This document shows positions 1-64,000 of a stretch of DNA of 64,000 nt, piece by piece (the first letter of the stretch is position 1; each line of letters starts with the position of its first letter). Location: NCBI RefSeq assembly GCF_008274585.1, contig NZ_VTRT01000004.1, forward strand, positions 372,001 to 436,000, read 5' to 3'. The DNA comes from Pedobacter sp. BS3. GTDB taxonomy: Bacteria > Bacteroidota > Bacteroidia > Sphingobacteriales > Sphingobacteriaceae. The translations under genes were made by a program, and so were the position numbers. Under the pieces are notes generated by a model that was not told where the DNA came from, did not search any database, and saw only the letters and a program-made list of their open reading frames with translations.

Positions 1-290
1 TATTCTGAGAAGAATTCAGTAAGCAACTGGTCTAACTGATATACTTTTTCGGCTACCTCGGTGTCTTCATTAATTACTTTCTTTTCTGCTTTTAACGTAG
101 CAGTAGCATAATGAAGCACACACATGGATAGCAAATCTTGTTTATCCCGAACCGCATAATTCTCCTGATATTCCTTTATGCGGTCATTTATCAGCTTCGC
201 TGCCCTCCTTATCACTTCCTCTTCCTCCATAGCTACCTTTAAGGGGTAGATTCTGTCGGCAATATTTATTTTAATGGAGATTTCTCCCAT
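1..290 (-). CDS. zapA: Cell division protein ZapA (3' end at window edge)
   Basis: Ninety-six codons are visible from the ATG at 288-290. The next two bases read TA, so the stop codon may fall exactly at the window edge. The product starts MGEISIKINIADRIYPLKV, followed by an acidic stretch (MEEEEVIRRAAKLIND) and a long amphipathic helix, which is the ZapA fold: a short N-terminal FtsZ-binding domain followed by a coiled coil. ZapA bundles FtsZ filaments at midcell. The upstream neighbour (313-624) encodes a small coiled-coil protein and both follow pheT on the same strand, so a division/translation transcription unit is likely. The call rests on sequence pattern and neighbourhood. Confidence 0.85.
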   Translation of the reverse strand, partial: MGEISIKINIADRIYPLKVAMEEEEVIRRAAKLINDRIKEYQENYAVRDKQDLLSMCVLHYATATLKAEKKVINEDTEVAEKVYQLDQLLTEFFSE

Positions 291-312
291 TTGAGCTATG
301 TTTCACTTTGTA

Positions 313-624
313 TTACTTTTTAAGCAATACAATGCACTTATCTATTTCCCGCACAAAATCGTTAATTTTTTGTTTGATGTCAAGGCTTTTTTCATCAGTA
401 TTTTCAGAACCTTCGTTTTTGCCTTCCAGCGAGCGTGCCAGCTTCAATACCCGCAGACGTTCTTCCAATTCTGCAATATTTTTCTTTGAAACCTCATTAT
501 CCTGCTTTAGCGATTGATTCTCAAGTTGTAATACATTGTTTTCTTCCTGCAACGTAGCGCACAAATCAATCAGCTTTGCTGTTTTTTCAATAACTTCATT
601 TAACTGATTTGCTAACTGCGACAT
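313..624 (-). CDS. Small coiled-coil protein next to zapA (ZapB-like)
   Basis: This 103-residue protein is predicted to be almost entirely helical. Residues about 5-65 form a leucine-rich coiled coil with heptad-like spacing (LNEVIEKTAKLIDLCATL, then LEERLRVLKLA). It has no signal peptide or membrane segment. It starts at ATG 622-624, ends 22 bp before zapA and lies about 50 bp after pheT. Small coiled-coil proteins of this size are commonly encoded directly upstream of zapA in Sphingobacteria, and a role as a ZapA partner in the Z-ring, like ZapB of Enterobacteria, is plausible. Sequence similarity to ZapB itself is not evident, so the function is inferred from position and shape only. Confidence 0.6.
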   Translation of the reverse strand: MSQLANQLNEVIEKTAKLIDLCATLQEENNVLQLENQSLKQDNEVSKKNIAELEERLRVLKLARSLEGKNEGSENTDEKSLDIKQKINDFVREIDKCIVLLKK

Positions 625-675
625 GACACTTGATTACACTAAAGTTTTCTGTTTACGTATGTTTATGCGCTCTGT

Positions 676-3078
676 TTAATTTTTTCGTATTTCGGCTCCG
701 GCTTCTTTTTCTAAGTTAAGAATTAATTTTTGCATGATGGCATCAATCTGCTTATCGGTAAGCGTTTTCTCTTCATCCTGCAAGATAAAGCTTAATGCAT
801 AAGATTTTTTTCCTTCGGGGAGTTTATCTCCTTCGTACACATCAAATACATCTACTGATTTTAGCAGATGTCTTTCGGTGCGTTGTGCAATCAGCCTGAG
901 TTGATTAAACCGGACATCTTTATGAATAAGCATAGAAAGGTCGCGGCGTACCGACGGATATTTAGGTATTTCTGCAAATGTAGTCTTGTTTTTTCGGATG
1001 AGCTTTAGAACCAGATCCCAATCGAACGAAGCATAAAATACATCCTGTGAAATATCAAAGGTTTTAAGCAATTGTTTGTTGACGCTGCCAAAGTCGGCCA
1101 ATATTTTTTCGCCCTTACGGTACGTTAAACCATACTGTAGATCCGGCAAACCGGTTTCTTCAACCGTGTATCCCGTAATATTTAAGCGATCGATCACCTC
1201 GTCGGCAACAGCTTTGAGATGGTAAAAATCTGCCGGTTTGCTTTTTACATTCCAGCGTTCGGTATGCGCATTGCCCGATAGCCATATTCCCAGCCAGTTG
1301 TTTTCTGCAAACCAGTCGTCAGTTTTCCGGTAAGTCTTCCCGAACTCGTATAGTTTCAGGTCAGAGCTTTTGCGGTTTTGATTATAGGCGATTACCTCAA
1401 GCCCGGAATACAAAAGTGTTTGGCGCATGGTGTCCAAATCGCTGCTTAACGGGTTAAGGAGTTGCACGGTATCAGGAGCTCCTTTGTAATAAGCAGACTT
1501 GGTTAACGAGTTGGTCAGCAGCTCATAAAAACCGTTAGCGGTAAGTATATCGGCAATTTTATTTTGTACCAGCTCTTTATCGGGCTTGGCCGAAGGAATT
1601 AACGATGCTTTTACCTGTTGCGGAATTTCAATGTTATTGTACCCGTAAATACGTAGTATTTCTTCAATAATATCCACTTCGCGGGTAACGTCTACTTTAT
1701 AAGGAGGTACTTTTAATTGCAGACCTTCGGCGGTTTCGGCTGCAATTTTAATATGCAGCGCCGTTAGAATATCGCGTACCTCGTTATGTGGAATTTCCTT
1801 GCCTATCAGGCGATTGATATTGGCATAGGTTACCGTAACGTTAAACGGTTCAGCTTTTTGCGGGTAGAAATCGGATATTTCTGATGATATTTCTCCGCCG
1901 GCAACTTCCCGGATCAGCAATGCCGACCGTTTTAGCGCTGTAATGGTTATATCGGGATCGGTGCCCCGCTCAAAGCGGAAAGAAGCATCGGTTTTGAGCC
2001 CGTGCCTTTTGGATGTTTTGCGTATAGAAACCGCGTTAAACCAGGCGCTTTCCAGGAAAACGTTTTTGGTATTATCGTTAATGCCTGAACCTATGCCGCC
2101 AAATACGCCGGCTATGCATAGAGGTTTTTCGGCATCGCAAATCATCAGGTCGCTGGATGATAATTTACGCTCCACACCATCAAGCGTGGTAAAAGGCGTA
2201 CCTTCGGTACAGTTTTTTACCACCACCTTATGCCCGTTTATGGCGTCGGCATCAAATGCATGTAAGGGCTGGCCTAACTCGTGCAGCACATAATTGGTTA
2301 CATCAACAACATTGTTAATGGGCCTGACACCGATGATGTTTAGTTTCTCCTTCAGCCAGCCGGGTGATTCTTTTACAGTTACACCGCTAATGGTAACGGC
2401 AGAATATCGCGGACAAGCCTGCTCGTTTTCTACAACAACGGGAATGGTAAGATTATGATTGCCTATCGCGAAAGCGCTTACATCGGGCATTACAACCGGT
2501 ATACGCAGGTAAGCGGCCAGGTCACGGGCAACGCCGAGGTGCGATGCGGCATCGGCCCGGTTGGGGGTTAGGCCAATCTCGAATAGGTAATCGTCCTTAA
2601 TATTGAAATAATCTTTGGCGGGAGTTCCCACAGTGGCATCCGGCTGCAAAATCAGTATGCCTTCGTGCGATTTGCCCAACCCGATTTCATCTTCGGCGCA
2701 TATCATGCCTTCCGAAACTTCGCCCCGTATTTTTGATTTGTTGATTTTAAAGGGTTCCCCGGACAGCGGATATACGGTAGTGCCAACAGTAGCAACCACA
2801 ACTTTTTGCCCGGCGGCAACATTGGGTGCGCCGCAAACTACCTGTAACTCTTCAGCGCCGCCTACATCAACTTTTGTAATGCGTAAACGGTCGGCATTGG
2901 GATGCTGAGCGCATTCTTTTACATAACCGATGACCAATCCTTCCAGTCCGCCGGGTATGGTTTGTACCTTTTCTAAACTCTCTACTTCGAGCCCAATATC
3001 GGTTAAAATAGTCGATAATTCTTGTGGTGTTTTGGTGGTATCGATAAACTGTTTTAACCAATTATATGAGATTTTCAT
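676..3078 (-). CDS. pheT: Phenylalanine--tRNA ligase beta subunit
   Basis: The beta subunit of the alpha2beta2 enzyme charges tRNA-Phe with phenylalanine in the cytoplasm. At 800 residues it has the usual bacterial length. Visible domains in order: N-terminal core, EMAP/OB tRNA-binding domain (about 40-150, with YVKECAQHPNADRLRITKVD), B3/B4 editing domain (about 215-375, with VTNYVLHELGQPLHAFDAD), B5 domain (about 405-475), the catalytic-like core, and a C-terminal FDX-ACB anticodon-binding domain (from about 705, with YPSVRRDLSMLI). pheS is not in the window, which is normal for this phylum, where pheS and pheT are often unlinked. A tRNA-Phe gene lies 1.5 kb away. A good -7 box (3100-3107) sits 22 bp upstream of the ATG. 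Confidence 0.98.
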   Translation of the reverse strand: MKISYNWLKQFIDTTKTPQELSTILTDIGLEVESLEKVQTIPGGLEGLVIGYVKECAQHPNADRLRITKVDVGGAEELQVVCGAPNVAAGQKVVVATVGTTVYPLSGEPFKINKSKIRGEVSEGMICAEDEIGLGKSHEGILILQPDATVGTPAKDYFNIKDDYLFEIGLTPNRADAASHLGVARDLAAYLRIPVVMPDVSAFAIGNHNLTIPVVVENEQACPRYSAVTISGVTVKESPGWLKEKLNIIGVRPINNVVDVTNYVLHELGQPLHAFDADAINGHKVVVKNCTEGTPFTTLDGVERKLSSSDLMICDAEKPLCIAGVFGGIGSGINDNTKNVFLESAWFNAVSIRKTSKRHGLKTDASFRFERGTDPDITITALKRSALLIREVAGGEISSEISDFYPQKAEPFNVTVTYANINRLIGKEIPHNEVRDILTALHIKIAAETAEGLQLKVPPYKVDVTREVDIIEEILRIYGYNNIEIPQQVKASLIPSAKPDKELVQNKIADILTANGFYELLTNSLTKSAYYKGAPDTVQLLNPLSSDLDTMRQTLLYSGLEVIAYNQNRKSSDLKLYEFGKTYRKTDDWFAENNWLGIWLSGNAHTERWNVKSKPADFYHLKAVADEVIDRLNITGYTVEETGLPDLQYGLTYRKGEKILADFGSVNKQLLKTFDISQDVFYASFDWDLVLKLIRKNKTTFAEIPKYPSVRRDLSMLIHKDVRFNQLRLIAQRTERHLLKSVDVFDVYEGDKLPEGKKSYALSFILQDEEKTLTDKQIDAIMQKLILNLEKEAGAEIRKN

Positions 3079-3099
3079 GCGCTGTTATTAATAGACTGG

Positions 3100-3107
3100 C
3101 AAAGATA
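3100..3107 (-). promoter_or_regulatory. pheT promoter -7 box
   Basis: On the minus strand this reads TATCTTTG, a match to the Bacteroidota primary-sigma -7 consensus TAnnTTTG. It places the transcript start about 15 nt before the pheT ATG. No clear TTTG -33 element is seen, and the upstream side runs directly into the heptad array at 3121. Confidence 0.5.
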
Positions 3108-3120
3108 GAAAAAAGTTCAT

Positions 3121-3309
3121 AGTCAGAGAGTCGGGAAGTCGGAAAAGACCGAAAGCGAGAAAGGTGGAAGGTTAGAAGGCAGAAGGTTTAAGGCATAGGG
3201 TAGCTAATGGCTTATGGTTCATGGCTTATAGTCCGGAAGTCGGTAAAGACAGAAAAGACTGGAAGCAAGAGCATAGAAGCAAGAGACAAGATTAAGGAGT
3301 AAAAGTTAC
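3121..3309. repeat. Degenerate heptanucleotide array upstream of pheT
   Basis: About 27 consecutive 7-bp words can be read here with little loss of register, each resembling its neighbours and drifting gradually along the array. Clear stretches are the AGGTTTA/AGGCATA words (about 3184-3197), the TTATGGT/TCATGGC words (about 3212-3225), and AGCAAGA recurring 14 bp apart near 3263-3285. There is no open frame of note. The array fills the gap between the pheT promoter and the REP-like hairpin at 3311. Register is approximate at both ends. Confidence 0.6.
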
Positions 3310-3310
3310 T

Positions 3311-3342
3311 CCCTCTCCTTTGGAGAGGGTTGGGGAGAGGCT
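3311..3342. repeat. REP-like hairpin, copy 1
   Basis: CCCTCTCC (3311-3318) and GGAGAGGG (3322-3329) form an 8-bp stem with a three-base loop, followed by the tail TTGGGGAGAGGCT. Related copies lie at 20101-20172 (opposite orientation, with extra sequence in the loop) and 57372-57407. All three abut 7-bp word arrays. Confidence 0.7.
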
Positions 3343-3347
3343 ACCCA

Positions 3348-4049
3348 CTACAATAATCCTCTGTCTGCAAAGCTGATGTAGCCGTTGTTTGTAAAAATCA
3401 GGTGGTCTACTATGGGAAGATCCAGCAATCTGCCGGAAGCGGTTAAAGATTCGGTCAGTTTAATATCCTGCTGGCTTGGGTTCAGGTTGCCTGACGGATG
3501 GTTATGTGCCAAAATAATATAGGCTGCATGATGCTCAAGCGCTGTTTGGAAAATGATTTTCGGGTCGGCTACCGTGCCGGCCTGTCCGCCTCGGCTAACC
3601 TGGTGATAAGAGAGGACACTTTTCGAGCGGTTGAGCAGTAGGATCCAGAATTCTTCGTGGGTAACATCTTCAAAACAATGCCGCAAAATGTCGTATGCAT
3701 CTTTGCTGGTAGTAATTTTAGTGATGCTTTTGGCACCGGCATCCTTACGCCTGCGACCAAGCTCCAGAGCGGCTATAATGGTAATGGCTTTCACCTGACC
3801 TATACCTTTAAACCGCGAAAGTTCTTTTACGGATAATTGGCCCAGCCGGTCGAGGTCATTACCTAATGAATGTAAAATGCGTTTGCTTAGCTCCACGGCG
3901 GTTTCATCGCGGTTGCCGGAACCTATCAATATGGCTATTAATTCGGCATCGGTCAGGCTGCGGCGACCTGTTGCAATGAGTTTTTCACGTGGGCGATCGG
4001 CTTCTGCCCAGGCTTTGATGGGTATTTTCTGCTCGTTATATTGGCTCAT
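3348..4049 (-). CDS. radC: RadC-family JAB/MPN-domain protein
   Basis: The 233-residue protein carries a helix-hairpin-helix region near residues 70-90 (LSRFKGIGQVKAITI) and a C-terminal RadC/JAB domain with the JAMM-type metal motif AHNHPSGNLNPSQQD. Although named DNA repair protein RadC, the family's repair role is disputed. The JAB fold suggests a metal-dependent hydrolase, and the HhH region suggests DNA contact. It starts at ATG 4047-4049, directly downstream of rpsT and its terminator. The N-terminal segment (IKAWAEADRPREKLIATG) is typical of the family. Function beyond the fold is not resolved. Confidence 0.93.
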   Translation of the reverse strand: MSQYNEQKIPIKAWAEADRPREKLIATGRRSLTDAELIAILIGSGNRDETAVELSKRILHSLGNDLDRLGQLSVKELSRFKGIGQVKAITIIAALELGRRRKDAGAKSITKITTSKDAYDILRHCFEDVTHEEFWILLLNRSKSVLSYHQVSRGGQAGTVADPKIIFQTALEHHAAYIILAHNHPSGNLNPSQQDIKLTESLTASGRLLDLPIVDHLIFTNNGYISFADRGLL

Positions 4050-4080
4050 GTGGTTTAAACGGTCTGACCAATATAAATAA

Positions 4081-4110
4081 AAAAGGACGTTGTTTGAGCA
4101 ACGTCCTTTT
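4081..4110 (-). terminator. rpsT terminator
   Basis: AAAAGGACGTTG (4081-4092) and CAACGTCCTTTT (4099-4110) form a perfect 12-bp stem with a six-base loop. On the minus strand it is followed by a T-rich run, so it terminates rpsT before radC. The plus strand also has T-rich sequence after it, but no plus-strand gene ends here. Confidence 0.85.
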
Positions 4111-4130
4111 AAAAATTTTTATCTTTTTAA

Positions 4131-4385
4131 TTATTGTAAGCCGTTAACAAAACGGGTCAGCTTTGATTTATTGTTAGAGGCTTTGTTTTTGTGAATTACA
4201 TTCTTTTTTGCCAAACGGTCAAGCATAGAGATAACCTTGGTTAAAAGCGGTGCTGCTTCTGCTTTAGAAGTAGTGCTGCGTAATTTTTTAATTGCGTTAC
4301 GTGTGGTTTTCGCCTGGTAACGATTACGTAAACGTTTCGCTGCATTTGCCCTTATTCTCTTAATAGCTGATTTATGATTTGCCAT
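4131..4385 (-). CDS. rpsT: 30S ribosomal protein S20
   Basis: This 84-residue, highly basic helical protein opens [20 protein letters not shown], the conserved S20 start, and contains [16 protein letters not shown] and [14 protein letters not shown]-like C-terminal features. S20 binds 16S rRNA early in assembly of the small subunit. Length and sequence are standard. It is monocistronic: a promoter lies at 4440-4470 and a strong hairpin terminator follows 20 bp after the stop. Confidence 0.98.
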
Positions 4386-4439
4386 TTCTTAGCTTTTTAT
4401 CCGTTTTATACTTAAATGCCGATTGTTTTTATCGGGATG

Positions 4440-4470
4440 CAAATATAGGATGTTGTTTGTAATTAAGCAA
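4440..4470 (-). promoter_or_regulatory. rpsT promoter
   Basis: On the minus strand the -7 box TATATTTG lies at 4440-4447. A TTGC at 4467-4470, 19 bp upstream, stands where the -33 TTTG element belongs. This leaves a leader of about 50 nt before the rpsT ATG. Confidence 0.55.
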
Positions 4471-4543
4471 GTGAATTTTTATTTTATGTGGATGGAGGTA
4501 AAAAGAAAAATCAAAAAATATTTTCTGAAATAAAAAAAGACAC

Positions 4544-4551
4544 TACATTTG
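4544..4551 (+). promoter_or_regulatory. tRNA-Phe promoter -7 box
   Basis: TACATTTG matches the Bacteroidota -7 consensus exactly and sits 16 bp before the mature tRNA 5' end, the right distance for a short 5' leader removed by RNase P. The -33 region (about 4521-4524) is only a partial match. Confidence 0.6.
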
Positions 4552-4567
4552 CAGTCCCAAACGGGCG

Positions 4568-4640
4568 GGTACCATAGCTCAGTTGGTAGAGCAAAGGACT
4601 GAAAATCCTTGTGTCGCTGGTTCGATTCCAGCTGGTACCA
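4568..4640 (+). tRNA. tRNA-Phe (GAA)
   Basis: The gene is 73 nt. The acceptor stem pairs GGTACCA with TGGTACC, the D-arm contains AGCTCAGTTGGTAGAGC, the anticodon stem AAGGA/TCCTT encloses the loop CTGAAAA (anticodon GAA), and the T-arm is GCTGG-TTCGATT-CCAGC. The discriminator base is A. CCA is not encoded; the genomic sequence continues CAA. The last 12 bases are the core attachment site of the element that follows, so the 3' end seen here is restored by the element or kept by the crossover. Confidence 0.97.
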
Positions 4641-4641
4641 C
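4629..4641. repeat. Left attachment core inside tRNA-Phe
   Basis: CAGCTGGTACCAC covers the end of the T-stem, the acceptor strand, the discriminator and one further base. It is identical to 11946-11958. A tRNA 3' end is the classic target of tyrosine integrases. Confidence 0.88.
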
Positions 4642-4654
4642 AAATAAAACAGCT

Positions 4655-4694
4655 AAACCCTTGATTCTAAATGAATTGAGGGTTTTGTTTTTTA
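4655..4694 (+). terminator. Terminator after tRNA-Phe, brought by the element
   Basis: AAACCCT (4655-4661) pairs with AGGGTTT (4679-4685), with a further ATTC/GAAT pairing inside, followed by TGTTTTTT. It lies inside the element, 14 bp after the tRNA, and would replace the displaced original terminator at 11961. Confidence 0.7.
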
Positions 4695-4698
4695 CAGC

Positions 4699-4722
4699 GG
4701 GTACATTTTTGGGTACACTTTT
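4699..4722. promoter_or_regulatory. Left arm-type integrase repeats
   Basis: GGGTACA at 4699 and GGGTACAC at 4711 are spaced 12 bp apart and followed by a T-run. The same pair, with the same 12-bp spacing, orientation and T-run, occurs at 11809 and 11821 next to the right end. Paired repeats inside both ends are what arm-binding tyrosine integrases use. Confidence 0.7.
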
Positions 4723-4779
4723 TTGAAGCGCATCTACTTTCAGCCGGCAATTTCCGGTATCTTTATTGAAAAATCAGCT

Positions 4780-5211
4780 ATGCAGATACACATCCGGAAT
4801 AAGGCCATTACTCCCAAGGCAGATATAAGCTTAGTTATTCAAACTGTTCTCCTGAATTTTAAGACCGTATCACGGCATTTAAAAAACAAAGGTATAAACG
4901 GCCGTAAATTCTCTGTTCTCAGCTTGTACGTTCTCTTATGCCTTTATAACAGCAGGCCATTGTTAAGAAATGATTTTATGAAAATGCTGGGCATTAACTA
5001 TTATGATGCGGGTAAAGCCATAGAACTATTGACATTAAACCAACTTATCACCCATGAGCTTATAAGTGAGAATAGTAATATCAAATCAATGAATGTGAAG
5101 CATAAACGGTTTAGATTAACTTTACAAGGTGTTCTGTTCGTAGATGAGCTATTACAGAATGTACAGGGTAATAAAAGGCTGTTTAGGATTCAGAAACAAT
5201 ATCATCAATAA
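4780..5211 (+). CDS. Winged-helix-like protein of unknown function (element cargo)
   Basis: The product has 143 residues from the ATG at 4780. An upstream TTG at 4723 would add 19 residues but starts beside the arm repeats, so the ATG is preferred. The middle part reads as a winged helix: a helix with LSLYVLLCLYNSRPLL, a turn, a recognition-helix-like stretch NYYDAGKAIELLTLNQLI, and a two-stranded wing ending FRLTLQGVLFVDELL. This resembles MarR-type DNA-binding folds. There is no signal peptide. Its 3' end overlaps that of the convergent kinase-like gene by 29 bp. It could be a regulator of the element or of the cargo pocket. No family name is assigned. Confidence 0.55.
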   Translation: MQIHIRNKAITPKADISLVIQTVLLNFKTVSRHLKNKGINGRKFSVLSLYVLLCLYNSRPLLRNDFMKMLGINYYDAGKAIELLTLNQLITHELISENSNIKSMNVKHKRFRLTLQGVLFVDELLQNVQGNKRLFRIQKQYHQ

Positions 5212-5782
5212 CATACATTATACCATCTTCATCTTTAAGTACATTTCGTGGATATAAATCTGATACGGTATATTGACCGTTTATAAATGAGGTTCCGCTT
5301 ACTTGCTCAAAATCAAGCAGACTCATAAAATCAGCAATTTCTTGCGGAGTGGGTGTTGTGAAATTACTAATAAAATCCTGTTTCATTACAACCTCGATAT
5401 AAGGAGGGCGACTTTTCCCATAATCAATTCCAGTAAAGCCTACTAATTTATAATTCGTTTCGGGAAATAATTCGTTGTGTATTCTGATCTGTTTGAGCAG
5501 ACCGGAAATAAGAAATTGAGAATTAAACAGGTTATTGCTCTTATACACAACGTGGTTTTCAGTATCTAATACAATGGTATTTTCATTACCTCCTTTATAC
5601 GGGTTCCCAAGAGAGTAAAAGTTATCAACCCATAAACCATTCTCTTTTGCATAATCAAATGCAACCCGGTTTTCTACATCTCTTTGGTCCTGGATTGATA
5701 AAATTCCATTTCCTTTGCTCTTTTCAAGTGTTCCTCTTGCATCTTCAACGCTTTTTCGTAGTCTATCGGCAATTTCTTCCAT
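5183..5782 (-). CDS. Stand-alone polyvalent-protein-type kinase domain
   Basis: The 199-residue protein looks like the kinase domain usually found inside polyvalent proteins of phages and conjugative elements. Visible features are YAKENGLWVDNFYSLGNP, a strand pair with a lysine candidate (IVLDTENHVVYKSNNL), a hinge-like PPYIEVVMKQDF, and the C-terminal VSDLYPRNVLKDEDG...YVIDDIV, whose DxxxxN and following DD resemble a kinase catalytic loop and metal-binding motif. It is unusual as a free-standing protein. The reading frame is open upstream of the first ATG without a start, and a 58-codon frame (5674-5850) overlaps its 5' end. A longer or frameshifted N-terminus is therefore possible. Kinase activity is inferred. 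Confidence 0.6.
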   Translation of the reverse strand: MEEIADRLRKSVEDARGTLEKSKGNGILSIQDQRDVENRVAFDYAKENGLWVDNFYSLGNPYKGGNENTIVLDTENHVVYKSNNLFNSQFLISGLLKQIRIHNELFPETNYKLVGFTGIDYGKSRPPYIEVVMKQDFISNFTTPTPQEIADFMSLLDFEQVSGTSFINGQYTVSDLYPRNVLKDEDGIMYVIDDIVSES

Positions 5783-6113
5783 TCTTTTATTTTCTTCATC
5801 GCTCTTTCTGAATTGAGCTTGTGAGCCTCTGTTAGGTACTTTACTGCCATGATTATTTAATACTATTTATCATGCCTTTAAATTATAGTATATAACACCA
5901 CTTCTGCAAACTTCTTGACAAATCATTTATAAAAATCATCAATCCGGCAAGCTGATTGTACACTCATATAGCTTGGAGATATTTGAAGGCATTTTGACCA
6001 AATAAACAATTTTATTTTAGAGAAATAGCAATATTCGTTTTTATTTCCAATTCAAGAAAAATACTTAGGTTAGTATGGTAAAAGCCGATAGGCAATAAGT
6101 TTTTAAACTAACC

Positions 6114-6851
6114 ATGTCTGAAAAAAAAGAATTATACCTAAGGATTAGCAAAGAGCAATCCAGTTTAGTGAATGACTCATACAAATCTGTATCAGATTCT
6201 TCCAAAAATAAAAATCCATTTCTAAAAGCGCTGTCTGAATACAAGCTGAAGAAATCAGGGAATACTGGAGTAAAAAAAACACAAAGTATTAATCCCTTTG
6301 ATAATCTTCCCGTGAAAAAATATACCATTAACGATTTTGCATTAAAAATAAAGGCCAAATATCCCCAATACCAACATGTTGACAATAACGAGCTTGTAAT
6401 GCGGATTATTAAGAAATATCCTGAATATAAGGACAGTGTCCAAAATCAAGAATCATTAATTATTAGCCAGCCAATTAAGAGCGTAAAAAAAACAAACACC
6501 AACAACTCACTACTTTTGAACAGTTTTTTTGTACTTGTTTTACTTCTCAGCCTTTTATTTATAATCAGAAATATTAAAAATATTGGATTAAAGAGATTAA
6601 AGATAAATAAGAACTATTACAAAGCTCTCCTTGCTACAGTTATAGGCAGTTTATTAATTCTAATTGCAACAAACCCCTCACGCTCTGACTTTACATCATA
6701 TCTCCATAGTAATAGCAATAGGAACATTGGACGGGACAAAAATTATTTAATTTGTTCAATTTACTCATGGGGAAGTTATGATAATAATGCAAAGAAGAAG
6801 TATTTAGGGATACTGGGCAATTTTTATCCTTTGAATACTAAAAAGAAATAA
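6114..6851 (+). CDS. Membrane protein with DUF4359-like C-terminus (element cargo)
   Basis: The protein has 245 residues. The first 130 are lysine- and serine-rich and probably cytoplasmic, with a repeat-like pair KIKAKYPQYQHVDNNELVMR and IIKKYPEYKDSVQ. Two hydrophobic segments follow (about 132-151, LLLNSFFVLVLLLSLLFIIR, and about 170-186, ALLATVIGSLLILIATN). The C-terminal 60 residues run NPSRSDF, RDKNYLICSIYSWGSYD and YLGILGNFYPL. That order (asparagine-proline after the membrane segment, aromatic SIY strand, G-I-x-G-x-F end) matches the DUF4359 pattern. Function is unknown. It is AT-rich compared with the host genes and lies alone on the plus strand in the cargo pocket. Confidence 0.6.
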   Translation: MSEKKELYLRISKEQSSLVNDSYKSVSDSSKNKNPFLKALSEYKLKKSGNTGVKKTQSINPFDNLPVKKYTINDFALKIKAKYPQYQHVDNNELVMRIIKKYPEYKDSVQNQESLIISQPIKSVKKTNTNNSLLLNSFFVLVLLLSLLFIIRNIKNIGLKRLKINKNYYKALLATVIGSLLILIATNPSRSDFTSYLHSNSNRNIGRDKNYLICSIYSWGSYDNNAKKKYLGILGNFYPLNTKKK

Positions 6852-6877
6852 GGATAGCCAAGAGTTAGCTATAAAAT

Positions 6878-8068
6878 TCACTTTGTATACATATACGGCT
6901 TCACATCAAACAGTAATCCGTTAAGCTCTAATCTTTTCAGTTTCCGGGCAAAATTATTCCGTGGGTTACTATTAGTATTCCGGCACTTATGAGCCTGCTC
7001 ATATCCTACATATTTTGCACTGCAAAACTTTGATTTTTTGGACTGGTGGGAAATGTCTTTTCCGCAGGATTGGCAGGCTCTTTTTTCAGGTGTTTCTACA
7101 GGAGGTATAAAGTAACGTTTTGATACTATAACTGAACGCTCAAAACGTTTCCGTTTCTCATTTGAAATCCTGCTCAAAACGTTACTGTTTTTTGCTGTAT
7201 CTTTTTTAGAAATCCCGCTCAAAACGTTACCTTTTTTTATTAGCAGTTCCCTTACTGTTTCATGCAGTTTCAGCGTTCCAAACTGCTGTATTATTTCGGT
7301 GTATTTCCGCCTATTATCATACCGTTGTTTACGTGTCATTTCCTGCCAACTTCCAAAGGTTAAGGCTAAATCATAAACCCGCAGCTGCGGTTTGGTCAGC
7401 TGTGATTTATTTACAGGCTCTTTTAAAATTACTTCATTGTAACTTTCCCATAACTGCCGTAATCCATGTTCTGCAAATTCGGGCTTTGTTAGATCGGCTA
7501 AATAAACGTGTCCTTTTTTCAAGCAGTCCATTATTGTTATTTTCTTCTCAAACCGCAGAATATTATCCGGTTGTCTATACTGTAACCCCTTATTATAAAT
7601 CTTTATTCCGTATTGGTTTAAATACGCCTCTTTTCCTTTTCCCTGTCCTTTTACTTTCATTGTACTAAAAGGCGTATTTTTATAGGCGATAAGGCTATTT
7701 AAAAAGGCATCAGGGTTAAAAGCGGGGGAGACGTTCAATCCTATTTCTAAATTCTCTAAACGTGCAGTATTTGGGTTTATTCCGAAAGTTTGGGAAAGAT
7801 CATTAATAACGTCTTTGATATCGGATAAATGAAAGTCATTGTAATTATGTTCGCCGTTGTTCCAATACTTATGCAGACTTCCTTTTATTTCGGCTGTGCC
7901 AGACGGGTAAATGGTAAACTTTAAATCTTTATATTCTGCTGTGTAAACACCGTCTTTCAGTTCTCCTGTTTTCTCGTTTACCGCTGTAGTAAATTCCAGC
8001 AGCCCATTATTCTGCAAGTTCTTTGCAAAATCCTTTTCGCTAATCCTTATCTTTACAAAGTCATACAT
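6878..8068 (-). CDS. Rep-like protein (phage G2P/X-type replication initiator)
   Basis: This 396-residue protein carries, in the first 200 residues, the landmarks of rolling-circle initiators of filamentous phage and plasmid type: NTARLENLEIGLNV, then YLNQYGIKIYNKGLQY and ILRFEKKIT. The pattern is an acidic strand, a K-IY-K segment and an LRFE strand. The centre is helical. The C-terminus holds a zinc-finger-like module (CQSCGKDI, then KFCSAKYVG and HKCRNTNSN). It is the largest gene of the element after int and lies downstream of the HTH gene, as initiators do in small Bacteroidota elements. A nicking tyrosine cannot be assigned by eye. The alternative, a DNA-binding regulator, fits less well. 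Confidence 0.6.
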   Translation of the reverse strand: MYDFVKIRISEKDFAKNLQNNGLLEFTTAVNEKTGELKDGVYTAEYKDLKFTIYPSGTAEIKGSLHKYWNNGEHNYNDFHLSDIKDVINDLSQTFGINPNTARLENLEIGLNVSPAFNPDAFLNSLIAYKNTPFSTMKVKGQGKGKEAYLNQYGIKIYNKGLQYRQPDNILRFEKKITIMDCLKKGHVYLADLTKPEFAEHGLRQLWESYNEVILKEPVNKSQLTKPQLRVYDLALTFGSWQEMTRKQRYDNRRKYTEIIQQFGTLKLHETVRELLIKKGNVLSGISKKDTAKNSNVLSRISNEKRKRFERSVIVSKRYFIPPVETPEKRACQSCGKDISHQSKKSKFCSAKYVGYEQAHKCRNTNSNPRNNFARKLKRLELNGLLFDVKPYMYTK

Positions 8069-8092
8069 CTGTATGAATAATTGAACAAAAAG

Positions 8093-8119
8093 GAGGGCCT
8101 TTAACGGCCCTCTTTTTTT
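8093..8119. terminator. Hairpin terminator between the HTH and rep genes
   Basis: GAGGGCC (8093-8099) and GGCCCTC (8106-8112) form a stem with a six-base loop. It is followed by seven Ts on the plus strand and by a T5 run on the minus strand. It probably limits read-through from the int-to-HTH genes into rep. The stop codon of the 35-residue frame at 8101-8208 lies in the loop. Confidence 0.6.
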
Positions 8120-8208
8120 GCTGTTAACTTGTCTGCCGTGGTTAATACATTTCTTCCAAACTTCCTGTTGATAAGCTCAATCAGGTATAACACTATCGCC
8201 GCAGCCAT
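8101..8208 (-). CDS. Possible 35-residue peptide coupled to the HTH gene
   Basis: An ATG overlaps the stop codon of the HTH gene by one base (TAATG), the arrangement used for translational coupling. The frame encodes 35 residues with a hydrophobic start (MAAAIVLYLIELINRKFG) and a basic tail, and stops in the loop of the terminator hairpin. It may be a short membrane-associated peptide or chance. Only conservation in related elements would show it is real. Confidence 0.35.
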   Translation of the reverse strand: MAAAIVLYLIELINRKFGRNVLTTADKLTAKKEGR

Positions 8209-8498
8209 TACTTTTTGTAGTTAATGGCATTGAGTGCCTGTAATACATCTTCCCTTTTGTACCGTACTTTATAACCTAAGCGATATGCCTGGATAATACC
8301 TTGCTTAGTATAATCGTGTAAAGTTGGTAGAGAAATGTTTAAGAGTTCGGCTGTTTCCTTGCGGGTAAGGATTTGTTTAACCGGTTCCTGGGGTTGTACT
8401 AATTGAGCTACTTCGGTTTTGACAGCTGCGGTTACGCAATCAGCTAACAGGGTTCTAAACGCTGTAGAATCTAAAGAAGTGAAAATTTGTGTTGTCAT
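8208..8498 (-). CDS. Excisionase-type helix-turn-helix protein
   Basis: The product has 96 residues from the ATG at 8496-8498; an upstream GTG adds nine residues but has no support. Residues about 46-92 form a MerR/excisionase-like winged HTH: LTRKETAELLNISLPTLHDY followed by the wing GYKVRYKREDVLQAL. This domain is the hallmark of HTH_17 proteins in Bacteroidota integrative elements, where they act as directionality factors or activators of excision and rep. The gene lies just upstream of rep. A perfect 21-bp palindrome at 8555-8575 in its leader may be its operator. Confidence 0.85.
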   Translation of the reverse strand: MTTQIFTSLDSTAFRTLLADCVTAAVKTEVAQLVQPQEPVKQILTRKETAELLNISLPTLHDYTKQGIIQAYRLGYKVRYKREDVLQALNAINYKK

Positions 8499-8554
8499 AA
8501 TCTGTTTAATGATTAAATGCAACACGAAATAATAAAAGAAAGAAAGGAGGTTTT

Positions 8555-8575
8555 ATTTAGTAATTATTACTAAAT
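8555..8575. promoter_or_regulatory. 21-bp perfect palindrome upstream of the HTH gene
   Basis: ATTTAGTAAT and ATTACTAAAT flank one central T. It sits between the RteC-like gene and the HTH gene, 57 bp before the HTH start codon, a fitting place for an operator bound by a dimeric regulator. The purine-rich GAAAGGAGG beside it lies on the plus strand and so is not a ribosome binding site for the HTH gene. Confidence 0.5.
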
Positions 8576-8588
8576 ACATTTTTTTGCT

Positions 8589-9296
8589 TCATTGGTTGCA
8601 GTAGCGTTCAAATTCCTTCGCTAGTTCAAGCAAAAAGGGAGATTTTTCTTTTTGGCGTTTTTTTAACTGGGAGAGCGTTTGATTGAATGTAGGGTATTTG
8701 CAGTTAAATGTATTTTCAAAAACTTTTATCAAATCTTCCCGGTGCAGTTTCTTTCCATCTATTGTCTTGAACGCTTGTGCTTCATGCAATGCTGTAATTA
8801 ATTCTGCGAACTGCGATGGCGTAATAGCAAGACGTATATTTGATACTGTCATTTTATGAGATTTAGTTTGTGTTCCTATTTCAATGCCTAGTTCATTGGC
8901 CCGGGTTTCTAAAAATTCTATTTTCTGTAGATTAGAGTTTACTATGGTGTTATTATGTTTAAAAAAAATGTAGTGTATTCGTTTAATCCAAGGACGGTAA
9001 TATTCTTTTATATCCCACAAATAAGAACCTCTAACAATGCCCTCTTCGGTGTATTCTTGCTCTGTAAATTCTAATATTTCTTTAAATACTTCAATCTCTC
9101 GCTGTATAAACATTGTTTCAGAACCATCAATATTTTTTTTAAAACTTTCTAAGGCTTTAGGATAAATTTCTTTGTATTCATCAAACATCAATTGCATCCT
9201 ATTAATACTTAATCCTACTGAATCATAAAATTCAGGAGCCTCTGAAAGAATGTGGTTATTTTTTTTATTATTTTCTTCGTGATCGTCCTTTTTCAT
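8589..9296 (-). CDS. RteC-like protein of the element
   Basis: The product has 235 residues, is mostly helical and lacks a signal peptide. The C-terminal 90 residues (MTVSNIRLAITPSQFAELI, then FENTFNCKYPTFNQTLSQL) resemble the C-terminal part of RteC, the regulator of excision and transfer in Bacteroides conjugative transposons: a strand, a helix pair, and a helix ending in a KKRQ basic turn. The N-terminal half (LMFDEYKEIYPKALESF, and YLWDIKEYYRPWIKRIHY) also fits RteC-type proteins. It lies between the HTH gene and a small gene upstream, and probably belongs to the element's control module. Assignment is by pattern only. Confidence 0.5.
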   Translation of the reverse strand: MKKDDHEENNKKNNHILSEAPEFYDSVGLSINRMQLMFDEYKEIYPKALESFKKNIDGSETMFIQREIEVFKEILEFTEQEYTEEGIVRGSYLWDIKEYYRPWIKRIHYIFFKHNNTIVNSNLQKIEFLETRANELGIEIGTQTKSHKMTVSNIRLAITPSQFAELITALHEAQAFKTIDGKKLHREDLIKVFENTFNCKYPTFNQTLSQLKKRQKEKSPFLLELAKEFERYCNQ

Positions 9297-9441
9297 TATG
9301 CAAGTAATTGAGTGGAGTTATACTATACAAACCGGGGGCTGGTGTTTCCTGGGGAAAGTCGTTTTAATTTGACCGGGTGGGTAAAAACGGCAAACTTTAG
9401 TTAACCTTAAATGCTATTTTCCCCCGTTGGTTTAATGTTGT

Positions 9442-9687
9442 TTAAGATGTGGATTCCGGCTTTCTGATGTTATTAAAGAATTGTTTTAACATCTGATAGG
9501 CAAAAACATTATCAGACCGTTTTAATTCTTCCTGTTCTGCATACTCCTGAGTTTTAATATAGCCCAAAAATGTATGGTCCAGAAATTGGTTGATTGCGTC
9601 TTTGTCGATAACTTTTAACAGCTCTTTGATAGCTGTTTCATTATTAAACTGTGTGTTTGCTGTGTGGTAAGGTGCTGGGGTTTCCAT
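9442..9687 (-). CDS. Small hypothetical protein of the element
   Basis: This 81-residue soluble protein is predicted helical (AIKELLKVIDKDAINQFLD and VFAYQMLKQFFNNIRK). It has no recognisable domain. It starts at an ATG 33 bp after the fic stop codon, on the same strand as int and fic, so it is probably cotranscribed with them. Function unknown. Confidence 0.5.
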   Translation of the reverse strand: METPAPYHTANTQFNNETAIKELLKVIDKDAINQFLDHTFLGYIKTQEYAEQEELKRSDNVFAYQMLKQFFNNIRKPESTS

Positions 9688-9720
9688 AATTTAAATTGTT
9701 AGTGTTGAATGAATGATATA

Positions 9721-10467
9721 TTAAGTCCTTAAAATACCTAAATACTTCTCTAATGCCTGTTTTACAGTATCAGCAACCAATAAAATAAAGTCGGTTTTAT
9801 TTCCGCCTGTCTGTGCTGTTTCCAATGCCTTGTAATATTTTAGCCGGGTTTCGCTGTCGCCTTTCAGTATGGCAATCGGGTAACCGTTCCGTATCAGAAT
9901 TAAATTCATTATCAGGCGGGCTGTACGTCCGTTTCCGTCTATAAACGGGTGTATGGTTACTAACCGCTCATGCAGTTCTGCTGATAGCTCTACAGGGTGC
10001 AGGCTGTCTTTCTGCTCATTGTAAAACCTGAAATAATCTTCCATCTGCTTAGGCACTAAAAAGGGCTGCGGGGGCACAAATTCACTACCTGAAATCAGCA
10101 CCTGTACATCCCGGTATTTCCCGGCGTATTGATCGTTGATGCTTCGCAGTATTAAACGGTGTATGTCCAGCAAAACAGGCTCTGTAAACGGCTCTTTATT
10201 CTTTGCAAGGTCTTTTATAAAGTCGAGGGCGTGAGTGTGATTAATTGCCTCTAAATGGTCTTTTAAGGGTTTGCCGGAAATGGTCAATCCTTTGTGAATA
10301 ACTAATTCAGTTTCCATCAGGGTTAATGTGTTGCCCTCTATCCGGTTACTTTCGTAGGTGTATTCTGTTTCTAATGCTTCTTTAATGCGCTGGTTATCGT
10401 TCTGCCTGTAGCGGTCTAATTCCGTTTTAAGGCTGTCTATCTGCTGTAGTAGTGTGTCTTTATTCAT
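9721..10467 (-). CDS. Fic-domain protein (predicted AMP transferase)
   Basis: The product has 248 residues from the ATG at 10465-10467; an upstream TTG overlaps the int stop and is less likely. The Fic core motif is complete: HPFIDGNGRTAR, with catalytic His, the Asp/Asn phosphate anchor and both Arg-region residues. An N-terminal helix carries SNRIEGN, matching the inhibitory motif [S/T]xxxE[G/N], so this is a self-inhibited (class II-like) Fic protein. Such enzymes typically move AMP onto a hydroxyl group of a target protein. It starts 10 bp after the integrase stop. As cargo tied to int it may act as an addiction or anti-phage module, but no antitoxin gene is adjacent; the target is unknown. 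Confidence 0.9.
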   Translation of the reverse strand: MNKDTLLQQIDSLKTELDRYRQNDNQRIKEALETEYTYESNRIEGNTLTLMETELVIHKGLTISGKPLKDHLEAINHTHALDFIKDLAKNKEPFTEPVLLDIHRLILRSINDQYAGKYRDVQVLISGSEFVPPQPFLVPKQMEDYFRFYNEQKDSLHPVELSAELHERLVTIHPFIDGNGRTARLIMNLILIRNGYPIAILKGDSETRLKYYKALETAQTGGNKTDFILLVADTVKQALEKYLGILRT

Positions 10468-10477
10468 AGTGTATTTT

Positions 10478-11764
10478 TTAAACAACCTTTAACATCTGCC
10501 TATGCCATATTTCACGTAATTTTTCAGCGTGTTCTTTCGGCGTAACCTTTATGTATTTCATAAAATTACTTTCGGTCTTATGTCCTGTTATTGCCATTAT
10601 GGTTAGGGTTGGAACGTTCATGTTATAGGCATTGGTAGCAAAAGACCTGCGGGCTGTATGGGTTGTAATGAGTTCATATTTAGGCGTACTGATAACCGTT
10701 TTAACTCCTGCTGTAGTGCGCTCTTTTTGTATCGTTTCATTTATCCCGGCCAGCTCTCCAACTTCTTTAATGTAATCGTTTAGTTTTTGGTTGCTGATCG
10801 GCAGGGGCAGGCTGTTTTCTGTTAATCCCTCATAGCGTTTCATTATAGCCGTTATTGCCGGGTGTATAGGGATAACTACAGGTTTGCCCGTCTTTTGGGT
10901 CTTAACCTCTATAAATTCGCCTTTAATGTCTTTGGGATTAATATTACTGAAATCGGAAAACCGCAGCCCTGTCCAGCATCCTACTAAAAACAGATCCCGC
11001 ACACGTTCTAAACGTGGGTTCTGCGATAAGTCCAGGTTAAAGATAGTTTCCAGTTCCTGCGGGTTTAGATAGATATTGTTTACATCCTCTGTAATGGCTG
11101 TAAACCTTGTGAAATCTATCCGGGTGTTTATCCCTGCAAAACTTGCATCTTTTAGTATCGCCTTTAATGTCCTGATATGTTTGCCTATGGTATTGTTCGA
11201 GTATTTACGGCTGTTGGTCAGGAATTTTACAAAGTCATAGTAAAAATCTTGGGTAACATCTTCAAACAATATGGGTTTGCGCCTTTTAGCCTGAAACTGT
11301 TTTAATACCGAAAGGTGTGTTTTGTAGATTTTATAAATTGAGCTGGATAGAGGTTTTCCGGTTTTGGTCAAACGCCGCCCGGTTTCAATTTCATTCAAAA
11401 AATGTTCGGCATAGGTTACAAGGGTATGATGCAGGGTCTTTTCAGGCTGTTGTTTATTAAACAGCTCTGCCTGTATAAATTCTTTTATGGTGTCAGGCCG
11501 GGGCTGTTCCCCGTCGTTATCGTTTAAATACTGTCTGTAAATATTCAGGGTTGATTTTTCGTAGTTCTCCAACCGCTGGTTAAATTCTACATGAGTAGGG
11601 AAACCCGTTTTGTTTGCACGCTGTTTTTTTGCATTCCAGTATTTGGGATTTATCTTTTCTACAGTTCCAATCTTAACCCTTTTGCCATAGAAAGAAAGAA
11701 ACAGCATTACGCCCGTTTCCTTTTCTGCTGCGTTATCCCGCAGGTAAAAATTTACGTCTGCCAT
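10478..11764 (-). CDS. Tyrosine site-specific integrase of the element
   Basis: The product has 428 residues from the ATG at 11762-11764, giving MADVNFYLRDN, the usual start of Bacteroidota integrases; the upstream TTG extension is not needed. Order of domains: N-terminal arm-binding domain (about 1-90), SAM-like core-binding domain (about 105-205, with YKTHLSVLKQFQAKRRK), catalytic domain (about 215-420). Catalytic residues seen: Arg in GCWTGLRFSDF, HTARRSF (HxxR), and ITGHKTESNFMKYI (His and nucleophile Tyr). It should recombine the 13-bp tRNA-Phe core site, using the GGGTACA arm repeats. Confidence 0.95.
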   Translation of the reverse strand: MADVNFYLRDNAAEKETGVMLFLSFYGKRVKIGTVEKINPKYWNAKKQRANKTGFPTHVEFNQRLENYEKSTLNIYRQYLNDNDGEQPRPDTIKEFIQAELFNKQQPEKTLHHTLVTYAEHFLNEIETGRRLTKTGKPLSSSIYKIYKTHLSVLKQFQAKRRKPILFEDVTQDFYYDFVKFLTNSRKYSNNTIGKHIRTLKAILKDASFAGINTRIDFTRFTAITEDVNNIYLNPQELETIFNLDLSQNPRLERVRDLFLVGCWTGLRFSDFSNINPKDIKGEFIEVKTQKTGKPVVIPIHPAITAIMKRYEGLTENSLPLPISNQKLNDYIKEVGELAGINETIQKERTTAGVKTVISTPKYELITTHTARRSFATNAYNMNVPTLTIMAITGHKTESNFMKYIKVTPKEHAEKLREIWHRQMLKVV

Positions 11765-11788
11765 TACTTGAATAATTGAACAGTACAA

Positions 11789-11834
11789 GTGTACCCATTT
11801 TTAAATTTGGGTACAAATTTGGGTACACTTTTTT
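11789..11834. promoter_or_regulatory. Right arm-type integrase repeats
   Basis: GTGTACCC (11789-11796, inverted) is followed by the direct pair GGGTACA at 11809 and GGGTACAC at 11821, with 12-bp spacing, and a T-run. The direct pair duplicates the arrangement at 4699-4722. It lies just upstream of the integrase start codon, so integrase binding could also repress its own gene. Confidence 0.7.
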
Positions 11835-11945
11835 TTAATTAGTCCTTATTTTGTTTAACTGCTCTTAATCACAAAATGCGTTTAAATGGCATTTAATACG
11901 GTTTTTTGGTTTCGTTTAACTTAATAAAATAGCAGGGTTACGGTA

Positions 11946-11958
11946 CAGCTGGTACCAC
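11946..11958. repeat. Right attachment core
   Basis: This copy of CAGCTGGTACCAC is identical to the tRNA-Phe 3' end at 4629-4641. Beyond it lies the hairpin that would follow the tRNA in an empty chromosome. Confidence 0.88.
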
Positions 11959-11960
11959 TA

Positions 11961-11999
11961 AACCGCACTGTAGTATACTACAATGCGGTTTTCTCTTTT
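11961..11999 (+). terminator. Displaced ancestral tRNA-Phe terminator
   Basis: AACCGCA (11961-11967) pairs with TGCGGTT (11984-11990) and encloses a second palindrome, GTAGTATACTAC. TTCTCTTTT follows. It is 3 bp beyond the right att core. With the element excised, it would lie directly after tRNA-Phe. Confidence 0.75.
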
Positions 12000-12073
12000 A
12001 TGCGTCACTAAAAGCGTCATTCTTTGAGAGAAATAACCTGATTAAACCTTATACGGATACCTTCAACCTTCAA

Positions 12074-12787
12074 TCATATATTTTTCCCATCAATCAGTCT
12101 GAAAAAATAATCACGGTAGGTATCGCCTATCGGGATGATCTTATCGCCGATAAAAATACGGCTTCGCTCAATACTTTCAATTTTATCAAGCGCTACAATA
12201 TAGGATTTATGAACCCGTACAAACTGCCCCGCCGGAAGCACATCTTCCATTTTTTTCATATTTTGCAGAGTGATGATACGTTCTGTAGCGGTAAATATGG
12301 AAATGTAATCTTTTAACCCTTCGATGTAAAGAATATCGTTAAGGTCTACCTTCTGGATTTTATGTTCGGTTTTTACAAAAATAAAATCGTTGGCAGGCTG
12401 TTGTGCCGGAGCTTCGGTTTTGCTGACCGGCGGATTTGAGGCAGCCTGCACCTTTTGTACCGCTTTATAAAAACGGTCGAACGCGATGGGCTTTAGCAGG
12501 TAATCGGTTACTTCAAGCTCGTAGCCATCCAGGGCATATTCCGGATAAGCCGTGGTCAATATCACCGCACATTTTTTATTGATAATTTTCAGGAACTGAA
12601 TGCCGGTAAGCTCTGGCATCTGTACATCCAGGAAAACCAGGTCGGCCTGCCCGTTTTGTACCAGCTCAAGGGCCTCAAAAGCGCTTGTTGTTGCTTTAAC
12701 CAGGTTCAGCGTGGGGACTTTTTCTACGTAATCCGTTAAAATATCCAACGCTAACGGCTCATCATCTACTACCAAACATCGTATCAT
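12074..12787 (-). CDS. LytTR-family response regulator
   Basis: The product has 237 residues. A CheY-like receiver occupies about 1-120, with the acidic pair DD8-9 (VVDDEPLA), phospho-acceptor Asp near residue 54 (LVFLDVQMPELTG) and the conserved lysine in TDYLLKPIAF. A LytTR DNA-binding domain follows from about 135 (FVKTEHKIQKVDLNDILYIE, then FVRVHKSYIVALDKI). It is the expected partner of the LytS-type kinase at 13443-14459, but a GNAT gene with its own borders now lies between them. A heptad array directly precedes the start codon. Confidence 0.95.
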   Translation of the reverse strand: MIRCLVVDDEPLALDILTDYVEKVPTLNLVKATTSAFEALELVQNGQADLVFLDVQMPELTGIQFLKIINKKCAVILTTAYPEYALDGYELEVTDYLLKPIAFDRFYKAVQKVQAASNPPVSKTEAPAQQPANDFIFVKTEHKIQKVDLNDILYIEGLKDYISIFTATERIITLQNMKKMEDVLPAGQFVRVHKSYIVALDKIESIERSRIFIGDKIIPIGDTYRDYFFRLIDGKNI

Positions 12788-12825
12788 ACTATGAAGTAAA
12801 AAGTCAAAAGTAAAAAGTAAAAGCT
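12788..12825. repeat. Heptad array abutting the LytTR start codon
   Basis: Five 7-bp words (ATGAAGT, AAAAAGT, CAAAAGT, AAAAAGT, AAAAGCT) start three bases beyond the start codon. The array closely resembles the one at 18861-18895 in front of metK, at the same distance. In the mRNA it is a pyrimidine-rich leader. Confidence 0.65.
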
Positions 12826-12883
12826 ACAATTGGTTGAGATTAATCAATCAAATCACAGGAGCCTCATCGTTTTTTGGCAAACC

Positions 12884-13442
12884 CTTGTTAGCGGTTCGGG
12901 TATTTGTTATGTTAGTTTTTTCATTCGTCATTTAGCTCTCTTGTCAGTACCAACATGTGCTTCGCTTGAATACCATTTTCGTAAATCGGTTCAGCATAGT
13001 TGTCCGTAAAAAAATGTCTTTTGATGCCCGTTATTTCAAAGTCAAGTTTCTGATACAAATAAAGTTGCCCGACACTTGAATTTGCTGTCCCGATGCAAAT
13101 ATTTTTTTGTCTGTTAAGCAAGGCAACCTGGACAGCATTTTCTATCAAAAAGCTACCAATTCCTTGTCCGTGAAGTTCTGGTTTTACAGCAACGTTTTTG
13201 ATTTCAACTGTTTCTGTTGTCAATAGAAATAACACGATAACGCCAAGTGTTTCGCCATTTTGTCTTGCTATATAAATGTCTGACTGTTTCAAGTATTCGT
13301 CAACTAATTCTTTTGACGGGTCTGCAAGCAACAAAAGTTCGTAAGGAATTTGGTCGTCCTTATCAAGTTTATCAAAAGTTATATTTTGGTTTTTAACTGT
13401 CATTTTTTTCTTGGCGATGTTGTCGTTTTTGCCTGACCGCTA
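12884..13442 (-). mobile_element. GNAT gene cassette inserted in the lyt operon
   Basis: The segment between the kinase and regulator genes is bordered in gene direction by TAGCGGTCA on the 5' side, starting one base after the kinase stop codon, and by CGAACCGCTAACAAG on the 3' side. The DHFR-family gene at 34048 has the same 9-bp and 15-bp borders. No transposase or integrase is encoded. This is interpreted as a gene-cassette insertion; the recombinase is unknown. Confidence 0.55.
12921..13403 (-). CDS. GNAT-family N-acetyltransferase
   Basis: The product has 160 residues. The GNAT core is visible: VEIKNVAVKPELHGQGIGSF contains the acetyl-CoA-binding V-x-P-x-x-x-x-Q-G-I-G loop of motif A, followed by a helix (LIENAVQVALLN) and the motif B region with LYLYQKLDFEITGI. 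The substrate cannot be told. It lies between a histidine kinase and its response regulator, which are normally adjacent, and carries cassette-like borders. It is therefore an acquired gene rather than part of the signalling system. Small acetyltransferases are common cargo of integron cassettes. Confidence 0.88.
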   Translation of the reverse strand: MTVKNQNITFDKLDKDDQIPYELLLLADPSKELVDEYLKQSDIYIARQNGETLGVIVLFLLTTETVEIKNVAVKPELHGQGIGSFLIENAVQVALLNRQKNICIGTANSSVGQLYLYQKLDFEITGIKRHFFTDNYAEPIYENGIQAKHMLVLTRELNDE

Positions 13443-14459
13443 TCATAAATCTAACTGTAATTCACACTGGTATACCTGTTCTGTATCATCCACTTGTAAG
13501 TGATATTGCCGCGGATAAAGCAGATCCAGCCTCCGGATAACATTTTGCAGACCGATACCACCGGTCTCATCCTTATTGAGCTTGCTTTTTTTGTTGCGCA
13601 GGCGAAAGGATAACTTTTTCCCTGCTGTTGTAATGCTGATCGTTATCGGGTTATTGGCATCGGTTGCCAAACCGTGTTTAAAGGCATTTTCCACAAAAGG
13701 AATCAGGATAAGCGGAGCAATGGTTTGCCCGCTATAATCGCCGGACACCGAGAAATTGATATAGACCTGGTCTTTAAACCGCAATTTCTGTAACTCGATA
13801 TAATTTTCAAGATACCGGATCTCCTTGGCCAGCTCCACCTGTTTATCGTTGCTCTCGTACAGCATGTAACGCATCATTTCAGAGAGCTTTAATACGGCTT
13901 CCGGTGTTTTGGGCGATTGTTTGTAGGCCAGCGAATAAATATTGTTCAGGGAATTAAGCAGAAAATGCGGATTTATCTGTGATTTCAGGAAGGCGAGCTC
14001 GGCTGTCAGCTTTTCGCTTTGCAGGTTTTTACGTACACGCTCATTGATAAACCAGTCTATGCAGAACTTAAACCCTGAGCTTAAGAATACAAAGAACGTG
14101 CTGGTAAAAATCGCCGCAAGGTAGTATTCATAAAAGGTAAGATGATATTCTTTGTTGTCGCCCCGTATCAGTATGATATCCTTGAAAAAGGTAGCCATAC
14201 CGTATTTGATTAAGGCCGAAACCAGTATCAGGAGAATAACGGTAACGCCGTATCGCCAGTAACGCTCTTGTATCAGGTATTTGGGAAACAGGTACAGGTA
14301 ATTGGAATAAAAAACGGCAATATTAATAACTCCGAAATATACATAGATAACAATGCCCTTTGTGGTAACATCCGCGTTTTTACTGCTGATAAACAGCAGC
14401 AACAGGATGATGGCGATCCACACGCAGGCATGCAGTACGATACTCCGGGTTTTATTCAT
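13443..14459 (-). CDS. LytS-type sensor histidine kinase
   Basis: The product has 338 residues. Four membrane segments lie at about 9-27, 37-58, 71-92 and 117-138. A short coiled coil leads to the His_kinase domain with phospho-acceptor His165 (QINPHFLLNSLNNIYSL) and a HATPase domain (about 240-338, with LIPFVENAFKHGL as N-box and GGIGLQNVIRRL as G-box). There is no periplasmic sensor domain of size, so the membrane part probably senses. The partner is the LytTR regulator at 12074-12787, from which it is now separated by an inserted GNAT cassette, which may weaken cotranscription. Confidence 0.95.
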   Translation of the reverse strand: MNKTRSIVLHACVWIAIILLLLFISSKNADVTTKGIVIYVYFGVINIAVFYSNYLYLFPKYLIQERYWRYGVTVILLILVSALIKYGMATFFKDIILIRGDNKEYHLTFYEYYLAAIFTSTFFVFLSSGFKFCIDWFINERVRKNLQSEKLTAELAFLKSQINPHFLLNSLNNIYSLAYKQSPKTPEAVLKLSEMMRYMLYESNDKQVELAKEIRYLENYIELQKLRFKDQVYINFSVSGDYSGQTIAPLILIPFVENAFKHGLATDANNPITISITTAGKKLSFRLRNKKSKLNKDETGGIGLQNVIRRLDLLYPRQYHLQVDDTEQVYQCELQLDL

Positions 14460-14656
14460 TGCTTAAATATACATTCGGATGCGAAGTAACGGCCGACGGT
14501 TTAGACCAACTGGCTAAATTTATCTGCCAACAGGCAAATTAGCGCTTATTCCTGCCTGGCGCCGGTTTATCTAATAAAAAGGCCTGTAAGTCTAAATAAT
14601 TTTAATACGTGTGAAACTTGCTGTTGCTTTGAATCGTCAACTAAAAAACAACCGTT

Positions 14657-14833
14657 ATGAAGAAGTTATTCAGCTCAGTTTCGCCTTTCTTACTGGTATT
14701 ATTACCTGTGTTTGTTTGTATTGGCATATTGGCATTTGCCGGCCACGATGCCGTTTCGCCCGAGCGCCTGAATGCCAGCCTTAATTTTGAATTACCTGCC
14801 GTTAAAGGTCTTTTTGTTAAAGCCCTGTTTTAA
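14657..14833 (+). CDS. Small membrane or exported protein, 58 residues
   Basis: The frame opens with MKKLFSSVSPFLLVLLPVFV and continues hydrophobic to about residue 28, so it is a single membrane span or signal peptide. A short polar tail of about 30 residues follows (HDAVSPERLNASLNFELP). An alanine-rich AFAGHD could be a signal peptidase I site. It is transcribed divergently from the kinase gene and its stop overlaps the stop of the convergent beta-CASP gene by 4 bp. No homologue is recognised. Codon use is ordinary for the window and the frame is well formed, so it is probably a real gene. Confidence 0.5.
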   Translation: MKKLFSSVSPFLLVLLPVFVCIGILAFAGHDAVSPERLNASLNFELPAVKGLFVKALF

Positions 14834-16233
14834 GCGGGAATCATGGTTTGGTGAAGGTTGGGAATTTCAACCCGCTTAAACCCGTTGTGCAGCAACGTCT
14901 GCCTGAAATGCTGCTGAACATCATACTCGCCATGCACCAGGAAAAGGGTTTTAACCCGGTTAGCATTCTGGCACGATACAAATTGAAGCAGGTCTTCATA
15001 ATCGCCGTGGGCGCTCATGGATTTAATAGAACGAACTTCAGCCTTGACATGATAATCATTACCGAAAATATCCACTACCCGGTCCCCGGCAAGCAATCTT
15101 CCACCCAGCGAGGACGGTTCGCAATAGCCCACCATTAAAATGGTGTTTTTAGCATTATTGATATTGTTTTTAATATGATGCTTAACCCGGCCGGCCTCGG
15201 CCATTCCCGATGCCGATATAATGACACATGGCCGTGGATCATCATTCAGCATTTTTGATTCCTCTACACTTTCTACAAAACGTAATCCTTTAAAGCTGAA
15301 CGGATCTTCATCTGTCTTGAGCACCCGCTTTACGCCGTCGTTATATACTTCCGGGTGATTTTTAAGCACCTGGGTGGCTTTTTCAGATAACGGACTGTCT
15401 ACATAATAGGGTATATCGGGTAATTTGCCTTTCAGTTCCATCGCGTTAAGCGCATACAATAATTCCTGCGTGCGGCCTACACTGAATGCCGGGATGATCA
15501 GCTTGCCTTTCTTTATCATGCAGGTTTGCCGGATAATCTCGTACAGTTCGTCTTCTATGGGTACCAGGTCTTTATGAAGCGAATCGCCATAGGTAGATTC
15601 GAGGATGATATAATCAGCTTGCGGAAAAGTTTGCGGGTTTTTAAGCAGCAGGTCGCCATACCGGCCAACATCGCCACTAAAAGTAAGCTGTATGGGTTTT
15701 CCATCTTCGATAATGGAAAGATGTACAGCGGCGCTTCCGATGATATGACCGGCATCGGTAAACCTGACGGTAACACGCGGGTCTATCTCGAAATTAGTAT
15801 TGTAATCCACAATATTGAAAAGCCGCATGGTTTCCATCACATCATCTTCGCTGTACAGCGGTTCAAGCAGTGGTAAGCCACGGCGCTGACGATGCTTGTT
15901 ACTGTATTCGGTGTCCTGCAACTGTATTTTAGCCGAATCAAGCAGTAATATGCGTGTGAGGTCCATGGTAGCAGCGGTGCAGAAAATGCTTCCGGAAAAA
16001 CCTTCGGCTACCAGGCGTGGAATGAGACCGCAGTGGTCGATATGCGCATGCGAAAGGATCAGGTAGTTAACAGAGGCAGGGTCGAAGCCAAAATGTTCAT
16101 TCAATACGTCGGTTTGCTGACCCATTCCCTGGAACATGCCGCAGTCTAATAAAATGCGGGTTCCGTTATTCAGGGTAATTAAATGCTTGCTGCCGGTAAC
16201 GTTTCGTGCGGCGCCATGGAAGGATATTTTCAT
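14830..16233 (-). CDS. Metallo-beta-lactamase/beta-CASP nuclease
   Basis: The product has 467 residues. The MBL metal motif SHAHIDHCG lies at residues 61-69, with further metal ligands in FTDAGHIIGSAA and TFSGDVGRYGD. A beta-CASP insertion (PYYVDSPLSEKATQVL) and a C-terminal RNA-metabolising MBL segment (SAHGDYEDLLQFV and LVHGEYDVQQHF) follow. The family (CPSF73/YSH1-like, distinct from RNase J) cleaves RNA in the cytoplasm. Its role in Bacteroidota is not settled. Length is typical. It is apparently monocistronic. Confidence 0.92.
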   Translation of the reverse strand: MKISFHGAARNVTGSKHLITLNNGTRILLDCGMFQGMGQQTDVLNEHFGFDPASVNYLILSHAHIDHCGLIPRLVAEGFSGSIFCTAATMDLTRILLLDSAKIQLQDTEYSNKHRQRRGLPLLEPLYSEDDVMETMRLFNIVDYNTNFEIDPRVTVRFTDAGHIIGSAAVHLSIIEDGKPIQLTFSGDVGRYGDLLLKNPQTFPQADYIILESTYGDSLHKDLVPIEDELYEIIRQTCMIKKGKLIIPAFSVGRTQELLYALNAMELKGKLPDIPYYVDSPLSEKATQVLKNHPEVYNDGVKRVLKTDEDPFSFKGLRFVESVEESKMLNDDPRPCVIISASGMAEAGRVKHHIKNNINNAKNTILMVGYCEPSSLGGRLLAGDRVVDIFGNDYHVKAEVRSIKSMSAHGDYEDLLQFVSCQNANRVKTLFLVHGEYDVQQHFRQTLLHNGFKRVEIPNLHQTMIPA

Positions 16234-16380
16234 GAGTTAAAAGGAATTGAGCAAGGTCAAAAGTAAAAATAATCGAATGCTGTTTAACCGTATTTGATAG
16301 CTGAAAGTTTGGTAAAATAAAAAATAGTTAGAAATTTTATTGTAGTTTCGGTATCGTAAATCTATACATTAGTATAAACC

Positions 16381-17184
16381 ATGCCAGTTAAAACCTCACT
16401 TAAAGTATTTATGGCTGTAATGCCATTAACCATGATAATGCTGATGGCTTCATTAATAATGGCTAAGGCAAGTCCACAAAATACAACACAAACGTTATTA
16501 GATAGTACAGACAACCGGGTGCATGATTTTGCCAGTGTAGAAGTGCTACCCAGCTTTCCTGGGGGTATAGAGAAATTCTATGCCTTTCTTGATAAAAACT
16601 ATCATTTTTCAAAAGAAGCAAGAGAGCATGGTGTTTCAGGACGTGTCACCATGAGCTTCATTGTAGAAAAAGACGGAAGTTTATCTAATATTAAGGTATT
16701 GCGGGATTTAGGTATGGGTACGGGAGAAGAAGCAATACGGATATTAGAACAATCGCCAAAATGGAAACCGGGTATACAAAATGGGGAACTGGTACGGGTA
16801 GCTTTTACTATGCCCATTATGTTAAATTTAAAAGCAACTGGTAAAACTATAGATAATAATGTATATCAGGAAACAATGGACATGAAACCGGTATTTCCGG
16901 GTGGCACAAAAAAATTCAACGCTTTTACCCGCGAAAATTATAAATATACCGATGCCATGATCCGGCAAAATTTACAGGGACTGGTTTTGGTATCATTTAT
17001 TGTAGAGAAAGATGGCTCGTTAAGCGATATTAAGGTTCTGCGGGATCTGGGCTATGGAACCGGTGCCGAAGCGATACGGGTGTTGAAGCTATCGCCAAAG
17101 TGGACGCCCGGAATGAAAAACGGAAGTCCGGTACGATGTGCATTTACTATGCCGGTGGAAATCAATACAACCTGGGCTGAATAG
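16381..17184 (+). CDS. Secreted/anchored protein with two TonB C-terminal domains
   Basis: The product has 267 residues. A hydrophobic N-terminus (about 10-29) acts as signal peptide or anchor. Two homologous TonB C-terminal domains follow, at about 53-153 and 165-263. Each has F-PGG near its start and VEKDGSLSxIKVLRDLG, the second strand-helix unit. The domains appear to be an internal duplication. There is no proline-rich spacer or ExbB/ExbD neighbour, so it is unlikely to be a normal energy transducer. Proteins of this shape are frequent in Bacteroidota and may bind outer-membrane receptors or peptidoglycan. Confidence 0.8.
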   Translation: MPVKTSLKVFMAVMPLTMIMLMASLIMAKASPQNTTQTLLDSTDNRVHDFASVEVLPSFPGGIEKFYAFLDKNYHFSKEAREHGVSGRVTMSFIVEKDGSLSNIKVLRDLGMGTGEEAIRILEQSPKWKPGIQNGELVRVAFTMPIMLNLKATGKTIDNNVYQETMDMKPVFPGGTKKFNAFTRENYKYTDAMIRQNLQGLVLVSFIVEKDGSLSDIKVLRDLGYGTGAEAIRVLKLSPKWTPGMKNGSPVRCAFTMPVEINTTWAE

Positions 17185-17334
17185 AATTAAAATGGGAGCC
17201 CCGCTTCTGTGAAACTACTGCCTGGGCTAAAAATTTAGACCACAGACAACGTTTTGAAGGCTGTCTGTGGCGTCCGGGCAAAATATAGATTTGAGGAATA
17301 CAATCACGAAGGTATGCTGCCGCTTGTACGTAAA

Positions 17335-17588
17335 ACTTACAACGTATAACGTATAACGTATAACCTATTAACTTACAACGTATAACGTATAACCTATAAC
17401 TTACAACGTATAACGTATAACCTATAACTTACAACGTATAACGTATAACCTATAACTTACAACGTATAACGTATAACCTATAACTTACAACGTATAACGT
17501 ATAACCTATAACTTACAACGTATAACGTATAACCTATAACTTACAACGTATAACGTATAACCTATAACTTACAACGTATAACCCACAA
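17335..17588. repeat. 28-bp tandem repeat made of 7-bp words, abutting metK
   Basis: About eight copies of a 28-bp unit start at 17371 and recur every 28 bp. Each unit is four related heptamers: ACTTACA, ACGTATA, ACGTATA, ACCTATA. A first variant unit at 17335 has an extra ACGTATA. The last unit degenerates into the metK stop codon. Copies are essentially identical, so the array is young and probably length-variable. The remaining 150 bp after the TonB-domain gene (17185-17334) hold no gene I can see. Confidence 0.92.
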
Positions 17589-18857
17589 CTACAGCCCAAA
17601 CGCTTTTTTCACCTTGTCCACGTAATCCAGTTTTTCCCAGGTGAACAGTTCAACCTTTACTTTCTTTTCTTTACCATCCGAGCCTTTAAAAGTTTTGGTT
17701 ACGGTCTCGTTGTTTTTGCCAAAGTGGCCGTAAGCGGCAGTTTCTGAGTAAATAGGGTTGCGCAGTTTCAGGCGGGTTTCAATGCCGTAAGGAGTCATGT
17801 CAAACAGTTTCCCGATACGTTGAGCAATTTCACCATCAGATAAAACCACTCCTTTTTTATCGGTTACTTTAGCTGTGCCGTAGGTGTTTACATAAATACC
17901 CATCGGTTCCGCCACACCAATGGCATACGATACCTGTACCAGGATTTCGTCGGCTACGCCGGCTGCCACAATGTTTTTAGCGATATGACGGGTTGCATAG
18001 GCTGCAGAACGGTCAACTTTTGAAGGGTCTTTTCCGGAGAAAGCACCACCACCATGTGCACCTTTTCCGCCATAAGTGTCTACAATGATCTTACGGCCGG
18101 TCAATCCGGTATCGCCGTGAGGCCCGCCAATAACAAATTTCCCCGTAGGGTTAATGTGGTATTTGATGTCTTTGTTAAACAATTTTTTGAATTGCGGGTA
18201 CTTTTTAACGATACGGGGAATCAGGATATTGATCACATCATCACTGATCTTTTTCAGCATCTTTTCTTCGCTGTCAAAATCATCGTGCTGGGTAGAAACC
18301 ACGATGGCATCAATGCGCACCGGTTCGTTATTATCATTATATTCCAACGTTACCTGTGATTTAGCATCAGGACGCAGGTATTTAATTTGCTTATTTTCGC
18401 GACGCAATTCGGCCAGCTCAATTAAAATTTTATGCGCCAGGTCTAAGGCCAGCGGCATATAATTTTCGGTTTCTTTGGTGGCATAACCGAACATCATGCC
18501 CTGGTCGCCGGCGCCCTGCTTCTTTTTATCTTTACGGTCAACCCCCTGGTTAATGTCGGGCGACTGCTCATGAATGGCCGACAGCACTCCGCAGGAATTA
18601 CCATCAAACATATACTCGCCTTTGGTATAACCAATTTTGTTGATCACTTCGCGGGCAATTTTTTGTACATCTAAGTAAGCGCTGGATTTTACTTCGCCGG
18701 CTAAAACCACCTGCCCGGTTGTTACCAGCGTTTCGCAGGCAACCTTTGAGTTAGGGTCAAAAGCCAGAAAATTATCAATCAATGCGTCCGAAATCTGATC
18801 GGCTACTTTATCGGGGTGTCCTTCAGAAACTGATTCTGATGTAAATAGATATGACAT
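17589..18857 (-). CDS. metK: S-adenosylmethionine synthase
   Basis: The 422-residue enzyme makes S-adenosylmethionine from methionine and ATP. Motifs: [15 protein letters not shown] near the N-terminus (ATP/methionine binding), [12 protein letters not shown] in the middle (the conserved GAGDQG loop), and the glycine-rich [19 protein letters not shown] (GGGAFSGKD) with catalytic lysines. Length is slightly above E. coli MetK owing to small insertions, which is usual in Bacteroidota. The stop codon touches the 28-bp tandem repeat. The start codon is preceded by a heptad array that will lie in the mRNA leader. No SAM riboswitch is recognisable. Confidence 0.98.
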
Positions 18858-18860
18858 AGT

Positions 18861-18895
18861 ATGAAGTTAAGAGTCAAAAGTTAAAAGTCAAAAAA
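18861..18895. repeat. Heptad array abutting the metK start codon
   Basis: Five words (ATGAAGT, TAAGAGT, CAAAAGT, TAAAAGT, CAAAAAA) start three bases beyond the start codon. The sequence is near-homologous to 12788-12825, which stands at the same distance from an unrelated gene. Further upstream, about 18925-18950, words of the GTTATTC type recur, as in the 20250 array. Confidence 0.65.
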
Positions 18896-19074
18896 CATGT
18901 AAACGGCCTGTTCTTAATTTATTGTCCGTTATTCGTAAATCGTTTGGGAGTTGATTGGAGAGGTAAAACCAAGTTGTATTTAGCACTTTTTTTTACGTGG
19001 TTGCAATCAACGCAAATCGATCCACTAATGGGCACAAAACTATGCTAATTTTTACTTTCTCCAAAATTTAAAAC

Positions 19075-19082
19075 TATTTTTG
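19075..19082 (+). promoter_or_regulatory. Lipid kinase promoter -7 box
   Basis: TATTTTTG matches TAnnTTTG. It overlaps the most upstream possible TTG start (19080), which argues that translation starts at the later TTG (19101). Confidence 0.45.
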
Positions 19083-19100
19083 TTACCGATAGCAGCCACA

Positions 19101-19973
19101 TTGAAGAAGCATATTGTATTTATTATCAACCCAATCTCGGGCGGCAAGCATAAAGCCAATTTTCCTAAATTAGCAAATGAGCAGTTGGATAAGCAGTGCT
19201 TTTTGCCCGTTTACCGCTTTACAGATGCTCCGGGTCATGGAAGCCAGCTCGCTGCCGAAGCACTGGCAGACGGAGCAGATATTGTTGTGGCCGTAGGCGG
19301 CGATGGCACTATTAATGAAGTAGGTTCGGTTATGGAAGGCTCGGGGAAAATAATGGGCATTGTACCCTGTGGTTCGGGCAATGGGCTGGCCAGGGCGTTA
19401 AAAATACCGATGTCACGGCAAAAGGCGGTAAACCGGCTGAATACCATGCAGGCGTATGCCATAGACTCGGGCGTTTTAAACGGTAAGAAATTTTTTAATA
19501 TGGCAGGTATGGGTTTCGATGCCCGTATCAGCGCCCGTTTTGCAAAAGGAGAAAAACGCGGATTGGGTGGCTACATAACCAATACACTGGCCGAAATAAA
19601 GAAATACCAGCCAGAGAATTATATATTAAACGTGGATGGCCTGAACGTAGAGCGGCGGGCATTTATGCTAAGCATTGCCAATTCATCGCAATACGGCAAT
19701 AATGCGCATGTTTCACCAACGGCAACTGTTAAAGATGGCTTGCTTGATGTATGTATCATTAAACCCTTCCCGCTATACGAATTTCCGGCTATGGTTACCC
19801 GCATGTTTACCAAAACAGCCGATAAGTCCAGGTATGTGGAAATTATCAAGGGAAAAGATATAAAAATATCCAGGCAGAGCGAAGGGCCTGTGCATGTAGA
19901 CGGTGAGCCGTATATTATGGGCACTGAAATTAATGTGCAGGTAAAGCCGGCCTCATTGCTGGTGATATCATAA
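19101..19973 (+). CDS. Diacylglycerol/lipid kinase family protein (YegS/BmrU type)
   Basis: The product has 290 residues from the TTG at 19101 (MKKHIVFIINPISGG), chosen because the -7 box overlaps the earlier TTG at 19080. The DAGK catalytic domain shows NPISGGK, the nucleotide-binding VAVGGDGTINEV and GIVPCGSGNGLARAL motifs. The C-terminal half has the YegS-type beta-sandwich (FNMAGMGFDARISARF, VHVDGEPYIMGTEINV). The family phosphorylates diacylglycerol, sphingoid bases or undecaprenol-like lipids. Sphingobacteriaceae make sphingolipids, so a sphingoid substrate is conceivable. It stands alone between metK (divergent) and a repeat-rich gap. Confidence 0.9.
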   Translation: MKKHIVFIINPISGGKHKANFPKLANEQLDKQCFLPVYRFTDAPGHGSQLAAEALADGADIVVAVGGDGTINEVGSVMEGSGKIMGIVPCGSGNGLARALKIPMSRQKAVNRLNTMQAYAIDSGVLNGKKFFNMAGMGFDARISARFAKGEKRGLGGYITNTLAEIKKYQPENYILNVDGLNVERRAFMLSIANSSQYGNNAHVSPTATVKDGLLDVCIIKPFPLYEFPAMVTRMFTKTADKSRYVEIIKGKDIKISRQSEGPVHVDGEPYIMGTEINVQVKPASLLVIS

Positions 19974-20043
19974 CCAAGCTTTTTAACCTCAATCCGATTA
20001 GCCCATTCCGGCCCTCTCAAAGGAAGGAGAATTCGCTTCGCTC

Positions 20044-20099
20044 AACCTTCAGCCTTCCGTCTTTCAGCCTTCTACCTTTCATGTCTCTTTGTTCTTGTT
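20044..20099. repeat. Heptad array, left part
   Basis: Eight pyrimidine-rich 7-bp words of the AACCTTC/AGCCTTC/CTACCTT type run up to the REP-like element at 20101. A second array on the far side resumes with similar words, so the REP-like element looks inserted in a longer array. The 70 bp before it, after the lipid kinase gene, hold no gene. Confidence 0.5.
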
Positions 20100-20100
20100 T

Positions 20101-20172
20101 AGCCTCTCTCCCAACCCCTCTCCGACTGCGTGCCGCCTTAGCTTTAGCGGTGGCGCAAGGAAAGGGGAGACG
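20101..20172. repeat. REP-like hairpin, copy 2, with loop insertion
   Basis: Read on the minus strand, CTCCCCTTT and GGAGAGGGG with the tail TTGGGAGAGAGGCT correspond to copy 1 (3311-3342). About 37 extra bases, rich in GCCGCC/GGTGGC, replace the three-base loop. It is flanked on both sides by heptad arrays. Confidence 0.6.
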
Positions 20173-20402
20173 TCTTGTCTCTTGCTTCTATGATCTTGTT
20201 TCTCATTTGAGATGTGAGATATTAGACATGAGATTTTAGATTTTAGATTGTTGTTCGTTATTCGTTTATTAGCTTACATTGTCCATTGTCAACTGTCCAT
20301 TGTCAACTGTCAACTGTCCATTGTCCATTGTCAACTGTCAACTGTCCATTAGCTATCAGCCATTAGCTTAAACCTTCTACCTTCCGCCTTTTCACCTTTC
20401 CT
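20173..20402. repeat. Long heptad array, about 33 words in one register
   Basis: Starting at TCTTGTC (20173), successive 7-bp words keep one register for about 230 bp while their sequence changes in blocks: TCTTGTT-type, TTAGATT-type (20229-20249), GTTATTC-type (20250-20270), ATTGTCC/ACTGTCA-type (20278-20347, the cleanest block), ATTAGCT-type, then TCTACCT-type. The words of the last block are the same kind as in the array before the REP-like element. No open frame of note. With the REP element it fills the 512-bp gap between the lipid kinase and the lipoprotein gene. Confidence 0.75.
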
Positions 20403-20425
20403 AAAACATTTTTAACAAATTTTTC

Positions 20426-20457
20426 TTTGATATTTAGTAATTAAGTTTCTACCTTTA
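20426..20457 (+). promoter_or_regulatory. Promoter of the plug-domain lipoprotein gene
   Basis: TTTG at 20426-20429 and TACCTTTA at 20450-20457, 20 bp apart, match the -33/-7 pair of Bacteroidota. The start codon lies at 20486, leaving a leader of about 20 nt. Confidence 0.5.
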
Positions 20458-20485
20458 AGAAACCGGATACCTAAATTAGCATTTA

Positions 20486-20896
20486 ATGAAAAAGCCCGTT
20501 GTACCCATTTTCCTGATAGGGATTGCCATGATGGCCGCGTCGTGTCAGTCTATGAATGTGGCAGACAGGCTGAGCTCGTTAAGCGCTTTGGCAGGAAGTA
20601 ACCTTGGGGCTTCTATTGGTCGCAAGGCCGGTAATGCCGCCATCGGCGAAACCATCGGTAAATTTTATGGTACGGGAACCGGGTTATTTATAAACAATAC
20701 ACTTACCAAAAGCAGCAAAACCCTGTACATTATCGACGGTGAACCGTATAAAGTACGTGAAGCCCGCAATAAGCTGCAAAATATAGATCCCGGCACTATA
20801 GCCAGCGTTAAAGTGCTGGATAACGAGCAGGCCATATCCCTTTATGGCGAAAAAGGTCAGTACGGCGCTATTCTTATCGACCTGAAAAAAATATAG
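20486..20896 (+). CDS. Small lipoprotein with an isolated TonB-plug-like domain
   Basis: The product has 136 residues. The N-terminus is a lipoprotein signal (VVPIFLIGIAMMAASC, lipobox AASC at about 17-20). The C-terminal 60 residues (LYIIDGEPYKVREARNKL, IDPGTIASVKVLDNEQAI, YGEKGQYGAILIDLK) carry the signature of the plug domain of SusC/TonB-dependent receptors: a V-DG strand, IDP-I-S-VL and G-G-ILI. No barrel follows, so this is a free plug-like domain on a lipid anchor. It precedes tamB by 73 bp in the same direction. Function unknown. Confidence 0.75.
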   Translation: MKKPVVPIFLIGIAMMAASCQSMNVADRLSSLSALAGSNLGASIGRKAGNAAIGETIGKFYGTGTGLFINNTLTKSSKTLYIIDGEPYKVREARNKLQNIDPGTIASVKVLDNEQAISLYGEKGQYGAILIDLKKI

Positions 20897-20969
20897 CCAT
20901 TTTAACTTTCTATTAAAACATTTTTGGGCTTTTTTTATTTAATTCAAGACGTAAGTTGCAGTAATACTC

Positions 20970-23900
20970 TTGAAAAAATTTGGAATAATTTCTCTTAAAA
21001 TCATCCTTTGGATACTTGCCAGCATCGTATTCCTGGTGCTGCTGCTGTTTGTGCTGATCCGTATTCCGTCTGTACAGAACTACGCGAAGAACAAAGCTGT
21101 AAATTACTTAGAAGGTAAAATCGGAACGAAGGTAGAGATCAATAAGATCAGTCTTGACCTGCCTAAGCTGCTGGTGCTGGAAGACATTTATTTTGAGGAT
21201 CAGAAAAAAGATACCCTGCTTGCCGGCGACACGCTTAAAGTGGATATCAGCCTGCTTAAGCTGCTGCATAATGAGCTGGAGATTAATGAGATCGACCTGC
21301 GGGGCATCACCACCTACATACAACGTACGCCCGATAGCGTATTTAATTTTGATTATATCGTTAAGGCATTTGCCGGCGAGCAAAAGAAGCAGCCGAAGCC
21401 TGAAGATACGACATCAACAATGAAGTTTTCGGTAGGCCGTATTAACCTTGACCGCATAAGGGTAGGCTATCGCGATGCCATTACTGCCAACGATGTAAGC
21501 TTCTATTTAGGGCATTTTGATACCAGGATCAAGGATTTCGACCTGGATAAGATGAACTTCAACATCCCTAAAATCAATCTTTCGGGGGTAAATGCCAGGC
21601 TGTTGCAATCAAAACCGGCCGCCGAGCCGGAGAGTGACACCAAAGATTCTGTAGAAGCGGCCCAACCGGTCAATATCGGTTTAAAACTTGGCGAGATAAA
21701 CCTTGATCGCATCCATGTTGATTACGAGAACCAGGTTTCGGCCATGAAAGCCGATGTTAACCTGGGCAAACTTGTGGTAGAGGCTAACCAGATCGACCTG
21801 AAAAAGCAAAGCATAAACCTGGAGCAGGTTAACCTGGAGCAATCTGATATTTTATTCCAGTTGGGCAAAACACAGCAGGCAAAAGTGGTGGCTCATGAAG
21901 CGGGTAAAGAGGTAGAAGTTCAGGCCAATAACTGGCGGGTAGCCTTAAACAATATTCAGTTTAAGAATAACAATATCCGGTTTGATAACTTTAATATGCC
22001 TGTTTTAAAGCGGGGACTGGATTACGCTCACCTGAACATTAAAAACCTGAATCTGGAGGCCGAAAATATCCTGTACGCTATTGATACCATTTCCGGTAAC
22101 ATCGCTTCGGGCAGCTTTAGCGATAAAAGCGGTTTTGCGCTCAAAAAACTGCATACCGATTTCTTTTACGGCAAAACCCAGGCCTATTTGAACAACCTGG
22201 AAATAGCTACTAACGGAACGGTTATCAAAAACCAGATCCGGCTAAATTATCCTTCTATAGAAAGCCTCAGTAAAAATCCCGGAGAGTTGCGTGTGGATGC
22301 TAACCTTAACGGCAGCAAGCTGAATTTTCATGATGTGCTGTTATTAGTTCCTTCGCTGGCAGGAACCAACCCGTTTAAGGATAACCCGAACGCCACGCTG
22401 TTTATTAACGGTAAAGTAAACGGACAGGTTAAAAATCTCAATATTCCCTCTATTGAGCTTTCCGGTTTCCGGAATACGCATGTAAAGGGAGCAGCAAAGA
22501 TCAAAGGTTTGCCTGATGTCAATAAAGCATATTTTGATGTCAGGATTGATGACCTGACGACACAGAGTTCTGATCTGCTCACTTTTGTTCCGGCAGGAAC
22601 TATTCCGGCAAATATTCGTTTGCCGCAGGCGCTGCAATTGCAGGGAACGTTTAAGGGCGGCATCAGCAATTTTACCACCAACCTGAACCTGCATTCCAGC
22701 TACGGCAGCGCCAGAACCATTGCCAGTTACAACGCATCCCGCAAGGGACATGAAAGCTATAAAGCCACGGTAAACCTGTTTAATTTTGATGTGGGTCGTT
22801 TAATTAAGCAGGAAAAAACGGTGGGTCGCGTAACGCTTGCCGCAAAAGTTAACGGTGTTGGAACCGACCCTAAAACCATGCGGGCCGATTTCGCCGCACG
22901 TGTTATCAAAGCCGAATATAACCGCTACGCTTACCGAAACCTGAACATGACAGGTAAGGCATCAAATGGTATCATAACGGCTAAAGCGGCGATGAAAGAC
23001 CCGAATATCACGTTCGGGATGAATGCCCTGGCCAGTTTCAAGAACAAGTATCCCAGTGTAAAGCTGGCGCTGGATATGGATAGCATTAACCTGAAGAACC
23101 TGAACTTCGCTACCGAAGAATTCCGTTTTCACGGGAAGCTGCGGGCCGATCTTCCAACAGCCGACCCCGATTACCTGAACGGTCGCATTTTATTGACCGA
23201 ACCTTTACTGGTACGCTCGGGTGAGCGTTTTCAGCTGGACACCATCAGCCTGGTATCAACCGCTAATGCAGATAGCAATACACTGAAGCTACGCAGCGAA
23301 TTTCTGCGTGCCGATGTAAGCGGTAAATACAAGCTTACCGAAGTGGGCACAGCTATGCAGGATCTGATTAACCGGTATTTTTCTACAACCACGGCGACCG
23401 CAAAGCCTGCTAAATACAGTCCGCAACGGTTAAAATTTAACGTATTGCTGATTAATGCGCCCGTGCTTTCCAAACTGCTGCCCGATTTAAAGGAAATGGC
23501 TAACGTTACCCTTACGGGAAGCTTTAACAGCAGCGACAGCAGCCTGGTGGTGAATGGTTCCGTTCCTAAAATCGTGTACGGAAGCAATACGGTAAATAAT
23601 CTTCAGTTGCGGATAAATACCGGAGATAATGCCTTGAACTATAACGCGACGCTTACCCAGGCGGGTAATGCACAATTTCAACTGATCAATACCAGCATTT
23701 CCGGTAAGGCACAGAACAATATGCTTACTACCACCATCGCGGTAAAGGATAAAGATAAAAAAGACCATTACCGTATAGCCGGTGTGCTTAAGGCTTTGCC
23801 GGATGCCTACCAGTTCAGCCTGGCTCCTAATGGTTTGTTGTTGAATTACCAGGCCTGGACAGTAGCCGAGGGCAACGCTATCCAGTTTGGAGCTAATGGT

Positions 23901-26009
23901 ATTGAGGCAAGAAACTTCGCGATAAGCAACAGCAATCAGCGATTAAGCATTGATACGCAGCCGCCCGGCTTGAATAATCCGCTGGTTGTTGCACTTGATA
24001 ATTTTAAGATAGAAACGCTGACAAAGATCGCCCAAAAGGATTCGCTGTTAATTGGCGGAACCATGAACGGTAAAGCCACCGTAAGTAATTTGCAGGCTTC
24101 GCCGGTGTTTGTAGCCGATATGACGGTTGATAACTTCAGTTTCCGTGGCGATACGGTAGGAAACATTGCGCTGAAAGTGAATAACCAGCAGGCCAACACG
24201 TATGCCGCCAACGTAACCATCACGGGCCAGGGTAATAATCTTAACCTTACGGGAGATTATAACACCGGGTCATCCACCATGGATATGACGCTGAATATTG
24301 ATAACCTGAACCTGAAAAGCATTGAAGGGTTTACATTTGGTAATCTGAAACAAACCAGCGGTGCCATTAACGGCCGGTTAACCATCCGCGGAAGCGCATC
24401 TGCGCCACAGGTTCGCGGCGATATCCGTTTCAACAAGGCGGCGTTCAATATCGCTATGCTGAACTCGTATTTCCGGGTGAATGATAATACCATCAACTTT
24501 AACGATGAGGGCATTAAGTTTAACAACTTCACCTTGCTTGATTCGGCCGGAAATAAGGCTTCGGTAAACGGTATGGTGTATACGCAAAACTTCACTGATT
24601 ATCGCTTTGGCCTGAATGTGCGAACTAACAATTTCAGGGCACTGAATTCTACCGCTAAGGATAATGAGTTGTATTACGGGCAGGTGTATCTCGATAGCCG
24701 CATTAACATTAAAGGCGATTTGAACAAACCGGTTATTGACGGTACCATCAAAATCAACGATAAGTCAAAACTGACCGTTGTCTTACCGGAAAATGACCCG
24801 GGTATTGAGGAGCGGGAAGGTATTGTTGAGTTTGTGGATATGGATAATCCCGAACTCGCCCTGGCACTGAAAGATGTGCGGGACACCGTGAGCAAAAGTG
24901 CTGTAACAGGATTGGATCTTTCGGCTAATATTGAAATTGATAAAGGTGCCGAGTTCAACATTATTATTGACCAGGGTAACGGCGATTTTCTGCGGGTAAA
25001 AGGCGAAGCCCAGCTTGTTGCGGGTATCGATCCCAGTGGGCAGATAAGCCTTACCGGAACTTACGAACTGGAAGAAGGCGCTTATGAGCTTTCGTTTAAT
25101 TTCCTGAAACGGCGTTTTGATATTAAAAAAGGCAGCACCATTACCTGGACAGGCGAACCGACCACAGCTAATGTGGATGTAACGGCGATTTACCGCACGG
25201 AAACGGCTCCCTTAGACCTGGTGGAAAATCAGTTAGGCGACGCCTCGCAATCGGTGAAAAATACCTATAAACAAAAGCTGCCTTTCGAAGTAAACCTGAA
25301 CATGAAAGGTGAGCTGATGAAACCGATTATTACCTTTGATATCGACCTGCCGGACAAAAGCTATAACGTATCGCAGGATATCATTACCAATGTAAACACC
25401 CGCTTAGACCAGCTTAAGGAGGAACCGTCTGAGTTGAACAAGCAAGTGTTCGCTTTATTGCTGCTTAACCGGTTTATTTCCGAAAATCCGTTTGAAAGCA
25501 GCACCAGCACCAGCGCCGAATCGCTGGCACGGCAAAGTGTAAGCAAGATATTAAGCGAGCAGTTGAATAACCTTGCGGGAGATTTGATTGAAGGTGTTGA
25601 CCTCGATATCGGTCTGGAAAGCTCGGATGATTATACTACCGGCGAACGTAAAAACCGTACCGACCTGAATGTAGGTATATCCAAACGCTTGCTGAATGAC
25701 CGGCTAAAAGTTTCTGTAGGCAGTAATTTTGAACTGGAAGGGCCACAGCAGGCCGGGCAGAAAACCAGCAATTTTGCCGGTGATATCTCGGTAGAATACC
25801 AGCTATCCAAAGATGGTCGTTACCTGTTGCGGGCTTATCAGAAGAACGAATACGAAACCGTTTTACAGGGGCAGGTGATTGAAACCGGGCTCGGTTTTGT
25901 AATCACAGCCGATTATAATAAACTGAAAGAAATATTTACCTCGCCCGAAGAGCGCAGGCGTCGCCGGGCATTGAAAAGACAAGAAAAAGCAGCCAAGGCC
26001 GATGAGTAA
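20970..26009 (+). CDS. tamB: TamB-like translocation and assembly module protein
   Basis: The product has 1679 residues and starts with TTG. An N-terminal membrane anchor (about 7-29, IILWILASIVFLVLLLFVLI) is followed by more than 1500 residues of repetitive beta-strand sequence spanning the periplasm, and ends in a TamB/DUF490 C-terminal domain (about 1290-1640, with YELEEGAYELSFNFLKRRFD). TamB forms a hydrophobic groove between inner and outer membranes and works with a BamA-like partner in outer-membrane assembly or lipid transport. The downstream tamL-like gene overlaps it by 8 bp, so the two are translationally coupled. The C-terminus ends with a basic helix (ERRRRRALKRQEKAAK). Confidence 0.93.
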   Translation: MKKFGIISLKIILWILASIVFLVLLLFVLIRIPSVQNYAKNKAVNYLEGKIGTKVEINKISLDLPKLLVLEDIYFEDQKKDTLLAGDTLKVDISLLKLLHNELEINEIDLRGITTYIQRTPDSVFNFDYIVKAFAGEQKKQPKPEDTTSTMKFSVGRINLDRIRVGYRDAITANDVSFYLGHFDTRIKDFDLDKMNFNIPKINLSGVNARLLQSKPAAEPESDTKDSVEAAQPVNIGLKLGEINLDRIHVDYENQVSAMKADVNLGKLVVEANQIDLKKQSINLEQVNLEQSDILFQLGKTQQAKVVAHEAGKEVEVQANNWRVALNNIQFKNNNIRFDNFNMPVLKRGLDYAHLNIKNLNLEAENILYAIDTISGNIASGSFSDKSGFALKKLHTDFFYGKTQAYLNNLEIATNGTVIKNQIRLNYPSIESLSKNPGELRVDANLNGSKLNFHDVLLLVPSLAGTNPFKDNPNATLFINGKVNGQVKNLNIPSIELSGFRNTHVKGAAKIKGLPDVNKAYFDVRIDDLTTQSSDLLTFVPAGTIPANIRLPQALQLQGTFKGGISNFTTNLNLHSSYGSARTIASYNASRKGHESYKATVNLFNFDVGRLIKQEKTVGRVTLAAKVNGVGTDPKTMRADFAARVIKAEYNRYAYRNLNMTGKASNGIITAKAAMKDPNITFGMNALASFKNKYPSVKLALDMDSINLKNLNFATEEFRFHGKLRADLPTADPDYLNGRILLTEPLLVRSGERFQLDTISLVSTANADSNTLKLRSEFLRADVSGKYKLTEVGTAMQDLINRYFSTTTATAKPAKYSPQRLKFNVLLINAPVLSKLLPDLKEMANVTLTGSFNSSDSSLVVNGSVPKIVYGSNTVNNLQLRINTGDNALNYNATLTQAGNAQFQLINTSISGKAQNNMLTTTIAVKDKDKKDHYRIAGVLKALPDAYQFSLAPNGLLLNYQAWTVAEGNAIQFGANGIEARNFAISNSNQRLSIDTQPPGLNNPLVVALDNFKIETLTKIAQKDSLLIGGTMNGKATVSNLQASPVFVADMTVDNFSFRGDTVGNIALKVNNQQANTYAANVTITGQGNNLNLTGDYNTGSSTMDMTLNIDNLNLKSIEGFTFGNLKQTSGAINGRLTIRGSASAPQVRGDIRFNKAAFNIAMLNSYFRVNDNTINFNDEGIKFNNFTLLDSAGNKASVNGMVYTQNFTDYRFGLNVRTNNFRALNSTAKDNELYYGQVYLDSRINIKGDLNKPVIDGTIKINDKSKLTVVLPENDPGIEEREGIVEFVDMDNPELALALKDVRDTVSKSAVTGLDLSANIEIDKGAEFNIIIDQGNGDFLRVKGEAQLVAGIDPSGQISLTGTYELEEGAYELSFNFLKRRFDIKKGSTITWTGEPTTANVDVTAIYRTETAPLDLVENQLGDASQSVKNTYKQKLPFEVNLNMKGELMKPIITFDIDLPDKSYNVSQDIITNVNTRLDQLKEEPSELNKQVFALLLLNRFISENPFESSTSTSAESLARQSVSKILSEQLNNLAGDLIEGVDLDIGLESSDDYTTGERKNRTDLNVGISKRLLNDRLKVSVGSNFELEGPQQAGQKTSNFAGDISVEYQLSKDGRYLLRAYQKNEYETVLQGQVIETGLGFVITADYNKLKEIFTSPEERRRRRALKRQEKAAKADE

Positions 26010-28290
26010 GCGTATTATCCATATCAGCAGTATCCTGTTCATTGCACTCGTTATCAGTTCGTGCAGCACAACCAAATATGTGCCCGAAGGCGATTACCTG
26101 TACACCGGCGCTAAAGTGAAAGTTGATACCAAAGGACTTAAAAAATCTGAGAAGAAATCGCTTGAAAGCGATCTGACATCCATACTCCGGCCTAAGCCAA
26201 ACAGCTCGGTATTGGGCATCCGCTTTAAGCTGATGTTGTACAGTAAAGCAAAAAAAGGATTAAGCCACTGGCTGAGTAAGAAATTCGGCGAACCTCCTGT
26301 GTTGTTCAGCAGTGTTAAGGTAGATTACAACCGGCAGCTCATCACCAACCGGTTGGAGAACCGGGGTTATTTTAACTCATCGGCCACAGCCGATACATCG
26401 ATACATGGAAAAAAGGCCCGTTTGACTTACCATGCCGAGACTGGCCGGCAGTATCTTATTGATTCGGTGGCTTTTATTACAGACAGCAGCGTTTTGGGCA
26501 AAACCGTAATGTCCACAGTGGACGAGAGCCTGTTAAAGGCGGGTGATGGTTACAATTTGGATGTTATTAAGGCCGAACGTGAGCGTATAGATTCCAGGTT
26601 GAAAGAACAGGGTTTTTACTATTTCAACCCGGATTACCTTATTATGCTGGTAGATAGTACTGTGAATAACCATAAGGTTAATATTTATGTGAATGTGAAA
26701 GACAGTACTCCCGATAAGGCTAAGGAACAGTACACCATTAATAACATTTACATTTATCCCGATTACAACCTTCGGCAGAACTCACGGGCACAGGCCAAGC
26801 CATACGACGACTTTTATGTGATTGATCCGCGAAATACCTTCAAACCACGGGTATTTAGTCGTATGATGTTTTTCCGTAAGGGAGATTTGTATAATCGTAC
26901 AGATCATAATATGTCGTTAAACCGGTTGGTTAACCTGGGTACTTTTAAATTTGTAAAGAACAAGTTTACCGAGGTTGACAGTACCGGAAAGCCCTTGCTG
27001 GATACCTATTATTACCTTACACCTTATCCAAAAAAATCATTACGGCTGGAGTTGCTGGGTAAAACCAATTCGGCTAATTATACCGGGTCTGAAGTGGACC
27101 TGAGCTGGCGGAACCGGAATACATTTAAGGGTGCGGAACTGCTTACTGTTACGGGGTACGTAGGTACTGATGTACAGATTTCGGGCGTAAATAAAGCCAA
27201 TAATATTTTCAGGGCTGGAGGCGAGGCTAACCTCAGCTTTCCGCGGTTTATTACGCCGTTTAAGATCAACTCAACCAGTGCCTTTGTGCCGCGAACCAAG
27301 GTTACTTTAGGCTATGACCTGCTGCACCGGCAGAACAGCTACAACCTCAACTCATTCCGCACATCGTTCGGGTATAACTGGAAAGAAGATATTAAGAAGG
27401 AACATACGCTGAATATATTCAGTGTGACGTATGTACAACCGTCGCACGTGAGTGATGAATACCGGCAACAAGCCGCTACAGATCCAACGCTGGAAAAGGC
27501 TATTGAGAAGCAATTTATATTTGGCCCGACCTATAATTTCAATTATACTAATACTAACGAGCAATATAAGCGCAACACCTTTTATTTTAATGGTAACCTG
27601 GATTTATCGGGTAACATAGTGGGCTTGCTGAGCGGCGCTGACGCGAAGCATGGCAATGTAAAGACGCTTTTCGGTACCGATTATGCGCAATATATCCGTA
27701 TGGAAGCCGATTTCAGGCACTACCTGAAAATAGGTGAGAAATCGCAGCTGGCCAGCCGGATCATAGCGGGTTATGGTTATGCTTACGGTAATTCAACGGC
27801 CCTGCCTTTTGTGAAGCAGTTCTTTATCGGTGGTTCGAACAGCATTCGTGCTTTCCGGGCACGTTCGCTTGGCCCGGGCACTTATCGAGACCCGAAGATC
27901 GATACCGATCTGTTTACCACTGACCAGTCGGGTGATATTAAGCTGGAAATGAATACGGAATACCGTCCCAACCTGTTCAGCATTGTGCGGGGCGCTGTAT
28001 TTGTAGACGCCGGTAACATCTGGCTGCTGAATGATGATCCTGACCCGGCCAAGGTGAAACCGGGTGCTAAATTCACCAAAGATTTTCTCAATCAACTGGC
28101 GGTTGGTACGGGTGTTGGTTTACGGTTCGATCTGTCGTTTCTCATTCTGCGTACCGATCTGGCATTCCCTATCCGCAAACCCTGGCTGCCTGAAGGACAA
28201 CGCTGGGTATTTGACCAGATCGATTTCGGCAGCAAAAACTGGCGAAAGGAAAACCTGGTGTTTAATTTAGCGATAGGGTATCCGTTCTAA
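26002..28290 (+). CDS. BamA/TamA-superfamily outer-membrane lipoprotein (TamL type)
   Basis: The product has 762 residues. A lipoprotein signal (SSILFIALVISSCSTTKYVP, lipobox ISSC) marks it as TamL, the Bacteroidota version of TamA with a lipidated N-terminus. POTRA-like repeats occupy about 35-320 (LITNRLENRGYFNSSA, RIDSRLKEQGFYYFNP), then the 16-strand barrel with the Omp85 lid motif FIGGSNSIRAFRARSLGPG and the C-terminal strand ending NLAIGYPF. It overlaps tamB by 8 bp. Together they likely insert proteins into the outer membrane. Confidence 0.92.
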   Translation: MSKRIIHISSILFIALVISSCSTTKYVPEGDYLYTGAKVKVDTKGLKKSEKKSLESDLTSILRPKPNSSVLGIRFKLMLYSKAKKGLSHWLSKKFGEPPVLFSSVKVDYNRQLITNRLENRGYFNSSATADTSIHGKKARLTYHAETGRQYLIDSVAFITDSSVLGKTVMSTVDESLLKAGDGYNLDVIKAERERIDSRLKEQGFYYFNPDYLIMLVDSTVNNHKVNIYVNVKDSTPDKAKEQYTINNIYIYPDYNLRQNSRAQAKPYDDFYVIDPRNTFKPRVFSRMMFFRKGDLYNRTDHNMSLNRLVNLGTFKFVKNKFTEVDSTGKPLLDTYYYLTPYPKKSLRLELLGKTNSANYTGSEVDLSWRNRNTFKGAELLTVTGYVGTDVQISGVNKANNIFRAGGEANLSFPRFITPFKINSTSAFVPRTKVTLGYDLLHRQNSYNLNSFRTSFGYNWKEDIKKEHTLNIFSVTYVQPSHVSDEYRQQAATDPTLEKAIEKQFIFGPTYNFNYTNTNEQYKRNTFYFNGNLDLSGNIVGLLSGADAKHGNVKTLFGTDYAQYIRMEADFRHYLKIGEKSQLASRIIAGYGYAYGNSTALPFVKQFFIGGSNSIRAFRARSLGPGTYRDPKIDTDLFTTDQSGDIKLEMNTEYRPNLFSIVRGAVFVDAGNIWLLNDDPDPAKVKPGAKFTKDFLNQLAVGTGVGLRFDLSFLILRTDLAFPIRKPWLPEGQRWVFDQIDFGSKNWRKENLVFNLAIGYPF

Positions 28291-28293
28291 ATA

Positions 28294-28335
28294 GTATTGA
28301 GTATTGAGTATTGCGTATTGCGTATTGAGATATGC
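28294..28335. repeat. Heptad array after the tamL stop codon
   Basis: GTATTGA, GTATTGA, GTATTGC, GTATTGC, GTATTGA and GATATGC follow one another starting three bases after the stop codon. The rest of the gap to the next start codon (28336-28460) shows nothing clear. Confidence 0.8.
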
Positions 28336-28460
28336 GAAGCAGCGAAGGATTAAGGTAGGTTAATACCTGAATCTTGCTGCAACTTAAGCCGGATTGCCAT
28401 AATTTTTATAAATAGTCGTTTTTACATAACTTTATATCCTTAATCAACATCTATAGTTCT

Positions 28461-29543
28461 ATGAAATTATTTTTTACTATTTTCTTAAGTGGTTGCATCT
28501 TTTTTAATAATGGCCTTGTAAATGCCCAGACTACTTTTACCAATAATAATCCTATTACTATTTATTCTAACAGTCATGGCGACCCATTCCCCAGCACACT
28601 GGTGGTCTCGGGACTTAATAACTATACAATGAAAGTAGTAGTTACCTTAGAAAACGTCAGTATCGTTGGTATGGCAGGTAAACAGGTGTATTTGGAGAGC
28701 CCTACGGGTCAGGTAGTCTGTCTTTTCTCAAGGAGTGGATCGGCTTTTTTCATCACTTCAGGCGACCTGATATTTGACCAGGATTCCCCGAATGTACCGC
28801 CATACACTTTTACAGGGAATTTTCTTCCCGGTACTTACCGTCCCTCGATTGCAAGTACTCAGGATCTCCCGGCCGGAACTACAGACCGGCTTGATTCCTT
28901 TAATAACTATAACCCCAACGGTACCTGGAAGCTGTATGCGAGTAGCATTGTCAACAATGAAACAGAAGTTAGCTCCATTCCCTCATGGAGTCTCACAATT
29001 ATAGCTTCCGATACTCCTTTGCCGCTTTCATTAACAAAGTTTGAGGCGCATAAACAAGGCAGGCAGGCTGTACTGAGGTGGGAAACATCCGCAGAAACGA
29101 ACACAGACGTTTTCGAAATAGAGCGAAGCACCGATGGAAAAGAATTCAAAATAATCGATCAGGTGAAAGCAGCAGGTAATTCGACCGTTACCAGACAATA
29201 TACTTATATTGACCAGGTTCCGATGGCGGGGAATAATTATTACCGTCTAAAAATGAAGGATCAGGACGGTGATTTTACTTATTCAATGGCCAGAGCGGTG
29301 GAGTTCTCTCTTGAAAATATAAAAATTTATCCTAATCCCTTTAAAAGAAAATTATTCATAGCCCGGAGTGGTCAGTTTGATACAGCAGGCACCCCAATAA
29401 AAATTATTAACGCGGCAGGAGTGGAAGTAATGTCCCATGATCTGACGAAACAGGGAGTTGAAGAAGTCAATGTTTCAAATCTTCCTGCGGGGCTTTATTT
29501 TGCTCTTATTGGAGGACGAACCATTCGTCTTGTCAAAGAGTGA
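28461..29543 (+). CDS. Secreted T9SS substrate with P-domain-like beta-sandwich
   Basis: The product has 360 residues. Signal peptide about 1-22 (ending NGLVNAQ). Residues about 25-190 form a beta-sandwich with the hallmarks of the proprotein convertase P-domain (VVTLENVSIVGMAGKQVYLESP, then YNPNGTWKLYASSI). No protease domain precedes it. A linker with PLPLSLTKFEAHKQG leads into a fibronectin-like region (VLRWETSAETNTDVFEIERS). The last 70 residues are a type A sorting domain (IYPNPFKRKLFIARS, LPAGLYFALIGG) recognised by the type IX secretion system. It is exported and anchored at the cell surface or released. Binding role unknown. Confidence 0.85.
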   Translation: MKLFFTIFLSGCIFFNNGLVNAQTTFTNNNPITIYSNSHGDPFPSTLVVSGLNNYTMKVVVTLENVSIVGMAGKQVYLESPTGQVVCLFSRSGSAFFITSGDLIFDQDSPNVPPYTFTGNFLPGTYRPSIASTQDLPAGTTDRLDSFNNYNPNGTWKLYASSIVNNETEVSSIPSWSLTIIASDTPLPLSLTKFEAHKQGRQAVLRWETSAETNTDVFEIERSTDGKEFKIIDQVKAAGNSTVTRQYTYIDQVPMAGNNYYRLKMKDQDGDFTYSMARAVEFSLENIKIYPNPFKRKLFIARSGQFDTAGTPIKIINAAGVEVMSHDLTKQGVEEVNVSNLPAGLYFALIGGRTIRLVKE

Positions 29544-29595
29544 TTAGAAACTCTCGCTTAGTACCCTGTCCGTAAGCATCAGGCTTTATTCTATA

Positions 29596-29651
29596 TGTAT
29601 CAGCCGGAGGCTCAAAAGTAGTTGAACGAAGCCGGAGCTTCGCTCAATCAA
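29596..29651. repeat. 56-bp accessory-cluster repeat, copy 1
   Basis: It matches 33955-34010 in 53 of 56 positions, same orientation. A part of it (31901-31920) is present once more. It contains the palindrome-like GAAGCCGGAGCTTC. It lies in the gap between the T9SS protein and the deformylase gene, next to an 8-bp stem (29649-29656 with 29672-29679). Confidence 0.85.
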
Positions 29652-29706
29652 ACCGAACCCGGCTTACAGCCTCGGTTTGTCAATGGTTTATTAACAGCAA
29701 ATATTC

Positions 29707-30291
29707 TTATCGCACAAACTTCATCGGGTATTCTGGTTTGATTTGCCCTTTTGTAATCTGCTTTAGTTTAGATGCTATGAGCTTCTTTGTTAGGGGTTTC
29801 AGATAATCGAGGTATAAAATTCCTTCGGTGTGGTCGTATTCATGTTGTATCATCCTGGCAGTTGTTCCGCTAAATGTTTTGGTGTGCTTTTCAAAATCTT
29901 TATTGAAATATTCGATTTTAATTGTCCAATTCCTGCTCACTTTCTGGCTCAGACCAGGAATGCTTAAACAACCTTCTTCGTCTTCCCGGGTTTCTTCAGA
30001 ACGTTCAAGGATTTTCGCGTTGATGAACGTTTCTGTTATTCCATTATCTTCTTTCCCGAAATAAGTTTGTCGGTCTTGCTCCTCAAGATTTTCAAACGTT
30101 GTTTTACTGTCTACAACAAAAAGTTTTATGGGCAGCCCAATTTGTGATGCGGCCAGTCCGCAACCATTGGCGTTGTTCATCGTTTCCCACATATCTGCAA
30201 TCAGGTTGTTTAATTTGGGATAGGATGGTTCGATATCCTTGCATTTCTGTTTTAAAATGGGATGCCCGTAAGCTAAAATCTGCCTTTTCAT
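29707..30291 (-). CDS. def: Peptide deformylase (accessory copy)
   Basis: The product has 194 residues from the ATG at 30289-30291 (MKRQILAYGHPIL); a nine-residue upstream extension is unlikely. All three deformylase motifs are present: GCGLAASQIG, EGCLSIPG (metal Cys) and HEYDH (metal His pair with the catalytic Glu). The enzyme removes the formyl group from nascent peptides. A longer insert between motifs 1 and 2 (KTTFENLEEQDRQTYFGKE) marks a divergent form. Its position in an accessory cluster and this divergence suggest a second copy beside a housekeeping def elsewhere. The neighbourhood also holds a second Map, the next enzyme in N-terminal processing. Confidence 0.93.
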   Translation of the reverse strand: MKRQILAYGHPILKQKCKDIEPSYPKLNNLIADMWETMNNANGCGLAASQIGLPIKLFVVDSKTTFENLEEQDRQTYFGKEDNGITETFINAKILERSEETREDEEGCLSIPGLSQKVSRNWTIKIEYFNKDFEKHTKTFSGTTARMIQHEYDHTEGILYLDYLKPLTKKLIASKLKQITKGQIKPEYPMKFVR

Positions 30292-30343
30292 TCGTTGGTT
30301 TTTTTGACAAAGTTCCAAAGAACAAACCGGGCAGGCAATGAAC

Positions 30344-30973
30344 CTATGTTAAGTAATGACTCACCGGCACGTTTAAGGTTTTTAATGGTGGTTGCTTCGT
30401 AATTTGCCGTCGTATTCTGCTTAATCCTTGTGGGGTAATGCCGATGTAAGAAGCAACATATTTTAGCGGAATGAATTTTAAGATTTCGGGCTGTTCACTG
30501 AACAAGTTCAGATAGCGCTCTTTGGCGGTATGTTTGAGAAGTGACAGTTCTCTTTTACTTTTTGCAAGAAATAGCTTTTCGGAGGCGAAGCGTCCTAAAT
30601 AGTTTCCGGCTTTGGTTTGGGCATAAACTTTTTGCAGGTCTTCATAAGATATTTGCCAGACAATGGTTTCTGTTAATGCCTGCAATTCATATTCAGATGG
30701 CGTTTGTGTTAAGAATGAGTCGTAAGCGCAGGTAAATTCTTTATTGAAACTAAAATTGAAGGTCAATTCGCCCCGATAGCTGTCGGGGTTATCCGGAATG
30801 TAAAATCTTACGATTCCCGTTTCAACGAAAGAGAGAAACTTTTCGGTATCGCCTTGCCTGGTGATGATTTGATTCTTAGCAAATACTTTTCTCTCAAAAT
30901 GTGAAGCGATAAAATTCCATTCCGATTCTTTGAGTTTTATTATCCGTTCGTAATATTCCCTGATGTGTCCCAT
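30344..30973 (-). CDS. Crp/Fnr-family transcriptional regulator
   Basis: The product has 209 residues. A cyclic-nucleotide-binding-type beta-roll occupies about 15-125 (FAKNQIITRQGDTEKFLSFV). A long dimer helix and a C-terminal HTH follow (about 165-195, FIPLKYVASYIGITPQGLSRIR). No cysteine cluster for an iron-sulphur centre is seen, so it is neither a classical Fnr nor certainly a cAMP sensor. This small Crp type is very common in Bacteroidota as a lone regulator. It is read toward the deformylase gene, with a 52-bp gap, and may regulate it. Confidence 0.9.
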   Translation of the reverse strand: MGHIREYYERIIKLKESEWNFIASHFERKVFAKNQIITRQGDTEKFLSFVETGIVRFYIPDNPDSYRGELTFNFSFNKEFTCAYDSFLTQTPSEYELQALTETIVWQISYEDLQKVYAQTKAGNYLGRFASEKLFLAKSKRELSLLKHTAKERYLNLFSEQPEILKFIPLKYVASYIGITPQGLSRIRRQITKQPPLKTLNVPVSHYLT

Positions 30974-31013
30974 TTCCTGATCCGAGTTTTAGGTCTGTCG
31001 GGTTATTGCCTAC

Positions 31014-31826
31014 CTATTTCAATGATTTTTGATTATCGAAGCCTTGTAATATACTCATTTGTTGAATTGCAATTTTGTTGAGTTTTATTAGGCGCTCTTT
31101 TTGCGGAATTTTTTCATTGATGAAAACTGCATTCAGGTTTTCCATATTTGATAGGCAAATCAGTTCATTGATTGTTGCATAATCACGGATATTTCCTTTC
31201 AGAGTGGGATTGATTTCACGCCATTGCCTGGCTGTTATGCCAAACAGGGCAACATTTAACACATCGGCTTCGTTAGCATAAATAATTGAAGTTTGTGATG
31301 GTGAAAGTTCTTTTGGGATAAGGTTATGTTTAATAGCATCAGTATGGATGTGATAATTTAGTTTTGCCAATTCTCGTTTGGCTGTCCAACCAAGTTGCTT
31401 TTGCTCCTCCTCTTTAAGTCGCTGGAATTCGGTTATCAGATACAGTTTAAACGGAACGCTGATTGCAGAACCGAACTCAAAAGCAATGTCTTTGTGTGCG
31501 TATGTCCCACCATACTTGCCTTTCTTTACGATTATTCCAACGGCATTTGTTCTTTCAATCCATTCCGAAACGCTAAGCACGAAATTGTGTAAACCTGCCT
31601 GTGATTTAAAGTGGTCGAATTCGACCACTTTAAAATTGGGATTATTAATCTGCTCCCACGTTCCCAAAAACTCAAGTGTGTAACGAGTTCTTATCCAGTT
31701 CTTTATTATATCAGCCGCACGACTTTCGTTTTCTTTTGTGTTTGCCATATCAGTAAGTGAGATGTAATCTTTTTCCTCAACTGATATAATCGTGATTTCT
31801 GTATCTCTTACATTAATTTTTGCCAT
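31014..31826 (-). CDS. KilA-N domain protein
   Basis: The product has 270 residues from the ATG at 31824-31826; an upstream TTG adds five residues. The KilA-N DNA-binding domain covers about 1-110: KDYISLTDMANTKENESRA, IIKNWIRTRYTLEFLGTWE, then SVSEWIERTNAVGIIVKKG and GGTYAHKDIAFEFGSAIS. The C-terminal half is helical (EEEQKQLGWTAKRELAKLNY). KilA-N proteins are best known from phages and large DNA viruses but also occur as stand-alone genes in Bacteroidota accessory regions. No phage genes are near. Role unknown, possibly anti-phage or regulatory. Confidence 0.85.
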   Translation of the reverse strand: MAKINVRDTEITIISVEEKDYISLTDMANTKENESRAADIIKNWIRTRYTLEFLGTWEQINNPNFKVVEFDHFKSQAGLHNFVLSVSEWIERTNAVGIIVKKGKYGGTYAHKDIAFEFGSAISVPFKLYLITEFQRLKEEEQKQLGWTAKRELAKLNYHIHTDAIKHNLIPKELSPSQTSIIYANEADVLNVALFGITARQWREINPTLKGNIRDYATINELICLSNMENLNAVFINEKIPQKERLIKLNKIAIQQMSILQGFDNQKSLK

Positions 31827-31900
31827 TGTTATATTATTCAACGCTATAAAGTTAAATTTTTTGTAGTGCTATCCACAAAAACACGTCTCATAGCGCTAAA

Positions 31901-31920
31901 CCGGAGCTTCGCTCAATCAA
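31901..31920. repeat. Partial copy of the 56-bp repeat, encoding the monooxygenase stop
   Basis: Twenty bases identical to the end of the copy at 29596-29651. The stop codon of the TetX-like gene (31913-31915) lies inside it, so the repeat forms the end of that coding sequence. Confidence 0.75.
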
Positions 31921-33076
31921 AACCGTCTTTTACCTGGTTAAAGAATACCGACATTTGCTCTAACGCGGTTTTTGAAAACATCCTTTCGGAATTTTCTAAG
32001 GTGTCTTTCGTAGCTTCCGCACCTCTTGCAACCATTTCCTTTTCAAAATACGCGATTGCCGTTTTAATATCAGCAAATTGATTACCCGTTAAACATTCGG
32101 CCAACTCAAACGCATCCTGCAATGCTACATTGGCGCCTTCGCCGGCATAAGGCGGCATACGGTGAGCCGCATCGCCAATCATCGTGAGGTTTTCCTGTGT
32201 TTCCCAATATTGGTCGAATGGAAAATAATATTGCGGGCGAGGGATAAAGTAAACGGCGTCGTTGGTGAAAAACTCGTACCATTCGTCACTCCAATTTGCG
32301 AACTCTTGTTTAAACCATTCCAAAACCTGTTGCCTGTCGTTGAAATCTATACCGCTTTCTGTAAGCCAGTTTTCATGCGTTTTAAAATTGGCCACAAACA
32401 TGATGGAACCGTCGCCTTTGGTGCCATAGCCCACGAATTGCTCGTTATCAAAAGCCATCACTTTTCCGCCTTTTGCAAAAGCAAAAAGTTTGGGGGTATA
32501 TTTTTCGGCATTGTAAATATTACCCTCAATCAGTGTAATACCTGAATAAATTGGCTTAATGTTACTCAGATACGGGCGTACTTTTGAATTCGCTCCATCG
32601 GCGGCAATGACCAGATCAGCATACGAACTGGTCCCGTTTTTAAAGTGCAACCGCCAGCCATTTTTTTCTTTTTCCATTGAAACGAAATGGCTGTCCCACA
32701 CAACGGTATCGGGTTCCAGCGAGTTCAATAAAATATCTCGTAGCGGTGCACGGTCTATTTCGGGACGGGTTTCTGCCGTAATGGTTGCAAAGTCGTGGTC
32801 GTCAAACGCGATATTTAACAACCCGTCTGTAAGCCGCATTTTACTTGCCACGGGACGATGATTTTTATAAAATTCATCCAGCAAACCTGCACGTTTCAAT
32901 GCTTCCAATCCGGTGCCTTCGTGCAAATCGAGCGTAGCGCCCTGAACCCGCACATCCCTGCTCATATCCCGTTCATAGACCTTTACATTCACATTTTTTA
33001 TTTGTAAAAGCTTTGCCAACGCCAGTCCCGCGGGTCCTCCGCCCACAATGGCGATTTGCTTATTTTGTAATAACAT
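31913..33076 (-). CDS. TetX-like FAD-dependent monooxygenase
   Basis: The product has 387 residues from the ATG at 33074-33076. Motifs of the flavin hydroxylase family: IAIVGGGPAGLALAKLLQ (FAD dinucleotide fold), DLVIAADGANSKVR (DG motif) and TMIGDAAHRMPPYAGEGANV (GD motif). Sequence along its length follows TetX closely, including VYERDxxR, TLDLHxGxGxEALKxAGLL and LRDILLNSLE. TetX hydroxylates and inactivates tetracyclines in the cytoplasm, but many relatives act on other aromatics. An AraC-type regulator is divided from it by only 29 bp. The last codons derive from a repeat. Confidence 0.88.
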   Translation of the reverse strand: MLLQNKQIAIVGGGPAGLALAKLLQIKNVNVKVYERDMSRDVRVQGATLDLHEGTGLEALKRAGLLDEFYKNHRPVASKMRLTDGLLNIAFDDHDFATITAETRPEIDRAPLRDILLNSLEPDTVVWDSHFVSMEKEKNGWRLHFKNGTSSYADLVIAADGANSKVRPYLSNIKPIYSGITLIEGNIYNAEKYTPKLFAFAKGGKVMAFDNEQFVGYGTKGDGSIMFVANFKTHENWLTESGIDFNDRQQVLEWFKQEFANWSDEWYEFFTNDAVYFIPRPQYYFPFDQYWETQENLTMIGDAAHRMPPYAGEGANVALQDAFELAECLTGNQFADIKTAIAYFEKEMVARGAEATKDTLENSERMFSKTALEQMSVFFNQVKDGFD

Positions 33077-33105
33077 AGTTCTGCATTCTTTAATTATATG
33101 CAAAA

Positions 33106-33861
33106 CTATGTATGTTTTATTGCGGATAATAGTATAAATCGGTCGTTTTTATTTTGGGATAATTCTTTGGGTACAACGCCCGAAAACTTCTTTACTTCCT
33201 TGATGAAGTGATTTTGGTCGAAGAAGTTTTCTTCAGGAAAAAGCCTTCCGTTCGCGATGTGGTCCAGTGAAGCCCGGAAACGAAGAATGTTGCAATATGC
33301 TTTGAGTGAAATGCCGAATTGCTGATTGAAGTAACGATTGATCTGCCGGCTACTCCAGAATACTTTTTCAGAAAGCTCCTTTACGGTGATCGCCCCTTTT
33401 GTCGCATAAATCAATTCAAACAATTTTCGTTTGCGTTCGTCTGTTTTTTCCGGTAAAAGCGAGTGGATTTTTCGCGTTGCCTTTTCTATAAAGCGTTCAA
33501 AATCCAGCAGATCGTTTTCCGTAAATCTCCAAAAGCCATCAGGTAAAAACCTCCCGCTGTTTACGATGCCGGCAATGTTTTCTTTGAAAATATACTCCAC
33601 GGCAGGCAATTTAAAACTGATGCAAAACATCTGGCTGTTGGCAGGAACTTTTGCCTGCTCGTGTTGTGTCAGTCCGCCAAGCTGTGCGATACGAAAAGGC
33701 TCTTTGGTTGATTTGAACAGTAATATATCGATGAGCCCATCGGGTAATCCTATTGTTTCTTTTGCGGTATCGGATTGGTTACGCAAAAACCAAAAACTAT
33801 CTACAAAATCCGAAAGCGGCCTGTCTGGTTTAACAATTTTGTACTGTAGATCATTGTTCAT
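33106..33861 (-). CDS. AraC-family transcriptional regulator
   Basis: The product has 251 residues from the ATG at 33859-33861. A longer frame begins inside the repeat at 33933 and is rejected. The N-terminal domain begins YKIVKPDRPLSDFVDSFWFL, the pattern of the sensor domain often paired with AraC HTHs in this phylum. The C-terminal double HTH (about 165-245) shows ITVKELSEKVFWSSRQINRYF and the second helix set FDQNHFIKEVKKFSGVVP. It is upstream of and codirectional with the TetX-like gene, so it is the likely local activator. Confidence 0.9.
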   Translation of the reverse strand: MNNDLQYKIVKPDRPLSDFVDSFWFLRNQSDTAKETIGLPDGLIDILLFKSTKEPFRIAQLGGLTQHEQAKVPANSQMFCISFKLPAVEYIFKENIAGIVNSGRFLPDGFWRFTENDLLDFERFIEKATRKIHSLLPEKTDERKRKLFELIYATKGAITVKELSEKVFWSSRQINRYFNQQFGISLKAYCNILRFRASLDHIANGRLFPEENFFDQNHFIKEVKKFSGVVPKELSQNKNDRFILLSAIKHT

Positions 33862-33954
33862 TGTGGTTTGCCTATTTGCAGGATGTCGCTTTAAAATGAC
33901 TATCGCTAAACTCCGACTTGGTGCTTTTCTCATAAGCCTCCGGTTTTATTCGAT

Positions 33955-34010
33955 TGTATCAGCCGGAGGCTTAAAAGTAGTCGAACGAAGCTGGAGCTTC
34001 GCTCAATCAA
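33955..34010. repeat. 56-bp accessory-cluster repeat, copy 2
   Basis: 53 of 56 positions match copy 1. Just before it, GCCTCCGG (33935-33942) pairs with CCGGAGGC (33963-33970), and inside it CGAAGCT pairs with AGCTTCG, so the copy folds into two hairpins. Together with 31901-31920 it brackets the tetX-like/araC pair in direct orientation. Confidence 0.85.
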
Positions 34011-34029
34011 GTTTGCCTGATGCCAAGCT

Positions 34030-34683
34030 CTTGTTAGCGGTTCGTGGTTATTGCTTGTCCACTATGTAATTCAGTTCAGTTACTCCGCAGGTAAATTGCC
34101 GGGTAGTCAATAGGTTTAGTTTTATTTTGTCTTTGATGTCTGCAAACAATGGAATGCCATGTCCAAGAATAATTGGATTAACAAATAGCCAGTAGCCGTC
34201 AATTAGGTTCCGTTGAATAAGTGAATGGGTTGCTGTCGGGCTACCAAAAAGCAAGATATCTTTACTCTCGCCATTGTGGGATTGTTTTATTTCATTTATT
34301 CTTTCCGAAAGTTTGTCGCTAATAATTGTTGTGTTAGTCAACCCCGCGTCTTTCATTGTTTTTGATAAAACAACTTTGTGAACCTTGTTATACCATTTTG
34401 AATGCTCCATGTCGTGCCTGGTTGCTGTCGGTTTGTCTGCTGCGGTAGGCCAGTAATTTTCCATCATCTGATAAGTTACCCGTCCGTATAATGCAGTGTC
34501 TCCTTCGCTTATCCGCTTACCAACATGATCAAAAATTTCTTCATCTACTTTAATCCAGTCCATTTCTCCGTTCGGTCCTGCTACAAAACCGTCAAGCGAT
34601 ATGTGCATAAATGAAATTATTTTTCTCATAGGATTCTATTTTTTTATTGTTGTTTGTGGTTTTTCTTTTTACAATGACCGCTA
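34030..34683 (-). mobile_element. DHFR-family gene cassette
   Basis: Borders in gene direction are TAGCGGTCA on the 5' side (plus-strand 34675-34683) and CGAACCGCTAACAAG on the 3' side (34030-34044), identical to those of the GNAT cassette 20 kb away. On the 5' side it adjoins the attC-like site at 34680-34780 that separates it from the map gene. Interpreted as one cassette of a short array. Confidence 0.55.
34048..34629 (-). CDS. Dihydrofolate reductase family (RibD C-terminal domain) protein
   Basis: The product has 193 residues. RibD_C/DHFR-like fold: ISFMHISLDGFVAGPNGEMDW at the N-terminus, DTALYGRVTYQMMENYWP with the G-R-T nucleotide-binding turn, and DILLFGSPTATHSLIQRNLIDG with the Gly-Ser loop. 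These proteins use NADPH, but most do not reduce dihydrofolate and their substrates are unknown. It has cassette-type borders, and genes of this family are frequent in integron-like arrays. No link to neighbouring genes is apparent. Confidence 0.88.
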   Translation of the reverse strand: MRKIISFMHISLDGFVAGPNGEMDWIKVDEEIFDHVGKRISEGDTALYGRVTYQMMENYWPTAADKPTATRHDMEHSKWYNKVHKVVLSKTMKDAGLTNTTIISDKLSERINEIKQSHNGESKDILLFGSPTATHSLIQRNLIDGYWLFVNPIILGHGIPLFADIKDKIKLNLLTTRQFTCGVTELNYIVDKQ

Positions 34684-34780
34684 ACGTTTTGGGACTTGAT
34701 GTTTGGCGGGAAATCGAAGTGCAAAAACTAAATTTACTACAGTTAATTAGAAGCACAAAGCTCCAAATTGGTACGTTAGC
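34680..34780. repeat. attC-like site between map and the DHFR cassette
   Basis: The 101-bp segment is bounded by the perfect 8-bp inverted repeats GCTAACGT (34680-34687) and ACGTTAGC (34773-34780), with further pairing of TTTGG and CCAAA inside. Length and GTTAG/CTAAC ends are like integron attC sites, though the strict GTTRRRY/RYYYAAC core is not met. Confidence 0.45.
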
Positions 34781-34799
34781 TCAGGCTTTATCTTGTATG

Positions 34800-35564
34800 T
34801 CAATTCCAAATTTCATTCATCTCTGTGAGTATGACGGGCTTTCCGTCAGTTACAACAATCGTATGTTCGTGCTGTGCCATAAATCCGCCTTTATTTCCAA
34901 CCATAGTCCAACCGTCATGAAGTGTTTCTGCATACGTTGAAGTTGTTGATATAAATGTTTCAATGGCAACAACGGCATTTTTCTTAAATCTTGTCGGATT
35001 AAAGCGATCCCTGTAATTGGCTATTTCGCTTGGTGCTTCGTGAAGACTTCTGCCTATTCCGTGCCCTGTTAAGTTCTTAATTACTTTGTAACCGCGTTTC
35101 TTAGCTTCCGTTTCAATCAGGTATCCGATGTCTGAAATGCGGACACCGCCTTTGATGTTATGGATTGCTTTATGCAGAATCTGTTTTGAAGCGTCTATCA
35201 GTTTTTGATGCTGGTTAATGTCTTCTCCAAGTACAAATGAGCTGCCATTATCCGACCAAAAGCCATCAAGTTCAGCAGAAACATCTATATTCACTAAATC
35301 GCCTTCTTGCAGTGTTGTTTTGTTTGACGGAATACCGTGACAAAATTCATTATTTACGCTGATGCAAGTCCAACCAGGGAACCCATAGGTTAAGTAAGGT
35401 GCAGATCTTGCCCCAAAATCCGACAGGATTTTTGCCCCATAGTCGTCTAGTTGTTTTGTTGTCATTCCGGGTCGAGCATAGTTTCGCATTTCCTTTAACG
35501 TGCAGGCAACAGCTTCACTTGCTTTTTTCATCCCAAGGAGCTCAGCTTCGTTTGTTATTGACAT
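34800..35564 (-). CDS. map: Type I methionine aminopeptidase (accessory copy)
   Basis: The product has 254 residues. Metal-binding residues are visible in order: GDLVNIDVSAELDGFWSDNG (two Asp), TGHGIGRSLHEAP (His), VVAIETFIS (Glu) and EHTIVVTDGKPV (Glu). Substrate His is in NNEFCHGIPSN. The enzyme removes the initiator methionine. The housekeeping map normally sits in the ribosomal protein cluster. This one, flanked by a DHFR cassette and attC-like borders, is more likely an acquired paralogue. The 5' side carries GTTAGGGTCA (35611-35620 on the plus strand), similar to the 5' border of the other cassettes. Confidence 0.93.
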   Translation of the reverse strand: MSITNEAELLGMKKASEAVACTLKEMRNYARPGMTTKQLDDYGAKILSDFGARSAPYLTYGFPGWTCISVNNEFCHGIPSNKTTLQEGDLVNIDVSAELDGFWSDNGSSFVLGEDINQHQKLIDASKQILHKAIHNIKGGVRISDIGYLIETEAKKRGYKVIKNLTGHGIGRSLHEAPSEIANYRDRFNPTRFKKNAVVAIETFISTTSTYAETLHDGWTMVGNKGGFMAQHEHTIVVTDGKPVILTEMNEIWN

Positions 35565-35650
35565 ATTTATTTGTATCTATTTGTTGTTTATTGAGGGCGT
35601 TGTCATAGGCTGACCCTAACTCTCAAATATACACAACTTATCACCTGTAC

Positions 35651-35683
35651 TTTTCTAAATCTCAAATCTACTCATATCACCTC
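35651..35683. repeat. Short heptad-like array after the lamin-tail gene
   Basis: On the minus strand, words of the ATGAGTA, GATTTGA, GATTTAG type directly follow the stop codon of the gene at 35684. They resemble the TGAGATT/TTAGATT block at 20208-20249. Only four or five words, so register is uncertain. Confidence 0.4.
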
Positions 35684-38293
35684 TTACAGCTTTGCTGCCA
35701 GCACACAGGTTTTCCGGTATTTCTTCAGGTGACCGCCGGTGTCGAACGTTTCAAAATAAATAATGTATACGCCTACCGGGGCTTTATCGCCGTATTGGTC
35801 AAGGCCGTCCCAGGTCAGGCTGCCGGAGGATGCCAGTGTCAGGTTCTTAGCCAGCTTGTTGATCAGCACGCCTTTGTCGCTGTAAACGGTCGCGTTCAGC
35901 ACCCTGCCCGGCTGGTCGAACTGGTAGTTAATCAACAAAACGTCTTCAAAGCCATCGTTATCCGGCGAAAAGGTTTTGGAAGTTAAATACACCTCTTCCG
36001 TTGAGCTTGCATCTTCGGCATACTGCGAGTTTTTATAACCCGGCGTGGCATAACCCACCGATGCTGCGGCGGAGCGGAAATTTCCCGGTGCATTGGCATC
36101 ACGGGAAAAGCTGCTGCGTTCCAGCGAAACGCCCTTAACATCCTTCAATAAAGGAAAATGCATATCGGCCGAATAGTTAAACTGGTCGATGCGCTTATTG
36201 TCGCTTACCAGCACTACTACACCTTCACTTGTTGGATAGGAGGGGAGGGACGCCATCTTAATAAACGCGTCAGGGTTCTGCGTTTGATATTCCTTTTTAA
36301 CATTATCCGGATCGGTAGTTAAAACCATGTACGCTTTGGGCTGAAAGAGCAGCGATGTAGCGCTTACCTGCTTAGGCGTCACCAGGCTATCAGGTGCTTT
36401 GGTGGTTGCCAGGTACAGGTTGTGCAGGTCCAGCTCATGGTCGGTATTGTTATAGATCTCCACAAATTTGGCTCCGCCGGTACGGGCGTTGAATAATACT
36501 TCGTTGATGAGAATATCGCCTTTAGCAAGTTTTTGTGCATAGAAAAAGTTAGCTGTATTCGCAGTTGACGCGATGATGGAGCCGCTGCAATCGGTAATGT
36601 TATTAGCCGCGACCTGGTAGTTATATCCGCGGGTAACGGATGTAAATTTCAAATCTACCGTTTCAAAATTTGGCGCTACGGGCAAAGCGCTTACAGGTTG
36701 GCCCAGGCCATTATTTACGGAGTAATTGGCGGGATTGGCAGCTATCAGGCTGTCCACAAAACGATTAAAGGTTAAGCGAACGGTTACACTGTCAACAAGG
36801 GCGGCGGTAAGTAATTTTAACGGTTCGGCAGTTGTGCCGGTAGTGTACACTGAGTTCTGGCGACCGGGTGTGCCGCCGGAGACATCGTTACTTGCCGACC
36901 AGTTTTGTATACCGCTGCAGGTTGCTGCCGGGTCAATCAGTTCCAGTGTCCATCCGCCGGCTTTTTTCGTGTCGTCCTTATACCAGCTATCGGCATAGTT
37001 TACCTGGTTTATTATGGTTCCCAGGTCGCTTTTCAGTGTCAGGTTATCACCGGCATTATTCAGCGAGGGCCAGGGCGAAATGCCCAGGGTTTTACCGAAC
37101 GGTTTAAATTCCAGCGTATCCGCCTTAGCGCATAAGATCAGGTATTCGCCTGCATTGATAGCCATATCGGGCAGCGTTGCTGTGCTGGTTGGGTCGCTGT
37201 ATTTCCAGTTTTTCAGGTTGATGGTATGCTGTGAGACATTCCAAAGCTCAATAAACTCAACTCCCGGCAGGTCAACCTGCGGAGAGGGGTCGGCAAACAG
37301 TTCGTTAATCACCACATCGCCTGGTTTGGCGATATAAGGAGCAGTATAGATAAAAGTTGCAGTATTGTCGGGGGAAGTGATTGCATTTCCAGCGATATCT
37401 TTAACACCCGTTACCGTTATCTGGTAGGAGTCTTCGGCAAGCGGATTGGTGAACGTCAGGATATAGGTATTGCCTGTACCTGCGGTAACCGTTGCGGGAT
37501 TTCCGTAGCCCTTATTTACACTGTAATTAGCAGTTTGCAAGGCGGTAGCATCGACAGCTTCGTTAAAAGTAGCCTCTATATGCTGTGCATCGATGGCTTT
37601 AGCCGATACCAGCTTAGGAGGAGTAACATCGGGGGTATATGCGCTGATGGAAAAATCGTCAAAGAAATGCTTCTTGAAAAAGGATGAAGTCGATTGAGCA
37701 ATGTACAAACCAAACCAGGATGTGGTGGTGTAGGTGGCATCGGTGGCCGTACCTTCGGTAACATACGAGGTTCCCAGCCCGGTAATATCCCGTTCAAGGA
37801 TAAAGGTATTGGCTTCGGTGCGTGTTACACGCACTTTCAGCCTATTGTTCGAGGTGTTTAAAATCCCGTCGATACCGTCAATCAGCTTTACCAGAGAGGT
37901 TTTACTGCCGCTGCGTTTATACAGGCTTACCTCGTCGTTGGTATCGCCAAGGCGAACAAAGTACCCGTTGATATTGGCGTTTAGCAGATCGGTTTGATTG
38001 GAAACCAGGTAAACATCTACATAATTTGGACTGGAAGTATTAAACTGCAGGTTGCACCAGAACTCCCATACGGCGGAAGTTGCCAGCGTATTAGCGGTAC
38101 CAATTGAAAAGGTACTGCTGGCCGTTTCGTTATTAGATTGTAGCTGGCCGTTGCTTACGGTGAAATCGTTACCCGAATTACTGGCAACCCACGCCGGGTT
38201 GGCTGTAAAATCGCCATCGTCAAAACCATCATGCAATTGTCCAAAAGCAAAATAGCTGCAAAAAAGTAGGGAAAAGAGTAAACATTTTTTCAT
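35684..38293 (-). CDS. Large secreted protein with lamin-tail and Ig-like domains
   Basis: The product has 869 residues. Signal peptide about 1-18 (CLLFSLLFCSYFAFGQ). Then a LamG-like region (about 20-215), an SbsA-type Ig domain (PKLVSAKAIDAQHIEATFNE), a lamin-tail domain (GDVVINELFADPSPQVDLPG to YLILCAKAD), a second Ig domain (LLTAALVDSVTVRLTFNR), a second lamin-tail domain (GDILINEVLFNARTGGAKFV) and a C-terminal FlgD-like/gliding-type domain (FSPDNDGFEDVLLINYQF, PVGVYIIYFETFD). The C-terminus is of the kind handled by the type IX secretion system. Probably a surface or released binding protein; ligand unknown. Confidence 0.82.
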   Translation of the reverse strand: MKKCLLFSLLFCSYFAFGQLHDGFDDGDFTANPAWVASNSGNDFTVSNGQLQSNNETASSTFSIGTANTLATSAVWEFWCNLQFNTSSPNYVDVYLVSNQTDLLNANINGYFVRLGDTNDEVSLYKRSGSKTSLVKLIDGIDGILNTSNNRLKVRVTRTEANTFILERDITGLGTSYVTEGTATDATYTTTSWFGLYIAQSTSSFFKKHFFDDFSISAYTPDVTPPKLVSAKAIDAQHIEATFNEAVDATALQTANYSVNKGYGNPATVTAGTGNTYILTFTNPLAEDSYQITVTGVKDIAGNAITSPDNTATFIYTAPYIAKPGDVVINELFADPSPQVDLPGVEFIELWNVSQHTINLKNWKYSDPTSTATLPDMAINAGEYLILCAKADTLEFKPFGKTLGISPWPSLNNAGDNLTLKSDLGTIINQVNYADSWYKDDTKKAGGWTLELIDPAATCSGIQNWSASNDVSGGTPGRQNSVYTTGTTAEPLKLLTAALVDSVTVRLTFNRFVDSLIAANPANYSVNNGLGQPVSALPVAPNFETVDLKFTSVTRGYNYQVAANNITDCSGSIIASTANTANFFYAQKLAKGDILINEVLFNARTGGAKFVEIYNNTDHELDLHNLYLATTKAPDSLVTPKQVSATSLLFQPKAYMVLTTDPDNVKKEYQTQNPDAFIKMASLPSYPTSEGVVVLVSDNKRIDQFNYSADMHFPLLKDVKGVSLERSSFSRDANAPGNFRSAAASVGYATPGYKNSQYAEDASSTEEVYLTSKTFSPDNDGFEDVLLINYQFDQPGRVLNATVYSDKGVLINKLAKNLTLASSGSLTWDGLDQYGDKAPVGVYIIYFETFDTGGHLKKYRKTCVLAAKL

Positions 38294-38350
38294 ATTTGCC
38301 GAATTAACAAATTAAGTTACAAATATTTAATTAAATCAAAGTAAAAAGAG

Positions 38351-39358
38351 ATGAAAGTCGCAGTTGTAGGCGCTACGGGCCTGGTAGGTTCGGTGATGTT
38401 AAAAGTCTTAGCAGAGCGCAATTTTCCCGTTACAGAATTGATTCCGGTTGCATCAGAAAAGAGCAAGGGCAAGGAAGTTGATTTTAAGGGAAAGAAATAC
38501 AAGGTGGTGACTGTGGATGAGGCTATAGCCATGCGGCCGGATGTTGCTTTGTTTTCTGCCGGAGGAGGTACTTCGCTTCAGCAGGCTCCGCGTTTTGCCG
38601 AAGCAGGCACTACCGTAATCGATAACTCGTCTGCATGGCGTATGGATCCGACCAAAAAGCTGGTAGTTCCTGAAGTAAATGCATCGGTATTAACCCCCGA
38701 AGACAAGATCATTGCCAACCCGAATTGTTCAACCATACAAATGGTAGTGGTACTAAAGCCGCTGCATGAGAAATATAAGATTAAACGGGTGGTAGTTTCC
38801 ACTTATCAGTCGGTAACTGGTACCGGCGTAAAAGCAGTTGACCAGTTGATGAACGAGCGTAAAGGTATTGAAGGGCCAATGGCGTATGCGTATCCCATCG
38901 ATCTGAACGTTATTCCGCAAATTGATGTGTTCCAGGATAATGGTTACACCAAAGAGGAGATGAAAATGATCCTGGAAACCAAGAAGATCATGGGCGATGA
39001 TTCCATTCGTGTTACGGCCACTACGGTACGTATCCCGGTAATGGGCGGTCACTCCGAAGCGGTGAACATTGAGTTTGAGAACGATTTTGATCTGGCCGAA
39101 GTTCGCTCATTGTTAGAGCAGCAGGAAGGTGTTATCGTGGTTGATGATCCGGCGAATGCCAAATACCCGATGCCGAAGGATGCCCATGAAAAAGACGAAG
39201 TGTTTGTTGGCCGTATCCGTCGGGATGAATCGCAACCCAAAACCCTGAACCTGTGGGTGGTTGCCGATAACCTGCGTAAGGGCGCTGCAACCAACGCTGT
39301 TCAGATTGCCGAGCATTTGCTGAAAGCCGGTATTCTGAAAGAAGAAGCTGTTGCCTGA
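38351..39358 (+). CDS. asd: Aspartate-semialdehyde dehydrogenase
   Basis: The product has 335 residues. NADP-binding start MKVAVVGATGLVGSVMLKVL, active-site Cys in IANPNCSTIQMV, catalytic His in VRIPVMGGHSEAVNIEFEND, and Arg in VGRIRRDESQPKTL. It reduces aspartyl phosphate to aspartate semialdehyde for lysine/diaminopimelate, threonine and methionine synthesis. Standard length. It is divergent from the lamin-tail gene and followed by a strong terminator. Confidence 0.98.
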   Translation: MKVAVVGATGLVGSVMLKVLAERNFPVTELIPVASEKSKGKEVDFKGKKYKVVTVDEAIAMRPDVALFSAGGGTSLQQAPRFAEAGTTVIDNSSAWRMDPTKKLVVPEVNASVLTPEDKIIANPNCSTIQMVVVLKPLHEKYKIKRVVVSTYQSVTGTGVKAVDQLMNERKGIEGPMAYAYPIDLNVIPQIDVFQDNGYTKEEMKMILETKKIMGDDSIRVTATTVRIPVMGGHSEAVNIEFENDFDLAEVRSLLEQQEGVIVVDDPANAKYPMPKDAHEKDEVFVGRIRRDESQPKTLNLWVVADNLRKGAATNAVQIAEHLLKAGILKEEAVA

Positions 39359-39383
39359 TTCGTTTAGTGATTATAAAAGTTTA

Positions 39384-39412
39384 ACAAACAGCCGGATTTT
39401 CCGGCTGTTTGT
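39384..39412 (+). terminator. asd terminator
   Basis: ACAAACAGCCGG (39384-39395) and CCGGCTGTTTGT (39401-39412) form a perfect 12-bp stem with a five-base loop. The T-rich tail is weak (GTTATAATTAT), and the hairpin ends just before the dacB start, so it separates asd from dacB. Confidence 0.8.
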
Positions 39413-39426
39413 GTTATAATTATACC

Positions 39427-40833
39427 ATGAAACAGTTCATTACCCTGTTATTTCTCTTTATCACACAACTTGCCGCCGCCCAGAAGCTGGAGCAGCGTAT
39501 TGCTAAAGCTTTTGAGCGTTTTGAAAAGGATGAACAGATGCGCTATGCCATAAGTTCGCTTACCGTATTGAACACGGCGACAGGACAGGTGGTATTTTCT
39601 AAAAATGGTGATATCGGTTTGGCGTCGGCATCTACACTGAAAACCGTAACCTCGGCAACCGCGTTTCATGTGCTTGGCGCTGATTTTACCTATCAAACTA
39701 CATTAAGCTATTCGGGTTCGATAACTGACGGCACACTTACCGGCGATTTAATCATCGCCGGTTCCGGCGACCCGACCCTGGGAAGTCCGCGGTACGCAAA
39801 AACCAAAGAACAGGCCGTACTGGATAATTGGGTCGCTGCTATCCGCAAAGCGGGCATCAAAAAAATAAACGGGCGTATTATTGGCGATGATAGTTTGTTC
39901 GGTACGGCATCGTTGCCTATTGGCTGGTTATGGCAGGATATGGGTAATTATTACGGGGCAGGATCGCCTTCGTTATGCTGGCGTGAGAACCAGTACGATC
40001 TGATTTTTAATCCCGGCAAGGTAGGCGAACCGGCAACGCTGGTACGTACGCAGCCTGCTATGGGTTATTTGCAGATCATCAATGAAGTTACCACGGGTAA
40101 ACCCGGAACCGGCGATAACGTGTATGTTTACTCGGCGCCTTACTCGAACCTGGTTTATTTGCGGGGAACGTATGCCAGCGATCTGCATAAAGTGGTATCG
40201 GCATCGCTGCCTGACCCGGCTTTTGAATGCGCTTATCGTTTACACGATACCTTAAACCGGGTTGGTATCAATGTAAGCGGCCAGACCACTACCAGTCGCC
40301 GGTTAACTGATGAACACATTACAGTACCGTTAGCCAGTAACACATTAGCCATACATCAATCGCCCACCTTATCACAAATGGTGTATTGGTTTAACCAGAA
40401 AAGCATTAACCTGTACGGCGAGGAATTGATACGCGAGATGGCCGTAAAACAGGGTAAAACCGGAAGTACGGAGAACGGTGCGGAAGCGGTACGCGATTTC
40501 TGGCATGAAAAGCTCGGTATCGATAAAAACGCTATGAATATCATTGACGGCAGCGGACTTTCGCCGGCAACCCGTATCACCACACGGGCAATGGCGCTTA
40601 TATTACAATCGGTAGTGAAAGAGCCCTGGTTCGATAGCTATTACGACAGTTTACCCTTGTTTAATAACATGAAAATGAAGAGCGGCAGCATCAGCGATGT
40701 GCTGGCTTATGCCGGTTACCAGGACCATAACGGGGCAAAGTTGTGTTTCTCATTTATTGTAAATAACTATAATGGCTCAACATCGGGCATTAAGCAGAAA
40801 ATGTTCCGTGTGCTGGATGAGCTGAAGCAGTAG
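39427..40833 (+). CDS. dacB: D-alanyl-D-alanine carboxypeptidase/endopeptidase (PBP4, family S13)
   Basis: The product has 468 residues from the ATG at 39427; the TTG at 39409 lies in the terminator hairpin and is rejected. Signal peptide about 1-18 (FLFITQLAAAQ). Active-site motifs of S13: SxxK in SASTLKTVTS, SxN in NQKSINLYGEE, and KSG in MKMKSGSISDVLAYAGY. The insert domain between the first two motifs, typical for PBP4, is present (about 80-280). It trims peptidoglycan cross-links and stem peptides in the periplasm. Monocistronic. Confidence 0.95.
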   Translation: MKQFITLLFLFITQLAAAQKLEQRIAKAFERFEKDEQMRYAISSLTVLNTATGQVVFSKNGDIGLASASTLKTVTSATAFHVLGADFTYQTTLSYSGSITDGTLTGDLIIAGSGDPTLGSPRYAKTKEQAVLDNWVAAIRKAGIKKINGRIIGDDSLFGTASLPIGWLWQDMGNYYGAGSPSLCWRENQYDLIFNPGKVGEPATLVRTQPAMGYLQIINEVTTGKPGTGDNVYVYSAPYSNLVYLRGTYASDLHKVVSASLPDPAFECAYRLHDTLNRVGINVSGQTTTSRRLTDEHITVPLASNTLAIHQSPTLSQMVYWFNQKSINLYGEELIREMAVKQGKTGSTENGAEAVRDFWHEKLGIDKNAMNIIDGSGLSPATRITTRAMALILQSVVKEPWFDSYYDSLPLFNNMKMKSGSISDVLAYAGYQDHNGAKLCFSFIVNNYNGSTSGIKQKMFRVLDELKQ

Positions 40834-40856
40834 ATAAGCGAATAGCGGTACTTAAA

Positions 40857-41054
40857 TAATGTGAGTTCGGGTTAAGGCGTAGGCTCGTCCCGATTTGCAA
40901 TCGGGATGCCAGAAAACGGCGTTTGCAACGCCGCCATGTTGCTTAAGACAATCAAAGGCCGCCATTATCGGCGTTACAAACGCCGGAGATTTATGCACTC
41001 GTTTTGCAAACGAGCGCAAACAGATTGTGCGCTTCCTATCCCGAACTCACGTTA
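40857..41054. repeat. 198-bp element with terminal inverted repeats and four equal hairpins
   Basis: The ends are TAATGTGAGTTCGGG and, inverted, TAACGTGAGTTCGGG (14 of 15 match). Inside are four perfect hairpins, each exactly 17 nt with a 7-bp stem and three-base loop, at 40889-40905, 40917-40933, 40969-40985 and 40998-41014. Three share the loop context TTTGCAA. A weaker AGCGCA/TGCGCT hairpin follows. No coding frame fits. With the next element it fills the 393-bp gap after dacB. It is a MITE-like or structured-RNA element. Confidence 0.8.
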
Positions 41055-41082
41055 TATAGTGTTTTCTGTATATCGTAAAAAA

Positions 41083-41172
41083 GGGACTGTTTCAAAAGTC
41101 AAAAAGCAGCGTCATTTCGATCCCTCCCGTACGTACGGGATCGGGGATGACAAGAGCTTTTGAGACAGCCCC
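41083..41172. repeat. 90-bp MITE-like palindromic element
   Basis: The ends GGGACTGTTTCAAAAG and CTTTTGAGACAGCCCC are inverted repeats matching in 14 of 16 positions. Inside, GTCAT and ATGAC enclose the palindrome CCCGTACGTACGGG. The whole can fold into one long stem. Elements with CTTTTGAGACAGCCCC ends are, to my recollection, common in Sphingobacteriaceae intergenic regions. Confidence 0.75.
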
Positions 41173-41226
41173 TAAACAAACTATTCTGAAACTATCATCA
41201 GCTATTACCTGCTGCTTAAGCGCTGT

Positions 41227-43779
41227 TTAATTTACGCTAAGCTTGGTTTGTACAGTTCTATTATTTTGTTTAACGGTTACTACGTATACTCCGGGCAAAT
41301 ATCCCTGGATATTAAATGAAATGGAGGATGTTTCTGTATCGGCATTATAATTTAATCTTTTAACAATCCTGCCGGCCATATCTGATATCAGGATGGTGGT
41401 TGCACCTTTGGCCCCGTTCTCAATATGCACATTAACGATATTGTTAGAAGGATTAGGTGAAACCGTTACGGCAAATGTGTTGTTTTGGGGCTTATCTATG
41501 GCAGCGGGCGCTATATTATGCTGAGTGGTTGTCATCTGGTTAGGCCCGGTAGCAGTATCATAGAAATCCACATCGTCAAAATATATTAGCTCTCCTGATG
41601 TTGCCGTACCATTACTTGCAAAGCAAAATCCGGTCAGGTTGGTAGTAGTGGACGGATTGGTGTACATACCTGTTGTGCCGGCCAATACTCCATCTACATA
41701 CAGTGAAGCCGTGTTGGTCGACAGGTTGGCTACTACTTTGATCAGTTTCCATACGCTGCCGCTAACGGGCATGGTTGCTGTACCTACCTGGGTCCATCCG
41801 GAGCCATTATTTGCCTTGATCTTATAAGTTGTAGTACCTCCGCTGCTTTCGGCAAAAACAGCAAAGAAAAATACGGTTGTCTGAGTTCCCCCTGCAGTAC
41901 CTAAAATTCGCCAGCTAAAGCTTCCGCCAACAGGTATGGCTGCCGGCCGGCAACGGAATTCCAGGGTTTTATTAGTACTTGCACCCTCTGTTTTTTTCAC
42001 GCCGGCCATCCAGGTGCTTGAGCCATCATAGATGCATAATGCACGGTCGCTTTGATAACCGTGGTTATCTTTTGCTATGTATGCACCATATCTTGTTGAT
42101 GAAGTGCCCGCCCATGTATAGCCCGTCGGCAAAATTCCATGTGGCCAGTTTGTATCGCCATTAGCTTCGGCAGCATTGTTTTCAAACGTGCTGGCAGTTT
42201 GGTAAAGTTCCAGCTCGCTTAAGCCGATCTGCCCGCTGCCGTTAACGGTTACACGTACATAGCGGGCATTGATGGGTGAAAAGCTGGTATAATTTAAGCA
42301 GTAATGCGTAGCATTAGTGTATGTTTTAACAGGTATCCAGGTTGTACCGTCGGGTGATAACTCAACGGTAGCCGATTCCTGCTTTCCAAATAACAACGCT
42401 ACACCCACCGTTTTGATATGGTATATCTGCTGAAGGTCGAGCTGGTATACGCCGCTATTGGTACCAATGGCGCTTGCCCAGTAATTGGTGCTGCCGTCGA
42501 AGGCTGCGGCCGCACGAGCCGTGATATGGCTGGGGAAAGTGGCGTTAAGCGTTGTTAAGGGACTTATGGTAATGGCGCCCGTTTTATACTTGGTTTTCAG
42601 ATCTATACGGTTTTGCTCGGGGCGGACGATCTCAATTTCCTTTTGCCAGATAGCCTGGGTATTCGGGTTAATTGTTTTTGCGTAGTTATCTCCAAACTGC
42701 AATAAGGTATTTGGCCCTATGGGCGCTACCCAGGTATTGCCGCTGGGCCTTTTAGGCGTTCCGGGATCAGGGAACGTGGCTACAGGTGTGGTCCAGGTAT
42801 TGCCGTTATCTGTAGAAAATGTAACCTCCACATCGGGTGTACCATAGGTTAAGGCTAAAACACCATTTGGCATCAGGATTAAGCATGGATTTTTGCCGCT
42901 GGCGGCCGAGCCTGCTCCCGGAAGCGTAGTAGGGGTTGACCATGTCTGACCCTTATCTGTTGAACGTGAATATAATAAGGGCAACGTTACATCGGGATCG
43001 TTTGTGCTGTGTTTCATGATCATTAACCATGAACCGTCGGGGCAACGGGTAAACGTCCCTTCATCTGTAGGGTAGGTTGTGCCGGCTATTTCTATCGGGT
43101 TTCCGCTGCCATCCAGCATGGGCCCCCAGGTTTTACCTCCATCGGTTGATTTTAATACATAAGTACGAAAGTTTGATGAAAACGAATAACGTATGTAAGC
43201 GCAGGTATACAACGTTCCATCCGGTTCTTCTATCATATCTTTATGCATCCTGATGCCGAGCACCGTTTGAGTAAAGCTCACCATGCCATCGGTATGCTTG
43301 GTATAGCTTGCACCATTGTTTACCGAGGTATAGTAAACCAGCGGAAAGTTATGCTGATCAACATAAGTGGGTTTAAACTCTAATGCAAGGATTTTGCCGT
43401 TTTTAAGTTTGATGGCGCTGCCAAAGCGTGCAACATTTGCCGATACCGTCCAGCTTACCCCGTCATTTGCATAACCGGTCTTTAGCTTGGGCTCGATACC
43501 GGGTGGCAGCGTAGCTGAATCGATATAAATTGCCCATGATAAACGCAAACTTCTGAAAAAATCGCCGGTAGGGCCTACCGTATCAATGGCCAAGACTGCC
43601 GGTACACGTACATAATTGTAAGTAGTTGCGCTGAGATCCTGGCCATTTGATGGAATGATCGTTTGCCTTGGCGAAGTTGCATCAATGGTTAATGATTGGG
43701 CGTAACTGTGTGTTACACCTGCCGCAGAAACTAACGATAGCGATAGTTTTGCTAATGTTAAAGCATAAGGGTTTTTCAT
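41227..43779 (-). CDS. Secreted BNR/sialidase-fold protein with discoidin and sorting domains
   Basis: The product has 850 residues. Signal peptide about 1-27. A six-bladed beta-propeller of sialidase type covers about 30-385, with Asp-box repeats (STDKGQTWSTP, STDNGNTWTTP, STDGGKTWGPM). An F5/8 type C (discoidin) sugar-binding domain follows (about 415-530, VELSPDGTTWIPVKTY, RYVRVTVNGSG), then a LamG-like domain (about 560-745) and a type A T9SS sorting domain (VSPNPSNNIVNVHIENGA, YLPGVYVVTVKQNN). Whether the propeller hydrolyses sialic acid or another sugar cannot be told; the catalytic Arg triad was not verified. It borders the xylan locus on the opposite strand. Confidence 0.85.
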   Translation of the reverse strand: MKNPYALTLAKLSLSLVSAAGVTHSYAQSLTIDATSPRQTIIPSNGQDLSATTYNYVRVPAVLAIDTVGPTGDFFRSLRLSWAIYIDSATLPPGIEPKLKTGYANDGVSWTVSANVARFGSAIKLKNGKILALEFKPTYVDQHNFPLVYYTSVNNGASYTKHTDGMVSFTQTVLGIRMHKDMIEEPDGTLYTCAYIRYSFSSNFRTYVLKSTDGGKTWGPMLDGSGNPIEIAGTTYPTDEGTFTRCPDGSWLMIMKHSTNDPDVTLPLLYSRSTDKGQTWSTPTTLPGAGSAASGKNPCLILMPNGVLALTYGTPDVEVTFSTDNGNTWTTPVATFPDPGTPKRPSGNTWVAPIGPNTLLQFGDNYAKTINPNTQAIWQKEIEIVRPEQNRIDLKTKYKTGAITISPLTTLNATFPSHITARAAAAFDGSTNYWASAIGTNSGVYQLDLQQIYHIKTVGVALLFGKQESATVELSPDGTTWIPVKTYTNATHYCLNYTSFSPINARYVRVTVNGSGQIGLSELELYQTASTFENNAAEANGDTNWPHGILPTGYTWAGTSSTRYGAYIAKDNHGYQSDRALCIYDGSSTWMAGVKKTEGASTNKTLEFRCRPAAIPVGGSFSWRILGTAGGTQTTVFFFAVFAESSGGTTTYKIKANNGSGWTQVGTATMPVSGSVWKLIKVVANLSTNTASLYVDGVLAGTTGMYTNPSTTTNLTGFCFASNGTATSGELIYFDDVDFYDTATGPNQMTTTQHNIAPAAIDKPQNNTFAVTVSPNPSNNIVNVHIENGAKGATTILISDMAGRIVKRLNYNADTETSSISFNIQGYLPGVYVVTVKQNNRTVQTKLSVN

Positions 43780-43999
43780 ATTTGTTTTGATTTTAGGTAA
43801 TCAGAAATACTATAAATTATGTTGTTAACACCTATAAGGATAAATCTTAGCAGGATGCTCTTCAACTATTCTATTTTCACTGATCCTCTTAAATACCAAA
43901 TGCAAATCACCCGGCATTTCTTTGCTTTAATCGTAATAGCTCATTTCAACGGTATCTCATTATAGGTTTCAACTCATTTCGTATCACAAGTCAGACGTA

Positions 44000-44980
44000 C
44001 TATTTTAGCTGTTTCTCAACCCAGGGCCACCGTCTTTTATAAAAATCCAGGCATGTGGTATGTGGCAGATCGGGATATATTTTAATTTTCTTTTTACAGG
44101 TTAGCCGGTTGTAAACAGACTGTATGGTGGGTTGCGGGCACAGAACATCTTTACCGCCAGCGCTCATGAATACCGGGCAACGTATTGCGGGAGCTAACTG
44201 GTACGGGTCAAAATAATCAAGCGTAGAAAGGTATTTTTCGTTGTTTTTTCCACCTTTATCCAGAACCGTTTTAACTAACGACGGCATAGTGGCGGCAAGG
44301 CGCATGTTGCAAAGAAACGGTACATGCGCTACCACAGCCTTAACACGTGAATCGAGAGCGGCCACTGCCAGGCAAATATCTCCGCCCTGGCTGGTAGACA
44401 TCAGCGCAATGCGGCTATGATCGATATCCGGACGGCTCATGGCAAAATCAATCGCCCGTATCATATCGGCATAGCAGCCCTGGTAATAAGCACCGTCAGG
44501 CTGTTCGCCGTGTGAGGTTAGCTTATCTCCCTCTATTTTAAAAAGCTCGCCCGATATACCCTGCCCCCGCGGATACACTTGTATAATGATATACCCGCGT
44601 TGACATTCGCTTAGCATAATACCCTGCCCTGCGGTAATGCCATACCCGCAGGTGGTTATAATGGCAGGCCACGGTTTGGCCGGGGCTTCGCCCTGCACAG
44701 GAACCGACATCATGGCGTAAAAATAAACGCCGTTTAACCCCCGTAGCTTCACTTTGTAGGTATGATAAGGCAATGCCTCTTTGGTTGGTGTAACCACTGC
44801 TTCCATAGGTTCGGCAGCCAGGCGCTGCCTGGTCATGTCCCAGAAAGCCTGAATACGGTTCGCTAACGAATCCGGCGATGCAGCGTTTGCATTACTCGCA
44901 AAGGCAAGCGTAATGGCTAATAGAATGAAGCTGTTACGTCTGCGACTGCCAGCAGATAAAATCGATCTGAAAAAAGCCAT
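44000..44980 (-). CDS. Acetyl xylan esterase-like alpha/beta hydrolase (CE7/AXE1 type)
   Basis: The product has 326 residues. Signal peptide about 1-33. Nucleophile elbow MSTSQGGDICLAVAALDSRV, followed by KAVVAHVPFLCNM, which is the AXE1 family signature region. The acid is in FMSAGGKDVLCPQPT and the His in YPDLPHTTCLDF. The elbow is TSxSQGG-like rather than GxSxG. CE7 enzymes remove acetyl groups from xylo-oligosaccharides. The gene is divergent from the sigma factor of the PUL by 270 bp, which supports a role on acetylated xylan. A general peptidase-like hydrolase is the alternative. Confidence 0.8.
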   Translation of the reverse strand: MAFFRSILSAGSRRRNSFILLAITLAFASNANAASPDSLANRIQAFWDMTRQRLAAEPMEAVVTPTKEALPYHTYKVKLRGLNGVYFYAMMSVPVQGEAPAKPWPAIITTCGYGITAGQGIMLSECQRGYIIIQVYPRGQGISGELFKIEGDKLTSHGEQPDGAYYQGCYADMIRAIDFAMSRPDIDHSRIALMSTSQGGDICLAVAALDSRVKAVVAHVPFLCNMRLAATMPSLVKTVLDKGGKNNEKYLSTLDYFDPYQLAPAIRCPVFMSAGGKDVLCPQPTIQSVYNRLTCKKKIKIYPDLPHTTCLDFYKRRWPWVEKQLK

Positions 44981-45253
44981 AAGCCAAATCTATTGCTATT
45001 GTCTGGCCAATGGTAGTACATTTATACTATATCATGATATTATTGTATCATGCTGAGAAAATTATTCCCGAAGAGCATGTTTCGCTCAATGTTTTACGCT
45101 TAATGTTATCGGGCGGCAGGCGGCAGGTTCTTTTCCGATTAAAGCGGTATTTGTTTCGCATCCCTTTTAGAAAATTATATATTTGAGACCTGACATCCAA
45201 TTAGGGCCGCAATACGTTGATGAAAATTTAATCGGTTTAGCTGCAATTTTTCA

Positions 45254-45841
45254 ATGCAAAGGAGGGAAGACACGAATGGCGATGAAACTCTTTTAGAAAA
45301 TCTTAAAAAGGGTAACCGGGATGCATTTGAAAAAATCTATTTAAAATATTGGGATAAGCTTTACTCTTCGGTATATAAACGGGTAAAAATTACTGAGGTA
45401 GCCGAAGAAATTGTGCAGGATTTTTTTGTTTCCTTATGGGAAAAACGAGCTCAGATCACGGTACATACCTCTTTTGAGGCGTACATTTTTACGGCTGTGC
45501 GCTACCAGGTGCTGAATTACCTGCAAAAGGAAATGACAAGGAATAATTATAAAGCTGGTTTGAGCATCCAAGAAACGTATAGTAATACTACGCTCGACCA
45601 GGTTTATATGAAAGAGCTGGATAAGGTTATTGAGAGTGAGATCAGCCAGTTACCCGATAAGTGCCAGCATGTTTTTCGCTTAAGCCGCCAGGAAAACCTG
45701 AGCATAAAAGAGATAGCCGAAAAGCTGGAAATATCAACCAAAACTGTTGAAAATCATCTCACCAAAGCACTGCGGATTTTGCGAATTAGCTTAAAGGATT
45801 ATATGGTGGCATCGGCATTGCTTTTTTACTTATATAAGTAA
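45254..45841 (+). CDS. ECF RNA polymerase sigma factor of the PUL
   Basis: The product has 195 residues. Sigma region 2 (AFEKIYLKYWDKLYSSVYKR, EEIVQDFFVSLWEKR) and region 4 (LPDKCQHVFRLSRQENLSIK, then IAEKLEISTKTVENHLTKAL) are both clear. It is the Bacteroidota ECF type that pairs with a FecR anti-sigma and a SusC with an STN domain. Those follow in order, so a sugar bound at the cell surface likely releases this sigma factor to activate the locus. The C-terminus ends in a hydrophobic stretch (MVASALLFYLYK). Confidence 0.95.
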   Translation: MQRREDTNGDETLLENLKKGNRDAFEKIYLKYWDKLYSSVYKRVKITEVAEEIVQDFFVSLWEKRAQITVHTSFEAYIFTAVRYQVLNYLQKEMTRNNYKAGLSIQETYSNTTLDQVYMKELDKVIESEISQLPDKCQHVFRLSRQENLSIKEIAEKLEISTKTVENHLTKALRILRISLKDYMVASALLFYLYK

Positions 45842-46131
45842 TTCTGCTGGTATAAAAAGTCTTTTATAATAAAAAAGAGCTTAATAAATATTGCCTCCCC
45901 ATATAAAATCAGAGAAAGTGTTAATGACTTTCTTTCATGATGTAAATATAATCAATGAGTATAACTTTATGATTGTTTTTCAATCAAATAGTTAAATCTG
46001 GTGCCTGTAGGAAGATCAGTACCCGGTCTTATTATCGCTCAAACAAAAAATATTTTTTAATCGTGTAGGTGTAAGTCCTCACTTATCTGACATATCTATA
46101 TAAACCCAATAAAAAAAACCTTTATAACCTG

Positions 46132-47133
46132 ATGGCCGGTACTCAAATTACAGCAGAACTTATCCAGAAATATCTTGACGGGAATTGTACCCTCGAAGAA
46201 AAGGCTTCTGTGATAGTATGGTATAATTCCTTTGATAAGGAAGAGGATATATTGGGTGCACTGAAAGCTGGAGAAAAGGAACGGCTGAAACAATTAATGC
46301 TCAACCGGATTAACGCAAGGATAGACGAAACCCGGCAAAAGAATATAGGTAAACCTAAGGTTCGCAATCTGACATACTGGATAAGTGGTGTAGCTGCCGC
46401 TTTACTGATTGCATTAGGGGTAACATTATACCAGTACAATCAGCCCGCGATAACAAATAACCAGCACATTAAGGAAGCTCGCTTGCTGGTGCTGGAAAAC
46501 ATGGGGACTACAATGTATCAGCGTAAGCTGGAAGATGGAACGCATATCTGGTTAAGCCCGGGAGCACGGATAGAGCTGCCGGAACATTTCGCGGCAAATA
46601 CCCGTGAAGTATCGATGACCGGTAAAGTGTTTTTTGAAGTCGCTAAAAATCCTAAACGGCCCTTCCTGATATATGCAGGCGGTGTAACTACCCGTGTGGT
46701 AGGAACCAGTTTTCTGGTTAAGGCCGAGAAAGGAAAAGACACCGAAGTATCGGTAGTTACGGGTAAGGTTGCGGTAGCTGTATCAGATAAAACCAGCGAG
46801 AACGTGTTTTTGCTGCCTCAGCAAAAAGCGGTGTTTTCTGCCAGTAAAAAATCTTTGGCGAAAGAGGAGGTACCGGCTAAATCAGAGGTGCAGATGTGGA
46901 AAAAGCCCAAGCTATCGTTTGATAATGCAAGCATTAAAGAAGTTACCGATGTGCTGGCCCGCAATTTCAATGTAACCATACATAGCAATAACGCAATAAG
47001 TACCTGTGTGCTTAAGGCCGATTTTTCTGACCAGAACCTGGCAAGCATTTTAGATATGTTATGCAAATCGATAGATGCCAGCTATGAAATAAAGGACGAT
47101 ACCATAACTATAACCGGAAAGGGATGTAATTAA
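46132..47133 (+). CDS. FecR-family anti-sigma factor
   Basis: The product has 333 residues. Cytoplasmic N-terminal part (TAELIQKYLDGNCTLEEK) that should bind the sigma factor. Single membrane span near 84-104 (YWISGVAAALLIALGVTLYQY-like). FecR domain about 125-220 (LEDGTHIWLSPGARIELP, VFFEVAKNPKRPFLIYAG). C-terminal DUF4974 domain (LSFDNASIKEVTDVLARNFN) that meets the STN domain of the receptor. It sits 290 bp after the sigma gene and 190 bp before susC. Confidence 0.95.
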   Translation: MAGTQITAELIQKYLDGNCTLEEKASVIVWYNSFDKEEDILGALKAGEKERLKQLMLNRINARIDETRQKNIGKPKVRNLTYWISGVAAALLIALGVTLYQYNQPAITNNQHIKEARLLVLENMGTTMYQRKLEDGTHIWLSPGARIELPEHFAANTREVSMTGKVFFEVAKNPKRPFLIYAGGVTTRVVGTSFLVKAEKGKDTEVSVVTGKVAVAVSDKTSENVFLLPQQKAVFSASKKSLAKEEVPAKSEVQMWKKPKLSFDNASIKEVTDVLARNFNVTIHSNNAISTCVLKADFSDQNLASILDMLCKSIDASYEIKDDTITITGKGCN

Positions 47134-47207
47134 CCATAACCATGATTAAACCCAATATAAACAGTATGAAATAACAGCTTACAAAACCAATAAATTTTTT
47201 TGAAAAA

Positions 47208-47241
47208 AAGACTAAGGGTGAGTAGTGGCTCCCTTAGTCTT
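47208..47241. terminator. Hairpin in the susC leader
   Basis: AAGACTAAGGG (47208-47218) and CCCTTAGTCTT (47231-47241) are a perfect 11-bp inverted repeat with a 12-base loop. A T-run follows only on the minus strand, so on the plus strand it is not a classical terminator. Lying 80 bp before the susC start, it may separate fecR from susC by attenuation or stabilise the susC mRNA 5' end. Confidence 0.5.
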
Positions 47242-47323
47242 AAGAGCCTTGCTATTGATACCTTTTTGAGGTACAGGCCTCTTTTTGTCTCAATTTTAAA
47301 CCAAAAGAAACAATTCAAATATA

Positions 47324-50300
47324 ATGAAATGTAGTTTACAATCCGCTGATTTTGTAAAAATTATGAAGATAACATTGATGCAGATAACCCTGTTTGCAAT
47401 CTTCTCAGGTGTTTCTTTGGCCGCAAATGTTAAAGCTCAGGGCGTGTTAGACCGGTCGGTAAACCTGTCGGTTGAAAATGTGAACCTGGATATCGCTCTT
47501 CAAAAGCTGGAAACCTCAACCAATGTAAAATTTATCTACAGTAAAGATTTTGTACAACTGGATGAGAAAGTCTCTTTAAATGCCGCCGGGGCGAAGCTGG
47601 GAACGGTGCTGAAAAGCCTCTTATTTCCGCATGATATTTCTTTTGAAACCATTAACGACCGCATTATACTAACCAGGGCGAAAGTATTAGGGCAGCAATC
47701 TGCAGCGGGTACCGGTGTAGCAGATATTACCGGGTTACAGGAAATCATCATTACCGGTGTCGTTCGTGCCTCTACCGGCGAAACGTTGCCGGGCGTAAGC
47801 ATCCGGGTGAAGAACGGGCCGGGGGCTGCCGTAAGCGATGCCAACGGGAAATATACCATCAGGGTGCAGAATAAGCAAGCTATCCTGGTTTTCTCCTACA
47901 TCGGCTTTATCGCCCAGGAAAAGGAAGTAGGTAACCAGACCGTGCTGAACATCACGCTTCAGGATAACCTGCAAAATCTGAGCGAAGTAGTGGTAGTAGG
48001 TTACGGTACACAGAAAAAATCAACCCTGACCGGAGCCATATCAACCATAAATAGCAAAGAGCTGTTAAAATCACCGACATCCAACGTAACCAACAGCCTG
48101 ATTGGTCGTGCTCCCGGTTTAGGAGCAGTGCAACGGAGCGGACAGCCGGGAGCAAACAGTGCCATCATCAATATCCGCGGGGTAGCAACCTATAATAATA
48201 CCGGCGCTATTGTCGTGGTAGACGGTGTTGAACGGCCCGATTTCGGCGACATAGACCCGAACGAAATAGAATCTATCTCCATACTGAAAGACGCATCCTC
48301 AACGGCAGTATTCGGTATCCGTGGAGCGAATGGTGTTATCGTGGTAACCACCAAATCCGGTAAAACCAGTGCACCAAAGGTAAGCTACAGCGGCAACCTG
48401 AGCCTGCAAACTTATACCGGCATACCCAAAGCGCTGGATGCTTACACCAACGCCTACCTTATCAATGAGGCCAATCGTAACGATGGATTGCAGCCCACCT
48501 GGAGTGATGCCGCCCTGCAAAAATTCAAAGACGGCTCAGACCCGCTGGGCTATCCAAACATCAACTGGTTTGATTATGTAACACGCAAGTTCTATCCGCA
48601 AACGCAGCATAATATCAATGTAACCGGCGGAACTAAAGTGATTAAATACTTTGCCTCGGTAGGCTATTTATACGAAGGCGGGATTTTCAAGGATTTCTAT
48701 TCGCCGTACAATATAAAGTCTACTCCGGATTATAACCGCTATAATTTCAGGTCAAACATTGACATCAAGCTGAGCAAAAACCTGGATGTAGGCGTAAAGC
48801 TGGGCGGACGGCTACAGAAACGGTACCAGCCGTCAGGCCTGCAATCCGGCTCCGGCTCGTTCTCGTATGACAACGTGGAAGCCATGATTTCCCGGATATT
48901 ACAGGTGCCAGCCTTTGCCTACCCGGTTATGCTGCCCGACGGGCGTCTGGCGCAAAACCCAAGCGTAGGAACCAATATCTGGAACCCCCTGGGCGTTTTA
49001 ACCCGCTGGGGAACCCGTAACGATGATTTTAACAATGTGCAAAGCACATTCAATGTAAATTATAAGCTGGATGCCATTACCAAAGGTTTGTCGGTAAAGG
49101 CGATATATGCCTATGATTCGTACTTTGAAAGCACTACACGCCGTAATGCAAGCTGGGCCGCTTATGTAATAGACCGCGAAACGAAAGAGGTTACCCTAAC
49201 CGGCGACCGCCCTAAAGATGAGCCCTTAAGCGGTTTAATCAATGTCTTTGGAGGAACTATCCACTCTAACCTGCAAACCGGGTTTAATTACGAACGCAGT
49301 TTCGGCAAGCATAACGTTTCCGGACTGGCGCTCTTCACCCGGCAGCTCATCAATGTACAGGGCTCTACGGCGCAAACAGCTCCGCCCGAAGCATCGCAAG
49401 GAGTGGTGAGTCGCGTAACCTATAATTACGCCAACAAATATTTCGCCGAGTTTAACGCGGCCTACAACGGGTCGGAGAATTTCCCGGCAGGTTTAAAATA
49501 TGGTTTTTTTCCTGCTTTTTCTGCTGGCTGGACACTTACCAACGAAGATTTCCTGAAGGATAAAGAATGGCTGAGCTACCTTAAGATTAGGGGAAGCTAC
49601 GGTATTGTGGGTAACGATGACATCGGTCAGCGGTTCCTGTATCTCACCAATTATGCCCGTAATACGGCGAACCCGTTCAGTTCTACACCGGCCTATTCGC
49701 AACCGGGAAAAGCCGTTCAGTTCGGCGACCCGACCAGTGCTGTAACCTATCCGGTAGTGTACCTGCCCGGCAGTTCAATAGGTAATCCGCAGATAACCTG
49801 GGAAACCGGGACCAAGAGAAATATCGGTATAGAAAGCAAGTTCTTTAAAAATGCGCTTACTCTGAACCTGGATATCTTCGATGAAACCCGCAAAGATATT
49901 CTTACTGCCCGGCAGTCGGGACTTGAAATTCTCGGACAAGGCTATCCGTCCCTCAATGTGGGCAAAGTGTACAACAAGGGCTATGAAATAGAAGCAGATT
50001 ATAACAAACAATCCGGCGAATTCAGCTACGGCATCAATGCACAGCTTTCCTTTGCCCGTAACCGTATCATCAACCGCGATGAACCGGTAGGGAGTCCGGA
50101 ATATCTCAAGCAGGAAGGTAAACGCGTCGGGCAGTTCTTTGGGTACATCACCAACGGTTTTTACCAATCACAGGCAGATATCGACAGCTATTATCCCAAC
50201 GAGCTGGGTACACCGGTTCCCGGCGATTTAAAATACGTGGATTACAATGGCGATGGTAAAATAAACAGCGACGACAGAACGGCCATCGGCTATTCGCGTA

Positions 50301-50791
50301 CGCCCGAATACATTTTTAGCTGGACACCCAGACTGGCCTACAAAGGATTTTCGCTTTCGCTGATGTTCCAGGGCGTGGCTAATGTAAGTTCGGATGTTAT
50401 CCTGACCGAGCAAAATAACGGGCAGCAGATGTATGAGTTTATGCTGAACCGCTGGACACCGCAAACCGCCTCTACCGCGACATGGCCGGCACTGCATTCA
50501 CGGGGAAATACCTTCATCAGCTACCAGCTCAATGATTTTATTTTACAGGACGCTTCATATATCAAGCTCCGTAACGCGGAACTGTCGTGGAGCTTGCCTG
50601 CGAAATGGTTGCAGCCATTAAAAATATCCGCATTACGGGTATTCTTAACCGGCCAGAACCTCATTACCTGGACTAAGTTTAAGATGTATCTCGACCCGGA
50701 GAACATCAACCTGTCTAATACCGATTTTTCCAAGCAATCCATATATCCAACAGCCCGAATTTATAACCTGGGTGTGAACCTTCAATTATAA
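47324..50791 (+). CDS. SusC/RagA TonB-linked outer-membrane receptor with STN domain
   Basis: The product has 1155 residues. Signal peptide about 1-39. STN signalling domain (about 45-110, LDIALQKLETSTNVKFIY) that contacts the FecR C-terminus. CarboxypepD_reg-like domain (GVVRASTGETLPGVSIRVKN), TonB box/SusC motif LSEVVVVGYGTQKKSTLTGA, plug (PSTNVTNSLIGRAPG-like; VVVDGVERPDFGDIDPNEIE), then the 22-strand barrel ending TARIYNLGVNLQL. It imports glycans with its SusD lid and also senses them through FecR and the sigma factor. susD follows by 7 bp. Confidence 0.96.
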   Translation: MKCSLQSADFVKIMKITLMQITLFAIFSGVSLAANVKAQGVLDRSVNLSVENVNLDIALQKLETSTNVKFIYSKDFVQLDEKVSLNAAGAKLGTVLKSLLFPHDISFETINDRIILTRAKVLGQQSAAGTGVADITGLQEIIITGVVRASTGETLPGVSIRVKNGPGAAVSDANGKYTIRVQNKQAILVFSYIGFIAQEKEVGNQTVLNITLQDNLQNLSEVVVVGYGTQKKSTLTGAISTINSKELLKSPTSNVTNSLIGRAPGLGAVQRSGQPGANSAIINIRGVATYNNTGAIVVVDGVERPDFGDIDPNEIESISILKDASSTAVFGIRGANGVIVVTTKSGKTSAPKVSYSGNLSLQTYTGIPKALDAYTNAYLINEANRNDGLQPTWSDAALQKFKDGSDPLGYPNINWFDYVTRKFYPQTQHNINVTGGTKVIKYFASVGYLYEGGIFKDFYSPYNIKSTPDYNRYNFRSNIDIKLSKNLDVGVKLGGRLQKRYQPSGLQSGSGSFSYDNVEAMISRILQVPAFAYPVMLPDGRLAQNPSVGTNIWNPLGVLTRWGTRNDDFNNVQSTFNVNYKLDAITKGLSVKAIYAYDSYFESTTRRNASWAAYVIDRETKEVTLTGDRPKDEPLSGLINVFGGTIHSNLQTGFNYERSFGKHNVSGLALFTRQLINVQGSTAQTAPPEASQGVVSRVTYNYANKYFAEFNAAYNGSENFPAGLKYGFFPAFSAGWTLTNEDFLKDKEWLSYLKIRGSYGIVGNDDIGQRFLYLTNYARNTANPFSSTPAYSQPGKAVQFGDPTSAVTYPVVYLPGSSIGNPQITWETGTKRNIGIESKFFKNALTLNLDIFDETRKDILTARQSGLEILGQGYPSLNVGKVYNKGYEIEADYNKQSGEFSYGINAQLSFARNRIINRDEPVGSPEYLKQEGKRVGQFFGYITNGFYQSQADIDSYYPNELGTPVPGDLKYVDYNGDGKINSDDRTAIGYSRTPEYIFSWTPRLAYKGFSLSLMFQGVANVSSDVILTEQNNGQQMYEFMLNRWTPQTASTATWPALHSRGNTFISYQLNDFILQDASYIKLRNAELSWSLPAKWLQPLKISALRVFLTGQNLITWTKFKMYLDPENINLSNTDFSKQSIYPTARIYNLGVNLQL

Positions 50792-50798
50792 CAGTCAG

Positions 50799-52484
50799 AT
50801 GAAAAGAATACCATATATTACCTGTTTGCTGGCTATTGCGGCTTTGATATCGTGTAAAAAAGATTTTCTCGACCGTACGCCCGGGGCAGATTTGTCGGAT
50901 GAAAAAGTATTCAGCGACCCTACACTTGCCGTACAATATGCCGATAATGCCTACAACTACCTGATAGACGAATATGCCCGTTTTAATGCGCACCGGGGAA
51001 CTACCTCGCAGGCATCAGATGAGGCCGTATCCGGCAATACCGATGTATCAGTTCGTACCCTGAACCAGGGTCTTTTTCATGACCATTACGAGCGTGGCGG
51101 GGCAGCGTTGAACGATATTGGCGATGTATGGGAGCGGGCTTATGGCGGTATCCGGGTAGCCAACGTGATGCTGTCGAAAATGGAAACAATCCCGTGGACA
51201 TCGGCACAGTCTCCCGCAAGGATAGAAGGCGAGATGCACTTTATCCGGGCTTTCCTGTATTTCGAGCTGATTAAACGCTTTGGCGGAGTGCCCATTGTAG
51301 ATAAGCCCGCTACCATTTTTGACGATGTGGATATTCCCCGCAATACCTACCAGGAATGTGTTGATTTTATCATTTCAGACCTGGATAAAACCGAAAGCCT
51401 GCTGCCCGAGGATTACAATGCCTCCAATTACGGCCGGGCTACGCTGGGGGCGGCACGGGCTTTACGCTCACGCGTGCTGCTGTATGCGGCAAGTCCGCTC
51501 AATAACCCTTCCGAAGATAAAGAAAAATGGCGGTTAGCCGCCGCCGCGGCCCGCTCGGTGATAGATATGCACAAATATTCGTTGCAGGCTACCTATAACG
51601 ACATCATGAATATGTCGCAATCTCCGGAATACATCATGATAAAAGTCAGGGCGCCGCGTGCTATTGACGGTTTTCTGCTCGATTTTGTCATGTCTCCGGG
51701 CTCAGGTGGAGCGCAGGGTTCGATGAATCCCACGCAAAACCATGTGGATTTGTATGAGATGAAAGCAACCGGTCTGCCCATTACCGACCCGGCTTCAGGT
51801 TATGATGCTACTAAACCCTATGATGGCAGAGACCCGCGTTTTTATGCCAACATTTTGTATAACGATGCCGATTGGCAGGGACGTAAAATGGGTATGTGGT
51901 CGCAAACCGCTGCTGACGGCACGGTAACCTATGGCGCAGATTTCCGGCCAAACAATATTATCTACTCGGCTACCCGGTACTATTGCCGTAAAATGTGGCC
52001 CGAAGTGTATGTAAGAAACACCACGCAGCGGGCGCTGTTCAACTTCATATTCTTCCGGTATGCAGAAATACTGCTCAACTATGCCGAAGCACAGAACGAA
52101 TACCTCGATGCGCCCGATGCAAGTGTATATGATGCCATTAACGAAGTGAGGAGAAGGCCCAGCGTAAACATGCCCGATATTCCGGCGAATCTGACTAAAG
52201 AACAGATGCGTGATGCCATACAGCATGAACGGGCCGTAGAGCTTGCCTTTGAAGATTTCCGTTGGTATGATTTAATGCGCTGGAAATTGTCTGTTGACGT
52301 GATTAATCAACCGGTAAAAGGTATGGACGTGATAAAAAACAGCAATGGAACATTCACTTACAACGTAGTCACACTGCCTTCCATTTACCAGAAAAAGTTT
52401 GATGAGCACATGTATTTGTACCCGATTCCCAGAAGCGAGATATTTAAAAGTAAGGACATTCTAAAACAAAATCCAGGCTGGTAA
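50799..52484 (+). CDS. SusD/RagB surface glycan-binding lipoprotein, first copy
   Basis: The product has 561 residues. Lipoprotein signal ending ALISCKKDFLDRTPG, so Cys near residue 19 is lipidated. SusD helical repeats are clear (GEMHFIRAFLYFELIKRFGG, AARALRSRVLLYAASPLN). The C-terminal SusD domain shows FFRYAEILLNYAEAQNEY, ERAVELAFEDFRWYDLMRW and YLYPIPRSEI. It forms the lid over the first SusC and binds the oligosaccharide. It lies 7 bp downstream of its susC. Confidence 0.95.
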   Translation: MKRIPYITCLLAIAALISCKKDFLDRTPGADLSDEKVFSDPTLAVQYADNAYNYLIDEYARFNAHRGTTSQASDEAVSGNTDVSVRTLNQGLFHDHYERGGAALNDIGDVWERAYGGIRVANVMLSKMETIPWTSAQSPARIEGEMHFIRAFLYFELIKRFGGVPIVDKPATIFDDVDIPRNTYQECVDFIISDLDKTESLLPEDYNASNYGRATLGAARALRSRVLLYAASPLNNPSEDKEKWRLAAAAARSVIDMHKYSLQATYNDIMNMSQSPEYIMIKVRAPRAIDGFLLDFVMSPGSGGAQGSMNPTQNHVDLYEMKATGLPITDPASGYDATKPYDGRDPRFYANILYNDADWQGRKMGMWSQTAADGTVTYGADFRPNNIIYSATRYYCRKMWPEVYVRNTTQRALFNFIFFRYAEILLNYAEAQNEYLDAPDASVYDAINEVRRRPSVNMPDIPANLTKEQMRDAIQHERAVELAFEDFRWYDLMRWKLSVDVINQPVKGMDVIKNSNGTFTYNVVTLPSIYQKKFDEHMYLYPIPRSEIFKSKDILKQNPGW

Positions 52485-52498
52485 ATAACAGGTAAATC

Positions 52499-55400
52499 AT
52501 GTTAAAATATTTCAATAATCTGAAAATGAAGTTAATAGCTATCCGATATATAACCAGTTTTATGCTGTGCCTCCTGCTAACGGCACATGTCTCGGCGCAG
52601 TCCGGTGATGTTACCATTAGCGGTAATGTGACCGACGCGGCCGGGAAGCCACTGGGTAATGTAGATGTGCAGGTGCAGGAAAAAACACAAGGCCTGTTAA
52701 CCGACAACGAAGGAAAATTCAGCATTACCTGTTCCGGTAATGACATGCTGGTTTTTAAAAAGAGCGGCTACAATACCGTGTACAAAGCGGCCTTTGAGGT
52801 AAAAACAGCAAACTCTGTGGTATTACCGAAAAGTCTGACAGAAGCCGGCGATAACGATAACGTGTATATTCCGTTTGGCGTACGGAAAAAGCGGGAAGTA
52901 ACCGCAACCATCAGTACGATAACTGCCGATGAATTGCCGCAATTGCCGGTATCAACCCTGAATAATGCCTTAACAGGACGACTTCCCGGTCTGCTGATTC
53001 AGCAAACAGGAAACCGTCCCGGAACGGATGATGCTAACTTCCTGATAAGAGGGCGTTCATCCTATAACAGCGGTCAGTCGCCGCTGGTGCTGGTAGACGG
53101 CGTTGCCCGCGATTTTGTGGATATGGATGTGAACGAGATTGAAAGCATCAGCGTGCTGAAAGATGCCGGTTCATTATCCTGGTACGGCATGAACGGGGCC
53201 AATGGTGTAATTTATGTTACCACCAAACGCGGAAGCGCAAGCGCCACCCGTGTAACGTTTGATGCCCAGGGCGGTGTGCTGGTTCCGGTAACCATGACCA
53301 ATCCCTTAAACTCCTATGGGTACGCATTTTTGTATAACGAGGCACGGCAGAACGACGGACAATCGCCATTGTACAGCCAGGCCGATTTAATCGGGTATTA
53401 TACCCATTCCGACCCTTACACCTATCCGGATAACGATTTTCCGAAACAGTTTTTAAAGTCAGCATCGCCGGTACAGCGCTATGTGGCCAGCATAAGCGGA
53501 GGCAATGCCTTTGCCCGGTACTTTACACTGGTAAGCTTTTATGACCAGGATGGTTTATATAAAGGCGGAGACAATGCCAATTATAATTCCAATACCAATT
53601 TCAAACGTTATAATTTCCGTACCAATCTTGACCTGCATATCAATAAAAGCCTCGATGTGGCATTGGATGTAGGTGGCCGTGTAGCCAACCTGCGTTATCC
53701 ACGGGATGGGAATGTCAATTTCCTGAATACCATTTTTACCACGCCATCAAATGCCTTTGCCGTACTAAACGCTAATGGAACCTATGGCGGTAGCTCGCTA
53801 TTTAGGAGTAACCCGTTAGCGATGCTGGAGGCCCGTGGAAATATTACCGATTTGTACCGCACGTTGCTGGCAACCGTAAATGTAACCCAGAAGCTGGACG
53901 CGATTACCAAGGGCTTATCGCTTAACCTGTTCTATACCTACGATATGACCGGTTTGTACACATCGGGCTTTACCCAAAATTACGAAGTATATGAACTGGT
54001 AAGTCCCGGAACGTATACCCGTTTTGGAACACAAACGCCGTTAGACTATGCCGCAAGTACATTTAGCGGCAATCTGCGGAATAATGAATTTTGGGGCGGT
54101 TTAGATTATAACCGGACATTCGGTAAGCACGGCTTTAAATTTTCTACACGGGTACAGCGGGCGGTATCGTCCGCGTCCAGCAGGCTGGATGATAAACGCG
54201 AAGGAATTTCTAACCGGCTTTCATACAACTATAACCAACGTTATTTTGCCGATGTGATAGCTACCTATGCCGGTTCGCAGAACTTTATGCCCGGCAAGCG
54301 GTTTGGCTGGTTCCCGGCGGTGTCGGCAGGATGGGTTATTTCGGATGAGAATTTCCTGAAACCGGTAAAATTCCTCGACTACCTGAAAATAAGAGGTTCG
54401 TACGGTTTGGTAGGAAACGATGCTGTTAGCGCTTCGCGGCGGTTCGCTTTCAATAATTATTATACCCGCGGCGGTTCACAGTATTTCTTCGGAACAGGTT
54501 TCAGTACGGTCCCGAATACCGCCGAGCTGGATTTAGCCAACCCCGACCTTACCTGGGAAAAAGCGAAAAAGGCAAGCATCGGTTTTGATACCCGTTTCCT
54601 GAAGCAAGCTTTTAGTCTCAGTGCCGATTATTTTCATGAAACCCGCAGTGATTTGCTCACCGCCGACCTGTCGCCCGGTATCATCGGCCAGTCGCTGGTA
54701 CAGATTAATGCCGGTAAAGCACGCTACCAGGGCGTAGAAGGCGCATTAAGCTATACTAAAACGCTAAATAAGGTAACGTTCGGCGTATACGGCAATTATA
54801 CCTATGTAAAAAGTAAAATCCTGGCGTTGAACGAGGAAGGCGGTTTGCCCGGTTACCAGCGCCAGGTTGGATTTCCCATTGGCGGTGTTGACTTCAGCGG
54901 TACGCCAATACGGAAATTCCTGGTTGCTGAAGGTTTGTTTCAAACCGATGAGGAAATCGCCGCTGCGCCGGTACAACGCTTTTCAGGCAATGTAAAGCCC
55001 GGCGACATCCGGTATAAGGACATTAATAACGACGGCGTTATTGATAACCTGGACTTTGTTTCTACCAGTTATTCCAATATTCCCACCTCGTATTTTGGGT
55101 TTGGCGGCTCGGTAAAATATGCAGGCTTCGATATGTCATTTCTGTTTCAGGGAGTGGCCGGAAGGACTATCCAAATCAGCACGCTGGTCAATGCCGGAAC
55201 CTCAAGCACCGGTTATATCAACCAGTTTAGCGCTTACCGCTGGACACCGGCCACAGCCGAAACTGCTCAGTATCCGCGTTTAACCATTAATGACCGGAGC
55301 AACAATACCGCGAATTCTGATTTCTGGCTTCGCTCCGGCGATTTTATTAAGCTGAAAAACGTTGAACTCGGTTATACGCTGCCTGCCGGGATAACCAAAC

Positions 55401-55564
55401 GGCTAAAACTTTCAAACTGGCGCTTTTACGTTAGTGGGTTTAACCTGCTAACTTTTGATAAGCTGGGCAACTTACCGATAGACCCCGAAATACCCGAAGC
55501 CGGTTTTAATTCATCGTACCCATACCTTGCCACGTTTGCGTTGGGCATGAACCTTAAATTTTAA
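52499..55564 (+). CDS. SusC-like receptor without STN domain, second copy
   Basis: The product has 1021 residues. Signal peptide about 1-34 (LCLLLTAHVSAQ). CarboxypepD_reg-like domain directly after it (ISGNVTDAAGKPLGNVDVQV), plug (LNNALTGRLPGLLIQQTGN, LVLVDGVARDFVDMDVNEIE), and barrel to the C-terminus (FALGMNLKF). It lacks the STN domain of the first SusC and has YIPFGVRKKREV in place of the usual VVVVGYG motif. It should transport without signalling and depend on the first receptor for induction. Codirectional, 14 bp after susD. Confidence 0.95.
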   Translation: MLKYFNNLKMKLIAIRYITSFMLCLLLTAHVSAQSGDVTISGNVTDAAGKPLGNVDVQVQEKTQGLLTDNEGKFSITCSGNDMLVFKKSGYNTVYKAAFEVKTANSVVLPKSLTEAGDNDNVYIPFGVRKKREVTATISTITADELPQLPVSTLNNALTGRLPGLLIQQTGNRPGTDDANFLIRGRSSYNSGQSPLVLVDGVARDFVDMDVNEIESISVLKDAGSLSWYGMNGANGVIYVTTKRGSASATRVTFDAQGGVLVPVTMTNPLNSYGYAFLYNEARQNDGQSPLYSQADLIGYYTHSDPYTYPDNDFPKQFLKSASPVQRYVASISGGNAFARYFTLVSFYDQDGLYKGGDNANYNSNTNFKRYNFRTNLDLHINKSLDVALDVGGRVANLRYPRDGNVNFLNTIFTTPSNAFAVLNANGTYGGSSLFRSNPLAMLEARGNITDLYRTLLATVNVTQKLDAITKGLSLNLFYTYDMTGLYTSGFTQNYEVYELVSPGTYTRFGTQTPLDYAASTFSGNLRNNEFWGGLDYNRTFGKHGFKFSTRVQRAVSSASSRLDDKREGISNRLSYNYNQRYFADVIATYAGSQNFMPGKRFGWFPAVSAGWVISDENFLKPVKFLDYLKIRGSYGLVGNDAVSASRRFAFNNYYTRGGSQYFFGTGFSTVPNTAELDLANPDLTWEKAKKASIGFDTRFLKQAFSLSADYFHETRSDLLTADLSPGIIGQSLVQINAGKARYQGVEGALSYTKTLNKVTFGVYGNYTYVKSKILALNEEGGLPGYQRQVGFPIGGVDFSGTPIRKFLVAEGLFQTDEEIAAAPVQRFSGNVKPGDIRYKDINNDGVIDNLDFVSTSYSNIPTSYFGFGGSVKYAGFDMSFLFQGVAGRTIQISTLVNAGTSSTGYINQFSAYRWTPATAETAQYPRLTINDRSNNTANSDFWLRSGDFIKLKNVELGYTLPAGITKRLKLSNWRFYVSGFNLLTFDKLGNLPIDPEIPEAGFNSSYPYLATFALGMNLKF

Positions 55565-55575
55565 CGAAACAGACC

Positions 55576-57312
55576 ATGAAATTATACAACAACATAAGGT
55601 TTAACGTGCGGAAGTCATCAGGGCTTTACCTGGTTATGGTCATTGTGCTTGCTTTTACAGGATGTAAGGATGACTTTTTGCAGGACGGCACGATTACAGA
55701 TGGTCCCATCACAGAAGGTGAAGTGTGGGGAAATGATGCCTATGCCCGTGGCGTGCTGAATAACGCCTACTTCTCTATCCCCGAAGGGTACAGCATTGAT
55801 GGCAATGGCGGCATGCTGGCCTCAGGCACGGACGAAGCCGTAAACTCAGGCCTGAATGCCACTATCAGCATTTTTAACAACGGTACCTGGAGTCCGTTGC
55901 GCACCGTTGATGACCAATACGATAACCTGTACGAAGGGCTTCGTAAGGTAAACCTGTTTCTTCAAAACCTGCCGGGAAGCGCCATTATTCCAACCGATGG
56001 TTTGACCGTAGAAGAAGATAAAAGCCGTTTAAAAGGACAGGCATTTTTCCTGCGGGCATTATTTCATTTTGAGCTGGTAAAACGGTATGGCGCTGTTACG
56101 CTGGCTACCCGTGTGTTTAACCGCAACGAGAATCTGAACCTTCCGAAAAATACGTATAAAGAATGTGTAGACCAGGTTATTGCCGATTGTGACAGTGCTG
56201 TCAATACCAACCTACCGCAATGGACGGGAGAAAGCTCCGGTAAATATTACTGGCGCAGCGGCGATAAAGGCCGGGCAACCAAAACAGCGGCTATGGCGCT
56301 TAAATCGCGGATGCTGTTGTATGCAGCCAGTCCGTTGAACAGCGCCCAAAGCGGCGTAACCTGGCAGGATGCGGCAAACGCGGCCAAAGCAATTATCGAT
56401 TTGGGTTTACACAGCCTGTTAACCAGCTATTACAATATTTTTAATTACGGTGCTGCTCCCTATAACAACGAAGTGATTTTTGCCACCTACGCCCAGAACC
56501 GTAATGATATTGAACAGGATAATGCGCCTATCAGTTATGATGGCGCCCGTGGTCGCACCAATCCTACACAGGAGATGGTTGATGCGTTCGAAACAACCAA
56601 CGGCAGGTTAGTAAGCGACCCGGCCAATACGCAATACGACGCAAACAACCCGTACGCTAACCGCGACCCTCGCTTTGCCCTCACCATTAACTACAATGGC
56701 AGGCTGTTCAAAAATGTCGCTGTTCAAACGTATATAGGAGGTAAAGACGGAATCAATCAAAACATCAATGCCACCAAAACCGGGTATTACCTGCGTAAAT
56801 TTCTCAGCGAATCGGCTACCTGGAACCAGACATCCAATACACTGGCACGCCGTCCCTGGGTAATGTTCAGATACGCGGAAATCCTGCTCAACTATGCCGA
56901 AGCCCTGAATGAGGCGCAGGGCGTAGTCGCTGCCACAGAAGTTTTAAAATATGTCAATATGGTGCGGCAGCGTACAGGCATCAACATGCCGGTATTGCAA
57001 ACCACTAATCCATCAGCTAACGGTTATGTCGAGCCTACGCAGGAAGCCATTCGCGAACGTATTCATAACGAACGGCGGGTGGAGCTTTGTTTCGAAGGAC
57101 ATCGCTTTTACGATGTACGCCGCTGGAAGCAGGGCGATACCTATCTCAATAAACCGGTAAGCGGTATGCGCATTACCATTGATGGGTCTAACCTGGTGTA
57201 CACCCGTTTTACGGTAGAGAACCGGGTATTTGAAGATAAAAATTACTGGTATCCTTTTTCCCAGAATACGGTAAACCGTCAGCCGGCGCTGGTACAGAAT
57301 ACAGGATATTGA
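55576..57312 (+). CDS. SusD/RagB surface glycan-binding lipoprotein, second copy
   Basis: The product has 578 residues. Lipoprotein signal ending LAFTGCKDDFLQDG. SusD features GQAFFLRALFHFELVKRYGA, AAMALKSRMLLYAASPLNS, MFRYAEILLNYAEALNEAQ, RRVELCFEGHRFYDVRRW and YWYPFSQNTV. It is clearly diverged from the first SusD, so the two pairs probably bind different xylan chain types or lengths. It follows the second susC by 11 bp. A heptad array starts at its stop codon. Confidence 0.95.
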   Translation: MKLYNNIRFNVRKSSGLYLVMVIVLAFTGCKDDFLQDGTITDGPITEGEVWGNDAYARGVLNNAYFSIPEGYSIDGNGGMLASGTDEAVNSGLNATISIFNNGTWSPLRTVDDQYDNLYEGLRKVNLFLQNLPGSAIIPTDGLTVEEDKSRLKGQAFFLRALFHFELVKRYGAVTLATRVFNRNENLNLPKNTYKECVDQVIADCDSAVNTNLPQWTGESSGKYYWRSGDKGRATKTAAMALKSRMLLYAASPLNSAQSGVTWQDAANAAKAIIDLGLHSLLTSYYNIFNYGAAPYNNEVIFATYAQNRNDIEQDNAPISYDGARGRTNPTQEMVDAFETTNGRLVSDPANTQYDANNPYANRDPRFALTINYNGRLFKNVAVQTYIGGKDGINQNINATKTGYYLRKFLSESATWNQTSNTLARRPWVMFRYAEILLNYAEALNEAQGVVAATEVLKYVNMVRQRTGINMPVLQTTNPSANGYVEPTQEAIRERIHNERRVELCFEGHRFYDVRRWKQGDTYLNKPVSGMRITIDGSNLVYTRFTVENRVFEDKNYWYPFSQNTVNRQPALVQNTGY

Positions 57313-57347
57313 AAGAGTTAAAAGTGAAAAGTTGAAAGTGAAAAGTT
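57313..57347. repeat. Heptad array after the second susD
   Basis: AAGAGTT, AAAAGTG, AAAAGTT, GAAAGTG and AAAAGTT follow the stop codon directly. The same kind of word reappears near 57440-57467, beyond the REP-like element, as at 20 kb. Confidence 0.65.
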
Positions 57348-57371
57348 AGGCAAATTATGGCGTTTGTGTAT

Positions 57372-57407
57372 CCCTCCGCCAGCTGGCGGAAGGGGGTAGG
57401 GGGAGGT
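57372..57407. repeat. REP-like hairpin, copy 3
   Basis: CCCTCCGCC then GGCGGAAGGGGG form the stem around the palindrome CCGCCAGCTGGCGG (57376-57389), with the tail TAGGGGGAGG. The layout (CCCTC stem, GGAGG-type tail) matches 3311-3342. It lies between two stretches of heptad words. Confidence 0.55.
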
Positions 57408-57475
57408 TCCTTAACTTGACGCTAATGCGACTATTTGGATTGAAAGTAAAAAGGTTAAAAAGCGAAATAATATAC

Positions 57476-59299
57476 ATGAGTTTAGCAAGATACATTATCG
57501 GTTTTGTGTTAATAATAACAGGCATTACGGCTTCTGCCCGGCAGGGCCAGTTACAGAATGTCTATGCCCGGAAGCACATCAGCCTCAACGGTCGCTGGAA
57601 TTATATTATAGACCCTTATGAAATGGGTTATTACGATTACCGGCACGAACCGTTCGACCAGAGTAAATCCGGTAAGGGTGGCTTTTACGACGACCGTAAG
57701 CAGCTTGATAAAGCCGACCTGGTGGAATATAATTTTGACTTGTCGCCAACCATGAACATCCCCGGCGACTGGAACTCGCAGGCCGAAAAGCTGGAACTGT
57801 ATGAAGGAACTATCTGGTTTCGTAAACTGTTTAATATCACGCCTGTTGCCGGCAAAAAGTATATCCTGTATTTTGGTGCTGTCAATTACGAGGCGCACGT
57901 TTATCTCAACGGGAAGAAGTTAGGCTGGCATAAAGGCGGTTTTACACCTTTCCAGTTTGATGTGAGCGATAAGCTAAAGGCGGGAGAGAATGTGCTGGTA
58001 GTAAAAGCCGACAATACCCGCAAACTCGATGAGATACCTACCATAAATACCGACTGGTGGAACTACGGCGGCATTACCCGTGATGTGCTACTGGCAGAGC
58101 TTCCGCAAAGCTATATTGCAGATTATAAGCTGCAGTTGGCCAAAGGCGATGCTACGCACATAGCAGGTTTTGTAAGAGTTGAAGGCGCTCAGGCTGGCAC
58201 ACCCGTTTCTGTGAACATTCCCGAAGCGGGTATAAAAATAACGGTTAAAACCGATGCTGGTGGGAACGCCGCCATCAATATCCCGGTAAAGAAACTAACC
58301 TTGTGGTCGCCGGAAAATCCCAAACTATACCAGGTGGAAATTTCAGCGAATACCGATAAGGTAGCCGATAAGATAGGGTTCCGTACCATTGAGGTTCGGG
58401 GGCAGGATATCCTGCTGAATGGTAAGTCGGTTTTTCTGCGGGGTATTTCCATGCATGATGAAAATCCGCTTATTCCCGGAAGGCTGCGGTCGGCGGGAGA
58501 TATGCGCATGATGCTGAACTGGGCCAAAGAGCTGGGATGCAATTATGTACGGCTGGCACATTACCCCCACAACGAGCAAGTGATACGCCTTGCCGATGAA
58601 ATGGGTCTGCTGGTTTGGGCCGAAGTGCCGGTTTACTGGACCATCTCCTGGGAAAACCCGGCAACGTACCAGAATGCCGAAAAACAGCTTACCGACCTGA
58701 TTGAGCGGGATAAAAATCGCTCCAGCGTAATTATCTGGTCAATTGGTAACGAAACGCCCTTAAGCGAGCCACGGTTTAAGTTTATGAGCAGCCTGGCGGC
58801 AAAGGTACGTGAACTGGACAACACCCGTTTAGTATCGGCAGCACTGGAAGTGCACCGCAAAGGCTTTGATGTAATTGTGGACGACCCTTTGGGCGAAAAA
58901 CTCGACCTGGTGAGCTTTAACCAATACGGAGGCTGGTACTGGGCCTTACCAAAGGAACTACCGAAATATAAGTTCCAAATAAAATACAATAAGCCGGTGG
59001 TTATTACCGAAGTGGGCGGCGGGGCATTGGCCGGTTACCATGCCGATGAAGATACACGCTGGTCGGAAGAATACCAGGAATCGCTGTATAAATATCAGTT
59101 GCCCTTTATGAGCACGATGAGCGGGCTAAGGGGAATGACTCCCTGGATACTGGTGGATTTCAGGTCGCCACGAAGGCAGCACTCGTATTTCCAGGATTTC
59201 TGGAACCGCAAAGGTCTGATATCCGAAGCGGGAGAGAAAAAGAAAGCCTTCTTCGTGCTGAAGGATTTTTATCAGGAAATGGAACAGAAATATAAATAA
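57476..59299 (+). CDS. Glycoside hydrolase family 2 enzyme (beta-glucuronidase-like)
   Basis: The product has 607 residues from the ATG at 57476, which gives a proper signal peptide (MSLARYIIGFVLIITGITAS); an upstream ATG-like start lies in heptad sequence and is rejected. GH2 layout: jelly-roll sugar-binding domain (GDWNSQAEKLELYEGTIWFR), Ig-like domain (LWSPENPKLYQVEISA), and TIM barrel with LRGISMHDENPLI, VRLAHYPHNEQVIRLADEMG, the acid/base Glu in IIWSIGNETPLS, and the nucleophile Glu in VVITEVGGGALAGYH. Length and motifs suit a beta-glucuronidase or galactosidase. In a xylan locus, glucuronic-acid removal is the best guess. Confidence 0.9.
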   Translation: MSLARYIIGFVLIITGITASARQGQLQNVYARKHISLNGRWNYIIDPYEMGYYDYRHEPFDQSKSGKGGFYDDRKQLDKADLVEYNFDLSPTMNIPGDWNSQAEKLELYEGTIWFRKLFNITPVAGKKYILYFGAVNYEAHVYLNGKKLGWHKGGFTPFQFDVSDKLKAGENVLVVKADNTRKLDEIPTINTDWWNYGGITRDVLLAELPQSYIADYKLQLAKGDATHIAGFVRVEGAQAGTPVSVNIPEAGIKITVKTDAGGNAAINIPVKKLTLWSPENPKLYQVEISANTDKVADKIGFRTIEVRGQDILLNGKSVFLRGISMHDENPLIPGRLRSAGDMRMMLNWAKELGCNYVRLAHYPHNEQVIRLADEMGLLVWAEVPVYWTISWENPATYQNAEKQLTDLIERDKNRSSVIIWSIGNETPLSEPRFKFMSSLAAKVRELDNTRLVSAALEVHRKGFDVIVDDPLGEKLDLVSFNQYGGWYWALPKELPKYKFQIKYNKPVVITEVGGGALAGYHADEDTRWSEEYQESLYKYQLPFMSTMSGLRGMTPWILVDFRSPRRQHSYFQDFWNRKGLISEAGEKKKAFFVLKDFYQEMEQKYK

Positions 59300-59345
59300 T
59301 TAAGGATTTGTCTGTAAAACCAGAATTGACTAAAAAACGGATTTT

Positions 59346-60422
59346 ATGAAAAAATATGGGTTAGTAATTGCGTTGGTTGTATTAACCACAATGGGTTGTT
59401 TAAAAGGACAGGACGACCCGGTTTTCCCTTCACCAGACCTCACTATTCCGGTGGATGAGAGCGTAACCCTGCAAAAAGCCATGCCGTTTCCATTCGGGGC
59501 GGCGGTCAATGTGGGTCTGCTGAAAAATAATACCACTTACCGCAACCTGGTTATCAAAGAATACAACAGCCTCACCGCCGAAAACGCCATGAAGTTCACG
59601 CAGCTTCATCCATCAGAGAATGTGTACACCTGGGCTGATGCGGATTATCTGGTGGATTTCGCTCAGCAGAACGGAAAACGGGTGCACGGTCATACGCTCA
59701 TCTGGTACAAAAATCCGCCAAGCTGGGTACTCAATTACCAGGGCGATGCCCAGGCCTGGGATAACCTCCTGAAAAATCACATTCAAACGGTGGTAAGCCA
59801 TTTTAAAGGAAAAGTTGCTTCGTGGGATGTGGTGAACGAAGCGATGGCAGACAACGGAACCCTGCGTGATTGCATCTGGCTGCAAAAGCTGGGCGCTGAC
59901 TATATCGCGAAAAGCTTTATTTACGCTCACCAGGCAGACCCCGATGCGTTGCTTTTTTATAACGACTTCGGCCATGAGTACAGCACCACCAAACGCACCG
60001 CCATTATCAATATGGTAAACAACCTGAAGCAACAGGGCGTGCCTATTGATGGCATCGGTTTGCAGATGCACACCAATTACATGCAGTCGGATAAAAACCT
60101 GGCCGACGCTATCAATACTGCCGTGGCAACAGGGCTGAAAGTGCATATTGCCGAGCTGGATATATCCATGAACCCTAACAATATCCCGGATTTGACATTT
60201 TCTGCCGGGCTTGCCGAACAGCAGAAAGCAAAGTATGAGTTTATTGTAAAAACCTATAACGCCATTCCGAAAAATCAGCAATTCGGTATCACCACCTGGA
60301 ATGTTTCCGATGCCGATACCTGGATTCGCGGTGAGTATAACCGTCCCGACTGGCCGCTGCCTTTTAATGATAATTATGAACGAAAAGCGGCATACCAGGG
60401 CATTCTGGATGGCGTAAAATAA
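59346..60422 (+). CDS. Endo-1,4-beta-xylanase (GH10)
   Basis: The product has 358 residues. Lipoprotein signal with lipobox TTMGC (LVIALVVLTTMGCLKG), so it is probably anchored at the cell surface. GH10 barrel: FGAAVNVG, YNSLTAENAMKFTQLHPSEN, GHTLIWYKNPPSWV, acid/base Glu in WDVVNEAMAD, and nucleophile Glu in VHIAELDISMNP; C-terminal FGITTWNVSDADTWIRG. It cuts the xylan backbone internally and identifies the substrate of the locus. No carbohydrate-binding module. It follows GH2 by 46 bp. Confidence 0.96.
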   Translation: MKKYGLVIALVVLTTMGCLKGQDDPVFPSPDLTIPVDESVTLQKAMPFPFGAAVNVGLLKNNTTYRNLVIKEYNSLTAENAMKFTQLHPSENVYTWADADYLVDFAQQNGKRVHGHTLIWYKNPPSWVLNYQGDAQAWDNLLKNHIQTVVSHFKGKVASWDVVNEAMADNGTLRDCIWLQKLGADYIAKSFIYAHQADPDALLFYNDFGHEYSTTKRTAIINMVNNLKQQGVPIDGIGLQMHTNYMQSDKNLADAINTAVATGLKVHIAELDISMNPNNIPDLTFSAGLAEQQKAKYEFIVKTYNAIPKNQQFGITTWNVSDADTWIRGEYNRPDWPLPFNDNYERKAAYQGILDGVK

Positions 60423-60448
60423 CCGGTCAAACTAAAACAGATAGAACA

Positions 60449-63400
60449 ATGATAAAGAAATGGTATACAACCCTTTTGCTCGTAACAGGTTCGGTAATAA
60501 CCGCCTTTGCACAAAGTGTTGTTGTCAATAAGGTATATAACGCTTCTTCCGATTTTCAGGGCTATGGCGATGCGGTAGAATTACTGGTAATACAGGACCA
60601 TTTGGATATGCGTGGCCTGATTATTAAAGACATTTCCCTGCCCGATGCCAATACCGATGCAGGCGGCAGATACCAGTTCAACAGCATCGATTTCTGGAAA
60701 GATATGCGTTCGGGAACAACCATTGTATTGAGAAGGCCCGCATCAGCAAGCGCAACCTATACCGAAGATACCGATGCGTCTGATTATACCTTAGACCTCA
60801 TACTAGCCAACACCACAGCCGGCAGCGATTACTTTACCGTATTGCAGGAAAATCCGGGTGGACAGTATTTTAATATCACAGCCAATGACATTGTTATCAT
60901 TAAAAAAGATGACGGAACCGCTAACGGGAAAGGTGTTGGTCAGGGCATACACGCTTTCGCGATAGGAAACAGCAATACCTCAGCGTACTATACCACGCTG
61001 GTTAATGCGGAAGTCCCCGTTTTATATGCATCCGGCACCACCGGAACCGGCTACTATCAATATCCGCAAAACCCGGATAAAGCGCTTTCGGATTATACCG
61101 GTACCAAAGCAACATCCAGCAATGCCAGCGGAGATTTAGGCTGGGGCGTGGGTCTGGGGCAAAACAATATCGATTATATCGCGTCGCTGCGTACACTTTT
61201 TGTGATTAGCGCACCTGCAGACCTCCTGGGGTTTTATACCGGGGCCACCAGTTTGAAGCTAACGTGGGCAGATAAATCGAATAACGAAACCGGGTTTGAA
61301 ATAGAAAAATCGGTCGATGGGATAACGTTTACTTCACTGGCAACCGTAGCAGCCAATATCAATACCTATACCGTAAACGGGATTACGCAATCGCAAACCG
61401 CTTATTACCGCGTACGGGCGTTAAATCCTTCGGGAAATTCATCCTACAGCAATGTATTCAGTACGGCAACCATTACCACGGCGCCTGTAGTGGTCAACAA
61501 AATATACAATGCCACTTCGGTATTTGAGGGTTATGGCGATGCGGTTGAGCTGTTGGTAGTACAAGACCATTATGATATGCGTGGCCTGATTGTGAAAGAT
61601 GTTTCGCTTCCCGATGCCAATACCGATGGCGGTGGCAAGTACCAGTTCAATACTATCGATTTCTGGAAGGACATGCGCTCAGGGACAACCATTGTATTGA
61701 GAAGGCCGGCATCTGCCGGTGCAACCTATACGCAGGATACCGATGCCTCTGATTTTACTTTAGACCTGTTATTGCCCAACACTACATCAGGAAGCGCTTA
61801 TTTCACGGTATTGCAGGAGAATCCCGGCGGACAATATTTTAACATCACGGCCAACGACATTGTTATCATTAAAAAAGACGACGGAACCGCTAACGGGAAA
61901 GGTGTTGGTCAGGCCATACACGCTTTCGCGATAGGGAACAGCACTACTTCCGCTTATTATACCACGTTAGTGAACGCGGGCGTACCTGTTTTATATGCTT
62001 CGGGTACTACCGGAACCGGTTATTACCAGTATCCGCAAAATCCGGATAAAGCTATATCCGATTACGATGGCACAAAAGCTACTTCCAGTAATGCCGCCGG
62101 CGATTTGGGCTGGGGCGTAGGTTTGGGGCAAAATAACATCGATTATATAGAATCGTTACGCAAGCTGGCCAAATTTCCGCCGCCGTCGGGCTTAGTAGCT
62201 GAGGTACTTTCGCTTGCCGAAATACGGGTAAGCTGGACGGATAATACCACCACCGAAACCGGTTTTGAGTTAGAACGTTCAACCGATGGCACCACATTTA
62301 CGCTGCTGACCACGCTCCCTGCAAATGTAGTAACGTATACCGATAATACGGTGACCGCAGGTACGCATTATTATTACCGGGCAAGGGCGGTAGCAGGCAC
62401 AGATGTTACACCTTACTCCAATGTATCGGATGTAACGGCCGGAACCGGTATTATTACCGGGCTGAATTTTTCGCCGGTGGCACTTTATGAAAACCAGCCT
62501 TCGGGTACACCTGCCGGGACATTATCGGTTACCTCGCCCGATGTAGCTATCAATGCGATATATACATTGGTTAGTGGCGCTGGCGCTGATGACAATGCGC
62601 AGTTTAAATTATCGGGAAACCAGTTGCAGACTAATGCAACCTTTGATTACGAAACAAAACAAACCTATCACATCAGGATAAAAGCGACGTCGCAAACCAA
62701 TTTCTCTTTAGAGCAGGCGTTTGCCGTAACGGTAAATGATGTAAACGAGGCGCCAACTATTACGGCTGTTGGCAGCCAGGATGCCTGCGTGGGAACGGAT
62801 GAAAAAATTATCGCGTTAAGCGGAATTACAGCCGGCCCCGAAAGCGTGCAAACGGTTACGGCTACCGTTTCGTCAGATAATGCCGTGTTGTTCGATGCGC
62901 TGACGGTAAGCTTGCTGTCGGGCGGTAAGGGCGAAATCAGGTACCGGCTGAAAAATCCCGTTGCCGGGACTGTAAATATCACCGTACAGCTTCAGGATAA
63001 CGGCGGCACGGCCAATGGCGGTACGGATACCCATGCCGAAACATTTCTGTTGAACATCCATGAATTTCCGGTGGTAACCATTACATCCGATAAAGGGGCT
63101 TCCATAGACCGGGGTGTTACCGTAAAGCTCACGGCGAGTGGCGGTACGGGCTACCAGTGGGAGAGCGCTGATGGCATCGTAGGGGCAACCAACACCGCCG
63201 AGCTACTGGTGCGGCCGGCTCAAACCACTACGTACCGGGTTACCGCTACCAATAGCGGCGGTTGCAGCACCATGCAGGAATTTACGGTTAACGTAAAGAC
63301 CAATTATGATTTGGTGGTTGCCGATAACCTGCTCTCGCCAAACGGCGATGGCCTGCACGATTACTGGAAGATAGACAACATCGACCTGTACCCGGATAAC

Positions 63401-63577
63401 GAAGTGAAGGTTTTTGACAAAAGCGGCCGCGTAGTTTACAGCAAAAAAGGCTATAACAATGAGTGGGACGGCAGGATTTCGGGAACAGCCCTGAAAGAAG
63501 ATACCTATTACTACCTGATTGATTTTGGGCCTGGAAAGCCTAAAAAGAAAGGCTTCATCTCCATTTTAACTAACTAA
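60449..63577 (+). CDS. Large T9SS type B surface protein with a duplicated module
   Basis: The product has 1042 residues. Signal peptide about 1-21. Residues about 24-346 and 347-669 are two near-identical copies of [lamin-tail-like domain plus fibronectin III]; the Fn3 parts show LKLTWADKSNNETGFEIEKS and IRVSWTDNTTTETGFELERS. A cadherin-like domain (VALYENQPSGTPAGTLSVTS), an Ig-like region (VTITSDKGASIDRGVTVKLT) and a gliding-motility type C-terminal domain (LLSPNGDGLHDYWKIDNIDL, LKEDTYYYLIDFG) follow. That C-terminus is the type B signal for the T9SS, usually paired with a PorP/SprF protein, which is the next gene. Probably a xylan-facing adhesin or scaffold. Confidence 0.88.
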   Translation: MIKKWYTTLLLVTGSVITAFAQSVVVNKVYNASSDFQGYGDAVELLVIQDHLDMRGLIIKDISLPDANTDAGGRYQFNSIDFWKDMRSGTTIVLRRPASASATYTEDTDASDYTLDLILANTTAGSDYFTVLQENPGGQYFNITANDIVIIKKDDGTANGKGVGQGIHAFAIGNSNTSAYYTTLVNAEVPVLYASGTTGTGYYQYPQNPDKALSDYTGTKATSSNASGDLGWGVGLGQNNIDYIASLRTLFVISAPADLLGFYTGATSLKLTWADKSNNETGFEIEKSVDGITFTSLATVAANINTYTVNGITQSQTAYYRVRALNPSGNSSYSNVFSTATITTAPVVVNKIYNATSVFEGYGDAVELLVVQDHYDMRGLIVKDVSLPDANTDGGGKYQFNTIDFWKDMRSGTTIVLRRPASAGATYTQDTDASDFTLDLLLPNTTSGSAYFTVLQENPGGQYFNITANDIVIIKKDDGTANGKGVGQAIHAFAIGNSTTSAYYTTLVNAGVPVLYASGTTGTGYYQYPQNPDKAISDYDGTKATSSNAAGDLGWGVGLGQNNIDYIESLRKLAKFPPPSGLVAEVLSLAEIRVSWTDNTTTETGFELERSTDGTTFTLLTTLPANVVTYTDNTVTAGTHYYYRARAVAGTDVTPYSNVSDVTAGTGIITGLNFSPVALYENQPSGTPAGTLSVTSPDVAINAIYTLVSGAGADDNAQFKLSGNQLQTNATFDYETKQTYHIRIKATSQTNFSLEQAFAVTVNDVNEAPTITAVGSQDACVGTDEKIIALSGITAGPESVQTVTATVSSDNAVLFDALTVSLLSGGKGEIRYRLKNPVAGTVNITVQLQDNGGTANGGTDTHAETFLLNIHEFPVVTITSDKGASIDRGVTVKLTASGGTGYQWESADGIVGATNTAELLVRPAQTTTYRVTATNSGGCSTMQEFTVNVKTNYDLVVADNLLSPNGDGLHDYWKIDNIDLYPDNEVKVFDKSGRVVYSKKGYNNEWDGRISGTALKEDTYYYLIDFGPGKPKKKGFISILTN
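60518..62455 (+). repeat. Internal tandem duplication, 969-bp period
   Basis: Copy 1 (60518-61486) and copy 2 (61487-62455) are in frame and encode 323 residues each. The lamin-tail-like halves are close to identical in protein and long DNA stretches agree (around 60890-60945 and 61859-61914). The Fn3 halves have diverged more. A recent duplication or conversion is likely. Confidence 0.85.
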
Positions 63578-63593
63578 GCAGAAAGAGAAAAAT

Positions 63594-64000
63594 ATGAAAC
63601 AACGATATAATTACCTGTTGACATGCTTAGCTGCGGTGTTCCTCTGTTCGCCGGTCGTTGCGCAGGTTAATCCGCTGTCCAGCATGTATTACCAGAACCA
63701 GTACCTCGGTAATCCCGCTTTAGCCGGAACGGAGGAAGGTTTGAACGCTAACCTGGTTTACCGCAAGCAATTTATGCAGGTTCCCGGTTCACCCTCCAGC
63801 CAGGCGTTTACCGGCGAATATGGCTTTAACAAGCGGGTAGGCGCAGGACTCAATATTAATTTTTCAAAAAGCGGACTTATCAATTATGCCCGGGTGGTGG
63901 CCACGTATGCCTACCATTTACCCCTTACCGATAACCAGACCATGCATTTTGGTCTGTCATTGGGTGCAGCTAAGGCCTATATCAATAACCGCGAAATAAC
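63594..64000 (+). CDS. PorP/SprF family type IX secretion protein (cut by window edge)
   Basis: 135 codons are visible. Signal peptide about 1-24 (LTCLAAVFLCSPVVAQVN). The family start pattern follows: PLSSMYYQNQYLGNPALAGT, then LVYRKQFMQVPGSPSSQAFT and VGAGLNINFSKSGLINYARV, with beta-strands of an outer-membrane barrel. PorP/SprF proteins attach type B cargo to the cell surface. The gene starts 16 bp after the type B cargo gene, a typical pair. The 3' end is outside the window. Confidence 0.93.
   Translation, partial: MKQRYNYLLTCLAAVFLCSPVVAQVNPLSSMYYQNQYLGNPALAGTEEGLNANLVYRKQFMQVPGSPSSQAFTGEYGFNKRVGAGLNINFSKSGLINYARVVATYAYHLPLTDNQTMHFGLSLGAAKAYINNREI

Follow-up and report, generated by a model that had tools for sequence, protein, structure and literature searches.

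A putative IS982-type MITE carrying REP hairpins in the genome of Pedobacter sp. BS3

A short repeated element in the 64,000-nucleotide stretch of Pedobacter sp. BS3 DNA analyzed here (the window) is most probably a MITE that is, or formerly was, moved by an IS982-family DDE transposase and that carries four REP hairpins of the RAYT kind as its cargo. We put the probability of this reading, which was drawn from sequence comparison, at about 0.8. The features on which it is built are terminal inverted repeats (TIRs) shared with IS982 elements, target duplications, spread in multiple copies, and the kinship of two of the hairpins with the flanks of a RAYT gene.

Structure and copies of the element

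The consensus of eight full copies is 196 nt long, and on this basis the whole element was placed at 40858..41053, with the presumed target duplications enclosing these 196 bp; the window copy is 95.9% identical to the consensus. It sits between two convergent genes (39409-40833, plus strand; 41227-43779, minus strand). Its 14-bp TIRs, which have one mismatch, were assigned to the IS982 type by inverted-repeat analysis and by their match to the IS982 ends of relatives (left TIR, 40858..40871, plus strand; right TIR, 41040..41053, minus strand). The original prediction of a TIR-bounded element at this place was borne out, as the ends of the window copy (TAATGTGAGTTCGGG and CCCGAACTCACGTTA) are inverted repeats of each other over 15 nt, apart from one mismatch, and they continue to pair imperfectly out to 22 nt (40853-40874 with 41037-41058, 86%). 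The 4-bp target duplication positions are occupied by AAAT on the left (40854..40857, plus strand) and ATAT on the right (41054..41057, plus strand), an imperfect pair, and the window copy thus has no exact target duplication. As is characteristic of MITEs, the element has no transposase gene, is shorter than 300 bp, and occurs in several copies.

Between the TIRs lie four hairpins in which a perfect 7-bp stem closes a 3-nt loop, just as had been predicted: H1 (40889..40905, CCCGATT-TGC-AATCGGG), H2 (40917..40933, CGGCGTT-TGC-AACGCCG), H3 (40969..40985, CGGCGTT-ACA-AACGCCG), and H4 (40998..41014, CTCGTTT-TGC-AAACGAG). The full H1 stem is 8 bp, the H4 stem extends beyond one A.C mismatch, and H2 and H3 are mutual inverted repeats (17 nt, 94%). 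As modeled by covariance (see below), the four hairpins are two inverted REP-pair units. The unit H3-H4 (40969..41023, plus strand) occurs also without TIRs and next to a RAYT gene; the unit H1-H2 (40891..40933, minus strand) is diverged and inverted relative to it. The H4 foot (41017..41024, plus strand) has the consensus CAAACAGG and reads CAAACAGA here, and a recurrent truncation point lies immediately 3' of it.

The central spacer between H2 and H3 (40934..40968) is inverted in 2 of the 18 copies compared (L017 and L020). Such inversion is what a site-specific recombination site or an integron-like attachment array might show, and it is equally expected from recombination between the inverted repeats H2 and H3. 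No recombinase gene was seen by eye among the open reading frames (ORFs) at 36 to 46 kb. A recombination site, which the original prediction had offered as an option, thus gained no positive evidence, and we regard it as extremely improbable.

The original prediction hinged on the existence of a second copy, and the element proved to be a multicopy repeat. In its own genome (4.81 Mb, 27 contigs, 99.4% complete), it has at least 49 BLAST places (40 of 76 candidate regions scored), and about twenty whole or clipped copies are present besides many hairpin-only units. The eight full-length loci (L001-L007 and L017) have pairwise identities of 85 to 96% (mean, 91.9%) and unrelated flanks. Eleven loci (L008-L016, L019, and L020) keep the left end and stop directly 3' of the H4 foot. 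For 10 of these 11 loci, a base-by-base comparison of the junction was made, and the first 0 to 3 letters beyond it match the full copies; the eleventh, L013, sits in a tandem array (L013/L027, G000:C6:21569-22079) in which the H3-H4 part is repeated as 88-bp units joined after CAAACAG. The left end is also present in L023, which stops elsewhere, at query position 119. It is lost in L018, L021/L022, and L030, and the junction at the H4 foot recurs in L018 and L021/L022. One clipped locus, L008, runs 440 bp onward into another repeat family that ends in TIR-like sequence, and an exact 5-bp duplication flanks the 627-bp whole. The own-genome BLAST list contains 16 further places with the H3-H4 unit without TIRs, which are more diverged.

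Stem sequences are nearly identical among the own-genome copies. The proposal that shape rather than sequence is conserved therefore fails between these copies; it holds among the hairpins of one copy and among RAYT loci across genomes.

Outside its own genome, the element had no exact match in the named genomes searched, and the sole other genome of the same genus that was examined likewise had none. Among 300 other genomes of the family, with two candidates scored per genome, 11 had matches, all of them to short hairpin units.

Several other repeats were observed in the course of these comparisons. Adjoining the element, at window positions 41082-41173, is a second short element with inverted repeats (AGGGACTGTTTCAAAAG ... 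CTTTTGAGACAGCCCCT); 35 places in the same genome match portions of it, chiefly the left half. The clipped, center-inverted copy L020 (G000:C1:752198) is flanked by a direct repeat of about 21 bp (TGGAGCTATTGAAAGCGTAAA), far longer than a usual target duplication. Three places (L034, L035, and L036; G000:C1:500163, C1:578403, and C23:310774) belong to a separate repeat family whose ends resemble TTAACGTGAGTTCGATTAATAATC and which has an additional nested end of the GTGAGTTTTGGG type.

IS982-type ends and target duplications

Exact target duplications of 4 to 5 bp flank five of the eight full copies (shuffled-flank mean, 1.0; 15 of 20,000 shuffles reached 5). With the length fixed at 4 bp, four of the eight are exact and 27 of 32 letters agree. 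The TIR pattern was found at 113 places in 38 of 301 family genomes, compared with 4 places for a reversed control pattern. Sixty of the 113 places were taken for analysis, of which 30 were pairable at both ends with at most 4 mismatches and were classed by eye. Dropped before duplications were counted were L095, L212, and L236 (926, 1044, and 936 bp; no, no, and partial IS982 match, respectively) and the second pairings of L081, L084, and L211. The 30 pairs comprised 14 IS982 elements of 1007 to 1051 bp with a transposase gene and 16 MITE-sized elements of 110 to 332 bp without one. Duplications of 4 to 6 bp were present in 18 pairs (10 of the 14 IS982 elements and 8 of the 16 MITE-sized elements), and shuffled controls had a mean of 3.55 of 30, with 0 of 20,000 reaching 18.

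The ends of the window element match the IS982 elements of relatives over 14 to 20 bp. The transposase of these relatives scored 237 bits against the NCBIfam IS982 model (cut-off, 130) and matches PF13612. Full-length relatives with a transposase between the same ends, which the original prediction had proposed to look for, were thus found as IS982-family elements of about 1.04 to 1.05 kb with target duplications, and its option of a nonautonomous transposon gained support. By its TIRs and target duplications, the element is classified here as an IS982-type MITE. In relatives (including G164, G088, G085, and G128), IS982-type TIRs were also observed about 30 to 150 bases from contig ends, as expected for multicopy insertion sequences.

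A search of the own genome with the transposase protein of the relatives, run without a control genome, gave no match, nor did the NCBIfam IS982 model, which matches 5 of 14 control genomes. An active parent in the same genome is frequent for a MITE and is not obligatory. No IS982 transposase is left in the assembly, and this counts against the preferred reading insofar as any present movement by such an enzyme is hypothetical. We infer that one moved the element and has since been lost from the genome. Such a transposase would recognize the TIRs, move the element, and duplicate 4 to 5 bp of A+T-rich target. The interior is accounted for by REP units, as matched by the covariance model, and none of the 16 MITE-sized elements in relatives contains two or more perfect hairpins with 3-nt loops. 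The REP-pair array may have been captured between IS982 ends; since the REP pair occurs independently of the MITE, capture would be the simpler order of events.

REP hairpins and the RAYT gene

Neither the REP identity of the hairpins nor the presence of their transposase in the genome had been recognized in the original prediction. The own genome contains three Y1 transposase genes. One of them, the RAYT gene at C25:189453-189998, is a 188-amino-acid frame with the motifs NHIH, WQ, and YIHQNP, scores 103 bits against the NCBIfam model REP_Tyr_transpos (cut-off, 80), and has arrays of similar hairpins on both sides. A sequence search for a solved structure matching this RAYT returned none at an E value of ≤0.01. 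Its motifs (NH[LIV]H, WQ, and YIH[QN]NP; PMC6006769) and its occurrence among Bacteroidetes agree with RAYT subclass 2.6, and on these motifs we describe it as subclass 2.6-like. The second RAYT gene of the genome (L033, G000:C22:66028) is 51% identical, and its flanking hairpins mostly have 4-nt loops, which points to repeats of another class.

The H3-H4 unit aligned to the C25 RAYT locus with a score of 46 (200 shuffles: mean, 20.3; maximum, 36) and to the other two Y1 transposase loci with scores of 18 and 19. Shuffles for these alignments and for the hairpin counts below were first-order Markov resamplings rather than exact dinucleotide shuffles. From this sequence kinship, the hairpins are taken to be REPs of the kind belonging to the genome's own RAYT, which would be expected to recognize them. 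Among the observations that weigh against the preferred reading, the window copy lacks an exact target duplication, H1-H2 alone scored 26 at the RAYT locus, not above the shuffles (maximum, 30), and stem covariation is thin. Nor is the GT[AG]G foot tetranucleotide conserved among the copies compared, with GTAG on the H1 side in the window and GCAG in most copies; subclass 2.6 is reported to lack this tetranucleotide (PMC6006769).

To build a covariance model (R1), 31 units of the own genome were aligned with 5 from RAYT flanks; 98.3% of the cells in this alignment are paired. Changes on both sides of a stem occur in 5 of 14 pairs, so that the predicted covariation is present, but nearly all of it comes from the five RAYT-flank rows, and the H4 helix has none. 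On the window, R1 matched H3-H4 with 87.5 bits (plus strand) and H1-H2 on the opposite strand with 21.1 bits (E = 4e-4). The small palindromes occur in many copies, with at least 56 R1 matches in the own genome. R1 also matched 16 of 101 family genomes. For 12 of the 15 other genomes, the best place was compared with the positions of RAYT genes, and in 6 of these 12 it lay within 600 bp of one; these six have the six lowest E values. The family-level relatives named in the comparison include Pedobacter and Mucilaginibacter.

Hairpins of this shape are generally enriched beside RAYT genes. We counted perfect hairpins with a stem of at least 7 bp and a 3-nt loop within 500 bp of the gene (near) and in the outermost 500 bp (far). 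At 29 RAYT loci, there were 122 near, 4 far, and 3.6 in shuffled sequence; at 61 further, nonoverlapping loci, there were 72, 6, and 11.4, respectively. The corresponding near, far, and shuffled counts for 4-nt loops were 10, 6, and 3.2 (29 loci) and 21, 16, and 9.2 (61 loci). At least one near hairpin was present at 24 of the 29 and 28 of the 61 loci (far, 3 and 6), leaving 5 and 33 loci, respectively, without a nearby hairpin, a further point against the preferred reading. These counts supersede two earlier ones (124, 8, and 3.3 at 30 loci; 101, 8, and 15.0 at 71 of 80 loci) that share loci and include one locus shorter than the windows. Loops of 5 nt (and of 7 nt in the second superseded count) were also enriched, because longer stems with odd loops contain them, and loops of 4 and 6 nt were hardly enriched. 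In the superseded 71-locus count, stems varied widely among loci (37 distinct stems among 101 hairpins), and GTT, GAT, or ATT adjoined the loop in 84 of the 101. A stem of at least 7 bp, a 3-nt loop, and mostly R-T-T or GAT by the loop, beside a RAYT gene, may serve as a signature for finding such repeats in Bacteroidota.

The TIR was not found at the C25 RAYT locus (score, 18; shuffle mean, 16.8; maximum, 25). This bears on whether the RAYT alone moves the whole element, TIRs included, as a long REP cluster or TIRtron-like unit whose likeness to IS982 is coincidence or target preference. For either of the two systems, the RAYT is the one matching transposase that the genome contains intact, the clipped copies terminate at a REP foot, and TIR families of the RAYT type (TIRtrons and TIRYTs), i.e., relatives of tyrosine transposases with TIR repeats, have been described (PMC3733652). 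However, in those families the TIRs flank the tyrosine transposase gene (PMC3733652), whereas here they are IS982 ends and are missing from the RAYT locus. Both ends match IS982 elements over the 14 to 20 bp given above and share their 4- to 5-bp target duplications. Single-strand transposition of the IS200/IS605 type is not known to leave a target duplication. We therefore consider movement by the RAYT alone very unlikely.

Within the preferred reading of an IS982-type MITE with REP cargo, the shared truncation point and the two inverted centers suggest that the element may be processed by the RAYT as well. In other groups, TnpAREP enzymes cut near the REP, either 5' or 3' of it (PMC8266576); together with the 11 left-end copies that stop at one nucleotide, this suggests that the recurrent truncations may result from cutting by the RAYT at the H4 foot. 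The different stop point of L023 speaks against such cutting. A tentative extension, to which we give somewhat less than even odds, is dual use of the element, in which the IS982 ends would serve for jumping and the REP hairpins would allow the RAYT to cut at one exact site after the H4 foot, giving rise to one-ended copies, tandem arrays, and center inversions. If true, REP pairs would spread by borrowing a DDE transposon. Copies ending at a single nucleotide offer a concrete, testable candidate cleavage site for RAYT subclass 2.6, whose repeats have so far been described, in the accessible text of PMC6006769, just as "atypical."

Known systems, genomic position, and folding

To our knowledge, the spread of REPs is still debated, and there are few demonstrations of their movement by RAYTs. 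Carriage of REP pairs by a DDE transposon would add a second route for their spread. IS982 MITEs are known, e.g., MITECca01 of Cardinium, which like the present element is a gene-less, many-copy sequence of about 200 to 240 bp with IS982-type inverted repeats in a Bacteroidota genome (PMC9769881). The interior of MITECca01, however, still contains parent sequence, and intact parents are present in the same genome (PMC9769881), whereas our element contains a REP array and its parent was not found. REPs, BIMEs, and REPINs are likewise hairpin repeats beside a RAYT gene, scattered genome-wide in inverted pairs, and "atypical secondary structures" have been noted for subclass 2.6 (Bertels group 5) of Bacteroidetes (PMC6006769); here, in contrast, the pairs lie between DDE transposon ends and have no GT[AG]G tag. 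REPs have also been described as insertion targets of insertion sequences (PMC1525189), a case that has the REP-IS association in common with ours, but there the IS lies within the REP and here the REPs lie within the transposon. No REP-carrying MITE was found in the openly accessible literature searched (titles, abstracts, and passages). IS982 MITEs and the REPs of such RAYTs being known already and their combination being, within that literature, what is new, the element appears to combine two established types of mobile DNA in one hybrid.

All eight full copies lie between convergent genes, compared with a background convergent share of 12 to 33% (four small estimates; P = 6e-8 to 1.4e-4 for 8 of 8). 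Twenty loci were classed, of which 12 were convergent, 4 were same-direction, 3 lay within a mechanically called frame, and 1 was unclassed; of 20 further unit loci, 9 were convergent, 10 were same-direction, 1 lay within a frame, and none was divergent. This siting would suit a functional RNA or DNA structure retained on the downstream side of genes, for example as a terminator acting in both directions or as an mRNA stabilizer, with mobility belonging to its history. REPs in general favor spots between convergent or same-direction ORFs (PMC3733652). The same bias is, however, expected from insertion combined with selection against promoter damage, and the ORFs were called mechanically as longest frames, with small background samples. 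A terminator scan found no U-tract terminator at the ends, and a single weak 5-pair site (0.4 expected). A terminator role is possible, and we hold it to be quite unlikely that such a function, rather than mobility, explains the element.

The RNA fold of 40853-41058 had z scores of -7.6 (plus strand) and -8.1 (minus strand), and the fold of the plus strand as single-stranded DNA had a z score of -6.2; none of 200 shuffles was as good in any of the three cases. In both RNA minimum-energy folds, H2 and H3 form one long arm, accompanied by H1, H4, and a closing stem. In the DNA fold, H2 is paired with H3 and H1 is formed, with H4 absent as such. Of the multi-arm, snowflake-like fold originally proposed, the closing stem thus appears in the RNA folds, but the four separate arms do not. 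These strong folds on both strands are what would favor a family of structured RNAs or riboswitches whose fold is conserved, another of the options first proposed. That option has, in our judgment, next to no chance of being correct: between-copy stem variation is slight, the two strands fold about equally well, and the repeats track RAYT genes. Because of the equal folding of the strands and the recurrence of the hairpin shape beside RAYT genes, a single-stranded-DNA substrate fits better than an RNA. A riboswitch or other RNA family was also rejected on the Rfam scan of the window, which had no match at the element. Its only matches lay elsewhere in the window and were to a tRNA and, at 18970-19031 on the minus strand, to a SAM-II riboswitch (51 bits).
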